Origin: an uncultured Granulosicoccaceae bacterium
Lineage (GTDB): Bacteria; Pseudomonadota; Gammaproteobacteria; Granulosicoccales; Granulosicoccaceae
Direction: 5' to 3'
DNA length: 55,456 bases
NCBI GenBank assembly: GCA_937928685.1
Contig: CALGJU010000193.1
Span: forward strand, 1 to 55,456
The position numbers were made by a program, and so were the translations under genes. The number at the start of each line of letters is the position of its first letter. Positions within the stretch are counted from its first letter, which is position 1. A model generated the notes under the pieces. It saw nothing but the letters and a program-made list of their open reading frames with translations, had not been told where the DNA came from and made no database searches. Positions 1-55,456 of the stretch are shown piece by piece.

Positions 1-550
1 CGGCACCAAACACTGGCAGATTGGCACTTTCAGCTGACTTCCTTGACCAGGTAATCACATTGCCAACGACAGCCACTAAACGACCAAAAAATGTAGTAAA
101 AATATCGACACCCCTGTTTAACGGTTATAAACGCTGATTAACGAACTACCACTGAATCTACAGACATTTCGCGTGCATGTGAAATGCTTTGAGCGCGCCC
201 GACCGTAACCACCGGTTTGATATCATCAATTCGAAAAAATTCCAGCCATTAGTCATTCATATTCAATAGTCATTCAAGGGCAGCTCCGGCAATTTCAGAT
301 CGTGGAAAAACCAGCTTAGACAGCCCATTCTTCTACATACTCACAAAGCTATGATAAGGAGAGCCCCACTTGAAAATTACTTTCACCATAGCAGCACTCT
401 TGACACTCTGGGCGTTGATGAAATTGGAATCTGACCGCGTTTGGTAACAGAAAAATCTCCCCTTTTCAGCCACTGAGTACGCTAGCCATTGACCAACAGA
501 AATCTTATTTGTTAGGTTGTTAATTTGCGGTACAACGGATTTCGGCAGTA
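1..550. other. Gene-free left end of the window
   Basis: I find no convincing gene here. A 79-codon open frame on the minus strand at 333-572 has no family resemblance and overlaps the start of the next gene, so I treat it as chance. The only structure I see is a 9-base direct repeat, AGTCATTCA, at 251-259 and 268-276 (17 bases start to start), about 280 bases upstream of the next gene. It could be a pair of regulator half-sites, but nothing else supports that. Confidence 0.4.
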
Positions 551-3094
551 ATGAGCGGACAAACGAAAACATACGGACAATACAGTTACTCCGAAGCGAA
601 AAAGGATGTTGTATTTTTTGATGGCTCCTCGGCAGGATTGCGGCGCCAGACCGTAGATGTATTTAAATTCCTGGCGAGCAATCACGACAACCTAGTAACC
701 CGCGATGAAATTCATGCTGCCGTGTGGAAAAATCAGTCAGTCACTGATGATTCGCTCGGTCAGTGTATCTCTGAAATTCGCAAAGCGATCGGTGATAAAG
801 AAAGAAAAATATTAACCACTATACCGAAACGTGGCTATTCACTAATTGCTGACAAAGTAGAGGCCGCTAGCGCTAAAGAAGCGAAAACCGAAACACCGGG
901 TAAAAATTCTTCTTCCTACAAAAAGCCAGCGAAGCTTGCCATCGGCATCGTCACCATATTACTAATAACAGCCTCGACGTTTTTTAATTATAGTAAAGAC
1001 TTACCGGACGCATCAGGCAAGCACAACCTCAATACAGCAATCGCCGATGGGATTCCGGAAGTCTCTATATCGTACTCTAATCAAATACAGACCGATAAAT
1101 TTCTAACTGAAATTACCGCCGAACTAAGAACCGCCCTATTCCGCTACAAAACACTCCGGCTTGTAGATCATGACAACGCTGATACTCGACTCACTATCGA
1201 ACAAATAGGAACCGCTACCGATAAACGACTTAACGTTGAGTTAACACATTTAGCAAATAACGAATTAGTATTTGCCGAGACTTACCCGATCTTTTCAAAC
1301 AACAAAGACGTCACCGACAGTGCAGCCCTTGCCAGGCGAATAGCTTCTGCAATCGCATCACCCGGAGTGGGCGCTCTTGATAGAAGGCTATTGGCCGGAT
1401 CTCGCAGTATCGCTGCTGATAAATTAACCAAAGCACAGTGTTATGCCCACGGATACGGGTGCTCAAAATGCTCCGGTGAAGAAGACAACATCACGCGTAA
1501 GGCAGAGGCGTGCCTTGCTAACTTACTCCAGAAAGATGCCAACGATTCACGAGCATGGGCGCTACAGGCAACCATACATGCCCACCAGTACTGGTGGGGC
1601 AATACACTGCCCGAGCCAACGCGCAGTGACCCTTCACTAAGAAAACACCTGCCACAGAAAGCTATAGATGCTGCCAATCGTGCAGAAGCATTGTCCAGCG
1701 GTGGTGATACAGCGGTGTATTGGGGCATGGCTGAAGCTTATTACTCCGCATGCGAGGCGGACAAGCTCCACACCGCAATTAATCGCGGCCTGGAAATTAA
1801 TCCGGATGATCCAAATCTGATGGCCTCATTCGGCAATTGGCTATCGTACTCCGGGAAGTGGGATGAAGGTGCTGCGCTGACTCGGCGGGCGCTTGACCTT
1901 GAGCCGCTTCACTATCGCAAATGGTGGTGGATGGGGCCTGCCAAAACACACTACTTCAAAGAAGAATTCGAGGCCGCTTACGACAATTTCTTAAAAGCAT
2001 TTAACGAACGCAACTGGATGAGTCATCTGCAACTGGCTTATACACTCCCCCATCTTGGGCGTATAGAAGAGGCAAAACTTTCAGCACAATCACTGCAGCG
2101 AATCTATCCCGGGTTTACCATCGAAAAGGCGCTCGAAATATATCAGTTGCTATGTTTCCCGAACAGCTTTCTGGCCAATGTAAAGGCTGCTTTGATTCAA
2201 GCGCAATTACCGTCACGCGGTAACAGCGACGACTTGGCTGTGCTTACGCTACCACGCGCCAAAGTGCTCAAGTTGAATGGCACAAACATAGAATATCTTG
2301 ACGTCGGGCACGGTGATCCAATTTTGTTTGTTCACGGCGCTTTCAACGATTACAGGACTTGGGGCCACTATCTGGTACCTGTATCAGAGAACCATCGCTA
2401 CATTAGCTATTCACGCAGATACTTCGGAACACAGGAATGGAAAGACAATGGCAAGAACTTTTCTGTTGACACTTTTTCCAATGATCTAATCGCACTGATA
2501 GAGGCACTGGATCTCAAGGATGTCCATTTAGTATCGTGGTCTTCAGGTGTCCGCACAGCGGTAGCTGCCGGTGTCAAACGGCCAGACTTATTCAAAAGCA
2601 TGATTCACTTTGAGCCGGTTGAGAGCAATATTCTCAACGGCGTGCCACATGAAGAGCTTGTCAATTCTCTCGCTGATGAATGGGAATCACGCTGGGATCC
2701 GGTGTGGCAAGGTGTGTCTGAGAATGACAACGAGGCAGCCGCCCGGGCAATGTATGAAGTGGTGTTTGAAAAGCAACACGGGGACTATCAAAACGAACGT
2801 GAAACCATCAAGGAAATAGTCCGGCAAAATGCACGCACCCTGCCGATTAACTTCAGCCGATGGGACGACGAAATTAAAATGACCTGCGAGTATGCAAGTC
2901 AACTACGCGTGCCGACTTTAATTGCGGTGGGCGAAAAGACGCATCAATACTGGCAACAGATGTCACAACGCTGGGCCGACTGTCTGCCGGTTTCATTGCA
3001 CGCTGAAATCAAGGGGGCCAACCATTATGCGCCCCTGGATAAGGTTGACGCATTTACAAAAGCAGTACTGTCATTCGTTGATCAACATCGCTAA
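551..3094 (+). CDS. Membrane-bound winged-helix regulator fused to TPR and alpha/beta hydrolase domains (copy 1)
   Basis: Residues about 10-105 form an OmpR/CadC-type winged-helix DNA-binding domain (DDSLGQCISEIRKAIGD, then PKRGYSL). A single hydrophobic segment lies at about 128-147, so the rest is predicted periplasmic, as in CadC-like one-component regulators. Residues about 300-560 are TPR-like helices, preceded by a Cys cluster (CYAHGYGCSKCSGE). The last 270 residues are an alpha/beta hydrolase: oxyanion strand ILFVHGAF, nucleophile elbow SWSSG with Ser664, and catalytic-type His825 in GANHYAPL. The usual Asp after the late strand reads GEKT, so the acid is unclear; Glu in HFEP is an alternative. 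The start is the ATG at 551. A full-length paralogue lies 1.4 kb downstream. I infer a sensor whose hydrolase fold binds or cleaves a small ligand; ligand and targets are unknown. Confidence 0.85.
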   Translation: MSGQTKTYGQYSYSEAKKDVVFFDGSSAGLRRQTVDVFKFLASNHDNLVTRDEIHAAVWKNQSVTDDSLGQCISEIRKAIGDKERKILTTIPKRGYSLIADKVEAASAKEAKTETPGKNSSSYKKPAKLAIGIVTILLITASTFFNYSKDLPDASGKHNLNTAIADGIPEVSISYSNQIQTDKFLTEITAELRTALFRYKTLRLVDHDNADTRLTIEQIGTATDKRLNVELTHLANNELVFAETYPIFSNNKDVTDSAALARRIASAIASPGVGALDRRLLAGSRSIAADKLTKAQCYAHGYGCSKCSGEEDNITRKAEACLANLLQKDANDSRAWALQATIHAHQYWWGNTLPEPTRSDPSLRKHLPQKAIDAANRAEALSSGGDTAVYWGMAEAYYSACEADKLHTAINRGLEINPDDPNLMASFGNWLSYSGKWDEGAALTRRALDLEPLHYRKWWWMGPAKTHYFKEEFEAAYDNFLKAFNERNWMSHLQLAYTLPHLGRIEEAKLSAQSLQRIYPGFTIEKALEIYQLLCFPNSFLANVKAALIQAQLPSRGNSDDLAVLTLPRAKVLKLNGTNIEYLDVGHGDPILFVHGAFNDYRTWGHYLVPVSENHRYISYSRRYFGTQEWKDNGKNFSVDTFSNDLIALIEALDLKDVHLVSWSSGVRTAVAAGVKRPDLFKSMIHFEPVESNILNGVPHEELVNSLADEWESRWDPVWQGVSENDNEAAARAMYEVVFEKQHGDYQNERETIKEIVRQNARTLPINFSRWDDEIKMTCEYASQLRVPTLIAVGEKTHQYWQQMSQRWADCLPVSLHAEIKGANHYAPLDKVDAFTKAVLSFVDQHR

Positions 3095-3278
3095 CGATCA
3101 CCCATCAGAACGCCTATATAGCCTGTAAAAACACATCACACCCCTAACCAATGCCCCCTCAAGCTATTGATAAATAAACATTTCATATGTTTTTCAGGAA
3201 AATTTCGCTAATTTTTCCGGACGTTTTGCAAAGCACAGCTTATGTTCGCTCCCACCAAGACCCGGAGCAGCACAAACT

Positions 3279-3746
3279 ATGGAAGCACTCTTAGCAACAC
3301 TACTACACTGGCTTGCAGTAAACACACAATTTGACACCAATATCCCTCACCCCACAGTCATTGAACTAAGTCCCGAGGCGCTAACAAAAGAGTATTACTC
3401 AGACTCCCTGAGCGCCATACCGGCGAATGGTGTCGACCATAGAATTCAAGCGCTGTATTCCTGGAACGATGGACCATCAGGCACCATCTACATTCTGAGT
3501 CATGAGTACACGGACACTTCACCGCACCAGGAAACTGGCTTGAACAATCCATATTTTCAGGAGCAATTGCTCCATGAATTGATACACCACGCACAATATC
3601 ACTCTGGCGAATACGCAAGTTTCGAATGTAAGAACCAGGGCGAGCTACAGGCATACCGTCTTGGCGGAAAGTTTTTGAAGCAACAGCACGTCAGCGACCC
3701 ACTACCGAATCGTAGAGTTCTTTCGTATATCTACAGCCGATGCTGA
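3279..3746 (+). CDS. Predicted HExxH zinc metalloprotein (DUF6647-like)
   Basis: This 155-residue protein has the motif HELIHH at residues 99-104, which fits the HExxH zinc site of metallopeptidases, with a candidate third ligand Glu122 in GELQAYRLG. The pattern resembles the short DUF6647 family (about 150 residues, motif near residue 100), known only as predicted metal-dependent hydrolases. There is no clear signal peptide; the N-terminus (MEALLATLLHWLAVNT) is a normal amphipathic helix. The gene sits between the two large regulator-hydrolase paralogues and points the same way, 184 bases after the first. GGAG at 3262-3265 is rather far from the ATG. Activity is inferred from the motif only; the substrate is unknown. 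Confidence 0.7.
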   Translation: MEALLATLLHWLAVNTQFDTNIPHPTVIELSPEALTKEYYSDSLSAIPANGVDHRIQALYSWNDGPSGTIYILSHEYTDTSPHQETGLNNPYFQEQLLHELIHHAQYHSGEYASFECKNQGELQAYRLGGKFLKQQHVSDPLPNRRVLSYIYSRC

Positions 3747-3838
3747 CAAAAATCCCCAGCGGCCAACAATTTCCATTAAAGCTCAAATCAAGGGTTTGAA
3801 GTACCGATGCACTGCACTTAATCAAAAGGAATTATCCA

Positions 3839-4336
3839 ATGTCACTACGAAATGTAATCACCCGATCGGCCGTTGCAACAATAGCCGCCACCTTAATGGC
3901 AGGACACGCCAACGCCGACAACCGCACTTTATCCTGCAAACTGTACAACGCCAGCAGCACGGCTGATGAAACAATAACCAAAGTCACACTGAAACAATCA
4001 GCACAAGCACTGACTGCCTCGAGAACAGCATCATTTTGCGTGTTTGAAGACGGTACCGTCGCGGAAAAACAGTTTGTCAATGTTCAGCGCGCTGTAGACG
4101 ATGGCGCGAATGGAATGGTACTTGGAATTTCTGTTTATACCATGCCCAACGGCGATTCCATCACCGCTACATTCACAGGTGACTGGGGCAATACAGGTTT
4201 TGTTGGAGCATACAAAATTATCGACGGCACTGGCGAATTTAATAACGCAAAAGGTGATGGTTCATTCACCGGCGCTGAATCACCATGGCCGACGTCAAAT
4301 TTATTTGATGTCGTATTAAACGTTACAACCCCATAA
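3839..4336 (+). CDS. Small secreted protein of unknown function
   Basis: The product has 165 residues with a typical signal peptide (MSLRNVITRSAVATIAATLMAGHANA, cleavage near residue 26). The mature part holds two cysteines and beta-rich stretches ending in GTGEFNNAKGDGSFTGAE, which resembles the Gly-rich strand repeats of secreted beta-barrel proteins such as allene-oxide-cyclase-like or lipocalin-like folds. I cannot assign a family. AGGA lies about 8 bases before the ATG. The gene is placed between the two regulator-hydrolase paralogues, in the same direction, so it may belong with them, but there is no direct evidence of a shared role. Confidence 0.6.
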   Translation: MSLRNVITRSAVATIAATLMAGHANADNRTLSCKLYNASSTADETITKVTLKQSAQALTASRTASFCVFEDGTVAEKQFVNVQRAVDDGANGMVLGISVYTMPNGDSITATFTGDWGNTGFVGAYKIIDGTGEFNNAKGDGSFTGAESPWPTSNLFDVVLNVTTP

Positions 4337-4403
4337 ATCAGGCGATTAAGTTATCGCCATCGATAGCAAACAAGGACGTACAACCAGGGAATGGATTCGC
4401 CTT

Positions 4404-4438
4404 ATACCGCATCGCCGTCCTCCGCGGTGGTGCGGTAT
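4404..4438 (+). promoter_or_regulatory. Strong hairpin between secreted-protein gene and second regulator-hydrolase gene
   Basis: A 14-bp stem (left arm ATACCGCATCGCCG, right arm CGGTGGTGCGGTAT, two G-T wobbles) encloses a 7-base loop. It lies 67 bases after the upstream stop and 82 bases before the ATG at 4521. No run of T follows it, so it is not a standard intrinsic terminator. It may be a transcript-end hairpin, an RNA processing site, or a leader structure of the downstream gene. Confidence 0.45.
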
Positions 4439-4520
4439 ATTCATTGACCAAATCTACGTTTATTTGATACGTTGATCCGGTGCGACGAATCTGGATTGTC
4501 GCGGTGGTTTGGAGGGGAAC

Positions 4521-7106
4521 ATGCAACACGCGACATATGCTGATCACTATTATTCAGAAACAAAAAAAGATGTCATCCGGGCGAACGGATCTGCCGTAGG
4601 CCTTAGGCGCCAAAGTGCAGAGGTATTCAAGTATCTTGCTCAGCACCCGGATCAGGTGCTCTCACGAGAAGACATTCAATCTAAAATATGGAAACACCAA
4701 TCTGTCACAGATGACTCACTCAGCCAATGTGTTTCTGAAATTCGTAAAGCCATTGATGATCATGATCGGCGTATATTAAAAACGGTCCCAAGGCGTGGCT
4801 ACATGTTGGTGGCAGATAAACCTGACGCACTGACTACCGCGAACCAATCAGAAAAACCCCACCCGCAAACACCTCCCACCCTACGGAAATACTGGTTATC
4901 TGCTTCGCTTTTAGCAGCGGCATTGGGTCTGATAACACTTTTTTCAATCAACACAACCTCTTCTACATCAGCAACTCACACCGCTGAAAACAACACCACC
5001 GTAAATGCTGCTATACAAGGAACGCCAACTGTTTCCGTTCAGATAAAAGGCCAAGGCGAAAACTATATCTCTACGGTTGCAACTCAGGCGCGTGTAGCAC
5101 TAAGCAAATATAAATCGGTAGCAGTCGTAACAGAAGCCACTGCCGACTTCACCATTCAACTGTCCGCAAGCGGCTCCATTGAAGAGAAAGGGTTGTCACT
5201 CGAACTCATCAGCAGCAACAATAATGAACTGGTGTTTGCAGAAATACTCCATCCGACAATTGGGCCTGTAACTGACACGACTGAATCAAAAGCTCGCGAC
5301 ACGATCACACTGGGATCGAGAATAGCGGGAATGATCGCGTCCCCCGGCGGAGGAGCAGTATCAAGACATTTACTCAAAACTGCACAAGGGAAAACGGCCA
5401 ATGAAATAACACGCTCTCAATGTTATGCCTACAGTTATGGTTGCACCAATTGCTCCGGTGAGCTCGACCCAATTACCGAAGTTGCCACTGAGTGCCTTGC
5501 AAATCTATTAGAAGAAGATCCGGCTGACGCCCGCGCATGGGGCTTGCAAAGCACCTTGTATGCGCATCAGTACTTGTGGTCCAGCGCGCTGTCTGAGCCT
5601 GCGAGAACCAGCCTGGAGCACCGATCTCACCTTACCGGCCTGGCAATCGAGGCTGCGAACAAAGCGGAATTCTATTCAGACGGCACCGACACCGCCGTGT
5701 ACTGGGGCATGGCACAAGCCTATGCCGCTTCATGCCAACTCGATAAACTGCAGACAGCCGTAGACAGAGGGCTACAGATTAACCCCGATGACCCATCACT
5801 ACTCGGCGGGTTCGGCAGTTGGGTTGCCTACGGGGGCGATTGGGACAAAGGCGTTACTATGATTAATAAGGCGCTTGAAATCGAACCAAAATACTACAAA
5901 CGCTGGTGGTTATTTCCAATTGCCAAGCAACACTACGCGCGTGGCGAGTACGAGCAAGCCCTTGAGGTATTTCAAAAAGCCTATAACGAAAGAAACTGGT
6001 TAAGTCATTTGCAACTGGCCTACACCCTGCCACATTTGAATCGCATTGAAGAAGCCATTGTAGAAAGAAAGGCTTTTGAGCGCCTGTATCCCGGTGCAAC
6101 AATAGAGAACGTATTGCAATTCTATAAAACCTATTGCTTCGAAAATTCATTTCTTGAAAAGATGAAATGGGCACTTACAAAAGCCGGATTGCCTTCTCGT
6201 GGCAGCAGCGATGACCTCAACGACATTCGCCCTACTGCAGCCGAGATAATGAAGGTTAATGGTTTTACCACCGAATACAAAGACGTTGGAACAGGTACGC
6301 CAATCGTATTTGTTCACGGCTCAATCTCTGATTACCGTGCATGGAGCCACTACCAGAACCCCGTTTCGGAAAATCACCGATATATCTCTTACTCACTTCG
6401 ATACGCTGGCAGCCAGGACTGGCCGGACCAAGGAGAACAGTACGGTATTGCCACGGACGCAGAAGATCTTATCGCCTTTATTGAAGCTAAAAACATCGGT
6501 CCGGTATTTACCGTCAGCTGGTCACGAGGTGGAAGGGTTTCCGGGCTCGCTGCCCTACACAGACCCGACCTGTTTCTGGGCAATGTTCATTTTGAACCGA
6601 TTGTGAATGTACTTGGCAATACTACTGATGTAACAATCCTCAAAGCAAAAGAACAATTTTTCAGTAGATTCGATGATTCTGATATTGAATTCTCTTCCGG
6701 TAAAATCGAAAAAGGGTCGGCGATTATTCTCGAAAATGTGTTCGAATTAGAGCGTGGCCGCTTTGATACGGAAATTATGCCACTAAGAGCCATGAACAGA
6801 GATGCCGCAAAAAACATGGCACTGCAACTGTCTTCTGAAGACCACAAGGAACTCAACTGTGACAAGCTGAACAATACGCAGATCCCCACACTGGTGGTCC
6901 TTGGCGAGAAAACCAATGATTGGTGGAAACATGTAGTTGAACGCTACCATGAGTGCACACCCGGTTCACAATTGGCAATTATCGACGGAGTGAACCATGA
7001 TGGCCCTATCCGCAAACCCGAAAAACTCACCGAGTTAATTCTGCAATTCGTAGAATCACATTCTACTAAAAACTTATTAAGTCAATCCCCGTTAATCAGT
7101 AAATAG
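4521..7106 (+). CDS. Membrane-bound winged-helix regulator fused to TPR and alpha/beta hydrolase domains (copy 2)
   Basis: This is the full-length paralogue of the gene at 551. From the ATG at 4521 it is 861 residues. I prefer this start because GGAGGGG at 4511-4517 is a good ribosome site; an in-frame TTG at 4509 would use that site as coding sequence. Domains are in the same order: winged helix (about 10-100), one membrane segment (about 124-145, after LRKYW), TPR-like helices (about 300-560) with the conserved Cys cluster CYAYSYGCTNCSGE, then the hydrolase with VFVHGS, nucleophile elbow SWSRGG (Ser668) and His826 in GVNHDGP. The late acidic position again reads GEKT. The shared Ser/His and Cys positions suggest selection on both hydrolase and Cys parts. 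Function beyond a likely membrane-bound regulator is unknown. Confidence 0.85.
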   Translation: MQHATYADHYYSETKKDVIRANGSAVGLRRQSAEVFKYLAQHPDQVLSREDIQSKIWKHQSVTDDSLSQCVSEIRKAIDDHDRRILKTVPRRGYMLVADKPDALTTANQSEKPHPQTPPTLRKYWLSASLLAAALGLITLFSINTTSSTSATHTAENNTTVNAAIQGTPTVSVQIKGQGENYISTVATQARVALSKYKSVAVVTEATADFTIQLSASGSIEEKGLSLELISSNNNELVFAEILHPTIGPVTDTTESKARDTITLGSRIAGMIASPGGGAVSRHLLKTAQGKTANEITRSQCYAYSYGCTNCSGELDPITEVATECLANLLEEDPADARAWGLQSTLYAHQYLWSSALSEPARTSLEHRSHLTGLAIEAANKAEFYSDGTDTAVYWGMAQAYAASCQLDKLQTAVDRGLQINPDDPSLLGGFGSWVAYGGDWDKGVTMINKALEIEPKYYKRWWLFPIAKQHYARGEYEQALEVFQKAYNERNWLSHLQLAYTLPHLNRIEEAIVERKAFERLYPGATIENVLQFYKTYCFENSFLEKMKWALTKAGLPSRGSSDDLNDIRPTAAEIMKVNGFTTEYKDVGTGTPIVFVHGSISDYRAWSHYQNPVSENHRYISYSLRYAGSQDWPDQGEQYGIATDAEDLIAFIEAKNIGPVFTVSWSRGGRVSGLAALHRPDLFLGNVHFEPIVNVLGNTTDVTILKAKEQFFSRFDDSDIEFSSGKIEKGSAIILENVFELERGRFDTEIMPLRAMNRDAAKNMALQLSSEDHKELNCDKLNNTQIPTLVVLGEKTNDWWKHVVERYHECTPGSQLAIIDGVNHDGPIRKPEKLTELILQFVESHSTKNLLSQSPLISK

Positions 7107-7286
7107 AGAGCGCTTAAAATCCAGCGCCAGAGGCTACAATAATAAGCACCTGGTACTGACACTCGCACTCACCCTTTCGCAGCTCAACAGCCACTGCATG
7201 CCGCAGAGGCAATTCAATATAATATGTAACGCCGTCCACCATTAGTTTGTATACTTTGGCATAGTTTAAACCACAACTTGAACCCT

Positions 7287-7682
7287 ATGCAGCAGCAATC
7301 AATTCCCGGCCAACACCCCGCAATCAATATATATGATGAACCACTGGAGTCCTGCTGTGACGATCCAGTTACTGGCTTCTATCGCGATGGGTGTTGCAAT
7401 ACCGGCAAGGGTGATCACGGATCACACACGGTGTGTGTAAAGGTCAGTCAGACGTTTTTGGATTACTCGCGATCACAAGGCAATGACTTAACAACACCCA
7501 TGCCTGCCTACGGATTCCCGGGGCTCAAAGAGGGCGACAAATGGTGCTTGTGTGCTACGCGATGGCTTGAAGCATACGAGGCAGACTGTGCTCCAAGTGT
7601 CTATGTCAGGTCAACTCACAAGCGCGCATTGGAAGTTATTCCAATTTTGGTGCTGCGTAAGCACGCTGCAGATCTGAACTGA
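7287..7682 (+). CDS. DUF2237 family protein
   Basis: This small soluble protein matches DUF2237 well: a conserved opening (NIYDEPLESC), GFYRDGCCNTG, HTVCVKV, SRGND-like SQGNDLTTP, GFPGLKEGDKWCLCA, and THKRALEVIP near the end. Members are about 120-130 residues, rich in Cys, and have no established biochemical role; conserved Cys and Asp residues hint at metal binding, which is inference. I use the ATG at 7287 (131 residues); an in-frame TTG lies 9 bases upstream. It is a single gene, 180 bases after the second regulator-hydrolase gene and in the same direction, with no sign of a tight operon. Confidence 0.85.
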   Translation: MQQQSIPGQHPAINIYDEPLESCCDDPVTGFYRDGCCNTGKGDHGSHTVCVKVSQTFLDYSRSQGNDLTTPMPAYGFPGLKEGDKWCLCATRWLEAYEADCAPSVYVRSTHKRALEVIPILVLRKHAADLN

Positions 7683-7838
7683 ATTTTTTTTCTATGTAGA
7701 ACTTACGAGCTATAGTTAGCAACAACCCTATAACAAAGCGCTTATAGAAATAATTTTTTTATAGGTGCAAGTTACTAACAATGAAACTTAAGTGTTAATC
7801 CTTTGTAGACACTTATTTATAAACATCACCTACTCCTC

Positions 7839-7869
7839 CGTTATCTGCCTTGCGGATAACGTTTATCCG
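7839..7869 (+). promoter_or_regulatory. Overlapping alternative hairpins upstream of secreted-protein gene
   Basis: CGTTATC (7839-7845) can pair with GATAACG (7855-7861), while GGATAA (7854-7859) can instead pair with TTATCC (7863-7868). The two pairings exclude each other. They sit about 100 bases before the ATG at 7965 in an AT-rich leader. This could be a switchable leader or simply an operator with repeated half-sites. Confidence 0.25.
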
Positions 7870-7964
7870 TAATGTTATTTTTAATGAACATTAAGTAACC
7901 TTTATATTGCACAGTTCAATTGTGTAACTTTTATTGGTTTCTAACAAGGATAGGGAGATTAGTG

Positions 7965-8804
7965 ATGAAAACTTATAAGTCCTTTTTAAAAAGGACGTTA
8001 ATCGCATGGGGGGTAGTGGGAGCAACCGCTGCAACAATCGCCATCGGAAATAACGCATCAGCTACAGATAAGTTGGTTTATCCGGCCGATCTGGTAAGCG
8101 GCTACTGTGGATCAGAAACGCTGACTGTTTCTGTCGACGGCCATCATTACCATGTGCCGTGCGACAATGTAGACACCCACACTGGCGCCGCCTACTTCGA
8201 CAACAAGCTTTGCTTTGGCTACGGGTACAGCCACTGCTATTCGTACCGCGTACACATTCAACTACCGGTGCTTAAAATCAAGAAACTTGCATACAGGCAA
8301 GACCACTTAATAACCACTCATGCGTCAGATGATTTTCATATCAATGTTTCTGACAACGGCAGTTACCATAAAAACCTGTCTTTAAAATCGAAACAACGGC
8401 GTTCACTTATTGTTAGTTCCGGCCATTATTCGATTCATGAAACAGCCGCTGGTTACAATGAATCGATTGACTGTGGCCACGCTGGCAGATCGCATACTGG
8501 CAGCATTACCGTAGGCGTTCATCCCGGTGCGGTGGTTGAATGCGCGGTAATCAATAAGTTGATTCCGGTGCATCCCCCGGTTATCAGGCCTACTTATTAT
8601 CAGCCCGCACACTGCTCAGTAACGGTACACGGCTCACTGTGGGACGCGAGAGCTGCCTATTCCCACCAGTGCCACGTACCCAGAGTAGATTGTGACCCGG
8701 TTCATCGAGGATGGACATGTTCAAGTGAGCAGATTGGTGCACGCAGCGGTACCCCCGACAACAGGAATAGCTGGCGCCGTTCACTAACGGTAATCGCCAG
8801 ATAA
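7965..8804 (+). CDS. Secreted His/Tyr/Cys-rich protein of unknown function
   Basis: From the ATG at 7965 the product is 279 residues. The start is chosen because AGGATAGGGAG lies just upstream and because a signal peptide follows directly (MKTYKSFLKRTLIAWGVVG, then a small-residue stretch ending NNASA). The mature protein is rich in His, Tyr and Cys. The middle (GHYSIHETAAGY, then ITVGVHPGAVVECAVINK) resembles the prealbumin-like repeats of surface proteins, in which a Cys in the last strand is typical. The C-terminus has a Cys/Trp-rich motif, VDCDPVHRGWTCSS. The long AT-rich upstream region (7683-7964) may hold regulatory structure. I infer a cell-surface or envelope protein; no enzyme motif is visible. 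Confidence 0.65.
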   Translation: MKTYKSFLKRTLIAWGVVGATAATIAIGNNASATDKLVYPADLVSGYCGSETLTVSVDGHHYHVPCDNVDTHTGAAYFDNKLCFGYGYSHCYSYRVHIQLPVLKIKKLAYRQDHLITTHASDDFHINVSDNGSYHKNLSLKSKQRRSLIVSSGHYSIHETAAGYNESIDCGHAGRSHTGSITVGVHPGAVVECAVINKLIPVHPPVIRPTYYQPAHCSVTVHGSLWDARAAYSHQCHVPRVDCDPVHRGWTCSSEQIGARSGTPDNRNSWRRSLTVIAR

Positions 8805-8866
8805 TTTTCTGGTAAATTGCAGTAGCAGTACAATTTTAGTCCAACGTGAACTCCGCTTTAGACGTA

Positions 8867-8905
8867 CTGATACTTGTGTGGTGCTTTCGACCACTCAAGT
8901 ATCAG
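8867..8905. terminator. Hairpin between convergent genes
   Basis: CTGATACTTG at 8867-8876 pairs perfectly with CAAGTATCAG at 8896-8905, and after one T-T mismatch GTGGT (8878-8882) pairs with ACCAC (8890-8894). The hairpin lies between the stop of the secreted-protein gene and the stop of the SDR gene, which converge. There is no T run on either side, so it may act as a bidirectional 3'-end structure rather than a classic intrinsic terminator. Confidence 0.5.
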
Positions 8906-8920
8906 AATTCAATACCCGCT

Positions 8921-9736
8921 TCACACCAGCTTGTGAATACCTTTTACATCAGTAGTGCCTAACTGCTCTACAATCTTGTATCGCAGCTTGCGCATACTGC
9001 CCAGCCACTTGTCGTAGTCAGCTGATTTAAACTGAATGTATTTTGCCACTTCCGGATGCGGCAGAATAAGAAAAGATTCTTGTCGTACGCCCTCTAGCAC
9101 CACTTCTGCTACAGTTTCTGCGGTTATAGTGCCTTCAGGCAAGCTGTCTGCATCAACCGCTGTATAACCCAGCAGTGGCGTGGCCACATACTGTGGGCAT
9201 ATGACGGATACTTTTATGCCTTCATCTGCGTGGGTTATGGCAATGGTTTCTGCAAAACCCACCGCTGCGTGCTTGGTTGTTGAATAAGCCGCATTGCCAA
9301 TCTGGCTCAACAACCCGGCTGCCGAACTCATTTGCAACAGGTAGCCACTGCCGCGGCTGATCATGTCTGGAAGTACTGCCCTTGCAGCATACACATGTGA
9401 CATTACATGGATATCCCAACTTTTCTGCCACACTTCATTACTGGCTGAGGCTACATGTGTGGGTTCGTCTACAAACATACCTGCGTTAGAGCAAAAAAGA
9501 TCAATCGGTCCAAATTTTTTTTCAGCAGCTACCACTGTCGCCTTTATGTCTTCTTCAGAGGTGACATCACAGGCAACTGCAAGGCCCGATATTGATTCAG
9601 CTATTGTCTGAGCTGCGTCTGCGTTGTAATCAGCCACAACCACTTTCGCACCCTCTTTTGCAAAACGCACTGCCATTGCTGCACCAATTCCCTGGCCTGC
9701 ACCGGTGATCACGACTGTCTTGTTATTAAGTTCCAT
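8921..9736 (-). CDS. SDR family NAD(P)-dependent oxidoreductase
   Basis: This is a classical short-chain dehydrogenase of 271 residues. The nucleotide-binding motif TGAGQGIG is at about 11-18, the NAG motif at about 90 (CSNAGMF), the catalytic Ser in QMSSAAG, and YSTTK (Tyr and Lys) at about 154-158. Asp at the end of the second strand (VVADYN) suggests NAD rather than NADP. The substrate cannot be told; relatives oxidise many alcohols. The gene starts 11 bases after the hrpB stop, and its ribosome site (AGGA) overlaps that stop codon, so it is probably co-transcribed with hrpB. Confidence 0.85.
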   Translation of the reverse strand: MELNNKTVVITGAGQGIGAAMAVRFAKEGAKVVVADYNADAAQTIAESISGLAVACDVTSEEDIKATVVAAEKKFGPIDLFCSNAGMFVDEPTHVASASNEVWQKSWDIHVMSHVYAARAVLPDMISRGSGYLLQMSSAAGLLSQIGNAAYSTTKHAAVGFAETIAITHADEGIKVSVICPQYVATPLLGYTAVDADSLPEGTITAETVAEVVLEGVRQESFLILPHPEVAKYIQFKSADYDKWLGSMRKLRYKIVEQLGTTDVKGIHKLV

Positions 9737-9747
9737 GCAATATTATC

Positions 9748-11352
9748 CTAGCGCTTACGTGGTTTTGCATAGGCTGTCGCCTGTGCGTTTAGAGGGTCAT
9801 CTGGCCAGGGATGCTTAGGATAGCGACCAGCAAGGTCTTTCTTCACATCGCTATAGCTGGTATGCCAGAAGTTACCAAGATCTTCTGTGATCTGCACAGG
9901 GCGGCGTGCCGGGGAAAGGAGCTCTACTTTTAACGTTATCTGGCCATTGGCAACAGATGGGTTTTCTCGACAGCCAAACATCTCCTGCAATTTCACTGAC
10001 AGCACAGGATTACCCTCGCACACATAACGTAGCTTATGCTGCGAACCACTCGGTACGGTGTAACTTCGTGGCAACCATTCATCGAGTTGTTTTTGTTGTG
10101 GGTAAGTGAGCAGTGCCTTCAGGATTGCAAGCAGATCAATCTGTTTTACCGCCTTAAGACTGGTCACATTAGACAAATATGGCAGTAGCCAGTCTTCGAG
10201 ACTACCCAGTAGCACATCGTCTTCAACATCAGGGAATGCCGAGTCTTTCCCGGTCAGTTCACGCATTCTTCGTGCTCTGGCTTGCCACTCCTGCACTTCA
10301 TCATTCCAATTAAGACACTGCAGTCCCTTTTTACGAATCCCTGAAATCAATGCTGCACTGCGTACGTCAGCATCAATCTTTGTTAATGGCTTACGACTCA
10401 ATACCATTGAGCCAAGGCGCAATTGTCTTTCAGCTACCACCCGTTCATTGTTGTCGTCCCATTCAACCGCATCATGACTGACGATTAGATCATCACACCA
10501 CTGGGTTAACTCCTGCTCTTCCACCGCCAGTGCAGAGTAGATACGCCCCTCTTTAGCGCTGCCTCCTATTGCAGCCACCACAAGGTACTGGTTGTGTGCG
10601 AGAGAATCGTCATTGGCAAGCAGCGCACCGGAACCACCGCTTAATAAATACCTGCCATCAATTCCGGCTCTTCTTTTAGCTATGCGATCAGGAAAAGCTC
10701 GCGCCAACAGAATTGCGGCTGACGGTTTTGCAGAGTGCAGATTCGAAGCGCTAGACTTAACACTGCCATGAAATTGCTTCGCACGGCGACTCTGCCAACT
10801 GGACAAGCGACTCAAACTAGATGAAAGATCTGCACCGCTGCTACGTGGTATTTCCTCTATGAGTGCTGCCAGCGCCGATGCCTCTCGCAAAGCGCCGTGT
10901 TCAGCCCCCCACAAGAGCATATGCCCAAGCCTGGGAGATAAAGGTAATTTAGCTACCGCACGACCATGCGCAGTCAAGCCCTCATCACCCCAGACCCCGA
11001 GCTGCTGTAAAAGCACCTTAGCGTTGTTCACAGATGATGGCGGTGGTGGATCGATCCATGGCAATGACGCGATATCAGTGACACCCCACTGCCCTACCTC
11101 AAGCACCAGTGATGACAGATCTGCCCTGAATACTTCCGGCTGCCAGCTGACTGCGCGTGTGTGATGGCTGCTTTCGGACCAGAGTCTGTAACAATAGCCC
11201 GCCTCCGTTCGACCAGCACGACCCGCACGTTGTGTGGCACTGGCCTGACTTGCCATCACGGTCTCAAGCCGCTCAATACCGGACGATGAGTCAATACGTG
11301 ACCTGCGCTCAACACCTGCATCAACAACAATTCTTACTCCGTCAATTGTCAA
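9748..11352 (-). CDS. hrpB: ATP-dependent helicase HrpB, C-terminal fragment
   Basis: This frame carries the second half of the DEAH-box helicase HrpB. It opens with the end of motif IV-V (the preceding bases encode VILATSIAETS in this frame), then motif VI QRAGRAGR, the ratchet and OB-like domains, and the HrpB-specific C-terminus (PVQITEDLGNFWHTSY, GRYPKHPWPDDPL). The listed ATG at 11352 is internal to the family alignment, so it is unlikely to be a true start; the frame stays open upstream to about 11424. Together with the upstream fragment it makes about 815 residues, the normal HrpB length. HrpB is a non-essential RNA-helicase-like protein of unclear role. Confidence 0.85.
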   Translation of the reverse strand: MTIDGVRIVVDAGVERRSRIDSSSGIERLETVMASQASATQRAGRAGRTEAGYCYRLWSESSHHTRAVSWQPEVFRADLSSLVLEVGQWGVTDIASLPWIDPPPPSSVNNAKVLLQQLGVWGDEGLTAHGRAVAKLPLSPRLGHMLLWGAEHGALREASALAALIEEIPRSSGADLSSSLSRLSSWQSRRAKQFHGSVKSSASNLHSAKPSAAILLARAFPDRIAKRRAGIDGRYLLSGGSGALLANDDSLAHNQYLVVAAIGGSAKEGRIYSALAVEEQELTQWCDDLIVSHDAVEWDDNNERVVAERQLRLGSMVLSRKPLTKIDADVRSAALISGIRKKGLQCLNWNDEVQEWQARARRMRELTGKDSAFPDVEDDVLLGSLEDWLLPYLSNVTSLKAVKQIDLLAILKALLTYPQQKQLDEWLPRSYTVPSGSQHKLRYVCEGNPVLSVKLQEMFGCRENPSVANGQITLKVELLSPARRPVQITEDLGNFWHTSYSDVKKDLAGRYPKHPWPDDPLNAQATAYAKPRKR

Positions 11353-12185
11353 AGATGTTTCTGCGATGCTGGTGGCAAGGATGACGCGCCGAGCGGAGTG
11401 CCTGTCGCCCGTCGCTGTGCGTCTGCATTAACACCACTGTGCAATCGATGGAGCTCAATCTGAGATGACAACTGCCCATCAAGCGCCCGGGCGGCCCTTT
11501 CAATTTCTGCCACCCCCGGTAGAAAAGCCAGCACATCACCTTCGTGTGCAGTCAACGCTTTCACCACAGTATGAGCAACCGCTTGCGGTAGTGGCACACG
11601 GCTTTCCGCCTGCCAGAAAATATCTACCGGGTGTTGGCGTACTTTACATACGATAGGGTTCTGCACATCGATGTGAGCACACAGACTTTCAGTCTCAAGT
11701 GTTGCGGACATAAACAACAAACGCAGGTCTTCGCGAACACCGCGCTGTACATCAAGGCAAAGCGCCAGGCCTAAATCAGCATGCAAGCTGCGCTCATGAA
11801 ACTCATCAAATATAACCACTTCAACCCCTTCAAGCAGCGGGTCGCTTTGCAGAATTCGAGTCAGTACGCCTTCGGTAACCACCTCAATCTGTGTATTTTT
11901 CGATACTTCAGTACGGCCACGCATTCGCAAACCAATACGCTGGCCGAGTGGTTCGTTAAGCTGGGATGCCAGACGCGATGCAACGTTTTGTGCGGCAAGA
12001 CGTCGCGGCTCTAGCATCAGGATTTTTCCGCTAAACCCGGCACTCAGCAGCGCGAGTGGCAAACCGGTACTCTTGCCCGCACCGGGCTCTGCCTGTAACA
12101 CCACATTGCCGCGGCGAAGTGTGTTGCACACTTCATCGGCCACGGCAGCGATAGGCAACGCTGGATCAATGTGTGGAGCGCTCAC
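11349..12185 (-). CDS. hrpB: ATP-dependent helicase HrpB, N-terminal fragment
   Basis: This frame encodes the first helicase domain: Walker A AEPGAGKST (about residues 32-40), EPRRLAAQ (motif Ia), TEGVLTR (Ib), DEFHERSL (Walker B with the HrpB variant DEFH) and MSATL (motif III). After about residue 262 (NADAQRRATG) the expected HrpB sequence stops and 16 unrelated residues follow to the stop, because the frame is lost. The start is the ATG at 12185. Without the second domain the product would have no helicase activity, unless the missing base is a sequencing error. Confidence 0.85.
   Translation of the reverse strand: MSAPHIDPALPIAAVADEVCNTLRRGNVVLQAEPGAGKSTGLPLALLSAGFSGKILMLEPRRLAAQNVASRLASQLNEPLGQRIGLRMRGRTEVSKNTQIEVVTEGVLTRILQSDPLLEGVEVVIFDEFHERSLHADLGLALCLDVQRGVREDLRLLFMSATLETESLCAHIDVQNPIVCKVRQHPVDIFWQAESRVPLPQAVAHTVVKALTAHEGDVLAFLPGVAEIERAARALDGQLSSQIELHRLHSGVNADAQRRATGTPLGASSLPPASQKHL
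11385..11424 (-). pseudogene. hrpB: Frameshift site inside hrpB
   Basis: The two hrpB halves lie in frames that differ by one missing base (their start positions differ by 833, one short of a multiple of three). Restoring one G to the minus-strand GGG run (plus-strand CCC at 11408-11410) gives the continuous reading QRRGDRHSARRV followed by ILATSIAETS, exactly the family pattern. So the gene has lost a single base in vivo or in the assembly. I see no slippery heptamer to suggest programmed shifting. Confidence 0.8.
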
Positions 12186-12223
12186 TTAATTTGGCCCGTC
12201 GCTATACAGCCTGCAACCGGCCA

Positions 12224-12643
12224 TCAGCGGCTAAGTAAACTATCGAGAAGTGCTTTTAACTCTTTTGTATCACTGGCAGATATAGATAAAGCAGAGATTT
12301 CATCAGACAGCAAACTGTCTGCATCACGCAATAGTTCTTCACCCGCTTTTGTTAACGTGGCAACACTCTGGCGTGCATCGCGCTCATTCTTCTTTGACTG
12401 TATGTAGCCTATTTTCTCAAGCGGCTTAAGCGCGCGAGTGACGGCGGACGGTGTTAAGTGCACCAATGCCGCAAGATCAACGCGCGTCGCGGCGTGGTTG
12501 GGCAGCTCACCTAATCGCTTCAACAAGAAGTACTCGGTAAAACTGATACCCCGAACATTCGATAAAATTCGATCAAACCGGCGCTCTATTTTGCTGGAGG
12601 CTGCCAGCAATGAAAATACAAGTTCACTTTTTTTCGTTTTCAT
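12224..12643 (-). CDS. MarR family transcriptional regulator
   Basis: The product has 139 residues, the usual MarR size. The recognition helix is in the segment LAALVHLTPSAVTRALKPLEKIGYI, followed by the wing with the typical basic and acidic residues (KKNERDARQSVATLTKAGEELL). MarR proteins are dimeric DNA-binding repressors that release DNA when they bind small ligands or are oxidised. A long palindrome lies immediately before the start codon (12648-12677) and is almost certainly its own operator. The gene lies between hrpB and the NfeD gene on the same strand. No obvious target enzyme sits beside it, so the ligand is unknown. Confidence 0.9.
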   Translation of the reverse strand: MKTKKSELVFSLLAASSKIERRFDRILSNVRGISFTEYFLLKRLGELPNHAATRVDLAALVHLTPSAVTRALKPLEKIGYIQSKKNERDARQSVATLTKAGEELLRDADSLLSDEISALSISASDTKELKALLDSLLSR

Positions 12644-12647
12644 AGCT

Positions 12648-12677
12648 GCAATATACGTGAGTGTTCACGTATATTGC
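12648..12677 (-). promoter_or_regulatory. Palindromic operator overlapping the start region of the MarR gene
   Basis: GCAATATACGTGA (12648-12660) is repeated exactly, inverted, at 12665-12677 (TCACGTATATTGC), with four bases between. It ends four bases before the start codon of the MarR gene and leaves no room for a normal ribosome site. The size and AT content fit a MarR dimer site. A 3'-end hairpin for the NfeD gene upstream is possible but no T run follows. Confidence 0.75.
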
Positions 12678-12691
12678 AAGTAGTTTGCCTG

Positions 12692-13135
12692 TTAATCTTT
12701 TGCCACGTAAAGCTTGATTCCTTCAACAGATACCACACGAGCTGTGTCGCCCGTTTGGATAATTTCGTACTGACCTTCCGCAAGCTCTGCCTGCCAGCTA
12801 CTCCCGGACCACGACACAACACCACCTTCTTCAGCACTAATGTCTTGCTTCACTTTTACTTTCTGACCCACCGCATTGTTGTCAGCAATGCCGGAAGGTT
12901 TCTGCTGCCAGTGTCTGAGTGGTTTATACAGCAAAGCTATTACCGCGATAGAGGCGATTAAAAAAACGCCGGTAGTTGCAATATAGCTGGCATCAGTCAC
13001 CAGCCAGGCAAAGGCCGCCGCGACCAATGCACCAACACCTATAAAAAACAACCAAAAGGTGGTGAACTGAAAAACCAGCAACTCGATCGCAAGCAAGCCA
13101 ACGCCCAGCGTCAAGTACAACCAGAACGGGTTCAT
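12692..13135 (-). CDS. NfeD family membrane protein
   Basis: The 147-residue product has two to three hydrophobic segments in the first 75 residues (LYLTLGVGLLAIELLVF, FWLFFIGVGALVAAAFAWL, and one more), then an OB-fold NfeD domain (about 85-145: AVGQKVKVKQDISAEEGGVV, then GDTARVVSVEGIKLYV). Short NfeD proteins act with SPFH proteins in membrane microdomain or membrane quality-control functions; E. coli QmcA-YbbJ is the closest known pair. The ATG overlaps the stop of the SPFH gene by four bases (ATGA), so the two are translationally coupled. Confidence 0.88.
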   Translation of the reverse strand: MNPFWLYLTLGVGLLAIELLVFQFTTFWLFFIGVGALVAAAFAWLVTDASYIATTGVFLIASIAVIALLYKPLRHWQQKPSGIADNNAVGQKVKVKQDISAEEGGVVSWSGSSWQAELAEGQYEIIQTGDTARVVSVEGIKLYVAKD

Positions 13136-14070
13136 TTCACCACACCCGATGCTGCGTTGCTGGTGTCGACTTTGTCTCTGAGTGAATCAAAGGCGGTATA
13201 TGCTTTAGCCACCATGCTCGCCACGTCACCACCATCACCAGGCAACAACGCAATGGTTCCTTCACGCGCCAATTTGTCAAACGCACTCACGTACTGTTCA
13301 GCCAATTGCTGTGCTACGGCAGCTGACCCACCCTCTGAATTGATCGCAGATGAGATAGTCCGAATGGCCTCGGCTCTGGCGGTAGCTTCAATAGTCATTG
13401 ATTCAGCACTGCCTTGCGCGCGGAGAATCTGCGCCTCCCGATCACCCTCAGCCTGATTAATCTGTGACTGGCGGTAACCTTCTGAAGTGGTGACCGCGAC
13501 ACGTCGCTCGCGTTCAGCACCCATCTGCTTTTCCATCTCTTCAAGAATGGTGGCAGGCGGCTGAATGTCTTTCACTTCATAACGTAATACCTTGGTGCCC
13601 CAGACGCCAGAGGCTTCATCAATAGCATGGGTCACTCGAGCATTAATGTTTTCCCGTGACTCAAAAGTATCATCAAGGGATAACTTGCCAATCTCTGCAC
13701 GCATACTGGTTTGTGCCAACTGTGTGATGGCAAACCGCAGATTATCAACACCGTATGAGGCGGCTTTGGGATCCATTATTTTTAGATACAACACACCATC
13801 AATACTAAGTGGCACGTTATCGCGGGATATCGCCTGCTGTGATGCGACATCCACCGCGAACTCTTTAAGCGAGTGCTTATAAGCCACACGCTCGACGATC
13901 GGAATGGTGATATGAAAGCCCGCAAGCAAGGTGCGATTGTACTTACCAAGACGCTCTACAATATAGGCTTCGTTTTGCGGCACCACGCGAAAAAACGATT
14001 TCGCGAACAGCAGCAATAACACCACGGCACCTGCCAGTAACGCCAGACTCATCGACTCAAACATACTCAC
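13132..14070 (-). CDS. qmcA: SPFH/Band 7 (stomatin-like) membrane protein, QmcA type
   Basis: The protein has 312 residues. One N-terminal membrane segment (about 8-23, LALLAGAVVLLLLFAKSFF) is followed by the Band 7 domain (VPQNEAYIVERLGKYNRTLLAGFHITIPIVERV, with DVASQQAISRDNV) and a long coiled coil with alternating Glu/Ala/Gln (about 190-250). This is the QmcA/paraslipin group, whose members form large oligomeric membrane rings and often regulate FtsH-type proteolysis. It is coupled by a four-base overlap to the NfeD gene. A purine-rich ribosome site (GGAGGAGAAG) precedes the ATG. Confidence 0.9.
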   Translation of the reverse strand: MSMFESMSLALLAGAVVLLLLFAKSFFRVVPQNEAYIVERLGKYNRTLLAGFHITIPIVERVAYKHSLKEFAVDVASQQAISRDNVPLSIDGVLYLKIMDPKAASYGVDNLRFAITQLAQTSMRAEIGKLSLDDTFESRENINARVTHAIDEASGVWGTKVLRYEVKDIQPPATILEEMEKQMGAERERRVAVTTSEGYRQSQINQAEGDREAQILRAQGSAESMTIEATARAEAIRTISSAINSEGGSAAVAQQLAEQYVSAFDKLAREGTIALLPGDGGDVASMVAKAYTAFDSLRDKVDTSNAASGVVK

Positions 14071-14177
14071 TTCTCCTCCGTTATTACCTGCAGATTAAAA
14101 TCACCGCTGAACAAGCACAGTGGTTTCATTAACTTGTTAATGTAGCGACATATCACCACTTTTCAATGGTTTATTTC

Positions 14178-15296
14178 CTATTTTTCAATTGGCAGCAGAG
14201 CATACATTCGACCCTTCTGCTTCATTTCACCCGCCAATAACTCCGCGCGTTTTCCGGTACCGAAAAATACATCAGCACGCACAGGGCCACTGATGGCCCC
14301 GCCTGTGTCTTGCGCCACCATCAAGCGTTGATACGCAGATCCATCAGGCAGGGTTGTATCCAGCCACACCGGTGTGCCCAGCGGAATCACACGTTTATCT
14401 ACTGCAAGGCTTCGCTCTGCAGTCAACGGCACATTAAGCGAACCGCGCGGGCCTTCGTTGATATCTTCACGCAAGTGGAAAAAAACGTAACTGGGATTAC
14501 TGTTTAACACTTCATCAGCGCGGGCAGGATTGTCTTCAAGCCACTTGCGAATGGTGAACAAACTGATATCTTCCAGCGCCACCTCCTGCATCTCTACAAG
14601 CTTCTTTCCAATCGCAAAGTAAGGATGACCGTTTTGATCAGCGTAGTTAACGCCCATCATCGTGTTGTCATCAAGCCGCACCCGACCTGAGCCCTGAATT
14701 TGCAGGAAGAACGATCCGTAAGGGTCATCCACCCAGACTATTTCTTTTCCCGCCAAGGGCTGCGCTTTACCATCTATTATTTCACGCGAGTGAAACGGGA
14801 CAATTTTGTTGCCCTCCAGGCGACCCCTGAGTCTCATGCCTTTTAGATCCGGGTATAGATCTGCCAGTTCTATGGTGAGCATGTCTTCCGGCGGGGCGTA
14901 GATCGGGTAGGCATATTTTTCTGTCTTAGTCAGACTGCCGTTGAGAATGGGTTCATAGTAGCCGGTGATAAGCCCTTCGAGTTTTCCGTACTGACCGTAA
15001 ATTCTGTGCGGTGTGAAATACCGCTGAAGAAACTCGCGTACCTGCCCCTCTGTGGGTGCCTCAAGTGCGGCAACGGCATTGCATATCGGCTTCCAGACGT
15101 CGGCTTTTTTTGTCATCCGTGGGCACTGCGCTTGTATACCCAGATAAGCCTGCTTGACGTTATCAGACTTCCAACTGGGAAGATCCGACCAATCGACCTC
15201 CTTGCCAATGCCCGGCTCGCGCTTCGTCAGATAATTACAGGCACTCAGCAGTGATGCAGTCAGGATAAAAAATACAAGCAGGCGCAGGGTTTTCAA
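14178..15296 (-). CDS. mltA: Membrane-bound lytic murein transglycosylase A
   Basis: This 372-residue outer-membrane lipoprotein starts with a lipobox signal (LLSAC, Cys20). The MltA barrel domain contains ITGYYEPILNGS (about 110-121) and QIQGSGRV; the 3D domain near the C-terminus has VAQDTGGAISGPVRADVFFG with the conserved Asp residues, one of which is the catalytic acid. MltA cleaves the MurNAc-GlcNAc bond of peptidoglycan and forms 1,6-anhydroMurNAc ends. Its length matches the family. It is on the same strand as the large cytochrome gene, 65 bases downstream of it, and probably has its own promoter. Confidence 0.93.
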   Translation of the reverse strand: MKTLRLLVFFILTASLLSACNYLTKREPGIGKEVDWSDLPSWKSDNVKQAYLGIQAQCPRMTKKADVWKPICNAVAALEAPTEGQVREFLQRYFTPHRIYGQYGKLEGLITGYYEPILNGSLTKTEKYAYPIYAPPEDMLTIELADLYPDLKGMRLRGRLEGNKIVPFHSREIIDGKAQPLAGKEIVWVDDPYGSFFLQIQGSGRVRLDDNTMMGVNYADQNGHPYFAIGKKLVEMQEVALEDISLFTIRKWLEDNPARADEVLNSNPSYVFFHLREDINEGPRGSLNVPLTAERSLAVDKRVIPLGTPVWLDTTLPDGSAYQRLMVAQDTGGAISGPVRADVFFGTGKRAELLAGEMKQKGRMYALLPIEK

Positions 15297-15360
15297 TAGA
15301 GTGACAAGCTGTGAAAACCTGAGTGTAACCGCCCTGTTCCCGTTACCACGCAGTTCAACA

Positions 15361-18300
15361 TTATTGTAATGCTGTCACTCGTGTACGACGACGATACAGG
15401 CAAAAGCCAGCCATGCTTAAGACCACCGAAAACAACGGATCAAACGCGGCCGCAGAGTTCAATACACAACCACCCGATCCACCCACTTTAAAAGCGCCCG
15501 AAAAGAGCGTCCTGTCATCTGCACCATCGTTATTGCTGTCGACAAATCCACTATCCTGTGAGTCAAGCTGACCATTGCCGTCACTGTCCAGGTATTGCCA
15601 TCTGCTACTGGTGATATCAAACGGACCCGCGCCATCATTTAAAGCATTAGTACTTTCAAGATCATACAGATCACTGAGTGAGTCACCGTCTGTATCAGGC
15701 GGTGCGATCAACGCGCCACGCCGCTGTACGTTGTCAATCAAACCATCCAATCCCTTGTCGGTGCCACCCGCCTCCTGTACGTCAGCCAATGTGTCACCGT
15801 CACTATCCAGATCAAAGCGATTGGGGATACCATCGGCATCAATATCCGGACTGGCCGCGTCTTCTATTGAATCCGGTACGCCGTCGTTGTCATCATCGAT
15901 GTCTGCGTTATCACCCATGCCATCAGCATCGTTATCACTGACTTCATTGCTATCAAACGGAAAGGCATCCAGGGTGTCCGGAACCGAGTCGTTATCATCA
16001 TCCTCATCCAGCGTATTCGGCAGCCCGTCACCATCGTTGTCGATGGTGGATGTTGCACGCGGTTCTGATTGATCAATTTGCAACAGGTAGGCAACAAGAT
16101 CATTCATGTCCGCAGTGCTCAAGCTGGCTACATTAAAGCCCACCTGCAAAGACCGATGTGCTCGCACGGCAGCCGCCAGGTCCGGAGCAGAACCATCATG
16201 CAGGTACGGCGCACCATCCCAAAGGCCGCGTAATGTCGGTGTATCCAGCCCATTGGCCACCAGCGCCTGCCCCAGCCTGCTGCCTGTATCAGCGTCGACT
16301 GTGCCTATGTTGTGAAACTGTTGCTGCGGGCTGTCAGTAAATTCATCGCCGCTATGGCATTTGGCACAATTCGCCTCTCTAAACACTTTATGGCCGCGAT
16401 CGGCTGCCGCACCTCTTTGCGATGCAGATACCCGATACGGGCTGTCTGAAAACGAATCAAGTGAGGATACAAAGCTTGCCAGTGCATCCAGCCGTTCACT
16501 TAAGCCTGCTTTCGGATTGTCTGCATCCAATATGCCGGAGGTGAGATTGTACTGATCATCCGTCAGCAACCCGGTGCCATCAAAGATCTCTCTTATATCG
16601 CTTTCGAAATCGTGTATCTCATCAAAGTTGGCGGTCCAATGTATGTTGCCGTGCAACAGTCCTCCACGACCGCGAAGATCAATGGTATTACGCAAGCCTT
16701 CACCTGCATCTGAGAAGTCCCAGGTGCGGCCATCATGACCGCCCTCTGAATGACAGACTGCACAGCTTATATACTTTTGACCGGTAAGTGCTGCATCTGC
16801 GGCATCATGAAATAGCCGCTTGCCGAGCAGTATTCGGGCATCAAGAATTTCACTGCCAACCGTATCTATTGTGCGCAGTAAAATCGCGTTGTCAGACGCA
16901 CCGTTCAAAAGTTCGGTAAGGTCAAACACTGACACTGTTCGTGACAAGGTATTGTCTACATACAGCTGCGTGCCGTCTTCCGACAGCGCGAGGCCCTGAG
17001 GCGCAAAGCCGACATCGGTTGAAAAAATAATCTCGCCACTATAAACATCAAATATTTCCAGCAACCTGCTCGCTTCATGCACAATAAAAAGATAATTACC
17101 GGTGGGTCCGACAACGATTGCTGTAGGCGGGCTGTTGTTGTCGAAATCAATGCGTTTATCGAGCAGCTCTTCGCCTGTTGTGACGTTAAGTGTTGCCATC
17201 ATACTGCGCACAAGCATATTGTGCTCACGTGAGTTACCATCACGCATAGAACCACGATAAATATTATCGAGCTTGGCCGCGACAAAAGCATCGCGACCAT
17301 TGGGTGATAGCGCAGGCGCCATTAAGTAGTTCGGAACCCCTCTGGCACTGCGATCAGTATCTTCTACGTTGTTGTACGGCAGTCGTATGCGAGCTTCCAC
17401 AGATAGTGTATCCGCTCTAACACTAATTACCTCACCACCGCCATCAGTGCTAACTTGCCGGCTACTTTCCCCGGCCATCGGCGCCGTAATAAAGCGCGCC
17501 ACATACAGGCGACTGCCGTCAGCGCTTAGCGCAACATGCCGCGGGTGGTCAACAATTTTAACGCGCGCTACTTCGGCTTGCGTAGCGATACTGAGCTTGA
17601 CCAGCTCCCCCGTACCTTCAAGTACCAGATAGACAAACCCGCCACTAGTGTCTGCCACTATTCCATGCGGTTTCGCACCAGGCTTGAACTCGATCTGATC
17701 CACCATCGATAAAGAATCAGTGGATAACAACGAGACACTGGAAGACGCTTTGTTAGTCACCCAGACAGTGTCACCCGCAACAATCAGATTCTTCGGCGTA
17801 GCACCCACTGCTATTTCCGCCAGTCTCTGACCCGTTGCTGAGTCCAGCACAGAGACACTATTATGGTCCGCGTTAACCACCCAGATATTCCCGCTATGGC
17901 TAATCAACGATGAAGATGATTGCGATCGGCCTGCCACCAAAGATTCATGCACTCGATGATTCAACGTTACCTGATCACTGCCAGAATCATTGCGCGCGCT
18001 CACACTGATGAGATAGCGGCCCGGGTTTTGATACACGTGAGTCGCCATCGGCTCGGTGGTATTGGCCACCACGCCATCTCCAAAGTCCCACTCATAAGCG
18101 ACATCAACCCCGGTTAACAACTGTGCAGTAATGTTCACTGCAGCACCTGCCTCAGAAGGTGTTGTCTGTATGGCTTCAAGCTCAATCACTTTTGTGGGCG
18201 CGTCATTAAGGTATACGCCATAACGACGTTGATGCGCGACAAACAGATCCATATTACCGTCACCATTAACATCGAGAATTCTGGCGTCCATTGACTCATC

Positions 18301-19425
18301 ACGCCCCCAATCTTCTCCTGTGAAAGGTATAAAGGCCCCTGAATTAACACCTGCATTGATCACCAGCTCTGTGCGCATACCTTCGAAGGTATTATCCAGT
18401 CCACCGAAATTTCGCATCATGCTCGACAGCACGTAGTCAATATCTCCGTCACCATCAATATCACGCATGTGTGTCGTGCCATGTTTGCGATTACCGCGCG
18501 TCATCGGCGCATCTTGTCTTAACAGGTAGACCGGCAACCCGGCGCTGTCATTGATCGTCGTTGACATGGCTGCCATTGGTGCCGTGTTGGAGTATTGGCG
18601 AAAGTCAAAACGACCGTCACCATTGAAGTCGGCTGCACCAAAAATGTAGGCAAAGCTATCTGAGTTCTGAAAGGTATGACGCTGCTGATTACTAAAATTG
18701 CCCTCACCATCGTTGTAGTAGACATACAAAAACAGATCCGATTCTATATAGACAATATCAATGTCACCATCGGCATCAGTGTCATCAAGCAATGCTGAAT
18801 GACCTCTTTGCAGATCACCCAGACCGCCTAGCTTTTCTGATTGATCGCTGAAATTTCCATTGCCATCGTTGACCAGTAGTTTGTTGGTGCTTAGCTCAAC
18901 TTCAATAACAAGAAGGTCCGGCGTGCCATCACCGGTGAGATCACCCGATTCAATCACCAGGCCATTACTTGCCGCCTCAATACTCTGGCCCGCAGCAAAA
19001 CCCTGCCACACACCCGAGTCATCATTGCCACGGTTTAACAGCAACCACGGCGTTCTGTCCAACCTTGCAAAGACAAGGTCAGTCCAGCCATCACCGTTTG
19101 CATCAAAAGCTTCTACGTAGTTACTGTGGGAAGCGCTCTCGGGCGCGACAATATATTCTGTGGTTTTGTTGCTTAAGATGCCCTCTTCATTTATAAGCAA
19201 CACCGGGACGGCGTTCCAACGGGCTATAACAACATCTTCCAGACCATCTGCATTAAGGTCCGCCGACTCAAGTGTTTTTACGTTAACGTCATTGCTTAAA
19301 CCACGTAAGGATTGCGCTGTGCGATCAGTTAGCTGCGGAAGCTCCTGCGCAACTGCTGCACCACAGGAAAAAATCAGTACTTGCAGACTGACACATAACC
19401 GCGTGGGACATATACGAATCACCAC
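15361..19425 (-). CDS. Giant exported protein: FG-GAP, PKD, beta-propeller, di-haem cytochrome and calcium-binding repeats
   Basis: The 1354-residue product has a signal peptide (ends AVAQ, about residue 27). Then come FG-GAP/VCBS-type repeats with DxDxDG loops (about 45-420), a PKD domain (about 425-500, YEWDFGDG), YVTN-type beta-propeller repeats (about 505-850), a MauG/cytochrome-c-peroxidase-like part with haem sites CAVCH (888-892) and CAKCH (1020-1024), thrombospondin-3-like Asp repeats (about 1150-1290), and a C-terminal sorting signal: GGSGGC, a hydrophobic stretch, then RRRTR. The GTG start directly abuts the stop of the cytochrome lipoprotein gene, so the two are coupled. I infer a surface-exposed electron-transfer or oxidase protein; the substrate is unknown. 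Confidence 0.8.
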   Translation of the reverse strand: MVIRICPTRLCVSLQVLIFSCGAAVAQELPQLTDRTAQSLRGLSNDVNVKTLESADLNADGLEDVVIARWNAVPVLLINEEGILSNKTTEYIVAPESASHSNYVEAFDANGDGWTDLVFARLDRTPWLLLNRGNDDSGVWQGFAAGQSIEAASNGLVIESGDLTGDGTPDLLVIEVELSTNKLLVNDGNGNFSDQSEKLGGLGDLQRGHSALLDDTDADGDIDIVYIESDLFLYVYYNDGEGNFSNQQRHTFQNSDSFAYIFGAADFNGDGRFDFRQYSNTAPMAAMSTTINDSAGLPVYLLRQDAPMTRGNRKHGTTHMRDIDGDGDIDYVLSSMMRNFGGLDNTFEGMRTELVINAGVNSGAFIPFTGEDWGRDESMDARILDVNGDGNMDLFVAHQRRYGVYLNDAPTKVIELEAIQTTPSEAGAAVNITAQLLTGVDVAYEWDFGDGVVANTTEPMATHVYQNPGRYLISVSARNDSGSDQVTLNHRVHESLVAGRSQSSSSLISHSGNIWVVNADHNSVSVLDSATGQRLAEIAVGATPKNLIVAGDTVWVTNKASSSVSLLSTDSLSMVDQIEFKPGAKPHGIVADTSGGFVYLVLEGTGELVKLSIATQAEVARVKIVDHPRHVALSADGSRLYVARFITAPMAGESSRQVSTDGGGEVISVRADTLSVEARIRLPYNNVEDTDRSARGVPNYLMAPALSPNGRDAFVAAKLDNIYRGSMRDGNSREHNMLVRSMMATLNVTTGEELLDKRIDFDNNSPPTAIVVGPTGNYLFIVHEASRLLEIFDVYSGEIIFSTDVGFAPQGLALSEDGTQLYVDNTLSRTVSVFDLTELLNGASDNAILLRTIDTVGSEILDARILLGKRLFHDAADAALTGQKYISCAVCHSEGGHDGRTWDFSDAGEGLRNTIDLRGRGGLLHGNIHWTANFDEIHDFESDIREIFDGTGLLTDDQYNLTSGILDADNPKAGLSERLDALASFVSSLDSFSDSPYRVSASQRGAAADRGHKVFREANCAKCHSGDEFTDSPQQQFHNIGTVDADTGSRLGQALVANGLDTPTLRGLWDGAPYLHDGSAPDLAAAVRAHRSLQVGFNVASLSTADMNDLVAYLLQIDQSEPRATSTIDNDGDGLPNTLDEDDDNDSVPDTLDAFPFDSNEVSDNDADGMGDNADIDDDNDGVPDSIEDAASPDIDADGIPNRFDLDSDGDTLADVQEAGGTDKGLDGLIDNVQRRGALIAPPDTDGDSLSDLYDLESTNALNDGAGPFDITSSRWQYLDSDGNGQLDSQDSGFVDSNNDGADDRTLFSGAFKVGGSGGCVLNSAAAFDPLFSVVLSMAGFCLYRRRTRVTALQ

Positions 19426-20268
19426 TTAGCGCCTGGCGCCGGAATTAATCCACTGTCTTACAGCGGTAATTGTGTCTGCATCCAGCTTCGCCCCCCTGAA
19501 CGGCATTCTTGCACCGATGGTTTGCGTGCCTTCAAACTTCCTTATCAGTAGACTCTCTTCAGCGTCACCGGCACTCACCCTCAACAGATCAGGCTCTCCA
19601 ATACTAAAGACGCCTACCAGCGTGTTATAGCTGGCATCTGCACTGCTAAGATCCATAATGGCGGGCAAGCTACCCCCTGAGCCGGTATGGCAGCCGGAAC
19701 ACACTGGGGTAAATAGCTTGGCTTGCAAGTCGTCAAGCTCAGCGCCAATCGCCAATGCCGGAAGCTCTGCACTGAGCTGACCGCGCAGCGCTATATCACC
19801 GGCGTGAATATCGACATAAAGATTTCCAGAGGTGTACAACTGCATTTGCTGGTCTGTGAGAACGAAGTCTGCAGGGACATTAAATATCGTATTGCCCGCG
19901 CCAGTTACACTTGCGATGAGACTCACCACAACGCTACCCGCTTCCCCAGCCCCGCCTTCATGCAGGTGCACAGCACTAACATTTTCCAGCGAGGTGACCA
20001 CCGTTCCAAACAATTGGCCGGTTTGCTCATGGATGGTAAATTCTGCCTGCCCGGTATGTCGGGTATCTACCACTGGCAATACTTGAGCGCCACTCAAGCG
20101 CACGCTGTAGCGATCAACGCTTTCACCCTGCGCCGCACCAATTTCATACCCAGCGCCGGGTGCGGTATCTGTGACGGTGCCAGAACCCCCGCAAGACATC
20201 ACAAACAACACCGATAGTGCGACAAGTAGCTTCGCAACAATCTGTTTATTGGCTAAATGAACATTCAT
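19426..20268 (-). CDS. Lipoprotein with CHRD domain and cytochrome c-like haem site
   Basis: The signal ends in MSCGGSG with a lipobox-type Cys26, so this should be a lipoprotein. Residues about 50-170 match a CHRD domain (YSVRLSGAQVLPVV, then AVHLHEGGAGEAG and VDIHAGDIALRGQL). A cytochrome c-like domain follows, with CSGCH at 190-194 and a distal part (ARMPFRGAKLDADTITAVRQWINSG) that supplies a candidate Met ligand, typical of the short planctomycete-type haem domains. It lies in the middle of a three-gene operon, 79 bases after the FGE-like gene and with no gap before the giant cytochrome gene. An electron-transfer partner role is inferred from this arrangement. Confidence 0.8.
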   Translation of the reverse strand: MNVHLANKQIVAKLLVALSVLFVMSCGGSGTVTDTAPGAGYEIGAAQGESVDRYSVRLSGAQVLPVVDTRHTGQAEFTIHEQTGQLFGTVVTSLENVSAVHLHEGGAGEAGSVVVSLIASVTGAGNTIFNVPADFVLTDQQMQLYTSGNLYVDIHAGDIALRGQLSAELPALAIGAELDDLQAKLFTPVCSGCHTGSGGSLPAIMDLSSADASYNTLVGVFSIGEPDLLRVSAGDAEESLLIRKFEGTQTIGARMPFRGAKLDADTITAVRQWINSGARR

Positions 20269-20347
20269 ACAAACTGCCTACAGCACAAAGGGCATTGGGA
20301 AAAGGGCATTGGAAAATGTGAGGTTGTGCAGTTATTGCGCCACCAGA

Positions 20348-21364
20348 CTATTGATTATTGGCAGCCGAAGACAAATGCGTTGAGACCGTTCTAAAGCCCA
20401 CATGGTCTGTGCTGAAATCCTCTTCCTGGCCCTGCCGTGCCTGTGGCCGGTCGCGTTGGCAGAAGTTATCTGAACACAAGTATGACCCGCCCTTGATCAC
20501 TCGCATCGGCGCTAAGTCGGGATCATGTTGCGCTGAATCAAATACATCTTGCACCAGCTCCCACACGTTACCCTTCATATCGAAAAGACCATTGCTGTCC
20601 GGGCTGTAGCAACCCACGGGGGCAATACCATCAAAACCATCGAGTGCTTTATCTTGCAATGGGAAATGACCTTGCCAGGTATTAGCCTCTTTAAGCTCAG
20701 CTGAGGCCTGTGCCGCCAGTTCCCACTGCGCCTCGGTCGGCAATTCCCTGCCGACCCACTTCGCATAAGCCAACGCATCCTGGTAGCTGACATGTATTAC
20801 CGGGTAGTGGCCTCTGCCTTCGAGGTCACTGCCGGGTCCACTCGGTTTCCGCCAGTTTGCCCCCTCGATAAATTTCCACCACTCACGCCACTGCCCTTTC
20901 GGGCGATCATCCAGTTTGACGAATGATGCCGAACCGGCAACCAATGCTTCGGGCGGAATCTGGGGATACAGGTCGGGATCAGGTTTGCGTTCGGCGGTGG
21001 TGATATAGCCTGTGGCCTCCACAAAAGCAGCAAATTGCTCGTTCGTGACTTCATGAATATCAATCCAGAACTCATCCACTGCGACCAGGTGTGCAGGCAA
21101 TTCTTCCGGGTAGCCGTAATTTGTGCCCATTGTAAATTCGGACGCAGCAATGCGAATTTGCTGATGTGAGTTAACGTCTTTCTGAGTCGCCGCCCCGGTA
21201 AATTGAGAGCCGACAGGAAAACACGCATTTCCACCGGCGACCGCTACAGCAGGCCTGAATTGATAGCCCACCGCGGTCAACACGACAAAACAGCTCACCA
21301 CACCTAGTTGTTTGATCAGCCTCACAGGACCCGTCCAATCGTAAAGGACTGTCTGACATGCCAA
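20348..21364 (-). CDS. Formylglycine-generating enzyme (sulfatase-modifying factor) family protein, exported
   Basis: The FGE-sulfatase domain covers about residues 70-330: FTMGTNYGYPEELPAH, FWIDIHEVTNEQFAAFVEATGY, PVIHVSYQDALAYAKWVG, LPTEAQWELAA, NVWELVQDVF, and HVGFRTV. Cys297 and Cys302 in GGSYLCSDNFC match the active-site Cys pair of genuine formylglycine-generating enzymes, which bind copper and oxidise a Cys in CxPxR targets; many bacterial paralogues lack both. An N-terminal hydrophobic segment suggests export. The outermost start is a TTG at 21364; a GTG at 21325 would give a tidier signal peptide. No sulfatase is present in the window, so it may instead modify or act with its operon partners. 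Confidence 0.82.
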   Translation of the reverse strand: MACQTVLYDWTGPVRLIKQLGVVSCFVVLTAVGYQFRPAVAVAGGNACFPVGSQFTGAATQKDVNSHQQIRIAASEFTMGTNYGYPEELPAHLVAVDEFWIDIHEVTNEQFAAFVEATGYITTAERKPDPDLYPQIPPEALVAGSASFVKLDDRPKGQWREWWKFIEGANWRKPSGPGSDLEGRGHYPVIHVSYQDALAYAKWVGRELPTEAQWELAAQASAELKEANTWQGHFPLQDKALDGFDGIAPVGCYSPDSNGLFDMKGNVWELVQDVFDSAQHDPDLAPMRVIKGGSYLCSDNFCQRDRPQARQGQEEDFSTDHVGFRTVSTHLSSAANNQ

Positions 21365-21457
21365 ACTCGTTCCACAATTCGTTGAAGTATCAACGTTAAA
21401 TGGCGGGGATTCTGCTACTGCCTACGCACACACACGGTTTTACCCCTGGAGCTCTCA

Positions 21458-21559
21458 ATGGCAATCGATAAACTGGTCATCGCTGGACTATTACTTTGCG
21501 CAATAATCCTTTTGGTAGGCTTCTACTTTGTAGAATACTTACCGCACATAGGATCCTGA
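21458..21559 (+). CDS. Small single-pass membrane peptide (33 residues)
   Basis: A 33-codon frame starts at an ATG six bases after a good ribosome site (GGAG, 21448-21451). The product is MAIDKLVIAGLL followed by a strongly hydrophobic stretch (LCAIILLVGFYF) and a short polar end. It looks like one membrane helix with its N-terminus inside. It is divergent from the FGE-like gene and has no family I recognise. The ribosome site and composition are the only support. Confidence 0.45.
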   Translation: MAIDKLVIAGLLLCAIILLVGFYFVEYLPHIGS

Positions 21560-22135
21560 TTACTAGCGCTTGTCTGGCTGATTTTTCAGCTGGCCATGCG
21601 CGATCAGAAACAATGCGGAAATCAGGGAAGAGATAAAATTACAGGAAGCAAATACTTCGGCGAATTCGCCTAAAGTTGTATCTATTATGGGTCACTACGG
21701 CGAGAAATTGCCGTAAGGCAAAGAAAAGCGATCGCAGCGCAAACAAGTAATGACATGAATAAACTCCTGTTTTTGCTGGTTTTTGTATTGGGTTCCTCAC
21801 CAGCCCGACAAGAGTAAACCATAGCCATAGGTTTGTCACTTGATTGCTTCACATTCTTGACGAGCCTGACCGGGGCATTTATTTCCCTTTATTTTGCCCT
21901 GACGCCAAAGTTCGCCACAGCCTGAAAATCAGGCTATCTGCACTTGCAGCGCGTGATGGACGCGCCCTTGTCCGACGGTTAACTTTGCTGGTTCTCAGAA
22001 ACTATCCTTTCAAATGCCTGTGTTCATATTATGTAACATTGTGCACAGTTTTATTTGCAGATCTCGATCAACATCCCTCGATCGCCTACCGGGAGCCTCT
22101 GCCTTCGGACAGGCGCAACGATGGAGGAGACCATC
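21560..22135. other. Mostly gene-free stretch before the leu region
   Basis: Apart from one possible 23-residue peptide on the minus strand (listed separately), I see no gene. Open frames at 21639-21839 (minus) and 21844-22161 (plus) have no family features and lack ribosome sites. No leader peptide rich in Leu codons is evident, so classical leu attenuation is not supported. Confidence 0.4.
21685..21756 (-). CDS. Possible small membrane peptide (23 residues)
   Basis: On the minus strand AGGAG precedes an ATG by seven bases, and the 23-codon frame encodes MSLLVCAAIAFLCLTAISRR plus three residues, that is, one short hydrophobic helix followed by two Arg. This is the right form for a small inner-membrane protein, but such a short frame could be chance. 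It lies in the intergenic space between two other candidate small membrane genes. Confidence 0.3.
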   Translation of the reverse strand: MSLLVCAAIAFLCLTAISRRSDP

Positions 22136-22294
22136 ATGCAAACTTCTACACCGCTTACTGAGCGTAAATCATCTGCCAGGGCACTGAACCTGCTGGCAGC
22201 CGGCGGTATTATCGCCATCCTCATCATGGCCGCTACTGCAATGGTACTGGTCAATGGAACCTCAGATCAGCAGACATCCTCAGTCTCAAGCTGA
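22136..22294 (+). CDS. Small membrane protein (52 residues)
   Basis: I place the start at the ATG at 22136, which is preceded by GGAGGA (22124-22129); a longer frame from 22055 would absorb that site. The 52-residue product has a polar N-terminus (MQTSTPLTERKSSARAL) and one membrane helix (about 18-40, LLAAGGIIAILIMAATAMVL), ending in Ser/Thr-rich residues. It lies 125 bases before leuC, with two hairpins between, so it is probably a separate transcript. No family is recognised. Confidence 0.55.
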   Translation: MQTSTPLTERKSSARALNLLAAGGIIAILIMAATAMVLVNGTSDQQTSSVSS

Positions 22295-22305
22295 AGCAAC
22301 ATTTT

Positions 22306-22348
22306 CCGTTTAATAAACGGTAATAGCGCGCCCGTCTAAAGACGGGCG
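22306..22348 (+). terminator. Two consecutive hairpins between small membrane gene and leuC
   Basis: CCGTTT (22306-22311) pairs with AAACGG (22315-22320), and CGCCCGTC (22329-22336) pairs perfectly with GACGGGCG (22341-22348) around a TAAA loop. Only two T follow the second stem. They probably mark the 3' end of the upstream small gene; a role in the leuC leader is possible. Confidence 0.5.
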
Positions 22349-22419
22349 TTGCAGCGCTTGTCCCAGCCCTCTAACATTAGCCTCTTCGATAGCGAATCCA
22401 ACATTCCGAGAGGCCTCCT

Positions 22420-23832
22420 TTGCCAGCCAAGACCCTGTACGACAAAATCTGGGACGCGCATGTCGTGAGCACAGAGCCAGACGGCACTTGTCTCATCTAC
22501 ATAGATCGCCATCTGGTGCACGAAGTAACCAGTGCACAAGCATTCTCGGGCCTGCGAAAAAGCAACCGCCTGGTGCGGCGGCCAGAGCTGACCCTCGCTG
22601 TGGTCGATCACAACATTCCCACCACAGATCGATCTGTGGGCATTGACGACCCGGAAAGTAAACTGCAAATGGACACCTTGCGTACCAATACCTCAGAATT
22701 TGGTGTGGAGTACTACGATGAACTGGATGAGCGTCAAGGCATTGTGCACATCATCGGTCCGGAGCAAGGCTTCACTCTGCCCGGCACCACCGTAGTATGT
22801 GGTGATTCGCATACCGCAACTCACGGTGCGTTCGGTGCGCTTGCGCACGGCATAGGCACGTCAGAGGTTGAGCACGTACTGGCCTCGCAAACGCTGCTGC
22901 AGAATAAATCAAAGAATATGCAGGTGCTGGTGAAAGGCAAGTTGCCGGACGGTGTCACGGCCAAAGACCTTACATTAGCAGTCATTGCAAAAACCGGCAC
23001 AGCGGGTGGCACGGGCCACGTTATAGAGTATCGCGGTGAGGCGATATCTGACTTATCCATGGAAGGCCGAATGACGCTGTGCAATATGGCGATCGAAGGG
23101 GGCGCAAGAGCTGGCTTGGTGGCTCCTGATGAAAAAACATTTGAATATTTACAAGGACGCCCGAAAGCCCCCAAAGGCAAAGACTGGGATGATGCTGTCG
23201 CCTATTGGAAGACACTCAAAACAGACGATGGTGCACATTTTGACCTCACCGTCGAGCTTGATGCCAGCCAAATAGCACCGATCGTGACCTGGGGCACTTC
23301 ACCTGAAGATGCACTGCCTATCACTGCGACGGTTCCAGACCCTGCCTCTTTTAAAGACGAGCACAAACAGGCGGCTGCAGCTCGCTCTCTCGAATATATG
23401 GGGTTAACCGCAGGTACGGCACTGAATGAAATAGAAATCGATAAAGTCTTTATCGGCTCATGCACTAACGGCCGTATTGAAGACTTGCGTGCAGTGGCTA
23501 AGGTGGTGGAAGGCAAAAAAGTTGCCGATCATGTTAGCGCGATGGTGGTACCGGGTTCGGGTCTTGTTAAAAAGCAGGCAGAACAGGAAGGCATTGCCGA
23601 TATCTTAAAATCTGCAGGATTCGATTGGCGCGAACCAGGCTGTTCGATGTGTCTTGGCATGAACCCCGATCGACTCAAACCTCAAGAGCGATGCGCGTCC
23701 ACTTCAAATCGAAATTTTGAAGGTCGACAAGGGCATGGCGGTCGCACTCACTTGATGTCACCGGCAATGGCCGCCGCTGCCGCAGTCACTGGCAAACTGA
23801 CTGATGTTCGCACCATCACGGGTGATGCATGA
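22420..23832 (+). CDS. leuC: 3-Isopropylmalate dehydratase large subunit
   Basis: LeuC converts 2-isopropylmalate to 3-isopropylmalate with LeuD, using a [4Fe-4S] cluster. The 470 residues match the family. Cluster ligands are Cys348 (GSCTNG), Cys408 and Cys411 (CSMCLGMN); the substrate-binding loop [14 protein letters not shown] follows. The start is a TTG at 22420, six bases after GAGAGG, and gives the standard N-terminus ([14 protein letters not shown]). It overlaps leuD by four bases (ATGA). leuA is not in the window. Confidence 0.96.
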
Positions 23833-24446
23833 AAGCACTTAAAGAACTGACCGGCGTTGCCGCGCCGATGCCAATGATCAACGTTGATACTGACATGATC
23901 ATTCCAAAACAATATCTAAAAACAATTAGTCGTGATGGATTGGGTAAAGGCCTGTTCCACTCTATGCGCTATAACGATGATGGCAGCGACAACCCGGATT
24001 TCATTCTCAACAAAGACGCTTACAGTAAAGCGTCGTTTCTAATTGCAGGGGATAACTTTGGCTGCGGCTCGTCGCGTGAACACGCCGCCTGGGCGCTGGA
24101 AGACTTCGGAATAAGATGTGTTATTGCCCCCAGCTTCTCAGACATTTTTTATAACAATGCCTTTAAAAACGGCATGCTGCTTATCCAGCTGCCGCATGAG
24201 GCAATAGATAAGCTCACTGAGCTTGCAGACTACGGCTCTAACGCTGTCTTCTCTGTTGACCTTGAATCACAGACCGTCACAGCTCCTGACGGTTCAGAAC
24301 ACACTTTTGAGCTGGATGAATTTCGCAAGCATTGTCTATTGAACGGGCTTGATGAGATTGCATTGACACTTGAAAAAGAATCTAGCATCGCAAACTTCGA
24401 AAGCGATACATCCAATACGCATAGCTGGCTGACCCCTGCTTCTTAA
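23829..24446 (+). CDS. leuD: 3-Isopropylmalate dehydratase small subunit
   Basis: LeuD (205 residues) provides the swivelling domain of isopropylmalate isomerase. Family motifs are visible: [16 protein letters not shown] near the start, [17 protein letters not shown] at about 75-91, and [13 protein letters not shown]. Its ATG lies inside the leuC stop (ATGA), so subunits are made in equal amounts by coupling. leuB follows after 16 bases. Confidence 0.96.
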
Positions 24447-24462
24447 CCACTAGAGCCTATCA

Positions 24463-25575
24463 ATGAAAAACGTTTCTCTTCTGTTGCTGCCCGGTGACGG
24501 CATTGGCCCGGAAGCTGTTGCTGAGTTAAGTCGTATTATCGATTGGTTCGGTAATCATCGTGATATTAACTTCAATATCACCACAGACGAACTCGGCGGC
24601 GCCGCCTATGACAAGTACGGCACTCCCCTGGCAGATGCAACGCTTGAGACTGCAAAGCAGGTAGACGCCATCGTAATGGGCTCTGTAGGTGGTCCTAAGT
24701 GGGATGACGTTGAACGTCACTTACGCCCTGAAGCCGGACTACTGACCTTAAGAAAAGAGCTTGATCTATTCGCCAATTTGCGCCCGGCCACTTGCCGCGC
24801 AGCACTTGCCAGCGCCTCTTCTCTGCGCGAAGAACTTGTGTCTGGTCTTGACATTATGATCCTGCGCGAACTCACCGCTGGCGTCTACTTCGGTGAACCG
24901 CGCGGCATTGAAACCATGCCTGATGGCCGCCGCCGGGCTCTCGATACACAAGTGTACTTTGAGGAAGAAATTGAACGACTGATGCGAGTAGGTTTTGAAC
25001 TGGCCAGAAAACGCAACGGCAAAGTTCACTCTGTAGAGAAAGCCAATGTGATGGAGTCAGGGGTATTCTGGCGTCAGGTCGCTACCCGGGTAGGCAAGGA
25101 TTACCCGGATATCACCCTTGAACACATGTATGCAGACAACTGTGCAATGCAACTGGTCAGACAACCGAAACAGTTTGATGTCATTGCAACAGACAATTTG
25201 TTTGGTGACATACTGTCAGATTGTGCAGCAATGCTTACCGGCTCTCTCGGCATGTTACCTTCTGCATCACTCGGTGCAGAAATTAATGGCAAGCGTGCAG
25301 CGCTTTACGAACCCGTACACGGATCAGCACCTGACATTGCCGGACAAGGCTTGGCCAACCCGCTTGCAACACTGCTCTCTTTTGCAATGTGCTTAAGGTT
25401 CTCATTTGACTTGCAAGCTGATGCAGACCTGCTTGAGCAGTCTGTAGACCTTGTATTGGCTAAAAACATTCGAACTGCTGACATAGCAGCAGATGGCGTT
25501 AACCCTGTTTCAACCTCTGAAATGGGAACCGCAATACTCGAAGCGCTAGATGAGCTACATGCTCAAAGCACGTAA
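24463..25575 (+). CDS. leuB: 3-Isopropylmalate dehydrogenase
   Basis: LeuB oxidises and decarboxylates 3-isopropylmalate with NAD, the third step of leucine synthesis. The 370 residues show the family pattern: [15 protein letters not shown] near the start, [14 protein letters not shown], the substrate-binding [15 protein letters not shown], the metal-binding Asp pair in [15 protein letters not shown], and [18 protein letters not shown]. It is the last gene of leuCDB. A 94-base gap separates it from the DUF349 gene. Confidence 0.96.
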
Positions 25576-25669
25576 GAGTGACACCGGACAGACAACGTAT
25601 ATCGGTCTATAAATAACCGATGACATTGACTGAAACCGGAACATAAAGATTGGGTGAACGGAGTAAATC

Positions 25670-28441
25670 ATGCTTAAAAATATTCGACAACTGGGTCGTT
25701 CGCCATCTGACACTAAAAGTAGTGACAAGGGTAGTGACAAAGGCAAAGATAAGAAACCGGCCATGCCGGCCACAGAATATTCTCTGACCGATCCGTTAGA
25801 GAAAAACCGTGTCAAGGCCGCCACCAATCACACCGATGCAGCAGCCTTGCTGAGCATGGCCAAGTCAGATGATAGTGAGCTGGTGCGTGACACCTGCACA
25901 CGGCGGTATTCGCAACTTATCACTGACAATGAAACGGAGCGACAAACGCTCGCAGATCTTCTGGCAAACCACCGGGCATTGTTTTTCTCCATCACAACGC
26001 AAAGCACTGAAGAATCATTGCGTCAGCTCGGACTGGAAAAGGCGACCAACGATGAAGATTGGTTGATCATCGCAGATAAATCTAAATTCCATGACACCCG
26101 ACTCACCGCTGCAAACAAATTAGACACACTGGCAAGTGTTGATAAATGTTGGCGCAGCATGAAAACAAAAGACAAGCTGGTCGCCAGAGAGCTCAAAACA
26201 CGCCTTGATAAACACCGCGAAGAACAAAGCCTGGCGGACGCGCAGGAATCACAGGTAGACAAATTACTTGATGAGATGGACAAGATAGCCAATGGAATCT
26301 GGCAACCGGGAACAGTCAATCGCTTTGATCTTTTCAGCACCCAATGGGATCAGCTGGATTTTGAACCTGCGTCAGACAAGAAAGCTCGTTACGTAACGCT
26401 ACATCAGTCAGCCAGTGAAAAAGCCAAAGAATGGCGAGGGAAACAGTCACTGCAAGACCAACGCCTGTCGGTAATTGCAACACTTAAAGAACTCACTGAG
26501 TCCACTGACAAAGCCACGGCAGAAGAGCTCTCTACTCTACTACCAGCCTGTACTAGCAGTCTTGCCACCCAGCGCAAGCTCTGGGCAGACCTTCAAGCTG
26601 AGGCCGAAGCGGGTCAGACACAACAATTTAATACGCTGAGCAGCTCAATAGATTCAAAGCTTAAAAACGCGGCCACTGTCCTCAAAGCACAGCAGCTGCT
26701 CAGCAACGATAGCCCGGCGCCAAAAGCGCTACAAAGCACACTTAAGTCGCTCGAGGCACTGCGCGCAGACACAGGGACCGCTGAGTTTCAAAAAGCAGCA
26801 CCGCAATTAATCGATACCGTCAAAACCAGGCTCGATCAAAAAACTGCTGCCGATACCGAACTACGGCAACAGATTCACCGGCAGTTCGCAAGCCTGAACA
26901 GCGCGGTCGCCGCAAAACGCTGGGGCCCTGCCAAGTCCATTCAAGAACGACTGGCAAAGAAAATCGCTCGACTGCCCGCATCAGACAAAGCAGGCTATAC
27001 AGAAAAGCTGGCGCGCCTTGAAACCAAAGTCAAAGAGCTGGGTGACTGGAAAGAATTTGCGTCGGAGCCAAAGCTAATTACCCTGTGCGAGCAAATGGAG
27101 AAGGTACCTTCGCAAAAGCTACCGCCCAACGATTGCGCAAATCGTATTAAAGACCTTCAAATGCAATGGAAAGCCATGGGGGCAAGCCCGGCGCAAGAGC
27201 AACATTGGCCACGCTTCAAAGAAGCCGCAGATATTGCCTACGAGCCATGCGGAAAATTTTTTACAGCACGGCGCGAAGATCGCAAAATCAAACTTGATAA
27301 ACGCAAAGAAATTTGCGAACTCCTTGAGCAATACGAAAGCAACACGGACTGGACACAACCCGACTTTAAACTGGTCGAGAAAACGCTGAGAACCGCCAAA
27401 CAAGAGTGGAAGCACAACCAGGTATTTGACAAAAAACGTGGCAAAGCGCTGGACGATCGCTTCACGAAAATTCTTACACTGTTAGATGGGAAGCTTGACC
27501 CGGTATACGAGGCAAACGCCGCCGAGAAAAAAGACCTGATCGAAAGAGTGACAAAACTCGGTGAAGGCGATATCAATCAACACGGCATTAATCAGGTCAA
27601 GAGCCTGCAGTCGGCTTGGCGGCTCAGCGGCGCCTGCCGGCAAAAAGATGATCGTGCGCTGTGGAAAGAATTCAGCGCCGCCACCAATCAGGTCTTTGAA
27701 AAGTTTCGCGGAATAAAGCGCGAGCAACACGCGGCAAGCGTCGAACATGTTGTGCGCGCCAGAGAAATCATAAGAACCCTGGCAACAATAAAAGACTCCA
27801 AAGAACCGGTTAGCGAGAAAACACTGACCGATTTGCAAACCGAATATGCAGAATTACCGGAGTTTCCAGAGAGAGATCAGAAAAGGCTCGAACGCGATCT
27901 ACGCAAAGCGCTTGATTCAGTCGACCGCTACCGACAACAGACACTCGACAACAGTCGAAAGCAGGCTTTGCAAAGTCTGCAACACAATGCCGATCTATGC
28001 CAACAGTTGGAAAGTCTCGCCGGGCAACCCGCTGAGGAAATAAAAGATCAAATGGAGACCATACTGTCAGAATGGCAATCGTCCAACCGCGGCGAAAACC
28101 CACAGGCAGTGAAAGCACTGGATGCACGTAAGCAGGCAATAGTTGATCTGCTAAACGCTGGCGATACACCGGACTACGACACCAACACAACGGCGCGGCG
28201 ACTCCTTTGCATTGAGCTTGAAATATTGTGCGACAAGGAAACACCATCTGAAGACAAGGCCATTCGTATGCAGTACCAGCTTGAACAACTACAACAAGGC
28301 CTACAGTCAAACAGCGCCGCACAATCTAAAGCGCAACGGACAGAGCAACTGCAGATCAAATGGCTCACCGCCGCACCAGCTGCGCCAGAATTGCGTGACA
28401 AACTCGAATCAAGGTTTAATCAGGTACTCGGGAAAAACTAA
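25670..28441 (+). CDS. DUF349 domain-containing protein
   Basis: The 923-residue protein starts with a low-complexity basic stretch (repeated SDKGSDKGKD, about 15-28) and then is almost wholly helical with heptad-like charge patterns. Several DUF349 repeats are visible from about residue 460 on (LQMQWKAMG, HWPRFKEAADIAYEPCGKFF, ALWKEFSAATNQVFEKFRG). DUF349 proteins are large, helical and of unclear role; they are common in gammaproteobacteria. GGAG just before the ATG at 25670 supports the start. No membrane segment or enzyme motif is present. Confidence 0.85.
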   Translation: MLKNIRQLGRSPSDTKSSDKGSDKGKDKKPAMPATEYSLTDPLEKNRVKAATNHTDAAALLSMAKSDDSELVRDTCTRRYSQLITDNETERQTLADLLANHRALFFSITTQSTEESLRQLGLEKATNDEDWLIIADKSKFHDTRLTAANKLDTLASVDKCWRSMKTKDKLVARELKTRLDKHREEQSLADAQESQVDKLLDEMDKIANGIWQPGTVNRFDLFSTQWDQLDFEPASDKKARYVTLHQSASEKAKEWRGKQSLQDQRLSVIATLKELTESTDKATAEELSTLLPACTSSLATQRKLWADLQAEAEAGQTQQFNTLSSSIDSKLKNAATVLKAQQLLSNDSPAPKALQSTLKSLEALRADTGTAEFQKAAPQLIDTVKTRLDQKTAADTELRQQIHRQFASLNSAVAAKRWGPAKSIQERLAKKIARLPASDKAGYTEKLARLETKVKELGDWKEFASEPKLITLCEQMEKVPSQKLPPNDCANRIKDLQMQWKAMGASPAQEQHWPRFKEAADIAYEPCGKFFTARREDRKIKLDKRKEICELLEQYESNTDWTQPDFKLVEKTLRTAKQEWKHNQVFDKKRGKALDDRFTKILTLLDGKLDPVYEANAAEKKDLIERVTKLGEGDINQHGINQVKSLQSAWRLSGACRQKDDRALWKEFSAATNQVFEKFRGIKREQHAASVEHVVRAREIIRTLATIKDSKEPVSEKTLTDLQTEYAELPEFPERDQKRLERDLRKALDSVDRYRQQTLDNSRKQALQSLQHNADLCQQLESLAGQPAEEIKDQMETILSEWQSSNRGENPQAVKALDARKQAIVDLLNAGDTPDYDTNTTARRLLCIELEILCDKETPSEDKAIRMQYQLEQLQQGLQSNSAAQSKAQRTEQLQIKWLTAAPAAPELRDKLESRFNQVLGKN

Positions 28442-28570
28442 ACCATAAGATGAGTCATTTACCGCATGTCGGCAAATGGGAAGCGTTTTGCAAGTGACTC
28501 AACGGTTGACCTTGATGAGTGATTGAAACAAACTTGTCGCTTGCTCCCGCACAAACAAGAGAGACCTATC

Positions 28571-29434
28571 TTGGAATATCTGGCTCCCGAAAAAACAGCT
28601 GATGCTGTAAAGCTATTGGCTAAATCCAAAGGCAGTGTTCATGTGCTTGCCGGCGGCTCAGACCTGCTGGTAAGAATGAAAGGCGGTTATGTCGAGCCTG
28701 ACGTAATCATTGACATCAAGCGCATCAAAACGATGCAGGAAATCAAAAAAGGTGCGACCGGTTTTTCAATAGGTGCCGCCGTATCCTGCTCAAAAATGGG
28801 AGAGCACAAAGCGCTGCGTAAAGCGTGGCCGGGCGTAGTGGAAGCCGCCAACCTCATTGGTTCTGATCAAATTCAAGGACGCTGCACCATTGCAGGCAAT
28901 CTCTGTAATGCCTCACCGGCGGCAGACAGCGTACCGGCATTAATAGCCGCCAAAGCCGTGGCGGTAATTAAGGGTCCAAAGGGCACGCGAAGAGTCGCGG
29001 TAGAAGACATTGCCACAGCTCCCGGTAAAACCTGCCTCAAAAAAGGCGAAGTCGTCGAATATATTCAACTGCCCAAGCGCGCCGCTAAAATGGCCGACGC
29101 CTACCTCAGATTCACACCACGAACTGAAATGGATATCGCCGTGGTCAGTGCTGCTGTGAACCTCACCCTGGGTCCGAGAGGCGTGATCACCCATGCGCGC
29201 GTCGCACTAGGGGCGGTAGCACCCACCGCAGTGCTTGTGCCAGAAGCCACAAAAATACTGAAAGGTGGCAAGCTTGACGATGCAAAGCTCGAAGCACTGG
29301 CAGAAATTTGCAACGCAGCGTGTCGCCCCATTGACGACAAACGCGGCACCATACAATTCCGAACCCACGTAGCTGGCGTACTTGCGAAACGCGCCGCACG
29401 ACTGGCCTACACCCGCGCCGGAGGCAAACTCTAA
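28571..29434 (+). CDS. Molybdenum hydroxylase FAD-binding (medium) subunit
   Basis: This is the CoxM/XdhB-type FAD subunit. The flavin-binding loop LAGGSDLLVRMK lies near residues 29-40 and the second conserved motif GRCTIAGNLCNASPAAD near 105-121. I choose the TTG at 28571 (287 residues) because AAGAGAGA lies seven bases upstream and family members start directly with a sequence like EYLAPEKTADAV; an upstream in-frame TTG at 28523 would add 16 unlike residues. It moves electrons from the iron-sulphur subunit to the acceptor. The stop overlaps the next ATG (TAATG). Confidence 0.9.
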   Translation: MEYLAPEKTADAVKLLAKSKGSVHVLAGGSDLLVRMKGGYVEPDVIIDIKRIKTMQEIKKGATGFSIGAAVSCSKMGEHKALRKAWPGVVEAANLIGSDQIQGRCTIAGNLCNASPAADSVPALIAAKAVAVIKGPKGTRRVAVEDIATAPGKTCLKKGEVVEYIQLPKRAAKMADAYLRFTPRTEMDIAVVSAAVNLTLGPRGVITHARVALGAVAPTAVLVPEATKILKGGKLDDAKLEALAEICNAACRPIDDKRGTIQFRTHVAGVLAKRAARLAYTRAGGKL

Positions 29435-29907
29435 TGTCAGTACTTGTTAGCTCAATTATCAATGGCGACAACATCGAATTCGCCTGCGAACCAGATGAAA
29501 CCCTACTCGATGCCCTGCGCGACCGGGTCGGCATGACAGGCGTAAAGGAAGGCTGTGGCACTGGTGATTGCGGTGCCTGCAGCATCACGTTAGACGGTGC
29601 ACTAGTGTGTTCGTGCCTGGTACTCGGTGCAGAGGCTGAAGGCCGAAGTATTGAAACAGTGGAAGGCATGAGCGACGGCAATGTTCTGCATCCGCTACAA
29701 CAAAAATTTCTTGAGCACGCAGCACTACAGTGTGGCATCTGCACACCCGGTTTTTTGATTGCCGCAAAATCACTGTTAGAAAAAAACAACGACCCGACCG
29801 AAGAAGAAGTCCGTTATGCACTGGCGGGTAACCTGTGCCGTTGCACCGGCTACGACAAAATAGTCCGCGCGGTGTTAGATGCTGCAAAACAAATGAGAAA
29901 GGCATAG
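29434..29907 (+). CDS. Molybdenum hydroxylase [2Fe-2S] (small) subunit
   Basis: The 157-residue protein carries both iron-sulphur clusters of the family: Cys41, 46, 49 and 61 form the plant-ferredoxin-type site, and Cys100, 103, 135 and 137 (CGIC and CRC) the helical site near the molybdenum centre. Size and spacing match CoxS/XdhC-type subunits. It starts within the stop of the FAD subunit (TAATG) and is followed five bases later by the molybdenum subunit. Confidence 0.94.
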   Translation: MSVLVSSIINGDNIEFACEPDETLLDALRDRVGMTGVKEGCGTGDCGACSITLDGALVCSCLVLGAEAEGRSIETVEGMSDGNVLHPLQQKFLEHAALQCGICTPGFLIAAKSLLEKNNDPTEEEVRYALAGNLCRCTGYDKIVRAVLDAAKQMRKA

Positions 29908-29912
29908 TCATC

Positions 29913-32195
29913 ATGGGAAAAGACACTCAACTTACTGATCGCGTCTTTAAATCTGTTGGCACGCGTCCAATGCGGCCAGACGGTATAGACAAGGTAACCG
30001 GTCGCGCTCGCTACGGTGCCGACCACAACATGTCCGGTCAATTGCATGGCAGCATCTTACGCAGCCCGCATGCACACGCCAGTATTAAAAGTATTGATAC
30101 AAGCAAAGCAGAGAAGCTCAAGGGCGTTAAAGCCATCGTTACCGCCAAGGACTTTAAAACCAAGGGCATTACTGATCCGGACTTGCTGGATATCATCGAT
30201 AACTGCATGGCCAGTAAAAAGGCTTTTTATGACGGCCACGCCGTCGCGGCGGTCGCTGCAGTTGATGCAAAGACAGCAAAGGCCGCACTAAAGCTGATCA
30301 AAGTCGAATACAAAATTCTGAAACACGTCACCGATGTTGATGAAGCCGTACAACCCAAAGCGCCTTTATTAAATAACAAATGCTTCACCAAGGGTGTTGA
30401 TCCGACTCCGGACAAAGCATCAAACATTGCCAAAAGATCAGAGTTTGGTCACGGCGATGTAGCAGAGGGATTTGAAGCAGCAGATGTAGTGATTGAGCGC
30501 ACTTTTAAAACCGGGCAATCACATCAAGGCTATATTGAGCCGCATGCCTGCGTCGCCAGTGTCGGTCCTGACGGCACCGGAGAACTATGGGTATGTACTC
30601 AGGGACACTTTGTGTTCAGACAACAATGCGCCAAAATTCTTGGGCTTGATGAAGCCAAACTGAAAGTGACATCATCCGAAATCGGTGGCGGATTTGGTGG
30701 CAAAACTCACTTGTGGGTCGAGCCGGTTGCCCTCGCCTTGTCACGCAAAGCCAATCGTCCGGTGAAACTGGTCATGAGCCGCGAAGAGGTGTTTCGCGCC
30801 TCCGGCCCCACCAGCGCCACTTCAATTGATATTAAAATGGGCGTCACCAAAGACGGCGTTATTACCGCCGCTGAAGCAGAGCTGCGTTACACGAGCGGCC
30901 CTTATGCCGGATCATGGGCAACACTCGGCGCGATGACATCCTTCGCGTGTTACGACCTCAAAAACGTAAAAACTGTTGGCCTCGAAGTATTAGTTAACCG
31001 ACCAAAGACGACTGCCTACCGCGCACCGTCAGCCCCCATGGCAGCCTTCGCTGTGGAAAGCATGATTGATGAGCTGGCCGATCGCATTGGCATGAAAGCG
31101 ATCGATATGCGAATCCAGAACGCCGCCAAAGAAGGCACAAGGTCATCTTATGGACCGGTTTACGGCCCTATCGGCATTGGCCCGACGCTAGACGCTGCAA
31201 AGAAACATCCGCACATGTCAGCGCCACTCGGGCCCAACCAGGGCCGCGGCATGGCCTGCGGTTTCTGGTTCAACTTTGGCGGTCAATCCTGTACTGATCT
31301 GAATATAGGATCGGACGGTACAGCCACAATCACCGTTGGCACCATTGACGTCGGTGGCGCCCGCGCCTCTCTTGCACTCGTGGTCGCCGAGGAACTCGGC
31401 ATACCCTACGATCAGGTCAAAGCAGTCATCGCTGATACCACGGCACTGGGCTACAACGAAATGACTGACGGCAGCCGCGGCACCTTTGCCAGTTCAATGT
31501 CTGCCATTCAGTCCTGCCGCATGGCAATCGCTGACATGCGCCAACGCGCTGCCACGCTGTGGGAAATTGATGTTGATGAAGTCGTGTGGGAGAACGGACA
31601 CGCCTATGCCGGGGAGTCAGGTTTGAACGACAGTAATTCAAACCATCCGCCCTTATCCATTGCTGATCTGGCGAAAAGCGCTGACAAAACAGGCGGACCC
31701 ATTGCCGGGCACGCACAGATTGTCGCAGACGGCGCCGGGGTATCTTTCGCGACGCACATTTGCGATATTGAAGTTGACCCAGAAACCGGGCAAACACGCG
31801 TTGTACGCTACACCGTCATTCAGGATGCAGGCAAAGCGGTTCACCCGACGTATGTTGAAGGTCAGTTCCAGGGTGGTGCGGCACAGGGCATCGGCTGGGC
31901 ACTCAATGAAGAATATATCTACGGTGAAGACGGGCGCTTGCAAAACGCAGGTTTTCTGGATTATCGAATCCCTGTCTGTTCAGACCTGCCCATGATTGAC
32001 ACCCAGATTCTTGAGATTCCTAATCCGAATCACCCCTACGGCATCCGTGGTGTGGGAGAAACCTCCATTGTACCGCCGCTTGCCGCTATCGGTAATGCGG
32101 TATCAAACGCGACACAGGTTCGAATGACCCATGTGCCCATGTCACCGCCGCGTATTCTGGCGGCCATCCACGCTGAAGCGGCATCTGACGATTAA
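29913..32195 (+). CDS. Molybdenum hydroxylase large (molybdopterin-binding) subunit
   Basis: From the ATG at 29913 the protein is 760 residues; a longer frame from 29835 overlaps the small-subunit gene and is not family-like. The N-terminal domain starts MRPDGIDKVTGRARYGAD; GGGFGGK is the first molybdopterin-binding motif, and the catalytic Glu716 lies in GVGETS. The active-site loop reads AYRAPSAP at about 368-375, not the AYRCSFR loop of true CO dehydrogenase, so this is a xanthine-oxidase-family hydroxylase of unknown substrate. No signal peptide or Tat motif is seen, so it is cytoplasmic. It ends in TAATG, overlapping the MoaD-like gene. Confidence 0.92.
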   Translation: MGKDTQLTDRVFKSVGTRPMRPDGIDKVTGRARYGADHNMSGQLHGSILRSPHAHASIKSIDTSKAEKLKGVKAIVTAKDFKTKGITDPDLLDIIDNCMASKKAFYDGHAVAAVAAVDAKTAKAALKLIKVEYKILKHVTDVDEAVQPKAPLLNNKCFTKGVDPTPDKASNIAKRSEFGHGDVAEGFEAADVVIERTFKTGQSHQGYIEPHACVASVGPDGTGELWVCTQGHFVFRQQCAKILGLDEAKLKVTSSEIGGGFGGKTHLWVEPVALALSRKANRPVKLVMSREEVFRASGPTSATSIDIKMGVTKDGVITAAEAELRYTSGPYAGSWATLGAMTSFACYDLKNVKTVGLEVLVNRPKTTAYRAPSAPMAAFAVESMIDELADRIGMKAIDMRIQNAAKEGTRSSYGPVYGPIGIGPTLDAAKKHPHMSAPLGPNQGRGMACGFWFNFGGQSCTDLNIGSDGTATITVGTIDVGGARASLALVVAEELGIPYDQVKAVIADTTALGYNEMTDGSRGTFASSMSAIQSCRMAIADMRQRAATLWEIDVDEVVWENGHAYAGESGLNDSNSNHPPLSIADLAKSADKTGGPIAGHAQIVADGAGVSFATHICDIEVDPETGQTRVVRYTVIQDAGKAVHPTYVEGQFQGGAAQGIGWALNEEYIYGEDGRLQNAGFLDYRIPVCSDLPMIDTQILEIPNPNHPYGIRGVGETSIVPPLAAIGNAVSNATQVRMTHVPMSPPRILAAIHAEAASDD

Positions 32196-32440
32196 TGAAT
32201 AAGGTGTTTTTGTGGGGCGGCTTACGCCCCGCAGCTGGCGGTGCTGAATTCGTTGAAATTGAAGCGCTCACTATTCGTGAGCTATTGCGCAAACTTGCCG
32301 AGCGACACCCGAAACTAGAGACACTAATTGATAGTGAAATCGCCGTGTCCATTAATGGCACCATCTATCAGGACGATTGGTCAAAAAAAATCCCGAAAGA
32401 TGCAGAGATTTATCTATTGCCCAGAATAGAAGGCGGCTAA
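32195..32440 (+). CDS. MoaD/ThiS family sulphur-carrier protein
   Basis: The 81-residue product has the ubiquitin-like MoaD/ThiS pattern and ends in the required Gly-Gly (LLPRIEGG), which is adenylated and thiocarboxylated in sulphur transfer. MoaD supplies sulphur to molybdopterin. Its start overlaps the stop of the molybdenum-enzyme large subunit, so it is the fourth gene of that operon. The position strongly suggests service to this enzyme's cofactor, but a ThiS-like or other carrier role is not excluded. Confidence 0.82.
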   Translation: MNKVFLWGGLRPAAGGAEFVEIEALTIRELLRKLAERHPKLETLIDSEIAVSINGTIYQDDWSKKIPKDAEIYLLPRIEGG

Positions 32441-32600
32441 ATAGCCCGTGAAACGGCGTCTCAGAGCGATACAACTGCACCAGAATTGCAACGTTTCCGC
32501 ACCAATAGTAGCAGTTTGTGATAACCACTACTGATCACATGACAACCCTTTCTGCCGCTGGTAGAGTCCGTCTCCACTGACTCTGTAAGCAATATCCATC

Positions 32601-33860
32601 GTGATTCCAGTAAAAACACTATTTGTTGTTCTCTCGTTTTTTACTTACTCTTTCTCAAGCATCAGCTTCGCTCAATCTGGTGTTTACAGTCCTTGTATTG
32701 ATGCCCCGCCGCTGCCGATACCACAAGATAACGCCGTCACCGTCGGCAATGTCGACCAACTCTATGCCGCCATGCTGGAGCTTCGCGAAAACAGCACCAT
32801 ATTACTCAAGCCCGGGCGCTACCGGCTCGCCTCTTCAACGCTTGGTATCACCGCTGACAACGTTACTATCAGGGGACTGGAGAATAACTGCGATTCCGTA
32901 GAATTGATTGGTCCCGGCATGGACAACCCCAAACGCAAGAACGTTGACAACGGGTTCTGGATAAGCGCAAAAAATACCACCATCGCCAACCTGACCATTA
33001 GCGAAGTGTACTTCCACGCCATCCAGATCGACGGCAATGCCCGGTCACCCCGTATTTACAACGTGCGGATGGTCAATTCCGGACAGCAATTTATCAAAGC
33101 GAACCCAAGGGATTTCAGCCGCGGTGTTAATGATGGCGTAGTCGAATACAGCATCATGGAGTACACCAACGGCCCATCGCTTATCGACCACAACGGCATC
33201 GGCACGGGCTACACCAACGGTATAGATATTCACGCGGGCGTCGGCTGGCGTATCAGCAACAATCGCTTTAGAAATTTCCACACCCCTGACGATGCAGATC
33301 ACCTATGGAACGCAGCAGTACTGGCATGGAACGGGGCCAGTGATACAATAACCGAAAACAATACTTTTATAGATGTGGACCGCGCCATCGCCTACGGTCT
33401 CAAACAAAAGAACTTTGACCATCGCGGAGGAATCATCCGCAATAATATGGTCGTGATGACCCCGGGGCTCTACTCAAGCAAACGCACTCAAGGTGCAGAC
33501 GCCACCATTGTGGCATGGGATTCCCCCGGCACTAAGATCTTGCACAACACGGTGCTCACCAGTGGCAACTTACCAAAGTCGATAGAGTTGCGTTTTGAGT
33601 CTGACAGTATTGAAGTTTCAAACAATATCGTTGATGCACCAATTGCACACCGTGATCAAAAGTTCTTTATCTCGGCCAATAACGTGGACACCGCACGGGC
33701 AGACTGGTTTGTTAATCCAATAACCGGCAATTTGCGCCTCAAGGAAGGTGTGAATGAGGTGTTAAACAAAGTACGCAGACACCGACTGGCGCAATTTGAT
33801 ATCGACGGTGAAAACCGACCTTTTGGCAGAAAAGTGGATATCGGTGCTGATGAGCTGTAA
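32601..33860 (+). CDS. Secreted right-handed beta-helix protein
   Basis: A signal peptide (ends SISFAQ, about residue 25) precedes a 419-residue protein whose centre has repeated short strands typical of the parallel beta-helix (NVTIRGLENNCDSVELIG, TTIANLTISEVYFHAIQIDG, WRISNNRFRNFHT, DTITENNTFIDV, IIRNNMVVMTPG). It ends RKVDIGADEL, a common end of such secreted proteins. Related folds include polysaccharide lyases and epimerases, but no catalytic set can be assigned. The GTG at 32601 is the only sensible start before the signal. It stands alone. Confidence 0.75.
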   Translation: MIPVKTLFVVLSFFTYSFSSISFAQSGVYSPCIDAPPLPIPQDNAVTVGNVDQLYAAMLELRENSTILLKPGRYRLASSTLGITADNVTIRGLENNCDSVELIGPGMDNPKRKNVDNGFWISAKNTTIANLTISEVYFHAIQIDGNARSPRIYNVRMVNSGQQFIKANPRDFSRGVNDGVVEYSIMEYTNGPSLIDHNGIGTGYTNGIDIHAGVGWRISNNRFRNFHTPDDADHLWNAAVLAWNGASDTITENNTFIDVDRAIAYGLKQKNFDHRGGIIRNNMVVMTPGLYSSKRTQGADATIVAWDSPGTKILHNTVLTSGNLPKSIELRFESDSIEVSNNIVDAPIAHRDQKFFISANNVDTARADWFVNPITGNLRLKEGVNEVLNKVRRHRLAQFDIDGENRPFGRKVDIGADEL

Positions 33861-33910
33861 ACATGATCACTGAGTATCACTGCAACTAACCAGCGTGACG
33901 AGAAATGCGC

Positions 33911-34200
33911 GGCTCGTCAGTCTGTCTAAACCTTACACTCCGCTACGGCCCGACTTATCTAGTCTAAGCAACTTCACCGACGAGCAACTTTACGTACTGG
34001 ATATCCCTCGCTAACGCTAGCGGGTTGGCTATCAAGCGCGCCATCTAGCTACTCAACCCGCCAGCGTCAGCGAGGGATGTGCAGCTCGTCAGTCTGTCTA
34101 AACCCCACACCCGCCTGTGGCTCGACTAATACTCTCAGCACACCTCACCGATAGGCAGTTTTACGTACTGGATCCCTCACTGACGCCAGCGGCTGGCTAT
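33911..34200. repeat. Imperfect direct repeat, about 110-120 bases, two copies
   Basis: Copy one starts GCTCGTCAGTCTGTCTAAAC at 33912 and copy two starts with the same 20 bases at 34084; both run on to TTTACGTACTGGAT (about 33989-34002 and 34160-34173) and then to an inverted copy of the 24-base element. They differ at many positions in between, so the duplication is not recent. Confidence 0.7.
34003..34078. repeat. REP-like inverted pair
   Basis: The element AACCCGCCAGCGTCAGCGAG (plus GGAT) at 34055-34078 is present inverted at 34003-34026, 22 of 24 bases matching, with 28 bases between. A third, more diverged inverted copy is at 34172-34194. Such paired short palindromic elements are typical of REP/BIME families. 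Confidence 0.7.
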
Positions 34201-34225
34201 CGGGGGAGCGCAAGGCGCTGGCTGC

Positions 34226-34651
34226 CTAAAACGGCTTAACAACCACCAAAATCACGATAACAATCAACGCAACAAATGGCAGCTCATTCAGCATTCGCAG
34301 CTTCTTCACAGACACATTACTCTCCCCTCCATCCAGTGCCCGCCCTACTTTAGTAAAGTAGATATGCAGCACAGTGACAGCAATCACAAGCAGCAGCTTC
34401 ACCCACATGAACTTTTGAGAAAACACAGAAGGATTAAGCGCTATTAAAGTAATCCCCAGTAACCAGGTGGCAATCATTGACGGAATCATAATGATTCCAC
34501 GCAACTGTGCAGCGGCGGCTTTCATTGTTTCAAACAAGGGTTCACCTGAACTGCTCTTGGCCTGGTGTAATTTGTAGCGAGGATAGATAAGCAACGAGGC
34601 CATCCATGCGACCATAGCGATAATATGAAACGCTTTAACCCATAAATACAT
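34226..34651 (-). CDS. hemJ: Protoporphyrinogen IX oxidase HemJ
   Basis: HemJ is the membrane-embedded, haem-containing enzyme that oxidises protoporphyrinogen IX in many bacteria lacking HemG/HemY. The 141 residues match: start MYLWVKAFHIIAMVAWMA with the conserved His9, four membrane helices, the PSMIATWLLG segment, MWVKLLLVIAV with the conserved Lys, LNELPFVALIVIVILVVVKPF-type C-terminus. The gene is followed by repeats and preceded by an SDR gene on the same strand 23 bases upstream. Confidence 0.92.
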   Translation of the reverse strand: MYLWVKAFHIIAMVAWMASLLIYPRYKLHQAKSSSGEPLFETMKAAAAQLRGIIMIPSMIATWLLGITLIALNPSVFSQKFMWVKLLLVIAVTVLHIYFTKVGRALDGGESNVSVKKLRMLNELPFVALIVIVILVVVKPF

Positions 34652-34674
34652 AATTCAATCCTCTGCCCGCTACC

Positions 34675-35382
34675 TTACTTACCCAACAACCAGCCGCCAT
34701 CAACATCAATGGTGGTACCGGTAACAAAGTCGTTCTCAACCATAAATACAATCGCCTTAGCCACTTCATCGGGCTCGCCTGCGCGTGGAATCAGGTGCAG
34801 GGCAGTGAGGTTTTCAAAATGTTTTTCACGTGCATCACCTTCCAGAGCTGACATGGGTGTATCAATCGTACCGGGAGAAACCGTATTTATTCGCTTTGGT
34901 GCGATCTCAGGCGCCAACGCCCGAACAAATGCCTCTACCGAGCCGCCAACCGCTGACAAACTGATCTGACCGGTCTTCGCCTTTCTTGCCGGAGACCCAC
35001 TCACGAGCACCGCGCTGCCGTGTTCTGACAGATGCGGTATTCCGTAACGCGCGACGTTGGCGTAGCCCCACAGCTTGTCGAAAGAACCGACAAAACCGTC
35101 CATGTCCATTTCTAAAAACGGCCCTAGTGCTCGCCCACCACCGGTTGCAGCACTAATAAGTATGTCAAACGGTGCGTGCTTCTCAAACAGTTGCTGCATC
35201 GCCTCACGATCACGAACATCACATGCCTCAAGCGTCACACCGTCTGGCAGCTCTCCCGCTTTCGATGGATCACGGCTGATCGCAATCACTTGTGCACCGA
35301 GAGATGCCAGTTGCCTGGTTGCTGCCAGCCCGATGCCAGAAGTACCACCAAAAACCAATGCTTTCTTTCCAGAGACTTGCAT
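34675..35382 (-). CDS. SDR family protein lacking the YxxxK catalytic motif
   Basis: The 235-residue protein has the cofactor motif GGTSGIG at about 12-18, an acidic pocket DVRD and a Rossmann layout, and ends NDFVTGTTIDVDGGWLLGK like FabG-type SDRs. Where family members have YxxxK, it reads SLSAVGGSVEAF, so Tyr and Lys are both missing, while the following RINTVSPGTIDTPM is normal. It may be a divergent reductase using other residues or a non-catalytic relative. It is divergent from serB and sits 23 bases from hemJ, possibly in one transcript. Confidence 0.8.
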   Translation of the reverse strand: MQVSGKKALVFGGTSGIGLAATRQLASLGAQVIAISRDPSKAGELPDGVTLEACDVRDREAMQQLFEKHAPFDILISAATGGGRALGPFLEMDMDGFVGSFDKLWGYANVARYGIPHLSEHGSAVLVSGSPARKAKTGQISLSAVGGSVEAFVRALAPEIAPKRINTVSPGTIDTPMSALEGDAREKHFENLTALHLIPRAGEPDEVAKAIVFMVENDFVTGTTIDVDGGWLLGK

Positions 35383-35504
35383 TTTTACAGTGCCCTTAAA
35401 TGTGAATACGTACGCTATGATCAGCTCACAAGGCTTATCAATGCAAGTGATTTATGCCGTAGCGTACAGTTGCTTGAGCACGGGGGTAGTGATCGTCAAC
35501 CGCA

Positions 35505-36779
35505 GTGGATATACTCTCTGACCACCCAAACCCACCAGGCTTTCCCACCTTGAGCCATACAGTATTGATCAGCGTCAACGGCATGGACCGACCGGGGATC
35601 ACTTCCGCCCTCGTCAACATCCTCGCTGGCTACCCCGTCACCGTATTAGATATTGACCAATCCGTTATACATAATCAGTTGTCCTGGGGCATGTTGGTCG
35701 CGGTTGACGCCAGCGCCTGCGGCGACAACGGCAAGCCAGATGCATTGTTCAAAGATTTGCTCTTTAAGGCCCATGAACTGGAACTTACCATTAACTTCAC
35801 GCCGGTAGATACCCCTGAGTTACAGCAATGGCTTAATGACGGCGCGATAGATCGCTACATCATCACACTACTCGGGCGCAGTATGAATGCCGCCTTAATT
35901 GCAGAAGTGACTGAAGTCATTAGCGCCTATCAGTGGAACATTGCAACCATACAGCGTATTTCTGAGCGCCACCGCAGTGATACCTCTAACGATATGCCAA
36001 TGATCGCCGTTGAAATCCGTATACACCACCGCAGCGGAGATATCGACGGGCTACGTCGCGATTGCCTGGCGCTGGCTGGCCGGAGTGAGATGGACATCGC
36101 CATTCAACAAGACAGCATCTGGCGTCGCAACCGGCGCCTGGTATGTTTTGATATGGACTCAACACTAATACAAAGCGAGGTTATCGATATGATGGCTGAC
36201 GCCGCCGGTGTAGGTAAGCAGGTGAGTGATATCACCTCGCGCGCCATGCATGGTGAAATGGATTTTAAACAGAGTTTCAAGCAACGCATGGCACTCTTGG
36301 AAGGTCTGCCTGTCGATAAGCTCGATCAGATAGATCGAGAACTTAAAGTCACAGAAGGTGCCGAAAAGCTGATAAGCAACCTGCGATTACTGGGTTATAA
36401 AACCGCTATCCTATCCGGTGGGTTCGAATTCTTTGCTACCCGCCTGGCCCGCAGATTGGGCATGGACTATGTCCACGCCAATGGTCTCGACATCATTGAC
36501 GGCAAGCTGACAGGTAAAATAAGTGGTCAGATTGTAGATGATCAGCGCAAAGCGGAACTGCTGAGATCAATTGCGGAAACCGAGGGCATTCAAGTACAGC
36601 AAGTTATCGCGGTAGGCGACGGCGCAAATGACATACCCATGCTTTCAGCTGCGGGTTTAGGCATTGCCTTTCACGCCAAACCAAAGGTGCAAGATGAGGC
36701 AGGTAACGCGTTTGGTACTGTGGGGCTTGATGGAATTCTGTACCTGATTGGTATGCGGGAAAACGAAATCAGAGGCTAA
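35505..36779 (+). CDS. serB: Phosphoserine phosphatase SerB
   Basis: SerB removes phosphate from phosphoserine in the last step of serine synthesis. An N-terminal regulatory part (about residues 18-190) is ACT-like (HTVLISVNGMDRPGITSAL, and a second repeat after YIITLLGRSMN). The haloacid-dehalogenase phosphatase follows: nucleophile motif DMDSTLI with Asp216 and acid Asp218, SGGFEFFA, and GDGANDIPML. The start is uncertain: GTG at 35505 gives 424 residues; a TTG at 35550 is closer to the first conserved strand, but neither has a good ribosome site. Confidence 0.93.
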   Translation: MDILSDHPNPPGFPTLSHTVLISVNGMDRPGITSALVNILAGYPVTVLDIDQSVIHNQLSWGMLVAVDASACGDNGKPDALFKDLLFKAHELELTINFTPVDTPELQQWLNDGAIDRYIITLLGRSMNAALIAEVTEVISAYQWNIATIQRISERHRSDTSNDMPMIAVEIRIHHRSGDIDGLRRDCLALAGRSEMDIAIQQDSIWRRNRRLVCFDMDSTLIQSEVIDMMADAAGVGKQVSDITSRAMHGEMDFKQSFKQRMALLEGLPVDKLDQIDRELKVTEGAEKLISNLRLLGYKTAILSGGFEFFATRLARRLGMDYVHANGLDIIDGKLTGKISGQIVDDQRKAELLRSIAETEGIQVQQVIAVGDGANDIPMLSAAGLGIAFHAKPKVQDEAGNAFGTVGLDGILYLIGMRENEIRG

Positions 36780-36802
36780 CCTATTACCCAGCGCTTAGAG
36801 AA

Positions 36803-37333
36803 TTATTGATAGCGATCAAGATAGATGTTGTACATGTCTGCCGAATCCATCCAATCACAGCTGTCGAGATATGCTTTGGTAAACCCGACCAGACTATATC
36901 GGCGGCGCTTACCATTGCCACTATCAACGTTTAACACCGCCCCGGCAGACATTTGAGCAATTAACATCCAGAAGCCGGTCTCGCGATTTGTAATGGTATA
37001 GCGCTCTCCCTTACGCTTAAAAGCCAGTTCAATGGGGGTGAGTTGATCGACAGACACTACAATACTTGAAGGTGACGCGCTTTTGCTTATTTCACTATCA
37101 AGATATAACCAGAAACTATCCTCTTCAAAACAAACCACATTCAGTTCGCCTTTTCCAGCGGCCTCACTGGTCGCTGTGATCTGACCGAAAGGACGACCAA
37201 GCAGTGTTTTTTGGTTTATAGATCCAGACCAATCAGCGACCGCATTGGACACAGGCCATAGAGTCACTAATAGCAGTGCCGATATTGCACCTTTCAGTTT
37301 ATTGATAACACCCGTATTTGAAATGGCGGCCAT
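36803..37333 (-). CDS. Small exported protein of unknown function
   Basis: The 176-residue product has an N-terminal signal peptide (basic start MAAISNTGVINKLK, hydrophobic ISALLLVTLWPV, cleavage after SNAVA near residue 33). The mature part has no membrane helix and two Cys (VVCFEEDSFWL and LDSCDW). I do not recognise a family. It converges with serB, only 23 bases apart. A periplasmic location is the only thing that can be inferred. Confidence 0.6.
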   Translation of the reverse strand: MAAISNTGVINKLKGAISALLLVTLWPVSNAVADWSGSINQKTLLGRPFGQITATSEAAGKGELNVVCFEEDSFWLYLDSEISKSASPSSIVVSVDQLTPIELAFKRKGERYTITNRETGFWMLIAQMSAGAVLNVDSGNGKRRRYSLVGFTKAYLDSCDWMDSADMYNIYLDRYQ

Positions 37334-37732
37334 GGATAGGTTCCGGATATTGGCTGATTAAGCGATTTTAATCCGTGCTTGGCAATACACCTGACACTAT
37401 CTGCTACACGGTTGTACCTGCCCGTTGACGTATTCACAACCCTACTTCGATGGGCAAGTTCTATTAGTCCAACAACCTATGTGATAGTTGGATTGTCTAT
37501 CTATAGATTATCCCCAAATGCAATTGTCCATGTAAGACACGATGACACAATTTCACATATCGGTGCCGTATTGCCAACAGCCTGGCGAGCTGTTATTTCA
37601 AAGCAACGCTCATAAATACAATAGATACTCAACAAAACCGTGCACACATGCATCACAGACTCGTTAAAAGTGCGGACACCGCACCAGCATTACACAGTCG
37701 CAACTTCTTCTTTTTGATAGAACTATACTGAA
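37334..37732. other. Gene-free stretch
   Basis: I see no convincing gene. A 78-codon frame at 37379-37615 starts with TTG and has no ribosome site. A small hairpin (TCCAAC at 37468-37473 with GTTGGA at 37487-37492) is the only structure noticed. Confidence 0.4.
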
Positions 37733-37755
37733 CCCTCAGCTCAATGAGCTGAGGG
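37733..37755. terminator. Perfect hairpin after small minus-strand frame
   Basis: CCCTCAGCTCA (37733-37743) is inverted exactly at 37745-37755. It begins seven bases after the stop of the small frame at 37762-37923 (minus strand). The stem is strong but no T run follows, so it is a likely transcript-end hairpin rather than a proven terminator. Confidence 0.5.
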
Positions 37756-37761
37756 CTGTCG

Positions 37762-37923
37762 CTACTTTGTCCTCCTTAACATATCAAAGTTAGTTTCATT
37801 CCCAACGGCACGGCTATCGGTAGTGCCTCTATTTTGCGCTGCTCGATCGAAGCAAGCGATGAACAATACAATTCTAATTAACGCTATCGCCAGGCCAATC
37901 AATTCCAGAGTGCTTATATCCAT
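37762..37923 (-). CDS. Possible small membrane protein (53 residues)
   Basis: A frame from the ATG at 37923 encodes MDISTLELIGLAIALIRIVL, then FIACF and a polar tail. It would be one membrane helix followed by a charged 25-residue tail. It lies between two strong hairpins on the minus strand, one directly before its start. That means it would be expressed only from read-through, or the hairpin is not a terminator. No family is known to me. Confidence 0.35.
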   Translation of the reverse strand: MDISTLELIGLAIALIRIVLFIACFDRAAQNRGTTDSRAVGNETNFDMLRRTK

Positions 37924-37937
37924 TGTCACGCCCCACA

Positions 37938-37972
37938 AAAAAAGGCGACTCAAGTTGAGTCGCCTTATTTTC
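37938..37972. terminator. Bidirectional intrinsic terminator
   Basis: AGGCGACTCAA and TTGAGTCGCCT (within 37946-37967) form a perfect stem. On the minus strand it is followed by seven T, and on the plus strand by TTATTTT. It is placed to end the transcript of the two hypothetical genes at 38033-38859 (minus strand). Confidence 0.85.
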
Positions 37973-38032
37973 TGTGGGGTGGCAGTTAATAGCCTCAGGC
38001 TAAACTGTCAATTCAGGTTGTGGGTTTTATCC

Positions 38033-38443
38033 TTACATTGTGATACGAGAACAGTCACCGGTACACTCGCACTCACATCCGTACTCACATGATCTTTTTC
38101 TTTTTAGGTATTTTGAAAGTACACCATACTCACTCGCTACCCTGTAGGCATCAACTATTCTCGCAGCCGCATAGGCAACTTTATTATGGGGGGGAGTGAT
38201 ATGTTGCAGATCATCAAGCCATTGATGGTGGTAAAACTCACGCACCGGGAATTGATGCAGCGGCTCAGGAAGGCGCTTAATAGTAAGCAGTGGCAGGCAG
38301 GAAAGTAGTAGTAGTGTTTGAGATATCAGGCTACAACCCACCGAATAAATTCGATAAAAAGGGTTCGTTGCCGCCACCTGATAATGCGGTGTCGAGACAC
38401 TGAAATAGTGGTCACGAATATACTTCAAGTTCAAATTTGCCAT
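38033..38443 (-). CDS. Hypothetical protein with Cys-rich C-terminus
   Basis: I choose the ATG at 38443 (136 residues), which has GGAG seven bases upstream; a longer frame to 38527 overlaps the gene before it. Features are a hydrophobic segment at about 36-53 (GCSLISQTLLLLSCLPLL), several His/Trp/Tyr residues, a helix AAARIVDAYRVASEYGV, and a basic-to-Cys-rich tail (KRKRSCEYGCECECTGDC). The tail could bind metal. It is the second gene of a pair with the gene at 38500, and its ribosome site lies in a small hairpin. No family is recognised. Confidence 0.55.
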   Translation of the reverse strand: MANLNLKYIRDHYFSVSTPHYQVAATNPFYRIYSVGCSLISQTLLLLSCLPLLTIKRLPEPLHQFPVREFYHHQWLDDLQHITPPHNKVAYAAARIVDAYRVASEYGVLSKYLKRKRSCEYGCECECTGDCSRITM

Positions 38444-38450
38444 TGTCGTG

Positions 38451-38491
38451 CTCCAAAAGGAGTTTCGTGCCCATGCTGACCGGGCACGAAA
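38451..38491 (-). promoter_or_regulatory. Tandem hairpins covering the ribosome site of the downstream gene
   Basis: On the minus strand a perfect 10-bp stem (TTTCGTGCCC with GGGCACGAAA, plus-strand 38463-38472 and 38482-38491) is followed at once by CTCC-TTTT-GGAG (38451-38462), in which GGAG is the ribosome site of the gene starting at 38443. This could limit translation or mark an RNA processing point between the two genes. Confidence 0.55.
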
Positions 38492-38499
38492 GTTATTTG

Positions 38500-38859
38500 T
38501 TAAATATCCATAGGTAACGCGCCGCACTTGAAATTCTCTGGTGCGGACTCAATACCTTCCTGATAGCGATGACAGTTATAGCAGTGCAAACCCTGAGGGG
38601 TTATCGAGTATCTGTAACCCTGCTTGTGTTCAGGGTTAGAGTGAATGCTCAACTGACCACTGACTGCAAGCTTGGTAAGAATGCTGTACTTTGCTGTTTC
38701 CGAAATCTCAAGACTGGCCAGGTTGAATATCTCGCGAGACTTTAACTTTAAGAAATCGGACTCTTCCTCAGGTACCGCATTGACTTTGCACTGCTCATTG
38801 TAGATCGCACGCAATATTTTGAGTGGATTGTTGGTTCTGAACGAATGATTGCACGTCAT
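38500..38859 (-). CDS. Hypothetical protein with winged-helix-like segment
   Basis: The ATG at 38859 has a strong ribosome site (AGGAGG); the product is 119 residues. The segment from about 55 to 95 (TAKYSILTKLAVSGQLSIHS, then GYRYSITPQGL) reads like a winged helix: a helix, a turn and a two-strand wing before the common TPxGL end. Cys pairs follow (HCYNCHRY) and near the start (TCNHSF), so it may bind a metal. I infer a possible small DNA-binding protein, but no family is certain. It is the first of a two-gene unit. Confidence 0.55.
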   Translation of the reverse strand: MTCNHSFRTNNPLKILRAIYNEQCKVNAVPEEESDFLKLKSREIFNLASLEISETAKYSILTKLAVSGQLSIHSNPEHKQGYRYSITPQGLHCYNCHRYQEGIESAPENFKCGALPMDI

Positions 38860-38912
38860 GAGCCTTCCTCCTTGTTTCCTTGCCCTTTGCACGCTAGCAA
38901 AGACCTACACAG

Positions 38913-38950
38913 GGAACCGTTGCCTACCCAAGGGTATTGGGTACGGTTCC
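38913..38950. promoter_or_regulatory. Inverted repeat upstream of hypothetical gene pair
   Basis: GGAACCG (38913-38919) and TACCC (38925-38929) pair with GGGTA (38939-38943) and CGGTTCC (38944-38950), leaving a five-base bulge. A smaller hairpin, CTTTGC/GCAAAG, lies at 38885-38902, between this element and the gene start at 38859. Either may be an operator or leader structure. Confidence 0.35.
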
Positions 38951-39121
38951 ATTGTGGAAGCAAGTTAACCTTAAAGCAAAAACCCTCAACTTTGGAAAGG
39001 TTTATTATTACCGTCGGCCATTCATCTTTTCAGACAATATCATTCCGACAGCTCATAGCGTGAATACTCACCAAATTCACGGATGCCGCAGCGGAGAAAA
39101 GGCGTCGATTAAGCTGCTACC

Positions 39122-39931
39122 TCAAGGCATATTTTCAAGATTGGTTAAAAGCTGCTGCACCACCTTAAATGCAGGAGCACCGGCAGGAAATTCGTAGACA
39201 GCATGCAGCAGCGCTCGATCAAACTGAGTTATCTTTTTTTCTACTACGCGATTATTAAAAGAATAATACTCAGAATCCGTAAAATCATTAAATAATCCGA
39301 ATGACTGATACAGCTCTTCCTGCAAACAGGTATGAATCATACCGAGGGGCAGATCAGCATGTACAAACACCATCGCCTGGCGTATCACTGAAGCACGCTG
39401 AAACGGTGCAAAAAAACACACCACTTCAGTACCTGCGGCACGCTCGCCTGCCTCAAGTGAACGTTGATACACCTCCCTCAATGGCACGGCACGCGCTATC
39501 TGACTCATAGAATCGATATCAGACACAACAACAACCAAATTCACACATACGTTCTCTAAAGAGCATGGCAATAATTGATAAGGCTCTGCTTGCTGAAGTG
39601 CTCGAACATAACTCGCGATCGAATCATATGGCGACCGAACCTTTTCTAGCGGAAGCGAAGTTATCGTGGAAATTTGTTTCAGCACGCCTAGCGTATAGTT
39701 TTCAAGAGTTGCATCATCTGCCACCACAACAAAACGCACATCATCAACCCATCGACTGGTCACGTTGGCGTTGCCACCAAGAATGTGGATTGCCTGATCC
39801 CATACCCGCCCTTTCTGCACGATACTCAAGCTTGCAAAATCAATTTCGCTAACAGCACCTTCCTCTGCAGCTGCTCCCGAAAGCGTAAAACAACAGAACG
39901 CGAGAACGATCAACCTGCGTAAAATCTGCAC
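39122..39931 (-). CDS. DUF2927 family exported protein
   Basis: A signal peptide (MQILRRLIVLAFCCFTLSGAAA) precedes a 269-residue protein. The C-terminal half contains the DUF2927 pattern CLQEELYQSFGLFNDF at about 205-220, then a NNRVV...ITQFDRALLHAVYEF stretch and a Gly/Pro end. DUF2927 proteins are periplasmic and of unknown function; the motif resembles that of metal-dependent peptidase-like folds, though no HExxH is present. It starts one base after the TMEM220-like gene stop, so the two are likely co-transcribed. Confidence 0.8.
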   Translation of the reverse strand: MQILRRLIVLAFCCFTLSGAAAEEGAVSEIDFASLSIVQKGRVWDQAIHILGGNANVTSRWVDDVRFVVVADDATLENYTLGVLKQISTITSLPLEKVRSPYDSIASYVRALQQAEPYQLLPCSLENVCVNLVVVVSDIDSMSQIARAVPLREVYQRSLEAGERAAGTEVVCFFAPFQRASVIRQAMVFVHADLPLGMIHTCLQEELYQSFGLFNDFTDSEYYSFNNRVVEKKITQFDRALLHAVYEFPAGAPAFKVVQQLLTNLENMP

Positions 39932-39932
39932 A

Positions 39933-40301
39933 TCAATCCGTCATGTCAGAGACCTGTGCTTTACGCGGCCTGCTAAACCAGACAACCGCCAACACGATCG
40001 CTACGATCATCAAACCCATGCCTTCGCGCGCTGTTTCTACTTCCCACCAGATCTCTTGTCGCCACCAACCAGGCGTAGTAGGCCAGTAGAAAAGCATCCC
40101 CGCCACGGCGGCCATAATGCACATCAGCAACAGCAAATGAGCCATTTTACTGGCAAGCAGTTGGCGACGAAAAATAACGATAGCGGTCCAGACAGCGGGG
40201 ATTGCGTAGATTGCCATCCAAAGCGTGCCGTCAGGATCGTTATATTGCACCGCGATAAACAGGATCATTAACAAACACAAAGCAATATTTACCAGTCGCA
40301 T
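39933..40301 (-). CDS. TMEM220-like four-helix membrane protein
   Basis: The 122-residue protein has four hydrophobic segments and the family motif VQYNDPDGTLWMAIYAIPA at about 18-36. TMEM220-like proteins occur in bacteria and animals and have no known function. It is followed directly by the DUF2927 gene on the same strand. Confidence 0.8.
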   Translation of the reverse strand: MRLVNIALCLLMILFIAVQYNDPDGTLWMAIYAIPAVWTAIVIFRRQLLASKMAHLLLLMCIMAAVAGMLFYWPTTPGWWRQEIWWEVETAREGMGLMIVAIVLAVVWFSRPRKAQVSDMTD

Positions 40302-40415
40302 GGTGTATCCAGCCTACTAAATTCTTCACTAATGAAATGAAATATCACGCAAAATACCCATGGTAGACGGCCGCACAATGTGTGCTCGCTACCGCACAGG
40401 CTCCGTATATACAAG

Positions 40416-40444
40416 TTGACAGCAACTACTGTTGGTTATTATCT
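40416..40444 (+). promoter_or_regulatory. Candidate promoter for eboD
   Basis: A perfect -35 box TTGACA lies at 40416-40421. The best -10 candidates are TATTAT at 40437-40442 (15-base spacing) or TTATCT at 40439-40444 (17-base spacing). It is about 35-60 bases before the eboD start. Confidence 0.4.
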
Positions 40445-40478
40445 TAAGCTATAAAAAGCGAGAAGCACGATCATAATC

Positions 40479-41702
40479 ATGCCAGAAAACACTCAGTCGA
40501 ACGACCCTCAAATCACTGCGCATCAAAAAGATCACTCTGACACAAGCGTCACGTGGCAGAAATTCTCGGTACCGTTTGACTATCCGGTTTATTTCACAGA
40601 ACGGTTATTTGACCCACAAAACACGGTTCTACTTGACACAGTCAATCGCTTCGAGCCAAACAAACGCCATAGAATCATCGTTTTCGTTGATGGCGGTTTG
40701 CTTGAAGTACGGCCCGAACTCCCACGCGAGATACAGGCCTACGCCGACTTCCACAGCGACTCACTTGAATTGGTCACCGCCGCTATAACAATGCCTGCAG
40801 GCGAAAAGATCAAAGCCGAGCTGCACTTTATCGAACAAATGCAGAAAGCGATGGCAGAGCACCACATTGACCGCCACTCTTACGTGTTGGCTATTGGTGG
40901 CGGCGCACTGCTCGATGCGGTAGGACTCGCGGCGGCAACCTCTCATCGTGGCATCAGACACATTAGAGTTCCCACCACTGTATTGTCTCAAAACGATTCC
41001 GGTGTCGGTGTAAAGAACGGCGTCAATCTGTTCGGACAAAAAAACTATATCGGTACTTTTGCACCACCGTTTGCGGTATTGAACGACTACGATTACATTC
41101 GTTCGCTTTCGCAACGGGATAAAATAGCGGGCATGGCAGAAGCAGTGAAGGTAGCGCTGATTCGCGATGCAGACTTCTACCAGTGGCTGGAACACAACGC
41201 TGATGCACTGGCGATCTTCCAGGAAGACGCCATGAAGTATATGATCAAACGGTGCGCTGAACTGCACATGCAACAGATCGCACACGGCGGCGACCCTTTT
41301 GAGACCGGTAGTGCCAGACCCCTTGACTACGGCCACTGGGCAGCCCACAAACTTGAAATTATCACCCGCTATCACTTGCGGCACGGCGAAGCAGTCGCTA
41401 TTGGCCTTGCGCTCGATACACGCTACTCAGTACTGAGCGGATTGCTCGCACATGGCGAGGAGAATCGGGTCTGCTTCCTGTTGGAACACCTTGGTTTTAA
41501 ACTGTGGCATCCAGGCTTGATCACCAAGTCCCCCGATGGTCAGCTGACAGTGTTACGCGGGCTCACAGAATTTCGGGAGCATTTGGGCGGCGCACTTACC
41601 ATCACCCTTTTGGAAAAGCTCGGCAGCGGCGTAGAAGTACACAAGATGGATGACGAGCTGGTGATGCAAAGCATACAATGGCTAAAAGCGCGTTGCGACT
41701 AA
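40479..41702 (+). CDS. eboD: EboD: sugar-phosphate cyclase (3-dehydroquinate synthase-like)
   Basis: The 407-residue protein has the dehydroquinate-synthase fold: GGGALLDAVGLAAATSHRG (NAD binding), VPTTVLSQNDSGVGVKNGVN, and zinc ligands Glu221, His286 and His302, with the 16-residue spacing of the last two as in DHQS. Where DHQS has NFGHTxGHAIE this reads DYGHWAAHKLE, the signature I associate with the EboD subgroup of sugar-phosphate cyclases, not with AroB. So a different cyclitol product is expected. It starts the run eboD-eboA-eboB-idi and is 39 bases before eboA. Confidence 0.87.
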   Translation: MPENTQSNDPQITAHQKDHSDTSVTWQKFSVPFDYPVYFTERLFDPQNTVLLDTVNRFEPNKRHRIIVFVDGGLLEVRPELPREIQAYADFHSDSLELVTAAITMPAGEKIKAELHFIEQMQKAMAEHHIDRHSYVLAIGGGALLDAVGLAAATSHRGIRHIRVPTTVLSQNDSGVGVKNGVNLFGQKNYIGTFAPPFAVLNDYDYIRSLSQRDKIAGMAEAVKVALIRDADFYQWLEHNADALAIFQEDAMKYMIKRCAELHMQQIAHGGDPFETGSARPLDYGHWAAHKLEIITRYHLRHGEAVAIGLALDTRYSVLSGLLAHGEENRVCFLLEHLGFKLWHPGLITKSPDGQLTVLRGLTEFREHLGGALTITLLEKLGSGVEVHKMDDELVMQSIQWLKARCD

Positions 41703-41741
41703 TACCCGCTCCGCCGAAACCATACGCACCGTGGGATCACC

Positions 41742-42641
41742 ATGACAAGCAAAGCCGTAGACCTGCTGGAGCAATGGCTCGGTCATCGACTCAAAGATGA
41801 CCATTCAAGCTGGCTGCAATCTCAGCTGAAAAAAGTTCTAACGTCAAACTCTGACCGGGAACTACACATCACCCTGGGGCTTATACCGCGTAAACTAGGC
41901 CGCGAAGACCTCAATCTGACTCACTCAGAACTCACGGAGGCGAACAATGCGATAAGCGGCTGGAACCCCGGGGACTGGAGCATCGACTGTGCTGCACGTA
42001 TAGCAGTGTTGTGCCGACTGTCAGAACACGACAAAGAAGGCTTTGGCGACACTATCACCGACCTCTGTCGCAACGCTGACCTGGCAGAGTCCATCGCACT
42101 CTACAGCGGCGTAGCGCTTTTTCCAGACAGCGAACAGCTTGACCAACAAGTCGCCGAAGGCCTGCGCACCAACATGCGTGCGGTCTTTGAGGCAATTGCA
42201 CACAACAACCCCTACCCTGCGAATCATTTTGATGAGAACCGATGGAATCATATGGTGCTCAAAGCACTATTCATCGATAGCACCCTAGCGCCCATCTACG
42301 GTATTGATCAGCGCAGCAACAAAGAACTCGCTATTATTCTATGCGACTATGCACATGAACGCAGGGCTGCTGGGCGACCGGTCACCGCAGAATTGTGGCG
42401 TTGTGTCGGACCACACGCGACTAATGCAATGATTGACGACTTACAGCTAACTGCCGGGTCAACCATTGCTACAGAGCATCAGGCCGGAGTGCTGGCACTT
42501 AGCCAGTGCAAAGATCCCCTTGTTCAGCAACGAGCTCATGAACTTACTGCGTCCTACCCTGAAACTATGGCTGAAATAGTCAACGGCACAATTACATGGG
42601 ACGTTATTTATCAGCGCCAACAGCACCAGTCAGGTAATTAG
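41742..42641 (+). CDS. eboA: EboA family metabolite-traffic protein
   Basis: The 299-residue product is mostly helical, without a signal peptide or membrane segment. It matches EboA by position and general pattern (a helical repeat-like protein with GLIPRKLGREDL near the start, and a conserved NRWNHMVLKALFI region). No catalytic motif is visible and the biochemical role of EboA is unknown. It lies between eboD and eboB, as in other Ebo clusters, with two bases between its stop and the eboB start. Confidence 0.8.
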   Translation: MTSKAVDLLEQWLGHRLKDDHSSWLQSQLKKVLTSNSDRELHITLGLIPRKLGREDLNLTHSELTEANNAISGWNPGDWSIDCAARIAVLCRLSEHDKEGFGDTITDLCRNADLAESIALYSGVALFPDSEQLDQQVAEGLRTNMRAVFEAIAHNNPYPANHFDENRWNHMVLKALFIDSTLAPIYGIDQRSNKELAIILCDYAHERRAAGRPVTAELWRCVGPHATNAMIDDLQLTAGSTIATEHQAGVLALSQCKDPLVQQRAHELTASYPETMAEIVNGTITWDVIYQRQQHQSGN

Positions 42642-42643
42642 TT

Positions 42644-43570
42644 ATGATGTTTATTGACCCTCACGCTCACATGATCTCACGCACCACCGATGATTATGAA
42701 GCGATGGCTGCCGCGGGCGTGGTCGCTGTGATCGAACCATCATTCTGGGTCGGACAACCCAGAACACACGTTGGCACCTACATAGATTATTTGTCCGCGA
42801 TCATAGGTTTTGAGCGCTTTCGCGCCGGCCAGTTCGGCATTCGGCACTACTGCACCGTGGGCCTCAATTCCAAAGAGGCAAACAATGCAGAGCTAGCGGA
42901 AGCGGTGATGGAAATACTGCCGCGTTTCGCACTCAAGGAAGGTGTAGTAGCGATTGGTGAAATCGGCTATGACGAACAAACAGAGCTGGAAGACAAGTAC
43001 TTTAGATTACAACTGGAACTTGCCAAGGAACTAGATCTACCTGTCATGATCCATACACCACATCGGGACAAAAAACGTGGCACCTCACGTTCAATGGATG
43101 TTTGCGAAGAGCACGGCATGGATCCATCAAAAATTATCGTTGACCACAACAATGAAGAAACCGTTCGTGAAGTGCTGGATCGGGGCTATTGGGCCGCATT
43201 TTCAATCTACCCTTCTACCAAAATGGGTAACTCCCGTATGGTAGATATACTGACCGAATATGGCGCAGAAAGAATCATGGTTGACTCCGCATGTGACTGG
43301 GGAATTTCAGAACCACTCGGTGTGGCGAAAACCGCACGCCTTGCATTGGAACGTGGCATACCCGAAGAGCAGGTTCGTTTGGTCTGCTATCAAAACGCAC
43401 TGAGTGCCTACGGTCAAAGCGGACAAATGAGTGAAGACCACTGGTTAAATCCAGCCGCTATTGACCAGCGCACAGTCTACGAAGGCAACTCCATATTGCG
43501 TGGCGGTCGTGAACCGTTGGTTGAGGATGCGGCCGTTAAACGAAATGCAAATAATTTAATTATCGAATGA
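42644..43570 (+). CDS. eboB: EboB: TatD-like metal-dependent hydrolase
   Basis: A TIM-barrel amidohydrolase of the TatD type, 308 residues. Metal ligands expected for the family are visible: FIDPHAHM at the start, GEIGYDE (about 106-112), MIHTPHRD, VDHNNEE and VDSACDWG near the end. This longer, EboB-type subgroup is distinct from DNase TatD. It overlaps the idi gene by four bases (ATGA) and immediately follows eboA. The substrate is unknown. Confidence 0.88.
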   Translation: MMFIDPHAHMISRTTDDYEAMAAAGVVAVIEPSFWVGQPRTHVGTYIDYLSAIIGFERFRAGQFGIRHYCTVGLNSKEANNAELAEAVMEILPRFALKEGVVAIGEIGYDEQTELEDKYFRLQLELAKELDLPVMIHTPHRDKKRGTSRSMDVCEEHGMDPSKIIVDHNNEETVREVLDRGYWAAFSIYPSTKMGNSRMVDILTEYGAERIMVDSACDWGISEPLGVAKTARLALERGIPEEQVRLVCYQNALSAYGQSGQMSEDHWLNPAAIDQRTVYEGNSILRGGREPLVEDAAVKRNANNLIIE

Positions 43571-44142
43571 ACAACAGTTCCACGCCAGAAAGCGCTTTAC
43601 AAGATATTGGTTTGCATGAGCAAATAACCGCAATTGAAAACCTGTCTGCCAAAAGTTTTTACGCCATAGACAAACTAGAAGCGCATATAAAAAATATTCC
43701 ACACGTAGCAATATCCATTTTCGTCTTTCACGAAGATCGCCTGCTGCTACAACGGCGCGCCGGAACCAAATATCACTCGGCAGGCCTGTGGGCTAACACA
43801 GTGTGCTCCCACCCAAGATGGAATGAAAGCGTACACGATTGCGCTCAACGTCGCTTAAATGAAGAGCTCGGCTGGCAAGTCCCGCTGCAAAGGTTTGGTT
43901 CGATCGACTACGCTGCAAAAGTGGGGGAATTGTTTGAAAACGAACATGTGCACTGCTTCCATGGCAGTCACAACGCGAAAAACAATGTTGAAACCTTTAA
44001 CCCCGCAGAAGTCGATTCCATCGAGTGGCTGACCATCTCTGAAATATTAGATCAAATCAGTAAGCGACCGGAAACATTCACTGAATGGTTCAAAATCTAC
44101 ATGACCAATCACAAACAAATGATTAGCGCGCTTCTAGTCTAA
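43567..44142 (+). CDS. idi: Isopentenyl-diphosphate delta-isomerase, type 1
   Basis: Idi interconverts isopentenyl and dimethylallyl diphosphate. The 191-residue protein shows the NUDIX box (CAQRRLNEELGW), the active-site Cys80 in WANTVCSHP, the metal ligand His82 and a Glu in NEHVHCF (about 126). This is the form found in many gammaproteobacteria in addition to the MEP pathway. It is coupled to eboB by a four-base overlap, which ties isoprenoid supply to this cluster. I do not know an Idi gene as a usual part of Ebo clusters. Confidence 0.9.
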   Translation: MNNSSTPESALQDIGLHEQITAIENLSAKSFYAIDKLEAHIKNIPHVAISIFVFHEDRLLLQRRAGTKYHSAGLWANTVCSHPRWNESVHDCAQRRLNEELGWQVPLQRFGSIDYAAKVGELFENEHVHCFHGSHNAKNNVETFNPAEVDSIEWLTISEILDQISKRPETFTEWFKIYMTNHKQMISALLV

Positions 44143-44337
44143 GCCCTTCCGCACATCACGTTGCAATCGTTTATTACCAATCTGCACTTGAACTGCAGTC
44201 GTATTCATTTTTCTATTCTTCAGTTCAATCATGTGATAACGTCCTCTGCTATGCGAATGTTTTTCGCATTACGCGCTTAACAGCGCAGCAGCTAATACAC
44301 GCAAGTGTACTAGCCCAACAACCCGGAGGAGAATCCC

Positions 44338-45642
44338 ATGCAGTTGAATAAACTGTTGATGGCGGCCGCATTGAGCACAGCCTTATGTACCGTTGCCCCT
44401 GCACAAGCCGAATCTGTAAAAATCAAACTTGAACCCTACGTCACCGGTCTCAATTCACCTTTGGCAATGGTTCAGCCAGATGGCGATGACCGTAAATTCG
44501 TTATCGAACAATTTGGCCGCATAAGAGTGATCAACGCGGAAGGCAAACTCGAAGCCACAGCTTTTCTAGACATACGCAACTTGATCGTAAAACAGTTCTC
44601 AGATTTTGACGAACGCGGTTTACTCGGCCTGGCCTTTCATCCCGAATTTAAATCCAATGGTAAATTCTACGTCGCCTATAGCGGGCACTTGGATTTCGAC
44701 GCAGACCTCGGTAAAGAATTCTGGTGGGATCACACCAACACGGTAGCCGAATTCACGGTTTCATCAGAGGATCCAAACGTTGCAAACCCTGCATCAATGC
44801 GAATCATTACTGCCACTGACTGGCCACAGTTTAACCACAACGGTCACTGGATCGGCTTTGGTCCTGATGGCATGCTTTACATCAGCATGGGGGATGGCGG
44901 CTACGCTAATGACTGGGGTATAGGCCATAACGTTACTGAAGGCAACGGGCAGGATCTAACGACCCACCTTGGTAAAATTCTACGTGTTGATGTAAACAAC
45001 ACAGAGAATGGTAAAAACTACGCCGTCCCTTCTGACAATCCATTTGTCGGCAGAGATGACGCACAGCCTGAAATCTGGGCATATGGCTTACGTAACCCGT
45101 GGCGCTGCTCTTTCGACATGGAAGACGGCAAGCTGATGTGTGGTGACGTACAGCAAAACAGCTTCGAAGAAATTGATGTCATCGAAAAAGGCGGCAACTA
45201 CGGCTGGCGCATGATGGAAGGCAAACACTGCTTTGAATACACAACTCCTGATGATCATCCGGCAGTGTGTGATACGGCGGGCTTAATTGAACCCGTCATG
45301 GAATACAACAACTGTACTGCGCAGCCAGACGGTTGTAAGGGTATTTCAGTCACCGGTGGTTATGTTTATCGTGGCGCGGTAGACGCCTGGAAAGGTAAGT
45401 ACATTTTTGGTGACTGGAGCCAATCTTTCGCTTCAATGAAAGGCCAGGTGTTTGTTGGCTCACCCGGTGATGACGGAGCATGGGAGATGAGTGATACCGA
45501 GGTGGTTAACATGCCTGGTGACAGACCTTACATCCTGGCCTTCGCGCAGGATGCTGAAGGTGAAGTTTACGCATTAACTTCAATCACTACCGGCCCTGTT
45601 GGTTCACTGGATACTATCTATAAGGTCGTCCCAGCAGAATAA
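44338..45642 (+). CDS. Exported PQQ-dependent sugar dehydrogenase family protein
   Basis: A signal peptide ends in APAQA (about residue 24). The 434-residue protein has the six-bladed propeller pattern of soluble aldose sugar dehydrogenases: LNSPLAMV, ERGLLGLAFHPEF, FNHNGHW with the likely catalytic His167, MGDGGYAND, LGKILRVD, YGLRNPWRCSFD and GGNYGWRMMEGKHC. PQQ is the usual cofactor; two extra Cys-containing loops are present. GGAGGAG precedes the ATG. A terminator follows, and then a di-haem cytochrome gene that may accept its electrons. Confidence 0.87.
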   Translation: MQLNKLLMAAALSTALCTVAPAQAESVKIKLEPYVTGLNSPLAMVQPDGDDRKFVIEQFGRIRVINAEGKLEATAFLDIRNLIVKQFSDFDERGLLGLAFHPEFKSNGKFYVAYSGHLDFDADLGKEFWWDHTNTVAEFTVSSEDPNVANPASMRIITATDWPQFNHNGHWIGFGPDGMLYISMGDGGYANDWGIGHNVTEGNGQDLTTHLGKILRVDVNNTENGKNYAVPSDNPFVGRDDAQPEIWAYGLRNPWRCSFDMEDGKLMCGDVQQNSFEEIDVIEKGGNYGWRMMEGKHCFEYTTPDDHPAVCDTAGLIEPVMEYNNCTAQPDGCKGISVTGGYVYRGAVDAWKGKYIFGDWSQSFASMKGQVFVGSPGDDGAWEMSDTEVVNMPGDRPYILAFAQDAEGEVYALTSITTGPVGSLDTIYKVVPAE

Positions 45643-45666
45643 ACACCAACTTGTAGCAATAGATAT

Positions 45667-45693
45667 AACTGCCCACGCTATGTGGGCAGTTTT
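45667..45693 (+). terminator. Intrinsic terminator after the sugar dehydrogenase gene
   Basis: AACTGCCCAC (45667-45676) pairs with GTGGGCAGTT (45682-45691) around a five-base loop and is followed by TTTTATAT. It lies 25 bases after the stop codon at 45642. Confidence 0.88.
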
Positions 45694-45766
45694 ATATGCA
45701 CAAACTGACTCCAATATCCCTGGTATTATCTCTAACGATTAGCAAACTAATCGCGAGCTGAAAAAT

Positions 45767-46513
45767 ATGAAAGCTGTCTTCCTTTGTACTCTGTTGTTCT
45801 CAACGCTATTCGCACAACAAGCCCACTCCGCTCCTAATCCCGTCAAAGGTGAAGCGCTTTTTAAGCAATGCACCAGTTGCCACGCCATTGGAGAAGGTGC
45901 AGCCCATACTGTGGGACCGACTCTAAACCACGTGTTTGGTCGAATTGCAGGTAAAGCCGATGGATACACAATCTACTCCGATGCAATGCGTGCAAAAGGC
46001 GAAGATGAGGAACTCCTTTGGGATGAGAAAAGCCTGTATATTTTTCTTGCAGGCCCTGCGCGCTACATCCCGGGCACCACTATGGGGTTTGCAGGCTTAC
46101 GCAAAGAACAGGAACTAAAAGACCTGCTCGCCTATCTGATTAATTTTTCACCTGCTTACGAGCCAGAATCCAGCACCGTCGTTAGCGCTGACGCAATTGC
46201 CGCCACCACACTTCCAGTGTTAAAAGCTGACGATGAAGAAGAAGCTCCAACATTCGATGAAGACTACCTTGCTAATGCTGAAGCCATCACCAGCGGCGGT
46301 GAGTTGTGGGCCAAGCAATGCCGGCACTGCCACGGCAACTCTGCATACCCTGGTAAAGCACCGAAACTTAAGCCAGCCCGATACAAACCAGAGTTTGTTT
46401 TTAACCGGGTGACCGACGGGTTTAGAAAGATGCCAGCATGGAAGAGCGTTTTCACATTAGACGAACGAAAAGCCATTGTTGCCTACGTACTAAGCAGACA
46501 ATTTTCTCCATAG
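45767..46513 (+). CDS. Exported di-haem cytochrome c
   Basis: A signal peptide (ends HSAPN, about residue 22) precedes two cytochrome c domains. The first has CTSCH at 35-39 and class I features (VGPTLNHVFGRIAGKADGYTIYSDAM, LAGPARYIPGTTMGF with a Met ligand); the second has CRHCH at 185-189 and a later Met in RKMPAWKSVF. An acidic linker (ADDEEEAPTFDED) joins them. It follows the sugar dehydrogenase gene, but a terminator and about 120 bases separate them. A shared electron path is inferred. Confidence 0.88.
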   Translation: MKAVFLCTLLFSTLFAQQAHSAPNPVKGEALFKQCTSCHAIGEGAAHTVGPTLNHVFGRIAGKADGYTIYSDAMRAKGEDEELLWDEKSLYIFLAGPARYIPGTTMGFAGLRKEQELKDLLAYLINFSPAYEPESSTVVSADAIAATTLPVLKADDEEEAPTFDEDYLANAEAITSGGELWAKQCRHCHGNSAYPGKAPKLKPARYKPEFVFNRVTDGFRKMPAWKSVFTLDERKAIVAYVLSRQFSP

Positions 46514-46583
46514 CCTTTGCCTGACGCTGAAACGCACTGGCCGACGAGAACGAAAAGAATTATACAGCGTCAATACCCGGGGT

Positions 46584-46606
46584 AACCCAAAGCGTGAGCG
46601 AGGGAT
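46584..46606. repeat. REP-like element
   Basis: AACCCAAAGCGTGAGCGAGG followed by GAT is a single copy of the dispersed 24-base element, lying between the cytochrome gene and eboF. Confidence 0.6.
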
Positions 46607-46608
46607 AC

Positions 46609-46668
46609 CTAGTGTACTGGAACAAATAGATCGCACATATGCACACTCTAATTGGTCCAGTACACTAG
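46609..46668. repeat. Inverted repeat between convergent genes
   Basis: CTAGTGTACTGGA (46609-46621) is repeated exactly, inverted, at 46656-46668, with 34 bases between. It follows the REP-like element and lies between the converging cytochrome and eboF genes, so it may act as a 3'-end structure for both. Confidence 0.65.
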
Positions 46669-46737
46669 CTCGCTCAGCTAGTAAAAAAATTTTTTGTAAA
46701 TGACAACATCGGATGGAAACAACCAGACAGAATATCT

Positions 46738-48123
46738 TTAATCGCCGAAGATATGCTTCAACACTAACGCCTTAAATTCAGTCGAGTGCACATCTCCGGA
46801 TGGTAAATGCTCCGCTGATGAACTGATCAACACCGGTCCATGTTGTGGATCATCCGTGGGCCTGCCGTGCGATCCTTTCACCAACTGGGTATCTTTTAGC
46901 GAGATCACATCCAGCAGTGCCCGAAACCCAAGTTTCTTTTTCGCTAGCCGCGAAGCGATCGCCGCCATGGGTATTTTTATTTCAGGATCTATAAATAGCT
47001 CTACCGGGTCATAACCGGGCTTACGATGGATATCAACCGTTCGTGCATAGTCCGGTGCGCGCTCATCATCTAACCAGTAGTAGTAACTAAACCATCTGTC
47101 CGCATGAGAGATTGCCACTAACTCACCGGCCCGCGGGTGATCCAAGCCCCACTCTTTTTTGCCTTCCTCATCCAACACATGCTCAACTCCGTCGAGCTGC
47201 TGCAATAGGGAACGGGTTTGTTCGTAACATTCAGGGTTATTGATATACACATGCGCAAGCTGATGGTCAGCGACTGCAAAAGCATCTGATGCGCCAGCGT
47301 CGAACTGTTCGTGTTGCTTCTCAACACGCACCTTCAATAAACCAGCCTCACGCAGCGCACGGTTGATATGCACGGCATCAGTCACTGGCGTAATACCGTA
47401 CTCAGAAACTATAATGACATGCTGTCCCTGGCTTTCAGCGGCTTCAATTAGTTGGCCACACAATGCATCTACCTGATTCAGATCACGTTGAATGTCCGCG
47501 TGTTCAAGATCTGGCCCATGTCGTTGTAAGTTGTAGTCCAGGTGTGGCAAATAGGTTAGCGTGAGCGTAGGCTCGCGGGTCTCCATCATGTGACAGGTCG
47601 CATCTGCTATCCATTTACTGGACGTGATGTCCGCTGCCGGCCCCCAGAATTTAAACAATGGAAACTGGCCGAACTTGCCGTCAAGCTCATCATGCAACTC
47701 TGCAGGGTACGCATAGTGATCAGGGATTTTACGACCGTCTGCGGGGTACATCGGGCGCGGTGTCGCGCTCCAGTCTGCGCTTGAATACATGTTGTACCAC
47801 CAGAACATTTTCGCACAGGTGAACTCCGGATCTCTGGCTTTACCCGCCTCCCAGATTTTCTCTCCACCCACCAGCTTATTTGATTGCCTCCACAGCCATA
47901 CCTCAGACAAGTCACGAAAGTACCAGCCATTGGCTACAATACCGTGCTCCGTCGGCAATTCTCCCGTCAGTAGCGTGGACTGCGCCGTACAGGTGACGGC
48001 GGGCGTAACAGCGGTCAGTGAACGCATGCCTCCCTTGCGAGCCAGCTTTTGCAGATGAGGGGTATGCTCACCCACGAGCGCCGGGCTAAGGCCGACGACT
48101 AATATTACAAGTGTTTTCTCCAT
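46738..48123 (-). CDS. eboF: EboF: alkaline phosphatase/nucleotide pyrophosphatase-family protein
   Basis: The 461-residue protein belongs to the alkaline phosphatase superfamily: the nucleophile region VTPAVTCTAQSTLLTGELP (Thr as nucleophile), HGIVANGWY, PHLDYNLQRHGPD, and late metal-ligand-type GSHGRPTDD. The first metal-binding Asp of pyrophosphatases (DGL) reads VVGLSP here. No sulfatase CxPxR is present. This pattern fits the phosphodiesterase-like protein of Ebo clusters; the substrate is unknown. It is divergent from eboE and points toward the cytochrome gene. Confidence 0.8.
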   Translation of the reverse strand: MEKTLVILVVGLSPALVGEHTPHLQKLARKGGMRSLTAVTPAVTCTAQSTLLTGELPTEHGIVANGWYFRDLSEVWLWRQSNKLVGGEKIWEAGKARDPEFTCAKMFWWYNMYSSADWSATPRPMYPADGRKIPDHYAYPAELHDELDGKFGQFPLFKFWGPAADITSSKWIADATCHMMETREPTLTLTYLPHLDYNLQRHGPDLEHADIQRDLNQVDALCGQLIEAAESQGQHVIIVSEYGITPVTDAVHINRALREAGLLKVRVEKQHEQFDAGASDAFAVADHQLAHVYINNPECYEQTRSLLQQLDGVEHVLDEEGKKEWGLDHPRAGELVAISHADRWFSYYYWLDDERAPDYARTVDIHRKPGYDPVELFIDPEIKIPMAAIASRLAKKKLGFRALLDVISLKDTQLVKGSHGRPTDDPQHGPVLISSSAEHLPSGDVHSTEFKALVLKHIFGD

Positions 48124-48206
48124 CCGACCATAATACTGACCAAGGCTGTTTTATTGCAACCGTATTCGTGCTTCACTATCAACATGTCAACAGCAAGTTA
48201 ATCAAT

Positions 48207-49409
48207 ATGCATGTGCAACACAGCAACGGTGGTACAGACCACCTTACGTACTGCTCAAATATCCATCCGGGTGAAAGCTGGGCAGAGGTGCTGGGCAACG
48301 TAGAAAAATACATTCCCCTGGTTCGTACCGCGCTCAACTGCACCGATGATTTCGGCATTGGCCTGAGGCTGTCGGCCGCTGCAGTATCAGAGCTTGCCGA
48401 ACCCGACCAACTCAAGCAGTTTAAAAAGTTACTAAAAGATAACCAAAGCTATGTATTCACGATTAATGGCTTCCCGTATGGACCCTTCCATGGCACCCGC
48501 GTAAAAGAAGACGTCTACCTGCCCGACTGGAAAGATCCGGAGCGTTTACGCTATACCAATCAACTGGCAGACGTATTCGCAGAAATTTTGCCCGAAGGCC
48601 AGACTGGCAGCATTAGCACGGTACCTGGTGCTTTCAAAGCCTGTGTCACTAATGATGACGACATCGAATTAATCAGAAGCACTATGGTCAGTCACTGCAT
48701 CCATTTGGCTCAACTGGAGCAGTCGCGTGGCATCAACATTGTCCTTGCACTGGAACCGGAACCCTGCTGTTTTCTTGAAACCATTGCTGAATCGGTTGCC
48801 TTTTTTCAAAATCACTTGTTCAGTACTACCTCTGTTAAACAGCTGCAGGCTGAGATGGATGTAAACTCACAGCAAGCAGAGGCTTTACTGCAAAAGCACC
48901 TCACCCTGTGCCTAGACCTATGCCATGCCGCGGTAGAGTTCGAAGATGCAAAAGCCTGCATAAACTCACTTAAACACGCCAACGTACAAATAGGAAAATT
49001 ACAAATAAGCGCGGGCTTGCGTCTTGAACAGGTCACCCCTGAGCGCGCCGAGCTTCTGCGACCATTTGTAGATCAGGTATACCTGCACCAGGTGATTGAA
49101 AATCACGATGGCAAAATCAATCGTTATACTGATCTTCCAGAAGCGTTTGCCAACCTCACCGATGATAAAAAGCCGCGTGAATGGAGGGTGCATTTCCATG
49201 TGCCGATATTTCTTGACGATCTTGGTGAATTTTCTTCCACACAGTTCTTTATTCGTGAAGCACTTGCACTACACAAACAAGATCCAATAAGCAAACACCT
49301 CGAAGTAGAAACCTACACCTGGAACGTCTTGCCCGATCAATATAAAAACCAGTCAATAGAAGACGCAATAGCACGCGAACTGAACTGGGTACGTGAACAA
49401 CTATCATGA
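48207..49409 (+). CDS. eboE: EboE: xylose-isomerase-like TIM-barrel metabolite-traffic protein
   Basis: From the ATG at 48207 the protein has 400 residues and starts with the EboE-type HLTYCSNIHPGESW; a longer frame from GTG 48111 overlaps eboF and is not family-like. Barrel features include INGFPYGPFHG, ALEPEPCC (Glu ligand), LCLDLCHAAVEFE and WRVHFHVPIF with His, fitting a sugar-isomerase-like metal site. EboE proteins have no defined reaction. The stop overlaps eboC by four bases (ATGA), so the pair is coupled. Confidence 0.87.
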   Translation: MHVQHSNGGTDHLTYCSNIHPGESWAEVLGNVEKYIPLVRTALNCTDDFGIGLRLSAAAVSELAEPDQLKQFKKLLKDNQSYVFTINGFPYGPFHGTRVKEDVYLPDWKDPERLRYTNQLADVFAEILPEGQTGSISTVPGAFKACVTNDDDIELIRSTMVSHCIHLAQLEQSRGINIVLALEPEPCCFLETIAESVAFFQNHLFSTTSVKQLQAEMDVNSQQAEALLQKHLTLCLDLCHAAVEFEDAKACINSLKHANVQIGKLQISAGLRLEQVTPERAELLRPFVDQVYLHQVIENHDGKINRYTDLPEAFANLTDDKKPREWRVHFHVPIFLDDLGEFSSTQFFIREALALHKQDPISKHLEVETYTWNVLPDQYKNQSIEDAIARELNWVREQLS

Positions 49410-50281
49410 GCTGGAACACAAAAACTATCTTGAAGCTTGGCAGGGTATCAAATCTGCCCACCGTGTGGAGTAATGCGCTTGCCGGGGTCGTACTCGCCGG
49501 TGTCAGCCCCTTCAACTTAAATTTGGCAACGCTGATCTTTGCCATGTCTCTTGCTTATGTCGGAGGCATGTTTCTCAATGATGCCTTCGATCGAAAGATT
49601 GATGCCGAAGAGCGCCCAGAGCGACCAATACCGGCTGGCGAAGTAAAAGCCGCAGAAGTGTTTGCAGCAGGTTTTACGCTGCTTGCGGGTGCTGTTTTTT
49701 TCACCTTTCTGGCAGCCTACGGCTGGGGTAGCAATGCGTTCATTGCAACGCTGCTGGCACTGGCGCTATGTGCAGCAATTACACTGTACAACGCATGGCA
49801 CAAAAACAATCCATTAAGTCCCATTGTTATGGGCATGTGCCGTATGTTGGTCTATCTTTGCGCCGCATTTACCGCAACATCAAGCCCATCAGTCATGGTG
49901 TACGTCGGTGCGGTAGTCATGCTCGCCTATCTGATCGGGCTCACCTACGTTGCCAAGCAAGAGAACCTCGGCGAAGTTAAAAACCTTTGGCCCGTAGCAT
50001 GCCTTGCTGTGCCGGCAATTTACGGTATTTATGCATTTTTCAGTGATACGCAAATATGGATAGCGCTGCTTGCATTCATAGCATGGGTAATATTTTGCCT
50101 GTACCTGATCAAAAGAAAAGCAAAGGGGGACATACCCAAAGCGGTCGTGTCTTTGATAGCTGGTATTGCACTGGTTGATGCCATTTTCATCGCCTCCACC
50201 AGCAGCCTTTTGATCATGACCTGTGCATTCGCCGCCTTCCTGGTGACGCTTTTTTTACAGCGATACATTGCCGGTACTTAA
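49406..50281 (+). CDS. eboC: EboC: UbiA family prenyltransferase
   Basis: EboC is an integral membrane prenyltransferase-like protein, 291 residues with about eight or nine helices. The first Asp motif NDxxDxxxD is at 58-66 (NDAFDRKID), followed by ERPIPAG, typical of UbiA. The second Asp motif is replaced by GLTYVAKQEN. It is coupled to eboE. A substrate is not known; transfer of a prenyl group onto a cyclitol or other polar acceptor is inferred from the cluster and from the nearby idi. Confidence 0.87.
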   Translation: MSWNTKTILKLGRVSNLPTVWSNALAGVVLAGVSPFNLNLATLIFAMSLAYVGGMFLNDAFDRKIDAEERPERPIPAGEVKAAEVFAAGFTLLAGAVFFTFLAAYGWGSNAFIATLLALALCAAITLYNAWHKNNPLSPIVMGMCRMLVYLCAAFTATSSPSVMVYVGAVVMLAYLIGLTYVAKQENLGEVKNLWPVACLAVPAIYGIYAFFSDTQIWIALLAFIAWVIFCLYLIKRKAKGDIPKAVVSLIAGIALVDAIFIASTSSLLIMTCAFAAFLVTLFLQRYIAGT

Positions 50282-50311
50282 TCGGTATCAATAACGCTGG
50301 TAACAACCTAA

Positions 50312-50848
50312 ATGCGTAAAAAGACACGATGCGAAGTCGCAGTGATACAGCCACTGGATGAGTTGGAGCAATCAACCCGTCTTGACGTACTTTCGTGGAT
50401 TGATTCCGGAGTTGATATTTGCAGGATAACAAAACCCGCTACCCCTCCGAAGCATCTGATCAGCTACTTCGTACTGGTCGACAATGAACATATTCTCCTC
50501 GTCGATCATATAAATGCCGAGCTATGGCTGCCAACGGGTGGTCATGTGGAACCAGGCGAACACCCCCAGGCAACTGTGCTTAGAGAAGCCTATGAGGAGC
50601 TATCAATCGAAGCTGAGTTTCTGTATGACAAACCGCTGTTTTTATCAATTGTGGATACGGTTGGCATTACCGCAGGGCATACAGACGTTTGCCTCTGGTA
50701 TGCATTGCGCGGTGATCGCAATGCAAATTATACGTTTGATGAGAGTGAGTTTCGAAAAATCAAGTGGTTTCACAAAGATGATGTGCCATTCGATCAAACT
50801 GATGCACATATGCGCCGCTTTCTCGCAAAGCTCTATCCAGAGTCATAA
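50312..50848 (+). CDS. NUDIX hydrolase
   Basis: The 178-residue protein has a full NUDIX box (GGHVEPGEHPQATVLREAYEE), the metal-dependent pyrophosphohydrolase signature. Its N-terminal 60 residues are a less common extension. It starts 30 bases after eboC on the same strand and may be in the same transcript. A role in handling a nucleotide- or prenyl-diphosphate intermediate is possible but not shown; NUDIX substrates cannot be read from the motif. Confidence 0.87.
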   Translation: MRKKTRCEVAVIQPLDELEQSTRLDVLSWIDSGVDICRITKPATPPKHLISYFVLVDNEHILLVDHINAELWLPTGGHVEPGEHPQATVLREAYEELSIEAEFLYDKPLFLSIVDTVGITAGHTDVCLWYALRGDRNANYTFDESEFRKIKWFHKDDVPFDQTDAHMRRFLAKLYPES

Positions 50849-50957
50849 CCACCCCGAACGTCATTATGGCTAATTCCAAATGGATGTAAGATAACGTAAT
50901 TAACTCTACGAAAAAAATATCTAAGACTATGTCCCAGCCATGTTGACAGCTGCGGGA

Positions 50958-50982
50958 AACCCGACGTGTGAGCGAGTGGATC
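50958..50982. repeat. REP-like element
   Basis: AACCCGACGTGTGAGCGAGT then GGATC: a single copy of the dispersed element in the space between the NUDIX and AAA ATPase genes. Confidence 0.65.
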
Positions 50983-51148
50983 AAGCCCCGTACGTCCTTC
51001 TGCGCCATGCCTGGCAACCATCTTCTGCATGCGCACAGATCCACAACGAATTGCCTCAGCCTGATTGGCGGCATTGAGATTGCTGCCTGGCACCGAAGGT
51101 CACAAGCGAAGCATTGATCGGAGGTCGTCACCGCTCTACAATAAAACG

Positions 51149-52306
51149 GTGCTGAAAACTCTTGCTATTCATAATTACCGCTCTATTCAATCTCTTGTTG
51201 CACCACTCGCGCAGCTAAACGTGATCACAGGCGCGAACGGGTGCGGGAAATCTAACCTTTATAGATCATTGCGCTTACTGGCTGATACCGCGCGTGGTGG
51301 CGTGATCAACTCCATCGCCGCAGAGGGAGGCTTGCAGTCAACCTTTTGGGCAGGACCGGAAAAAATCTCGCGCGCAATGAAAAAAGGCCATGTACCGGTT
51401 CAAGGCAGCCCGCGCCAGGATCGAGTGAGATTGCAGTTAGGTTTCTCCACCGAAGAGCTCAGCTATTCTATCGCCCTGGGCTTACCTACTCCCTCGCCTA
51501 GCGCTTTTACGCTCGACCCCGAAATAAAACGCGAATGCATCTGGGCCGGCAATACCTACCGACCCGCCAGTGCACTCACAGACCGGGATGGACCAGCCCT
51601 TAAGATTCGACGCGAGAGAAGCTGGCAAGTGATCAACCAACACGTACACAGCAGTGACAGCCTGTTTGATCACGGTAGTGACTTACTCACTACACCGGAA
51701 ATCTATTCCTTGCGTGAATCTATTCGTGGCTGGCGTTTCTACGATCACTTCCGAACCGACCGTGATGCACCGGCACGGCAACCACAACTCGGCACACGAA
51801 CACCCGTACTTCATCATGACGGTCGCGATGTGGCAGCGGCAATACAGACCATTCGTGAGGTCGGTGAAGCAGAGCAATTAGACATCGCTGTGAGTGACGC
51901 ATTTCCAGGTGCAAGACTCAATGTAAAACAATCTGAAGACGGCCTGTTCACCTTGCAGTTCACTCAGGACGGCTTGCTAAGGCCATTGTCAGGCGCTGAA
52001 CTATCTGATGGCACATTGCGCTATCTGCTATGGGTTGCTGCATTGCTTACCCCGCGGCCTCCACCGTTGATTGTATTAAACGAACCGGAAACCAGCTTGC
52101 ACCCGGATTTACTGCCATCACTTGCGCGGCTGATTCTGCAAGTGGCAAAACACACGCAAGTCTGTGTGGTGTCACATGCCAACAGATTGATCGCAGCGCT
52201 CGAAGAAGATGAAGGTTGCCACTCCATACGGCTTGAAAAAAATCTCGGTCAAACTGAGATCGTGGGGCAAGGGCTACTTGATGAACCGTCGTGGAAGTGG
52301 CCCTGA
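51149..52306 (+). CDS. AAA family ATPase (AAA_21/RecF-like)
   Basis: From the GTG at 51149 the product is 385 residues and starts LKTLAIHNYRSIQSL, the usual opening of this family; an upstream frame to 51065 has no family match. Walker A is GANGCGKSN (about 28-36), Walker B with a signature-like region IVLNEPETSLHPD (about 306-318), and VVSHANRL closes the site. Such stand-alone ATPases occur in DNA repair and in defence systems, but no nuclease or partner lies beside it. I make no functional claim. Confidence 0.8.
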   Translation: MLKTLAIHNYRSIQSLVAPLAQLNVITGANGCGKSNLYRSLRLLADTARGGVINSIAAEGGLQSTFWAGPEKISRAMKKGHVPVQGSPRQDRVRLQLGFSTEELSYSIALGLPTPSPSAFTLDPEIKRECIWAGNTYRPASALTDRDGPALKIRRERSWQVINQHVHSSDSLFDHGSDLLTTPEIYSLRESIRGWRFYDHFRTDRDAPARQPQLGTRTPVLHHDGRDVAAAIQTIREVGEAEQLDIAVSDAFPGARLNVKQSEDGLFTLQFTQDGLLRPLSGAELSDGTLRYLLWVAALLTPRPPPLIVLNEPETSLHPDLLPSLARLILQVAKHTQVCVVSHANRLIAALEEDEGCHSIRLEKNLGQTEIVGQGLLDEPSWKWP

Positions 52307-52727
52307 TTCCGGCTGCATACACCTGCACCGCAGCAAAGCGCACCCACCATTCCTACAGCGTATCGAAGATGCGTACCTTTGGACTAATGCAAAAAATTCC
52401 GACGAAAGGACACACACTGCGACATGCCACTCGCCGACGCGTCAGGTTTCCCGACGCCTGAACACACCAGTGCTTTTGGGCAACCCGACGCGTCAGCGAG
52501 TGGCCAGTCTGCAGCGATCCTTACCGGTCTCTCTGCAGACTGTAGACCAACCGGTATACGCTATTCTCATATGCCCCCTCTACGACGACTCCCGGATAGC
52601 TATCAGAGAATAACCATAATTAACCAACAAAATACAATGACAACTAAGCGAGCCCAGCCGATGCACCAGTAAGATTTACTCACCTGTTTCAGCTAAACTA
52701 TTGGGCAATTACAAGCGCTAGCGGCCA
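52307..52727. other. Gene-free stretch with REP-like pair
   Basis: I see no gene between the ATPase and HMG-CoA lyase genes. Open frames on both strands here lack ribosome sites. The main content is the inverted REP-like pair at 52425-52505. Confidence 0.5.
52425..52505. repeat. REP-like inverted pair
   Basis: AACCCGACGCGTCAGCGAGT plus GGCC at 52482-52505 is matched by a diverged inverted copy at 52425-52448 (reads GCCACTCGCCGACGCGTCAG plus GTTT on the plus strand), 33 bases apart. The arrangement matches the pair at 34.0 kb. Confidence 0.65.
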
Positions 52728-53642
52728 ATGAAACAAGCAATCGAAATTGTAGAAGTCTCACCACGGGATGGCATTCAAAATGAAAAGAAAATCCTCTCTA
52801 CAGAAGTGAAGGTTGAGTTAATTAAGAGAGCCGTAGAGGCTGGGGCGCCACGCATTGAAGTCACCAGTTTCGTCAATCCCAAATTAGTACCGCAAATGGC
52901 AGATGCGGCCGAAGTGGCAGCACTTTTGCCCAGAGACAACAACACCAGCTATATCGGCCTGACACTCAACAAACGCGGGTATGAAGGGGTGGTCGCCGCG
53001 GGCCTTGATGAGGCCAACATCGTGGTTAGTGCCAGCGACACCTTCGGCAAACGCAATCAGGGCACAGATACAGAGGGCACTATTCGTAACTTCGCAGAGA
53101 TCATGTCGCACGCCTCCGCAGACCTTAAAACCGGTGTCACCATCACGACCGCATTCGGCTGCCCGTTTGATGGCGAAGTTCCGCTTTCCAGGCTGTTAGA
53201 TGTGGTCAGCCGCTGTATAGAGACCGAACCATTTGAAATTGGCATTGCAGACACCATTGGCGTTGCCACACCGGCAGACGTCACCGAACGGATAGATGCG
53301 ATTCGGCAGCGCCACCCTGACATTCCGCTACGCCTGCACTTTCACGATACCCGCAACACAGGCATCGCCAATGCCTGGGCGGCAGTACAGGCAGGAGCGA
53401 CTACACTTGATGCAAGCTTTGGTGGCGTTGGTGGCTGCCCTTTTGCACCACGCGCGACTGGCAATATCTCTACCGAGGATCTACTTTATATGTTGCATCG
53501 CTCAAATATTGATACCGGAATGTCCCTGGAACTGGCTATTCAGACTGCCGAATGGATCGAACATCAGCTTGGCAAAACGGTTCCGGGCATGGTCATGAAG
53601 GCAGGAATATTTCCACCAGCGGATCTGACAGAGCGCCATTAA
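52728..53642 (+). CDS. Hydroxymethylglutaryl-CoA lyase
   Basis: HMG-CoA lyase splits HMG-CoA into acetoacetate and acetyl-CoA, in leucine breakdown. The 304 residues match: VEVSPRDGIQNEKK at the start (Arg and Asp for catalysis), TSFVNPKLVPQMADA, HFHDTRNTG (metal His ligands) and GGVGGCPFAPRATGN with the catalytic Cys237, followed by STEDL. No other leucine-degradation gene is beside it. The mature length fits the bacterial enzyme. Confidence 0.95.
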   Translation: MKQAIEIVEVSPRDGIQNEKKILSTEVKVELIKRAVEAGAPRIEVTSFVNPKLVPQMADAAEVAALLPRDNNTSYIGLTLNKRGYEGVVAAGLDEANIVVSASDTFGKRNQGTDTEGTIRNFAEIMSHASADLKTGVTITTAFGCPFDGEVPLSRLLDVVSRCIETEPFEIGIADTIGVATPADVTERIDAIRQRHPDIPLRLHFHDTRNTGIANAWAAVQAGATTLDASFGGVGGCPFAPRATGNISTEDLLYMLHRSNIDTGMSLELAIQTAEWIEHQLGKTVPGMVMKAGIFPPADLTERH

Positions 53643-53744
53643 CCGCGGCCGGTGTTACAACATTGGCAAATCGCTGACGAAAACAGGCTGATTTGATAGC
53701 TTCGGTTCCACCAAATTTTTAACTATCAACGGAATTTACTACGA

Positions 53745-54170
53745 ATGATAAAAGCACTACAAGGCTCTTCACCGGGCGTGCTACTAACACGAATCATTGT
53801 CGCTGCAATTGTCGTTTTTGGCAGTTACAACCCGACCGGAAAATCAGTCTATCACTGGGTCACCGGTCATGAAAACATGACAGATGCCTGGGTCATACTG
53901 GCAGCCATTATCGCCATTCTTTTGAATATTGCGCTACTCATCGCTGCATGGAAAGCACTCGGCTTTCTTGGCACCACCATCGTTTTAATTCTATTTGCAG
54001 CCCTGGTCTACCTGTCTTTTCAAGAGAACTGGGTGGGCGAAAACAGTGACTCTGTCCAGTGGCTGGCATTGATTTTATACAGTATCTACCTCGGTGTTGG
54101 CTTAGCCGGCGCAATAATATGGCGCCGCGCTACCGGCCAGGTCGTGGTAGATGATGCCGACGACGTTTAG
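53745..54170 (+). CDS. Small membrane protein (DUF6524-like)
   Basis: The 141-residue protein has four hydrophobic segments (about 12-27, 48-69, 72-88 and 105-125) and the motif YNPTGKSVYHWV near residue 30, which I associate with DUF6524. It has no known function. A terminator follows its stop. Confidence 0.75.
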   Translation: MIKALQGSSPGVLLTRIIVAAIVVFGSYNPTGKSVYHWVTGHENMTDAWVILAAIIAILLNIALLIAAWKALGFLGTTIVLILFAALVYLSFQENWVGENSDSVQWLALILYSIYLGVGLAGAIIWRRATGQVVVDDADDV

Positions 54171-54201
54171 CACGCAGGCAATAACTAGATAAACTACTAT
54201 C

Positions 54202-54226
54202 GGGCAGCAATCGCTGCCCTTTCTTT
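54202..54226 (+). terminator. Intrinsic terminator
   Basis: GGGCAGC (54202-54208) pairs with GCTGCCC (54213-54219) around AATC, followed by TTTCTTTT. It lies 31 bases after the DUF6524-like gene and just before the start of the transporter gene. Confidence 0.87.
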
Positions 54227-54239
54227 TGCCTGAAGCCCT

Positions 54240-55148
54240 ATGAACCTGCGCTCCCTGTTCGGTAATCCTTACGTTCTGCTAACACTCACCACGGTGTTCT
54301 GGGGCGGCAATGCAGTTGCGGGAAAGCTCGCAAGCTTTGATTGGCAGCCTTATACGATCACCGCCACCCGGTGGTTTTTAACCACATTGCTGTTGCTGCC
54401 TTTTGCCTGGACACATCTAAAAAAAGACAAAGATATACTCAAGGCTCACTGGCATATCTTCGCAGGACTGTCACTCGGCATGGCGCTGTTTAATCTTTGT
54501 ATGTATCAAGCGCTCAACTACACCACTGCAATCAATGTGGCCATCGAGCAGGCTTCGATGCCGGTGATGATCATGCTGGCTAATTTCTATTTATTTTCCC
54601 AACGCACAACGACGCTACAAGTCATTGGCCTGATCTGCTCAATAGTCGGCGTTCTCGTCACCACCACCAGCGGCAAACCATGGTTGTTTTTCACGGAAGG
54701 CCTGAACTTCGGTGACGCGATTATGCTGGTGGCATGCCTGTTTTATGCAGCCTATACCATCGGCTTACGCTGGCGCCCGAAAGTCCACTGGCTTACGTTT
54801 ATGTGGGTGATCTCAATTTGTGCATTCACCATCACGATACCTTTCGTCTCGTGGGAGCTGGGGCAACAAAGTTTTAGCTTTCCTCCGATTAAAGGCTGGG
54901 CCGTTATTGCCTATATTATTATCTTCCCGACCATACTGGCGCAGATATTTTTCGCGCGCGGCGTCGAACTCATCGGTGGAAACCGTGCCGGGCAATTTAT
55001 AAACCTGGTACCCATTTTCGGATCACTACTGGCGATCCTGGTTCTCGGTGAACGCTTCCAATGGTTTCACGCCGTTGGCTTGGTGATGGTGGTAGGTGGC
55101 ATATTACTGGCTGAAAAATTTGCAGTGGCTGAGACAGCTAAAAGCTAA
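54240..55148 (+). CDS. EamA/DMT superfamily transporter
   Basis: The 302-residue protein has ten predicted membrane helices in two EamA repeats. Family features include VFWGGNAVAGKLA near the start, YTITATRWFLTTLLLLP, the second repeat with MLVACLFYAAYTIGLRW, and NLVPIFGSLLAILVLGERFQWFHAVGLVMVVGG at the end. DMT proteins export metabolites such as amino acids. The substrate is unknown. The ATG follows the terminator by 13 bases. Confidence 0.9.
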   Translation: MNLRSLFGNPYVLLTLTTVFWGGNAVAGKLASFDWQPYTITATRWFLTTLLLLPFAWTHLKKDKDILKAHWHIFAGLSLGMALFNLCMYQALNYTTAINVAIEQASMPVMIMLANFYLFSQRTTTLQVIGLICSIVGVLVTTTSGKPWLFFTEGLNFGDAIMLVACLFYAAYTIGLRWRPKVHWLTFMWVISICAFTITIPFVSWELGQQSFSFPPIKGWAVIAYIIIFPTILAQIFFARGVELIGGNRAGQFINLVPIFGSLLAILVLGERFQWFHAVGLVMVVGGILLAEKFAVAETAKS

Positions 55149-55176
55149 ATGACCATCACCACAAGCATACAACCGG

Positions 55177-55202
55177 AAACCCGACGCGTGGGCCAGTAGA
55201 TC
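55177..55202. repeat. REP-like element
   Basis: AAACCCGACGCGTGGGCCAG then TAGATC: a single, somewhat diverged copy of the dispersed element, 28 bases after the transporter stop. Confidence 0.6.
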
Positions 55203-55330
55203 ACTTTTGTATGTTTGATTCAGCCTCCGGGCTGTTTCTTTCAGTTGTGAAAAGATCATCAATACCCGCTTGCACATCGATCAACAGCAACACAGAACTG
55301 TTTAAGTCATTCATCATTATACTCTGTTAC

Positions 55331-55456
55331 TCACGGCCTGCCTTCAGCATGATTGGGCACTTGCCCGTCCGGTTCAACCCAACAAGCTTTGTTGGCGGTA
55401 TAGATATGAGCGTCTATTTCTACCGGAATATCATCGTCAAAGCATGCTATCGCCAC
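55331..55456 (-). CDS. GFA/CENP-V-like protein, C-terminal end (partial)
   Basis: The minus strand is open from the window end to a TGA at 55331-55333, giving the last 41 residues of a protein: VAIACFDDDIPVEIDAHIY, then ANKACWVEPDGQ and a short EGRP end. This resembles the C-terminus of GFA (glutathione-dependent formaldehyde-activating-like, CENP-V domain) proteins, where a PDAHIY-SK-PW pattern precedes an EGRP-like end. The zinc-binding N-terminal part lies outside the window, so the call is tentative. Confidence 0.55.
   Translation of the reverse strand: MAIACFDDDIPVEIDAHIYTANKACWVEPDGQVPNHAEGRP

Follow-up and report, generated by a model that had tools for sequence, protein, structure and literature searches.

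Arrangement of the ebo cluster

What compound do the enzymes of an ebo cluster make, and does it carry a prenyl group? The question is raised by a cluster in which a gene for isopentenyl-diphosphate isomerase (idi) overlaps eboB. The ebo genes are spread over many bacterial phyla, in a search that gave at least 587 loci and of which the best 80 were used, and occur on plasmids, 10 of 48 plasmid records having been covered. According to the cited parts of Yurchenko et al. (2016; PMC5133447) they are also found in plastids of some algae, and the idea of an isoprenoid-cyclitol product is not new, as it was proposed in that paper. The cited parts of Klicki et al. (2018; PMC6282210) describe Nostoc ebo mutants that are impaired in periplasmic delivery and in which the scytonemin monomer stays in the cytoplasm, and an effect of ebo genes on nematode grazing on a Pseudomonas. 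No paper joining idi or an inositol-phosphate synthase with ebo was among those listed in searches of the open-licence PMC literature, and "isopentenyl" has no occurrence in the main text of PMC5133447, PMC6282210 or PMC9235831.

The stretch of DNA analysed here (the window; 55,456 nucleotides from an uncultured Granulosicoccaceae bacterium) contains the complete ebo cluster of a gammaproteobacterium, with six genes of the published kinds. As the earlier note had claimed, profile searches and open reading frames placed eboA to eboF together at 40479-50281 (Table 1), with eboD, eboA and eboB in one forward run, eboF divergent, and eboE coupled to eboC. The claimed four-base overlap of eboB and idi was located as the ATGA at 43567-43570. 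The cluster had been said to extend to 50848, but the final 537 bases of that range belong to a Nudix gene unrelated to ebo, with a homologue at that place only in G018, a genome of the same genus, among the fetched loci L065-L124. The inventory of six ebo genes and idi was correct as far as it went, but it had overlooked a PQQ-type dehydrogenase gene and a cytochrome c gene between idi and eboF. Gene order in G018 was identical, with 89-99% identity in the ebo proteins and 95% in idi; because of this shared order, and because 25 of 48 genomes in the order to which the window belongs have idi beside ebo, the arrangement is not attributed to chance or assembly error. A promoter and terminator scan gave sites no commoner than in shuffled sequence. 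Compared with the published ebo operon (cited parts of PMC5133447 and PMC6282210), the window has the same eboA-F with the same domain assignments, but differs in its order (D-A-B, divergent F, E-C) and in the insertion of idi, the GSDH-type dehydrogenase and the cytochrome c.

Table 1. Features of the ebo region, with positions in the window
Gene	Product	Position	Strand	Evidence
eboD	sugar phosphate cyclase-like (EboD clade, not AroB)	40479..41702	+	NF004852 588.5 bits, cut-off 333
eboA	all-helical protein	41742..42641	+	EboA domain NF035938 163.4 bits, cut-off 50
eboB	TatD-like metal-dependent hydrolase	42644..43570	+	TatD family PF01026 66.8 bits
idi	divergent type-1 isopentenyl-diphosphate isomerase	43567..44142	+	TIGR02150 96.9 bits; overlaps eboB by ATGA
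	GSDH-family (PQQ-type) dehydrogenase	44338..45642	+	PF07995 135.1 bits
	cytochrome c, two c-type haem domains	45767..46513	+	PF00034 and PF13442
eboF	NPP/alkaline-phosphatase superfamily hydrolase	46738..48123	-	PF01663 211 bits
eboE	TIM-barrel "metabolite traffic" protein	48207..49409	+	NF035939 470.3 bits, cut-off 250
eboC	UbiA-superfamily membrane protein	49406..50281	+	PF01040 68.3 bits; overlaps eboE by four bases, 49406-49409
	Nudix hydrolase, not an ebo cluster member	50312..50848	+	PF00293 57.4 bits

Against the longer EboA family model (NF035937) eboA scored 243.2 bits, below the cut-off of 320. The AlphaFold model of EboA (mean pLDDT 97.1) predicts a protein of nearly all helix, and a fold search of the PDB with this model returned no match at E ≤ 0.001, with a weak likeness to helical-repeat proteins. 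Homologues of eboB were present across the fetched loci, and EboF weakly matched nucleotide pyrophosphatase/phosphodiesterase structures. The eboE reading frame opens at 48111, but translation probably begins with the ATG at 48207; the profile match starts at 48243.

The dehydrogenase is a putative PQQ-type enzyme by family, and its best solved relatives are hedgehog-interacting protein and soluble glucose dehydrogenase B. Its gene lies by ebo in eight genomes of the order (G000, G018, G009, G008, G003, G014, G006 and G005) and in two other lineages, G140 (locus L109) and a Roseobacter assembly (L203), in both of which the cytochrome c gene accompanies it. A search for pqqC gave no match in the genome that holds the window, which is 77% complete; 27 of the order's 48 genomes carry the gene.

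Linkage of idi to ebo genes

With 102.8 and 96.9 bits, the window's idi falls short of the NCBIfam cut-offs of 127 and 105.8. Like the cut-off for EboC, these are naming thresholds and not mechanistic features; the linked idi genes of Hyphomicrobium and G140 scored above both. Equivalents of His, His, Cys, His, Glu, Glu and Trp, which we take to include the catalytic Cys and Glu and the metal-binding His/Glu residues after E. coli IDI, were present in 27 of 27 linked idi, the window's included. By these residues the window's enzyme belongs with the type-1 isomerases, and conversion of IPP to DMAPP is its predicted activity. It matched E. coli-type IDI structures at E about 8e-14 and is like E. 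coli type-1 IDI (PDB 1nfs, 1hzt) in Nudix family and catalytic residues, but it falls in a divergent clade, which in the tree consists of the idi of the window's family. The MEP-pathway gene ispH was found in 42 of the 48 genomes of the order.

Within these 48 genomes the 25 adjoining idi genes lie 3' of eboB, or of eboA where eboB was not seen between, as in G020 and G034. The four-base overlap with idi recurs in 12 of the 25 when the longest reading frame is taken. Ten clusters of the order with a visible eboB have no adjoining idi. Upstream flanking genes were common to only 20 of 171 locus pairs.

The earlier note had called for a survey of ebo clusters for linked idi or prenyl-diphosphate genes, and two more lineages proved to have idi within their ebo operons, each at a position of its own. 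In G140, of another gammaproteobacterial family, idi precedes eboA and its stop overlaps the eboA start (GTGA). In Hyphomicrobium D-2, idi follows eboF with the overlap GTGA, or TGATG with a later start. The linked copy in both is the sole type-1 idi above the cut-off, and G019 carries one idi in its ebo cluster and a second elsewhere in the genome. The earlier note had said that its reading would be refuted if isoprenoid genes were linked to no ebo cluster but this one; the idi of G140 and Hyphomicrobium show that this is not the case.

Such linkage is rare outside the window's family, with an idi in just two of 86 unique ebo clusters. One of the two was located by tracking idi onto a second contig, a step taken for only two of the truncated clusters (linked in G140, not in G220). 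The 86 clusters are the 88 loci with at least two ebo matches, less a duplicate contig (L179, identical to L113) and a locus of the window's own family (L201, identical to L255); the EboE-bearing G526 and G581 of the phylum draw were left out of the fetched loci. On a tree of 68 idi the label had to change three times, each change being imposed by branches with good support, and none of 500 shuffles scored as low; three changes could, however, also stand for one gain and two losses. Apparently idi joined ebo clusters three separate times, a reading favoured because of both the tree and the three different operon positions. As a control, 28 other window genes were sought in 89 outside loci (the 88 loci together with L252, which is the second contig from the L109 genome): seven matches were found, none within 600 bases of ebo, and the two idi matches in the same loci lie 60 and 63 bases from ebo, measured between profile matches and not as gene-to-gene gaps.

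Genome-wide, ebo and idi were not clearly associated in a separate draw from the class: of 11 genomes outside the family that have ebo, 4 carry idi (E ≤ 1e-15), as do 54 of the 354 that lack ebo. Three of the order's 48 genomes have a type-2 IDI above its cut-off, in every case on a contig other than that of ebo, and a type-2 IDI seed search of the ebo loci gave no match. Prenyl-diphosphate synthase genes within 600 bases of ebo were seen in three outside loci. The one at L110 (G220) resembles octaprenyl-diphosphate synthase best, whereas the two from Phytoactinopolyspora (L138 and L152) come closest to the encapsulin-cargo type; given these likenesses, they were accorded little weight as support.

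Replacement of EboD by inositol-phosphate synthase

EboD scored 213.3 bits against the AroB model TIGR01357, below the cut-off of 305. In 72 of 72 EboD sequences a His aligns with the conserved Lys of 3-dehydroquinate synthase (in E-L-K of 6lk2), which we assume has a functional role. An LDxGHWxAHxxE-like sequence stands in EboD at the place of the LNLGHTFGHAIE of that synthase. On the missed AroB cut-off and the Lys to His change, a 3-dehydroquinate synthase was rejected as a probable identity of EboD.

Among the 86 outside clusters, EboD was found in 44 and an inositol-phosphate synthase (MIPS) in 21, all Actinobacteria, with no cluster holding both; neither was seen in the remaining 21, some of which are truncated. 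The MIPS of L212, the one compared with solved structures, scored 161.5 bits with PF07994, 101.6 bits with PF01658 and 231 bits with 1u1i. Four lysines aligned with 1u1i, presumably the catalytic ones, are invariant in all 21 MIPS. In 16 of the 19 clusters with both mapped, the profile matches of MIPS and EboC (again not the genes themselves) lie -3 to 33 bases apart. Upstream of the cluster in six Actinobacterial loci with neither cyclase (L132, L141, L145, L167, L184 and L188), six ORFs were scanned and no cyclase was recognised; FAD-dependent oxidoreductases were matched by three of them, while of the other three one resembled a lectin domain, another sugar-binding proteins and the last had no match, these being the longest ORFs in GC-rich DNA and some possibly false.

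These Actinobacterial clusters are of the SCO3242 type, the Streptomyces coelicolor papers naming SCO3242 or SCO3243 being PMC3610822 and PMC3897704. They comprise MIPS, the SCO3242 prenyltransferase, a sugar isomerase, EboA, TatD, EboE and EboF. As here, an EboC homologue stands in one operon with EboA, EboB, EboE and EboF; unlike the window, they have MIPS for EboD and an extra TIM-barrel isomerase, and no idi was seen in the 21. MIPS thus appears to take the place of eboD in Actinobacteria, and since the two never occur together, the substitution offers independent support for the cyclitol half of the proposal.

EboC and the UbiA superfamily

The description of EboC as a UbiA-type enzyme stood in regard to its superfamily and first Asp-rich motif but not its second. 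The protein scored 129.9 bits with NF035940, below the naming cut-off of 250, and was called the divergent eboC of the cluster because the first motif is kept and its place in the operon fits. This motif, NDxxDxxxD, is present in 105 of 105 aligned EboC matches (which include the L113/L179 duplicate), and together with invariant Arg, Tyr and Lys positions it is kept in at least 101. The second Asp-rich motif is a defining feature of UbiA prenyl-diphosphate transferases. It is absent from the 105 aligned sequences, which have instead a T-x-x-(S/A)-(R/K)-x-E stretch whose Glu is kept in 102. Because of this replacement EboC was not filed as a canonical UbiA prenyltransferase, though it may function like one. 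Digeranylgeranylglyceryl phosphate synthase has a glycerol ether phosphate as its acceptor. That enzyme (6m31) is the closest solved structure to EboC (E 2.6e-7), with the first Asp-rich motif in common and a second Asp-rich stretch that EboC does not retain.

Candidate roles of the Ebo product

Among the candidate Ebo products we favour, as a hypothesis, a prenylated cyclitol. The earlier note's case for it is strengthened by the recruitment of idi and the MIPS substitution, and weakened by the presence of idi in only two of 86 clusters, the lack of clear co-occurrence, the replaced second motif of EboC, the 21 clusters (some truncated) in which neither cyclase was seen, and the aromatic acceptors of published assays. 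We consider it somewhat better than an even prospect that an ebo cluster with recruited idi makes a prenyl-cyclitol, built by EboD and EboC, that acts at the inner membrane. EboD would convert a sugar phosphate into a cyclitol, as its family suggests and as MIPS in Actinobacteria supports. Idi would turn MEP-pathway IPP into DMAPP and so feed the prenyl donor pool, an activity predicted from its conserved catalytic residues; the one indication that Idi is needed is its repeated operon recruitment. EboC, nearest an ether-lipid prenyltransferase, might then couple the prenyl chain to the cyclitol, and EboB, EboE, EboF and the helical EboA may trim, isomerise or present intermediates. At the inner membrane the prenyl-cyclitol would aid metabolite entry to the periplasm, as the Nostoc ebo mutants suggest, and in the window's clade the metabolite may there become a substrate of the PQQ-type dehydrogenase and the cytochrome c. 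Two independent genomic clues are thereby at hand, a recruited DMAPP-making enzyme for the prenyl half and MIPS in place of the cyclase for the cyclitol half; the MIPS swap gives EboC a concrete candidate substrate, inositol phosphate, so that a question open since 2016 becomes directly testable.

Alternatively, idi could serve general isoprenoid supply (quinones, carotenoids, undecaprenol) from a co-regulated operon, with Ebo unrelated to prenyl groups. Idi is a general enzyme missing from most ebo clusters seen, is not clearly correlated with ebo across the class, and in five genomes of the order (G022, G023, G024, G025 and G027) lies no more than about 2 kb from a prenyl synthase gene, away from ebo. 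We nonetheless regard this account as unlikely, given that idi sits in ebo operons at three positions in three lineages, where start and stop codons overlap in each copy examined, that it persists by eboA (G020, G034), also when flanking genes turn over, that none of the seven control matches adjoins ebo, and that G019 has its second idi elsewhere. Rather improbable, too, is a non-transferase role for EboC, such as moving or presenting cargo, within an Ebo system that is chiefly for translocation, as proposed for Nostoc. The replaced second motif with its largely kept Glu, the cytoplasmic retention of scytonemin monomer (cited parts of PMC6282210) and the periplasmic-type oxidoreductase genes recurring by ebo all fit such a role, but the retained first motif and invariant residues would not be expected of it, and repeated idi recruitment is hard to explain without a prenyl demand; moving cargo and a prenyl lipid are, moreover, mutually compatible. 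The cited parts of the work on EboC relatives also report that Ubi-297 farnesylates 8-hydroxyquinoline-2-carboxylic acid (8-HQA), an activity abolished by heating, as do its homologues from Zobellia and Algoriphagus. These assays speak for catalysis and also for a further option, that EboC prenylates an aromatic or quinoline metabolite while the cyclitol branch is separate. They used FPP as donor, crude or enriched membranes and a chosen aromatic panel; the acceptors named there are all aromatic, and the conserved Arg tested was not crucial; as MIPS also directly precedes the EboC homologue in most Actinobacterial clusters with both mapped, we think this option very doubtful.

The preferred prenyl-cyclitol reading admits a more specific form, which we advance tentatively and hold to be possible but somewhat unlikely: an ether-linked prenyl-cyclitol or prenyl-inositol phosphate, a bacterial lipid made with interchangeable EboD or MIPS, prenylated by EboC, with idi meeting the demand for DMAPP. 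If real, this lipid would serve quite generally, as a carrier or an aid at the membrane, in moving secondary metabolites to the periplasm. Its apparent parallels are archaeal, the MIPS being nearest the Archaeoglobus enzyme and EboC nearest an archaeal ether-lipid enzyme.

The ebo cluster of the window

Profile and domain searches identified a complete ebo cluster in the window (Table), whose genome assembly is 4.2 Mb and incomplete (77%). The earlier note had placed a complete Ebo cluster at 40479-50848; these coordinates held, except that the last gene of that span encodes a Nudix hydrolase. All six ebo genes that it listed were recovered, whereas a GSDH-family dehydrogenase and a two-haem cytochrome c had been left out, and the four-base overlap that it described between eboB and idi was confirmed. 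Because the eboE ORF begins at 48111 and the family profile match only at 48243, the start of eboE is probably the ATG at 48207.

Table. Features of the ebo region of the window
Feature	Position	Strand	Arrangement	Basis
ebo cluster	40479-50281		complete	profile/domain searches
eboD, eboA, eboB, idi		+	one co-directional series	profile/domain matches
ATGA	43567-43570		common to idi start and eboB stop	sequence inspection
GSDH-family dehydrogenase and cytochrome c with two haem domains	44338-46513		between idi and eboF	domain matches
eboF		-	between cytochrome c gene and eboE	domain match
eboE/eboC		+	overlapping pair, 4 bases	ORF coordinates
Nudix hydrolase	50312-50848		homologue at this place only in G018 (window's genus) among loci L065-L124	

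The window idi scored below the NCBI naming cut-offs and aligned with E. coli-type IDI structures. Equivalents of His, His, Cys, His, Glu, Glu and Trp, which we take to be the catalytic and metal-binding residues of IDI, were kept in all 27 ebo-linked idi proteins aligned. The window's order, represented by one family of 48 genomes, runs the MEP pathway, as ispH was found in 42 of them; idi is optional where this pathway is used.

Linkage of idi and ebo within the order

EboE was detected in 42 of the 48 genomes (39 above the cut-off), compared to 11 of the 365 other genomes of the class draw. In 25 of the 48, idi adjoined ebo genes; when the longest ORFs were taken, 12 of these 25 had the exact 4-base overlap and the rest were spaced by -8 to 125 bases. 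In G020 and G034, idi comes after eboA with no eboB seen between, and in ten clusters (G002, G022, G023, G024, G025, G026, G029, G040, G046 and G047) no idi lay beside the visible eboB. The linkage is not just a product of slow chromosome rearrangement, since the neighbours of idi change (GSDH and cytochrome c genes lie near it in 8 genomes) and, for the 19 loci having flanks, upstream flanks contained a common homologue in 20 of 171 locus pairs.

The idi-bearing cluster of G020 (L091) had neither eboB nor eboE detected, and the sole eboE match of that genome is of the orphan type, on a separate contig (L118). L118 and six other loci of the family (L101, L102, L103, L104, L123 and L255, identical to L201) carry an eboE-like gene whose surroundings yielded no further ebo gene; where measured, these solitary genes were 40-42% identical to the window eboE. 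G019, G043 and G045 have an eboE-like gene in addition to the eboE of the cluster. EboE relatives standing apart from any other detected ebo gene were also found at Planctomycete loci L135, L136, L139, L148, L153, L154, L158, L163, L165, L168, L176 and L186, which suggests a separate role for this TIM-barrel protein.

Recurrence of idi in other lineages

The outside survey covered 86 unique clusters beyond the window's family and drew on the best 80 of at least 587 loci and on 10 of 48 plasmid records; linked idi, which the earlier note had proposed to look for in other Ebo clusters, was present in 2 of the 86. In G140, a member of a different gammaproteobacterial family, idi stands before eboA on a short contig and the two overlap as GTGA; in Hyphomicrobium sp. 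D-2 it follows eboF, the shared bases being GTGA or, if the later start is taken, TGATG. Both proteins were above the NCBI cut-offs, and each is the only type-1 idi over the cut-off in its genome. As a control, 28 other window genes gave 7 matches in 89 outside loci, all of them more than 600 bases from any ebo gene; the two outside idi matches lay at 60 and 63 in the same comparison.

A tree built from 68 idi proteins, 67 of them distinct, required three changes between linked and free states, all forced by well-supported branches, and none of 500 label shuffles gave as few. Three changes may equal one gain and two losses; three separate entries into ebo operons is the simpler reading because idi occupies three different operon places. 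Weighing against the linkage, ebo and idi showed no clear genome-wide association: at E<=1e-15, idi was present in 4 of the 11 genomes that bear ebo outside the family and in 54 of the 354 without ebo. Given repeated linkage yet no clear genome-wide association, idi is a recurrent, optional addition to ebo and no core component.

An alternative cyclase in the eboD slot

Among the 86 outside clusters, eboD was found in 44, myo-inositol-phosphate synthase (MIPS) without eboD in 21, both in none and neither in 21, some of the last ending at contig edges. Judged by the titles of their records, all 21 MIPS-bearing clusters were from Actinobacteria (L129, L134, L137, L138, L140, L146, L150, L152, L155, L161, L162, L169, L180, L182, L187, L194, L195, L198, L204, L212 and L214). 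The profile matches of MIPS and the EboC homologue were spaced by -3 to 33 bases in 16 of the 19 clusters with both mapped, and by 100, 369 and 495 in the remaining three. The L212 MIPS, the only one compared with solved structures, was nearest to 1u1i (231 bits), presumably the Archaeoglobus inositol-phosphate synthase, and far from 1gr0 (35 bits), presumably the mycobacterial enzyme. Three MIPS tested scored 19-34 bits against the mycothiol-type model (cut-off 638). Four lysines aligned with those of 1u1i that we take to be catalytic were invariant in 21 of 21. Such replacement, within one operon, of a cyclase by an unrelated cyclase provides good evidence that this slot yields a cyclitol. 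The word "inositol" is absent from the main text of PMC5133447, PMC6282210 and PMC9235831.

By its score and its residues, EboD is no dehydroquinate synthase. In the Streptomyces clusters L132, L167 and L184, eboD and MIPS both went undetected; the ORFs that precede the EboC homologue there match FAD-dependent oxidoreductases, of CrtO-like type in L167. On a Ketogulonicigenium plasmid (L205, 6762-8808 and 15214-16125), two Gfo/Idh/MocA oxidoreductases and one sugar isomerase flank ebo, an arrangement in keeping with cyclitol chemistry. Of the 86 outside clusters, 5 have a Gfo-type gene at most 2 kb from ebo.

EboC and the prenylated-cyclitol hypothesis

The first Asp-rich motif of UbiA enzymes was present as NDxxDxxxD in all 105 aligned EboC hits. 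The second was missing from these 105, and at its expected place Thr was kept in 103 and Glu in 102. Among solved structures, DGGGP synthase, which we take to be an archaeal ether-lipid enzyme, came closest. For the EboC relative Ubi-297, membrane preparations are reported to have farnesylated 6 of 14 aromatic acceptors with FPP as donor, and the conserved Arg was not crucial. The first motif, the kinship with DGGGP synthase and the farnesylation by Ubi-297 together make it likely that EboC transfers prenyl groups. Because idi mainly raises DMAPP, short prenyl chains would be the first candidates.

A prenyl-bearing cyclitol as the Ebo product, the reading put forward in the earlier note, gains support from the linked idi and the cyclase replacement; as an idea it is not new, having been published as a hypothesis in 2016 (PMC5133447). 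As far as the searched literature shows, these two observations are new evidence bearing on that hypothesis.

EboA and a possible link to periplasmic oxidation

The EboA model was helical and of high confidence (mean pLDDT 97.1), and a fold search with it returned no significant relative among solved structures. The window's GSDH-cytochrome c pair recurs by ebo in G140 (L109) and a Roseobacter assembly (L203), and 7 of the 86 outside clusters have a GSDH or PQQ-type dehydrogenase gene no more than 2 kb away from an ebo gene. In Nostoc ebo mutants, the scytonemin monomer fails to reach the periplasm, the site of ScyE action (PMC6282210). The recurrent dehydrogenase and cytochrome genes, together with this finding, fit a role in which ebo may bring something to periplasmic oxidation.

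On a Streptomyces plasmid (L212, 4221-5423 and 12645-16447), a ScyD/ScyE family gene, an aromatic prenyltransferase and a multicopper oxidase lie beside ebo, reminiscent of the scytonemin setting but in an organism outside cyanobacteria. A large uncharacterised gene and a ferritin-like gene precede ebo on Mycetohabitans and Aureibacter plasmids (L208, 4051-7069; L211, 3043-6103), and a Sulfitobacter assembly (L197) has a similar ferritin-like gene close to ebo.
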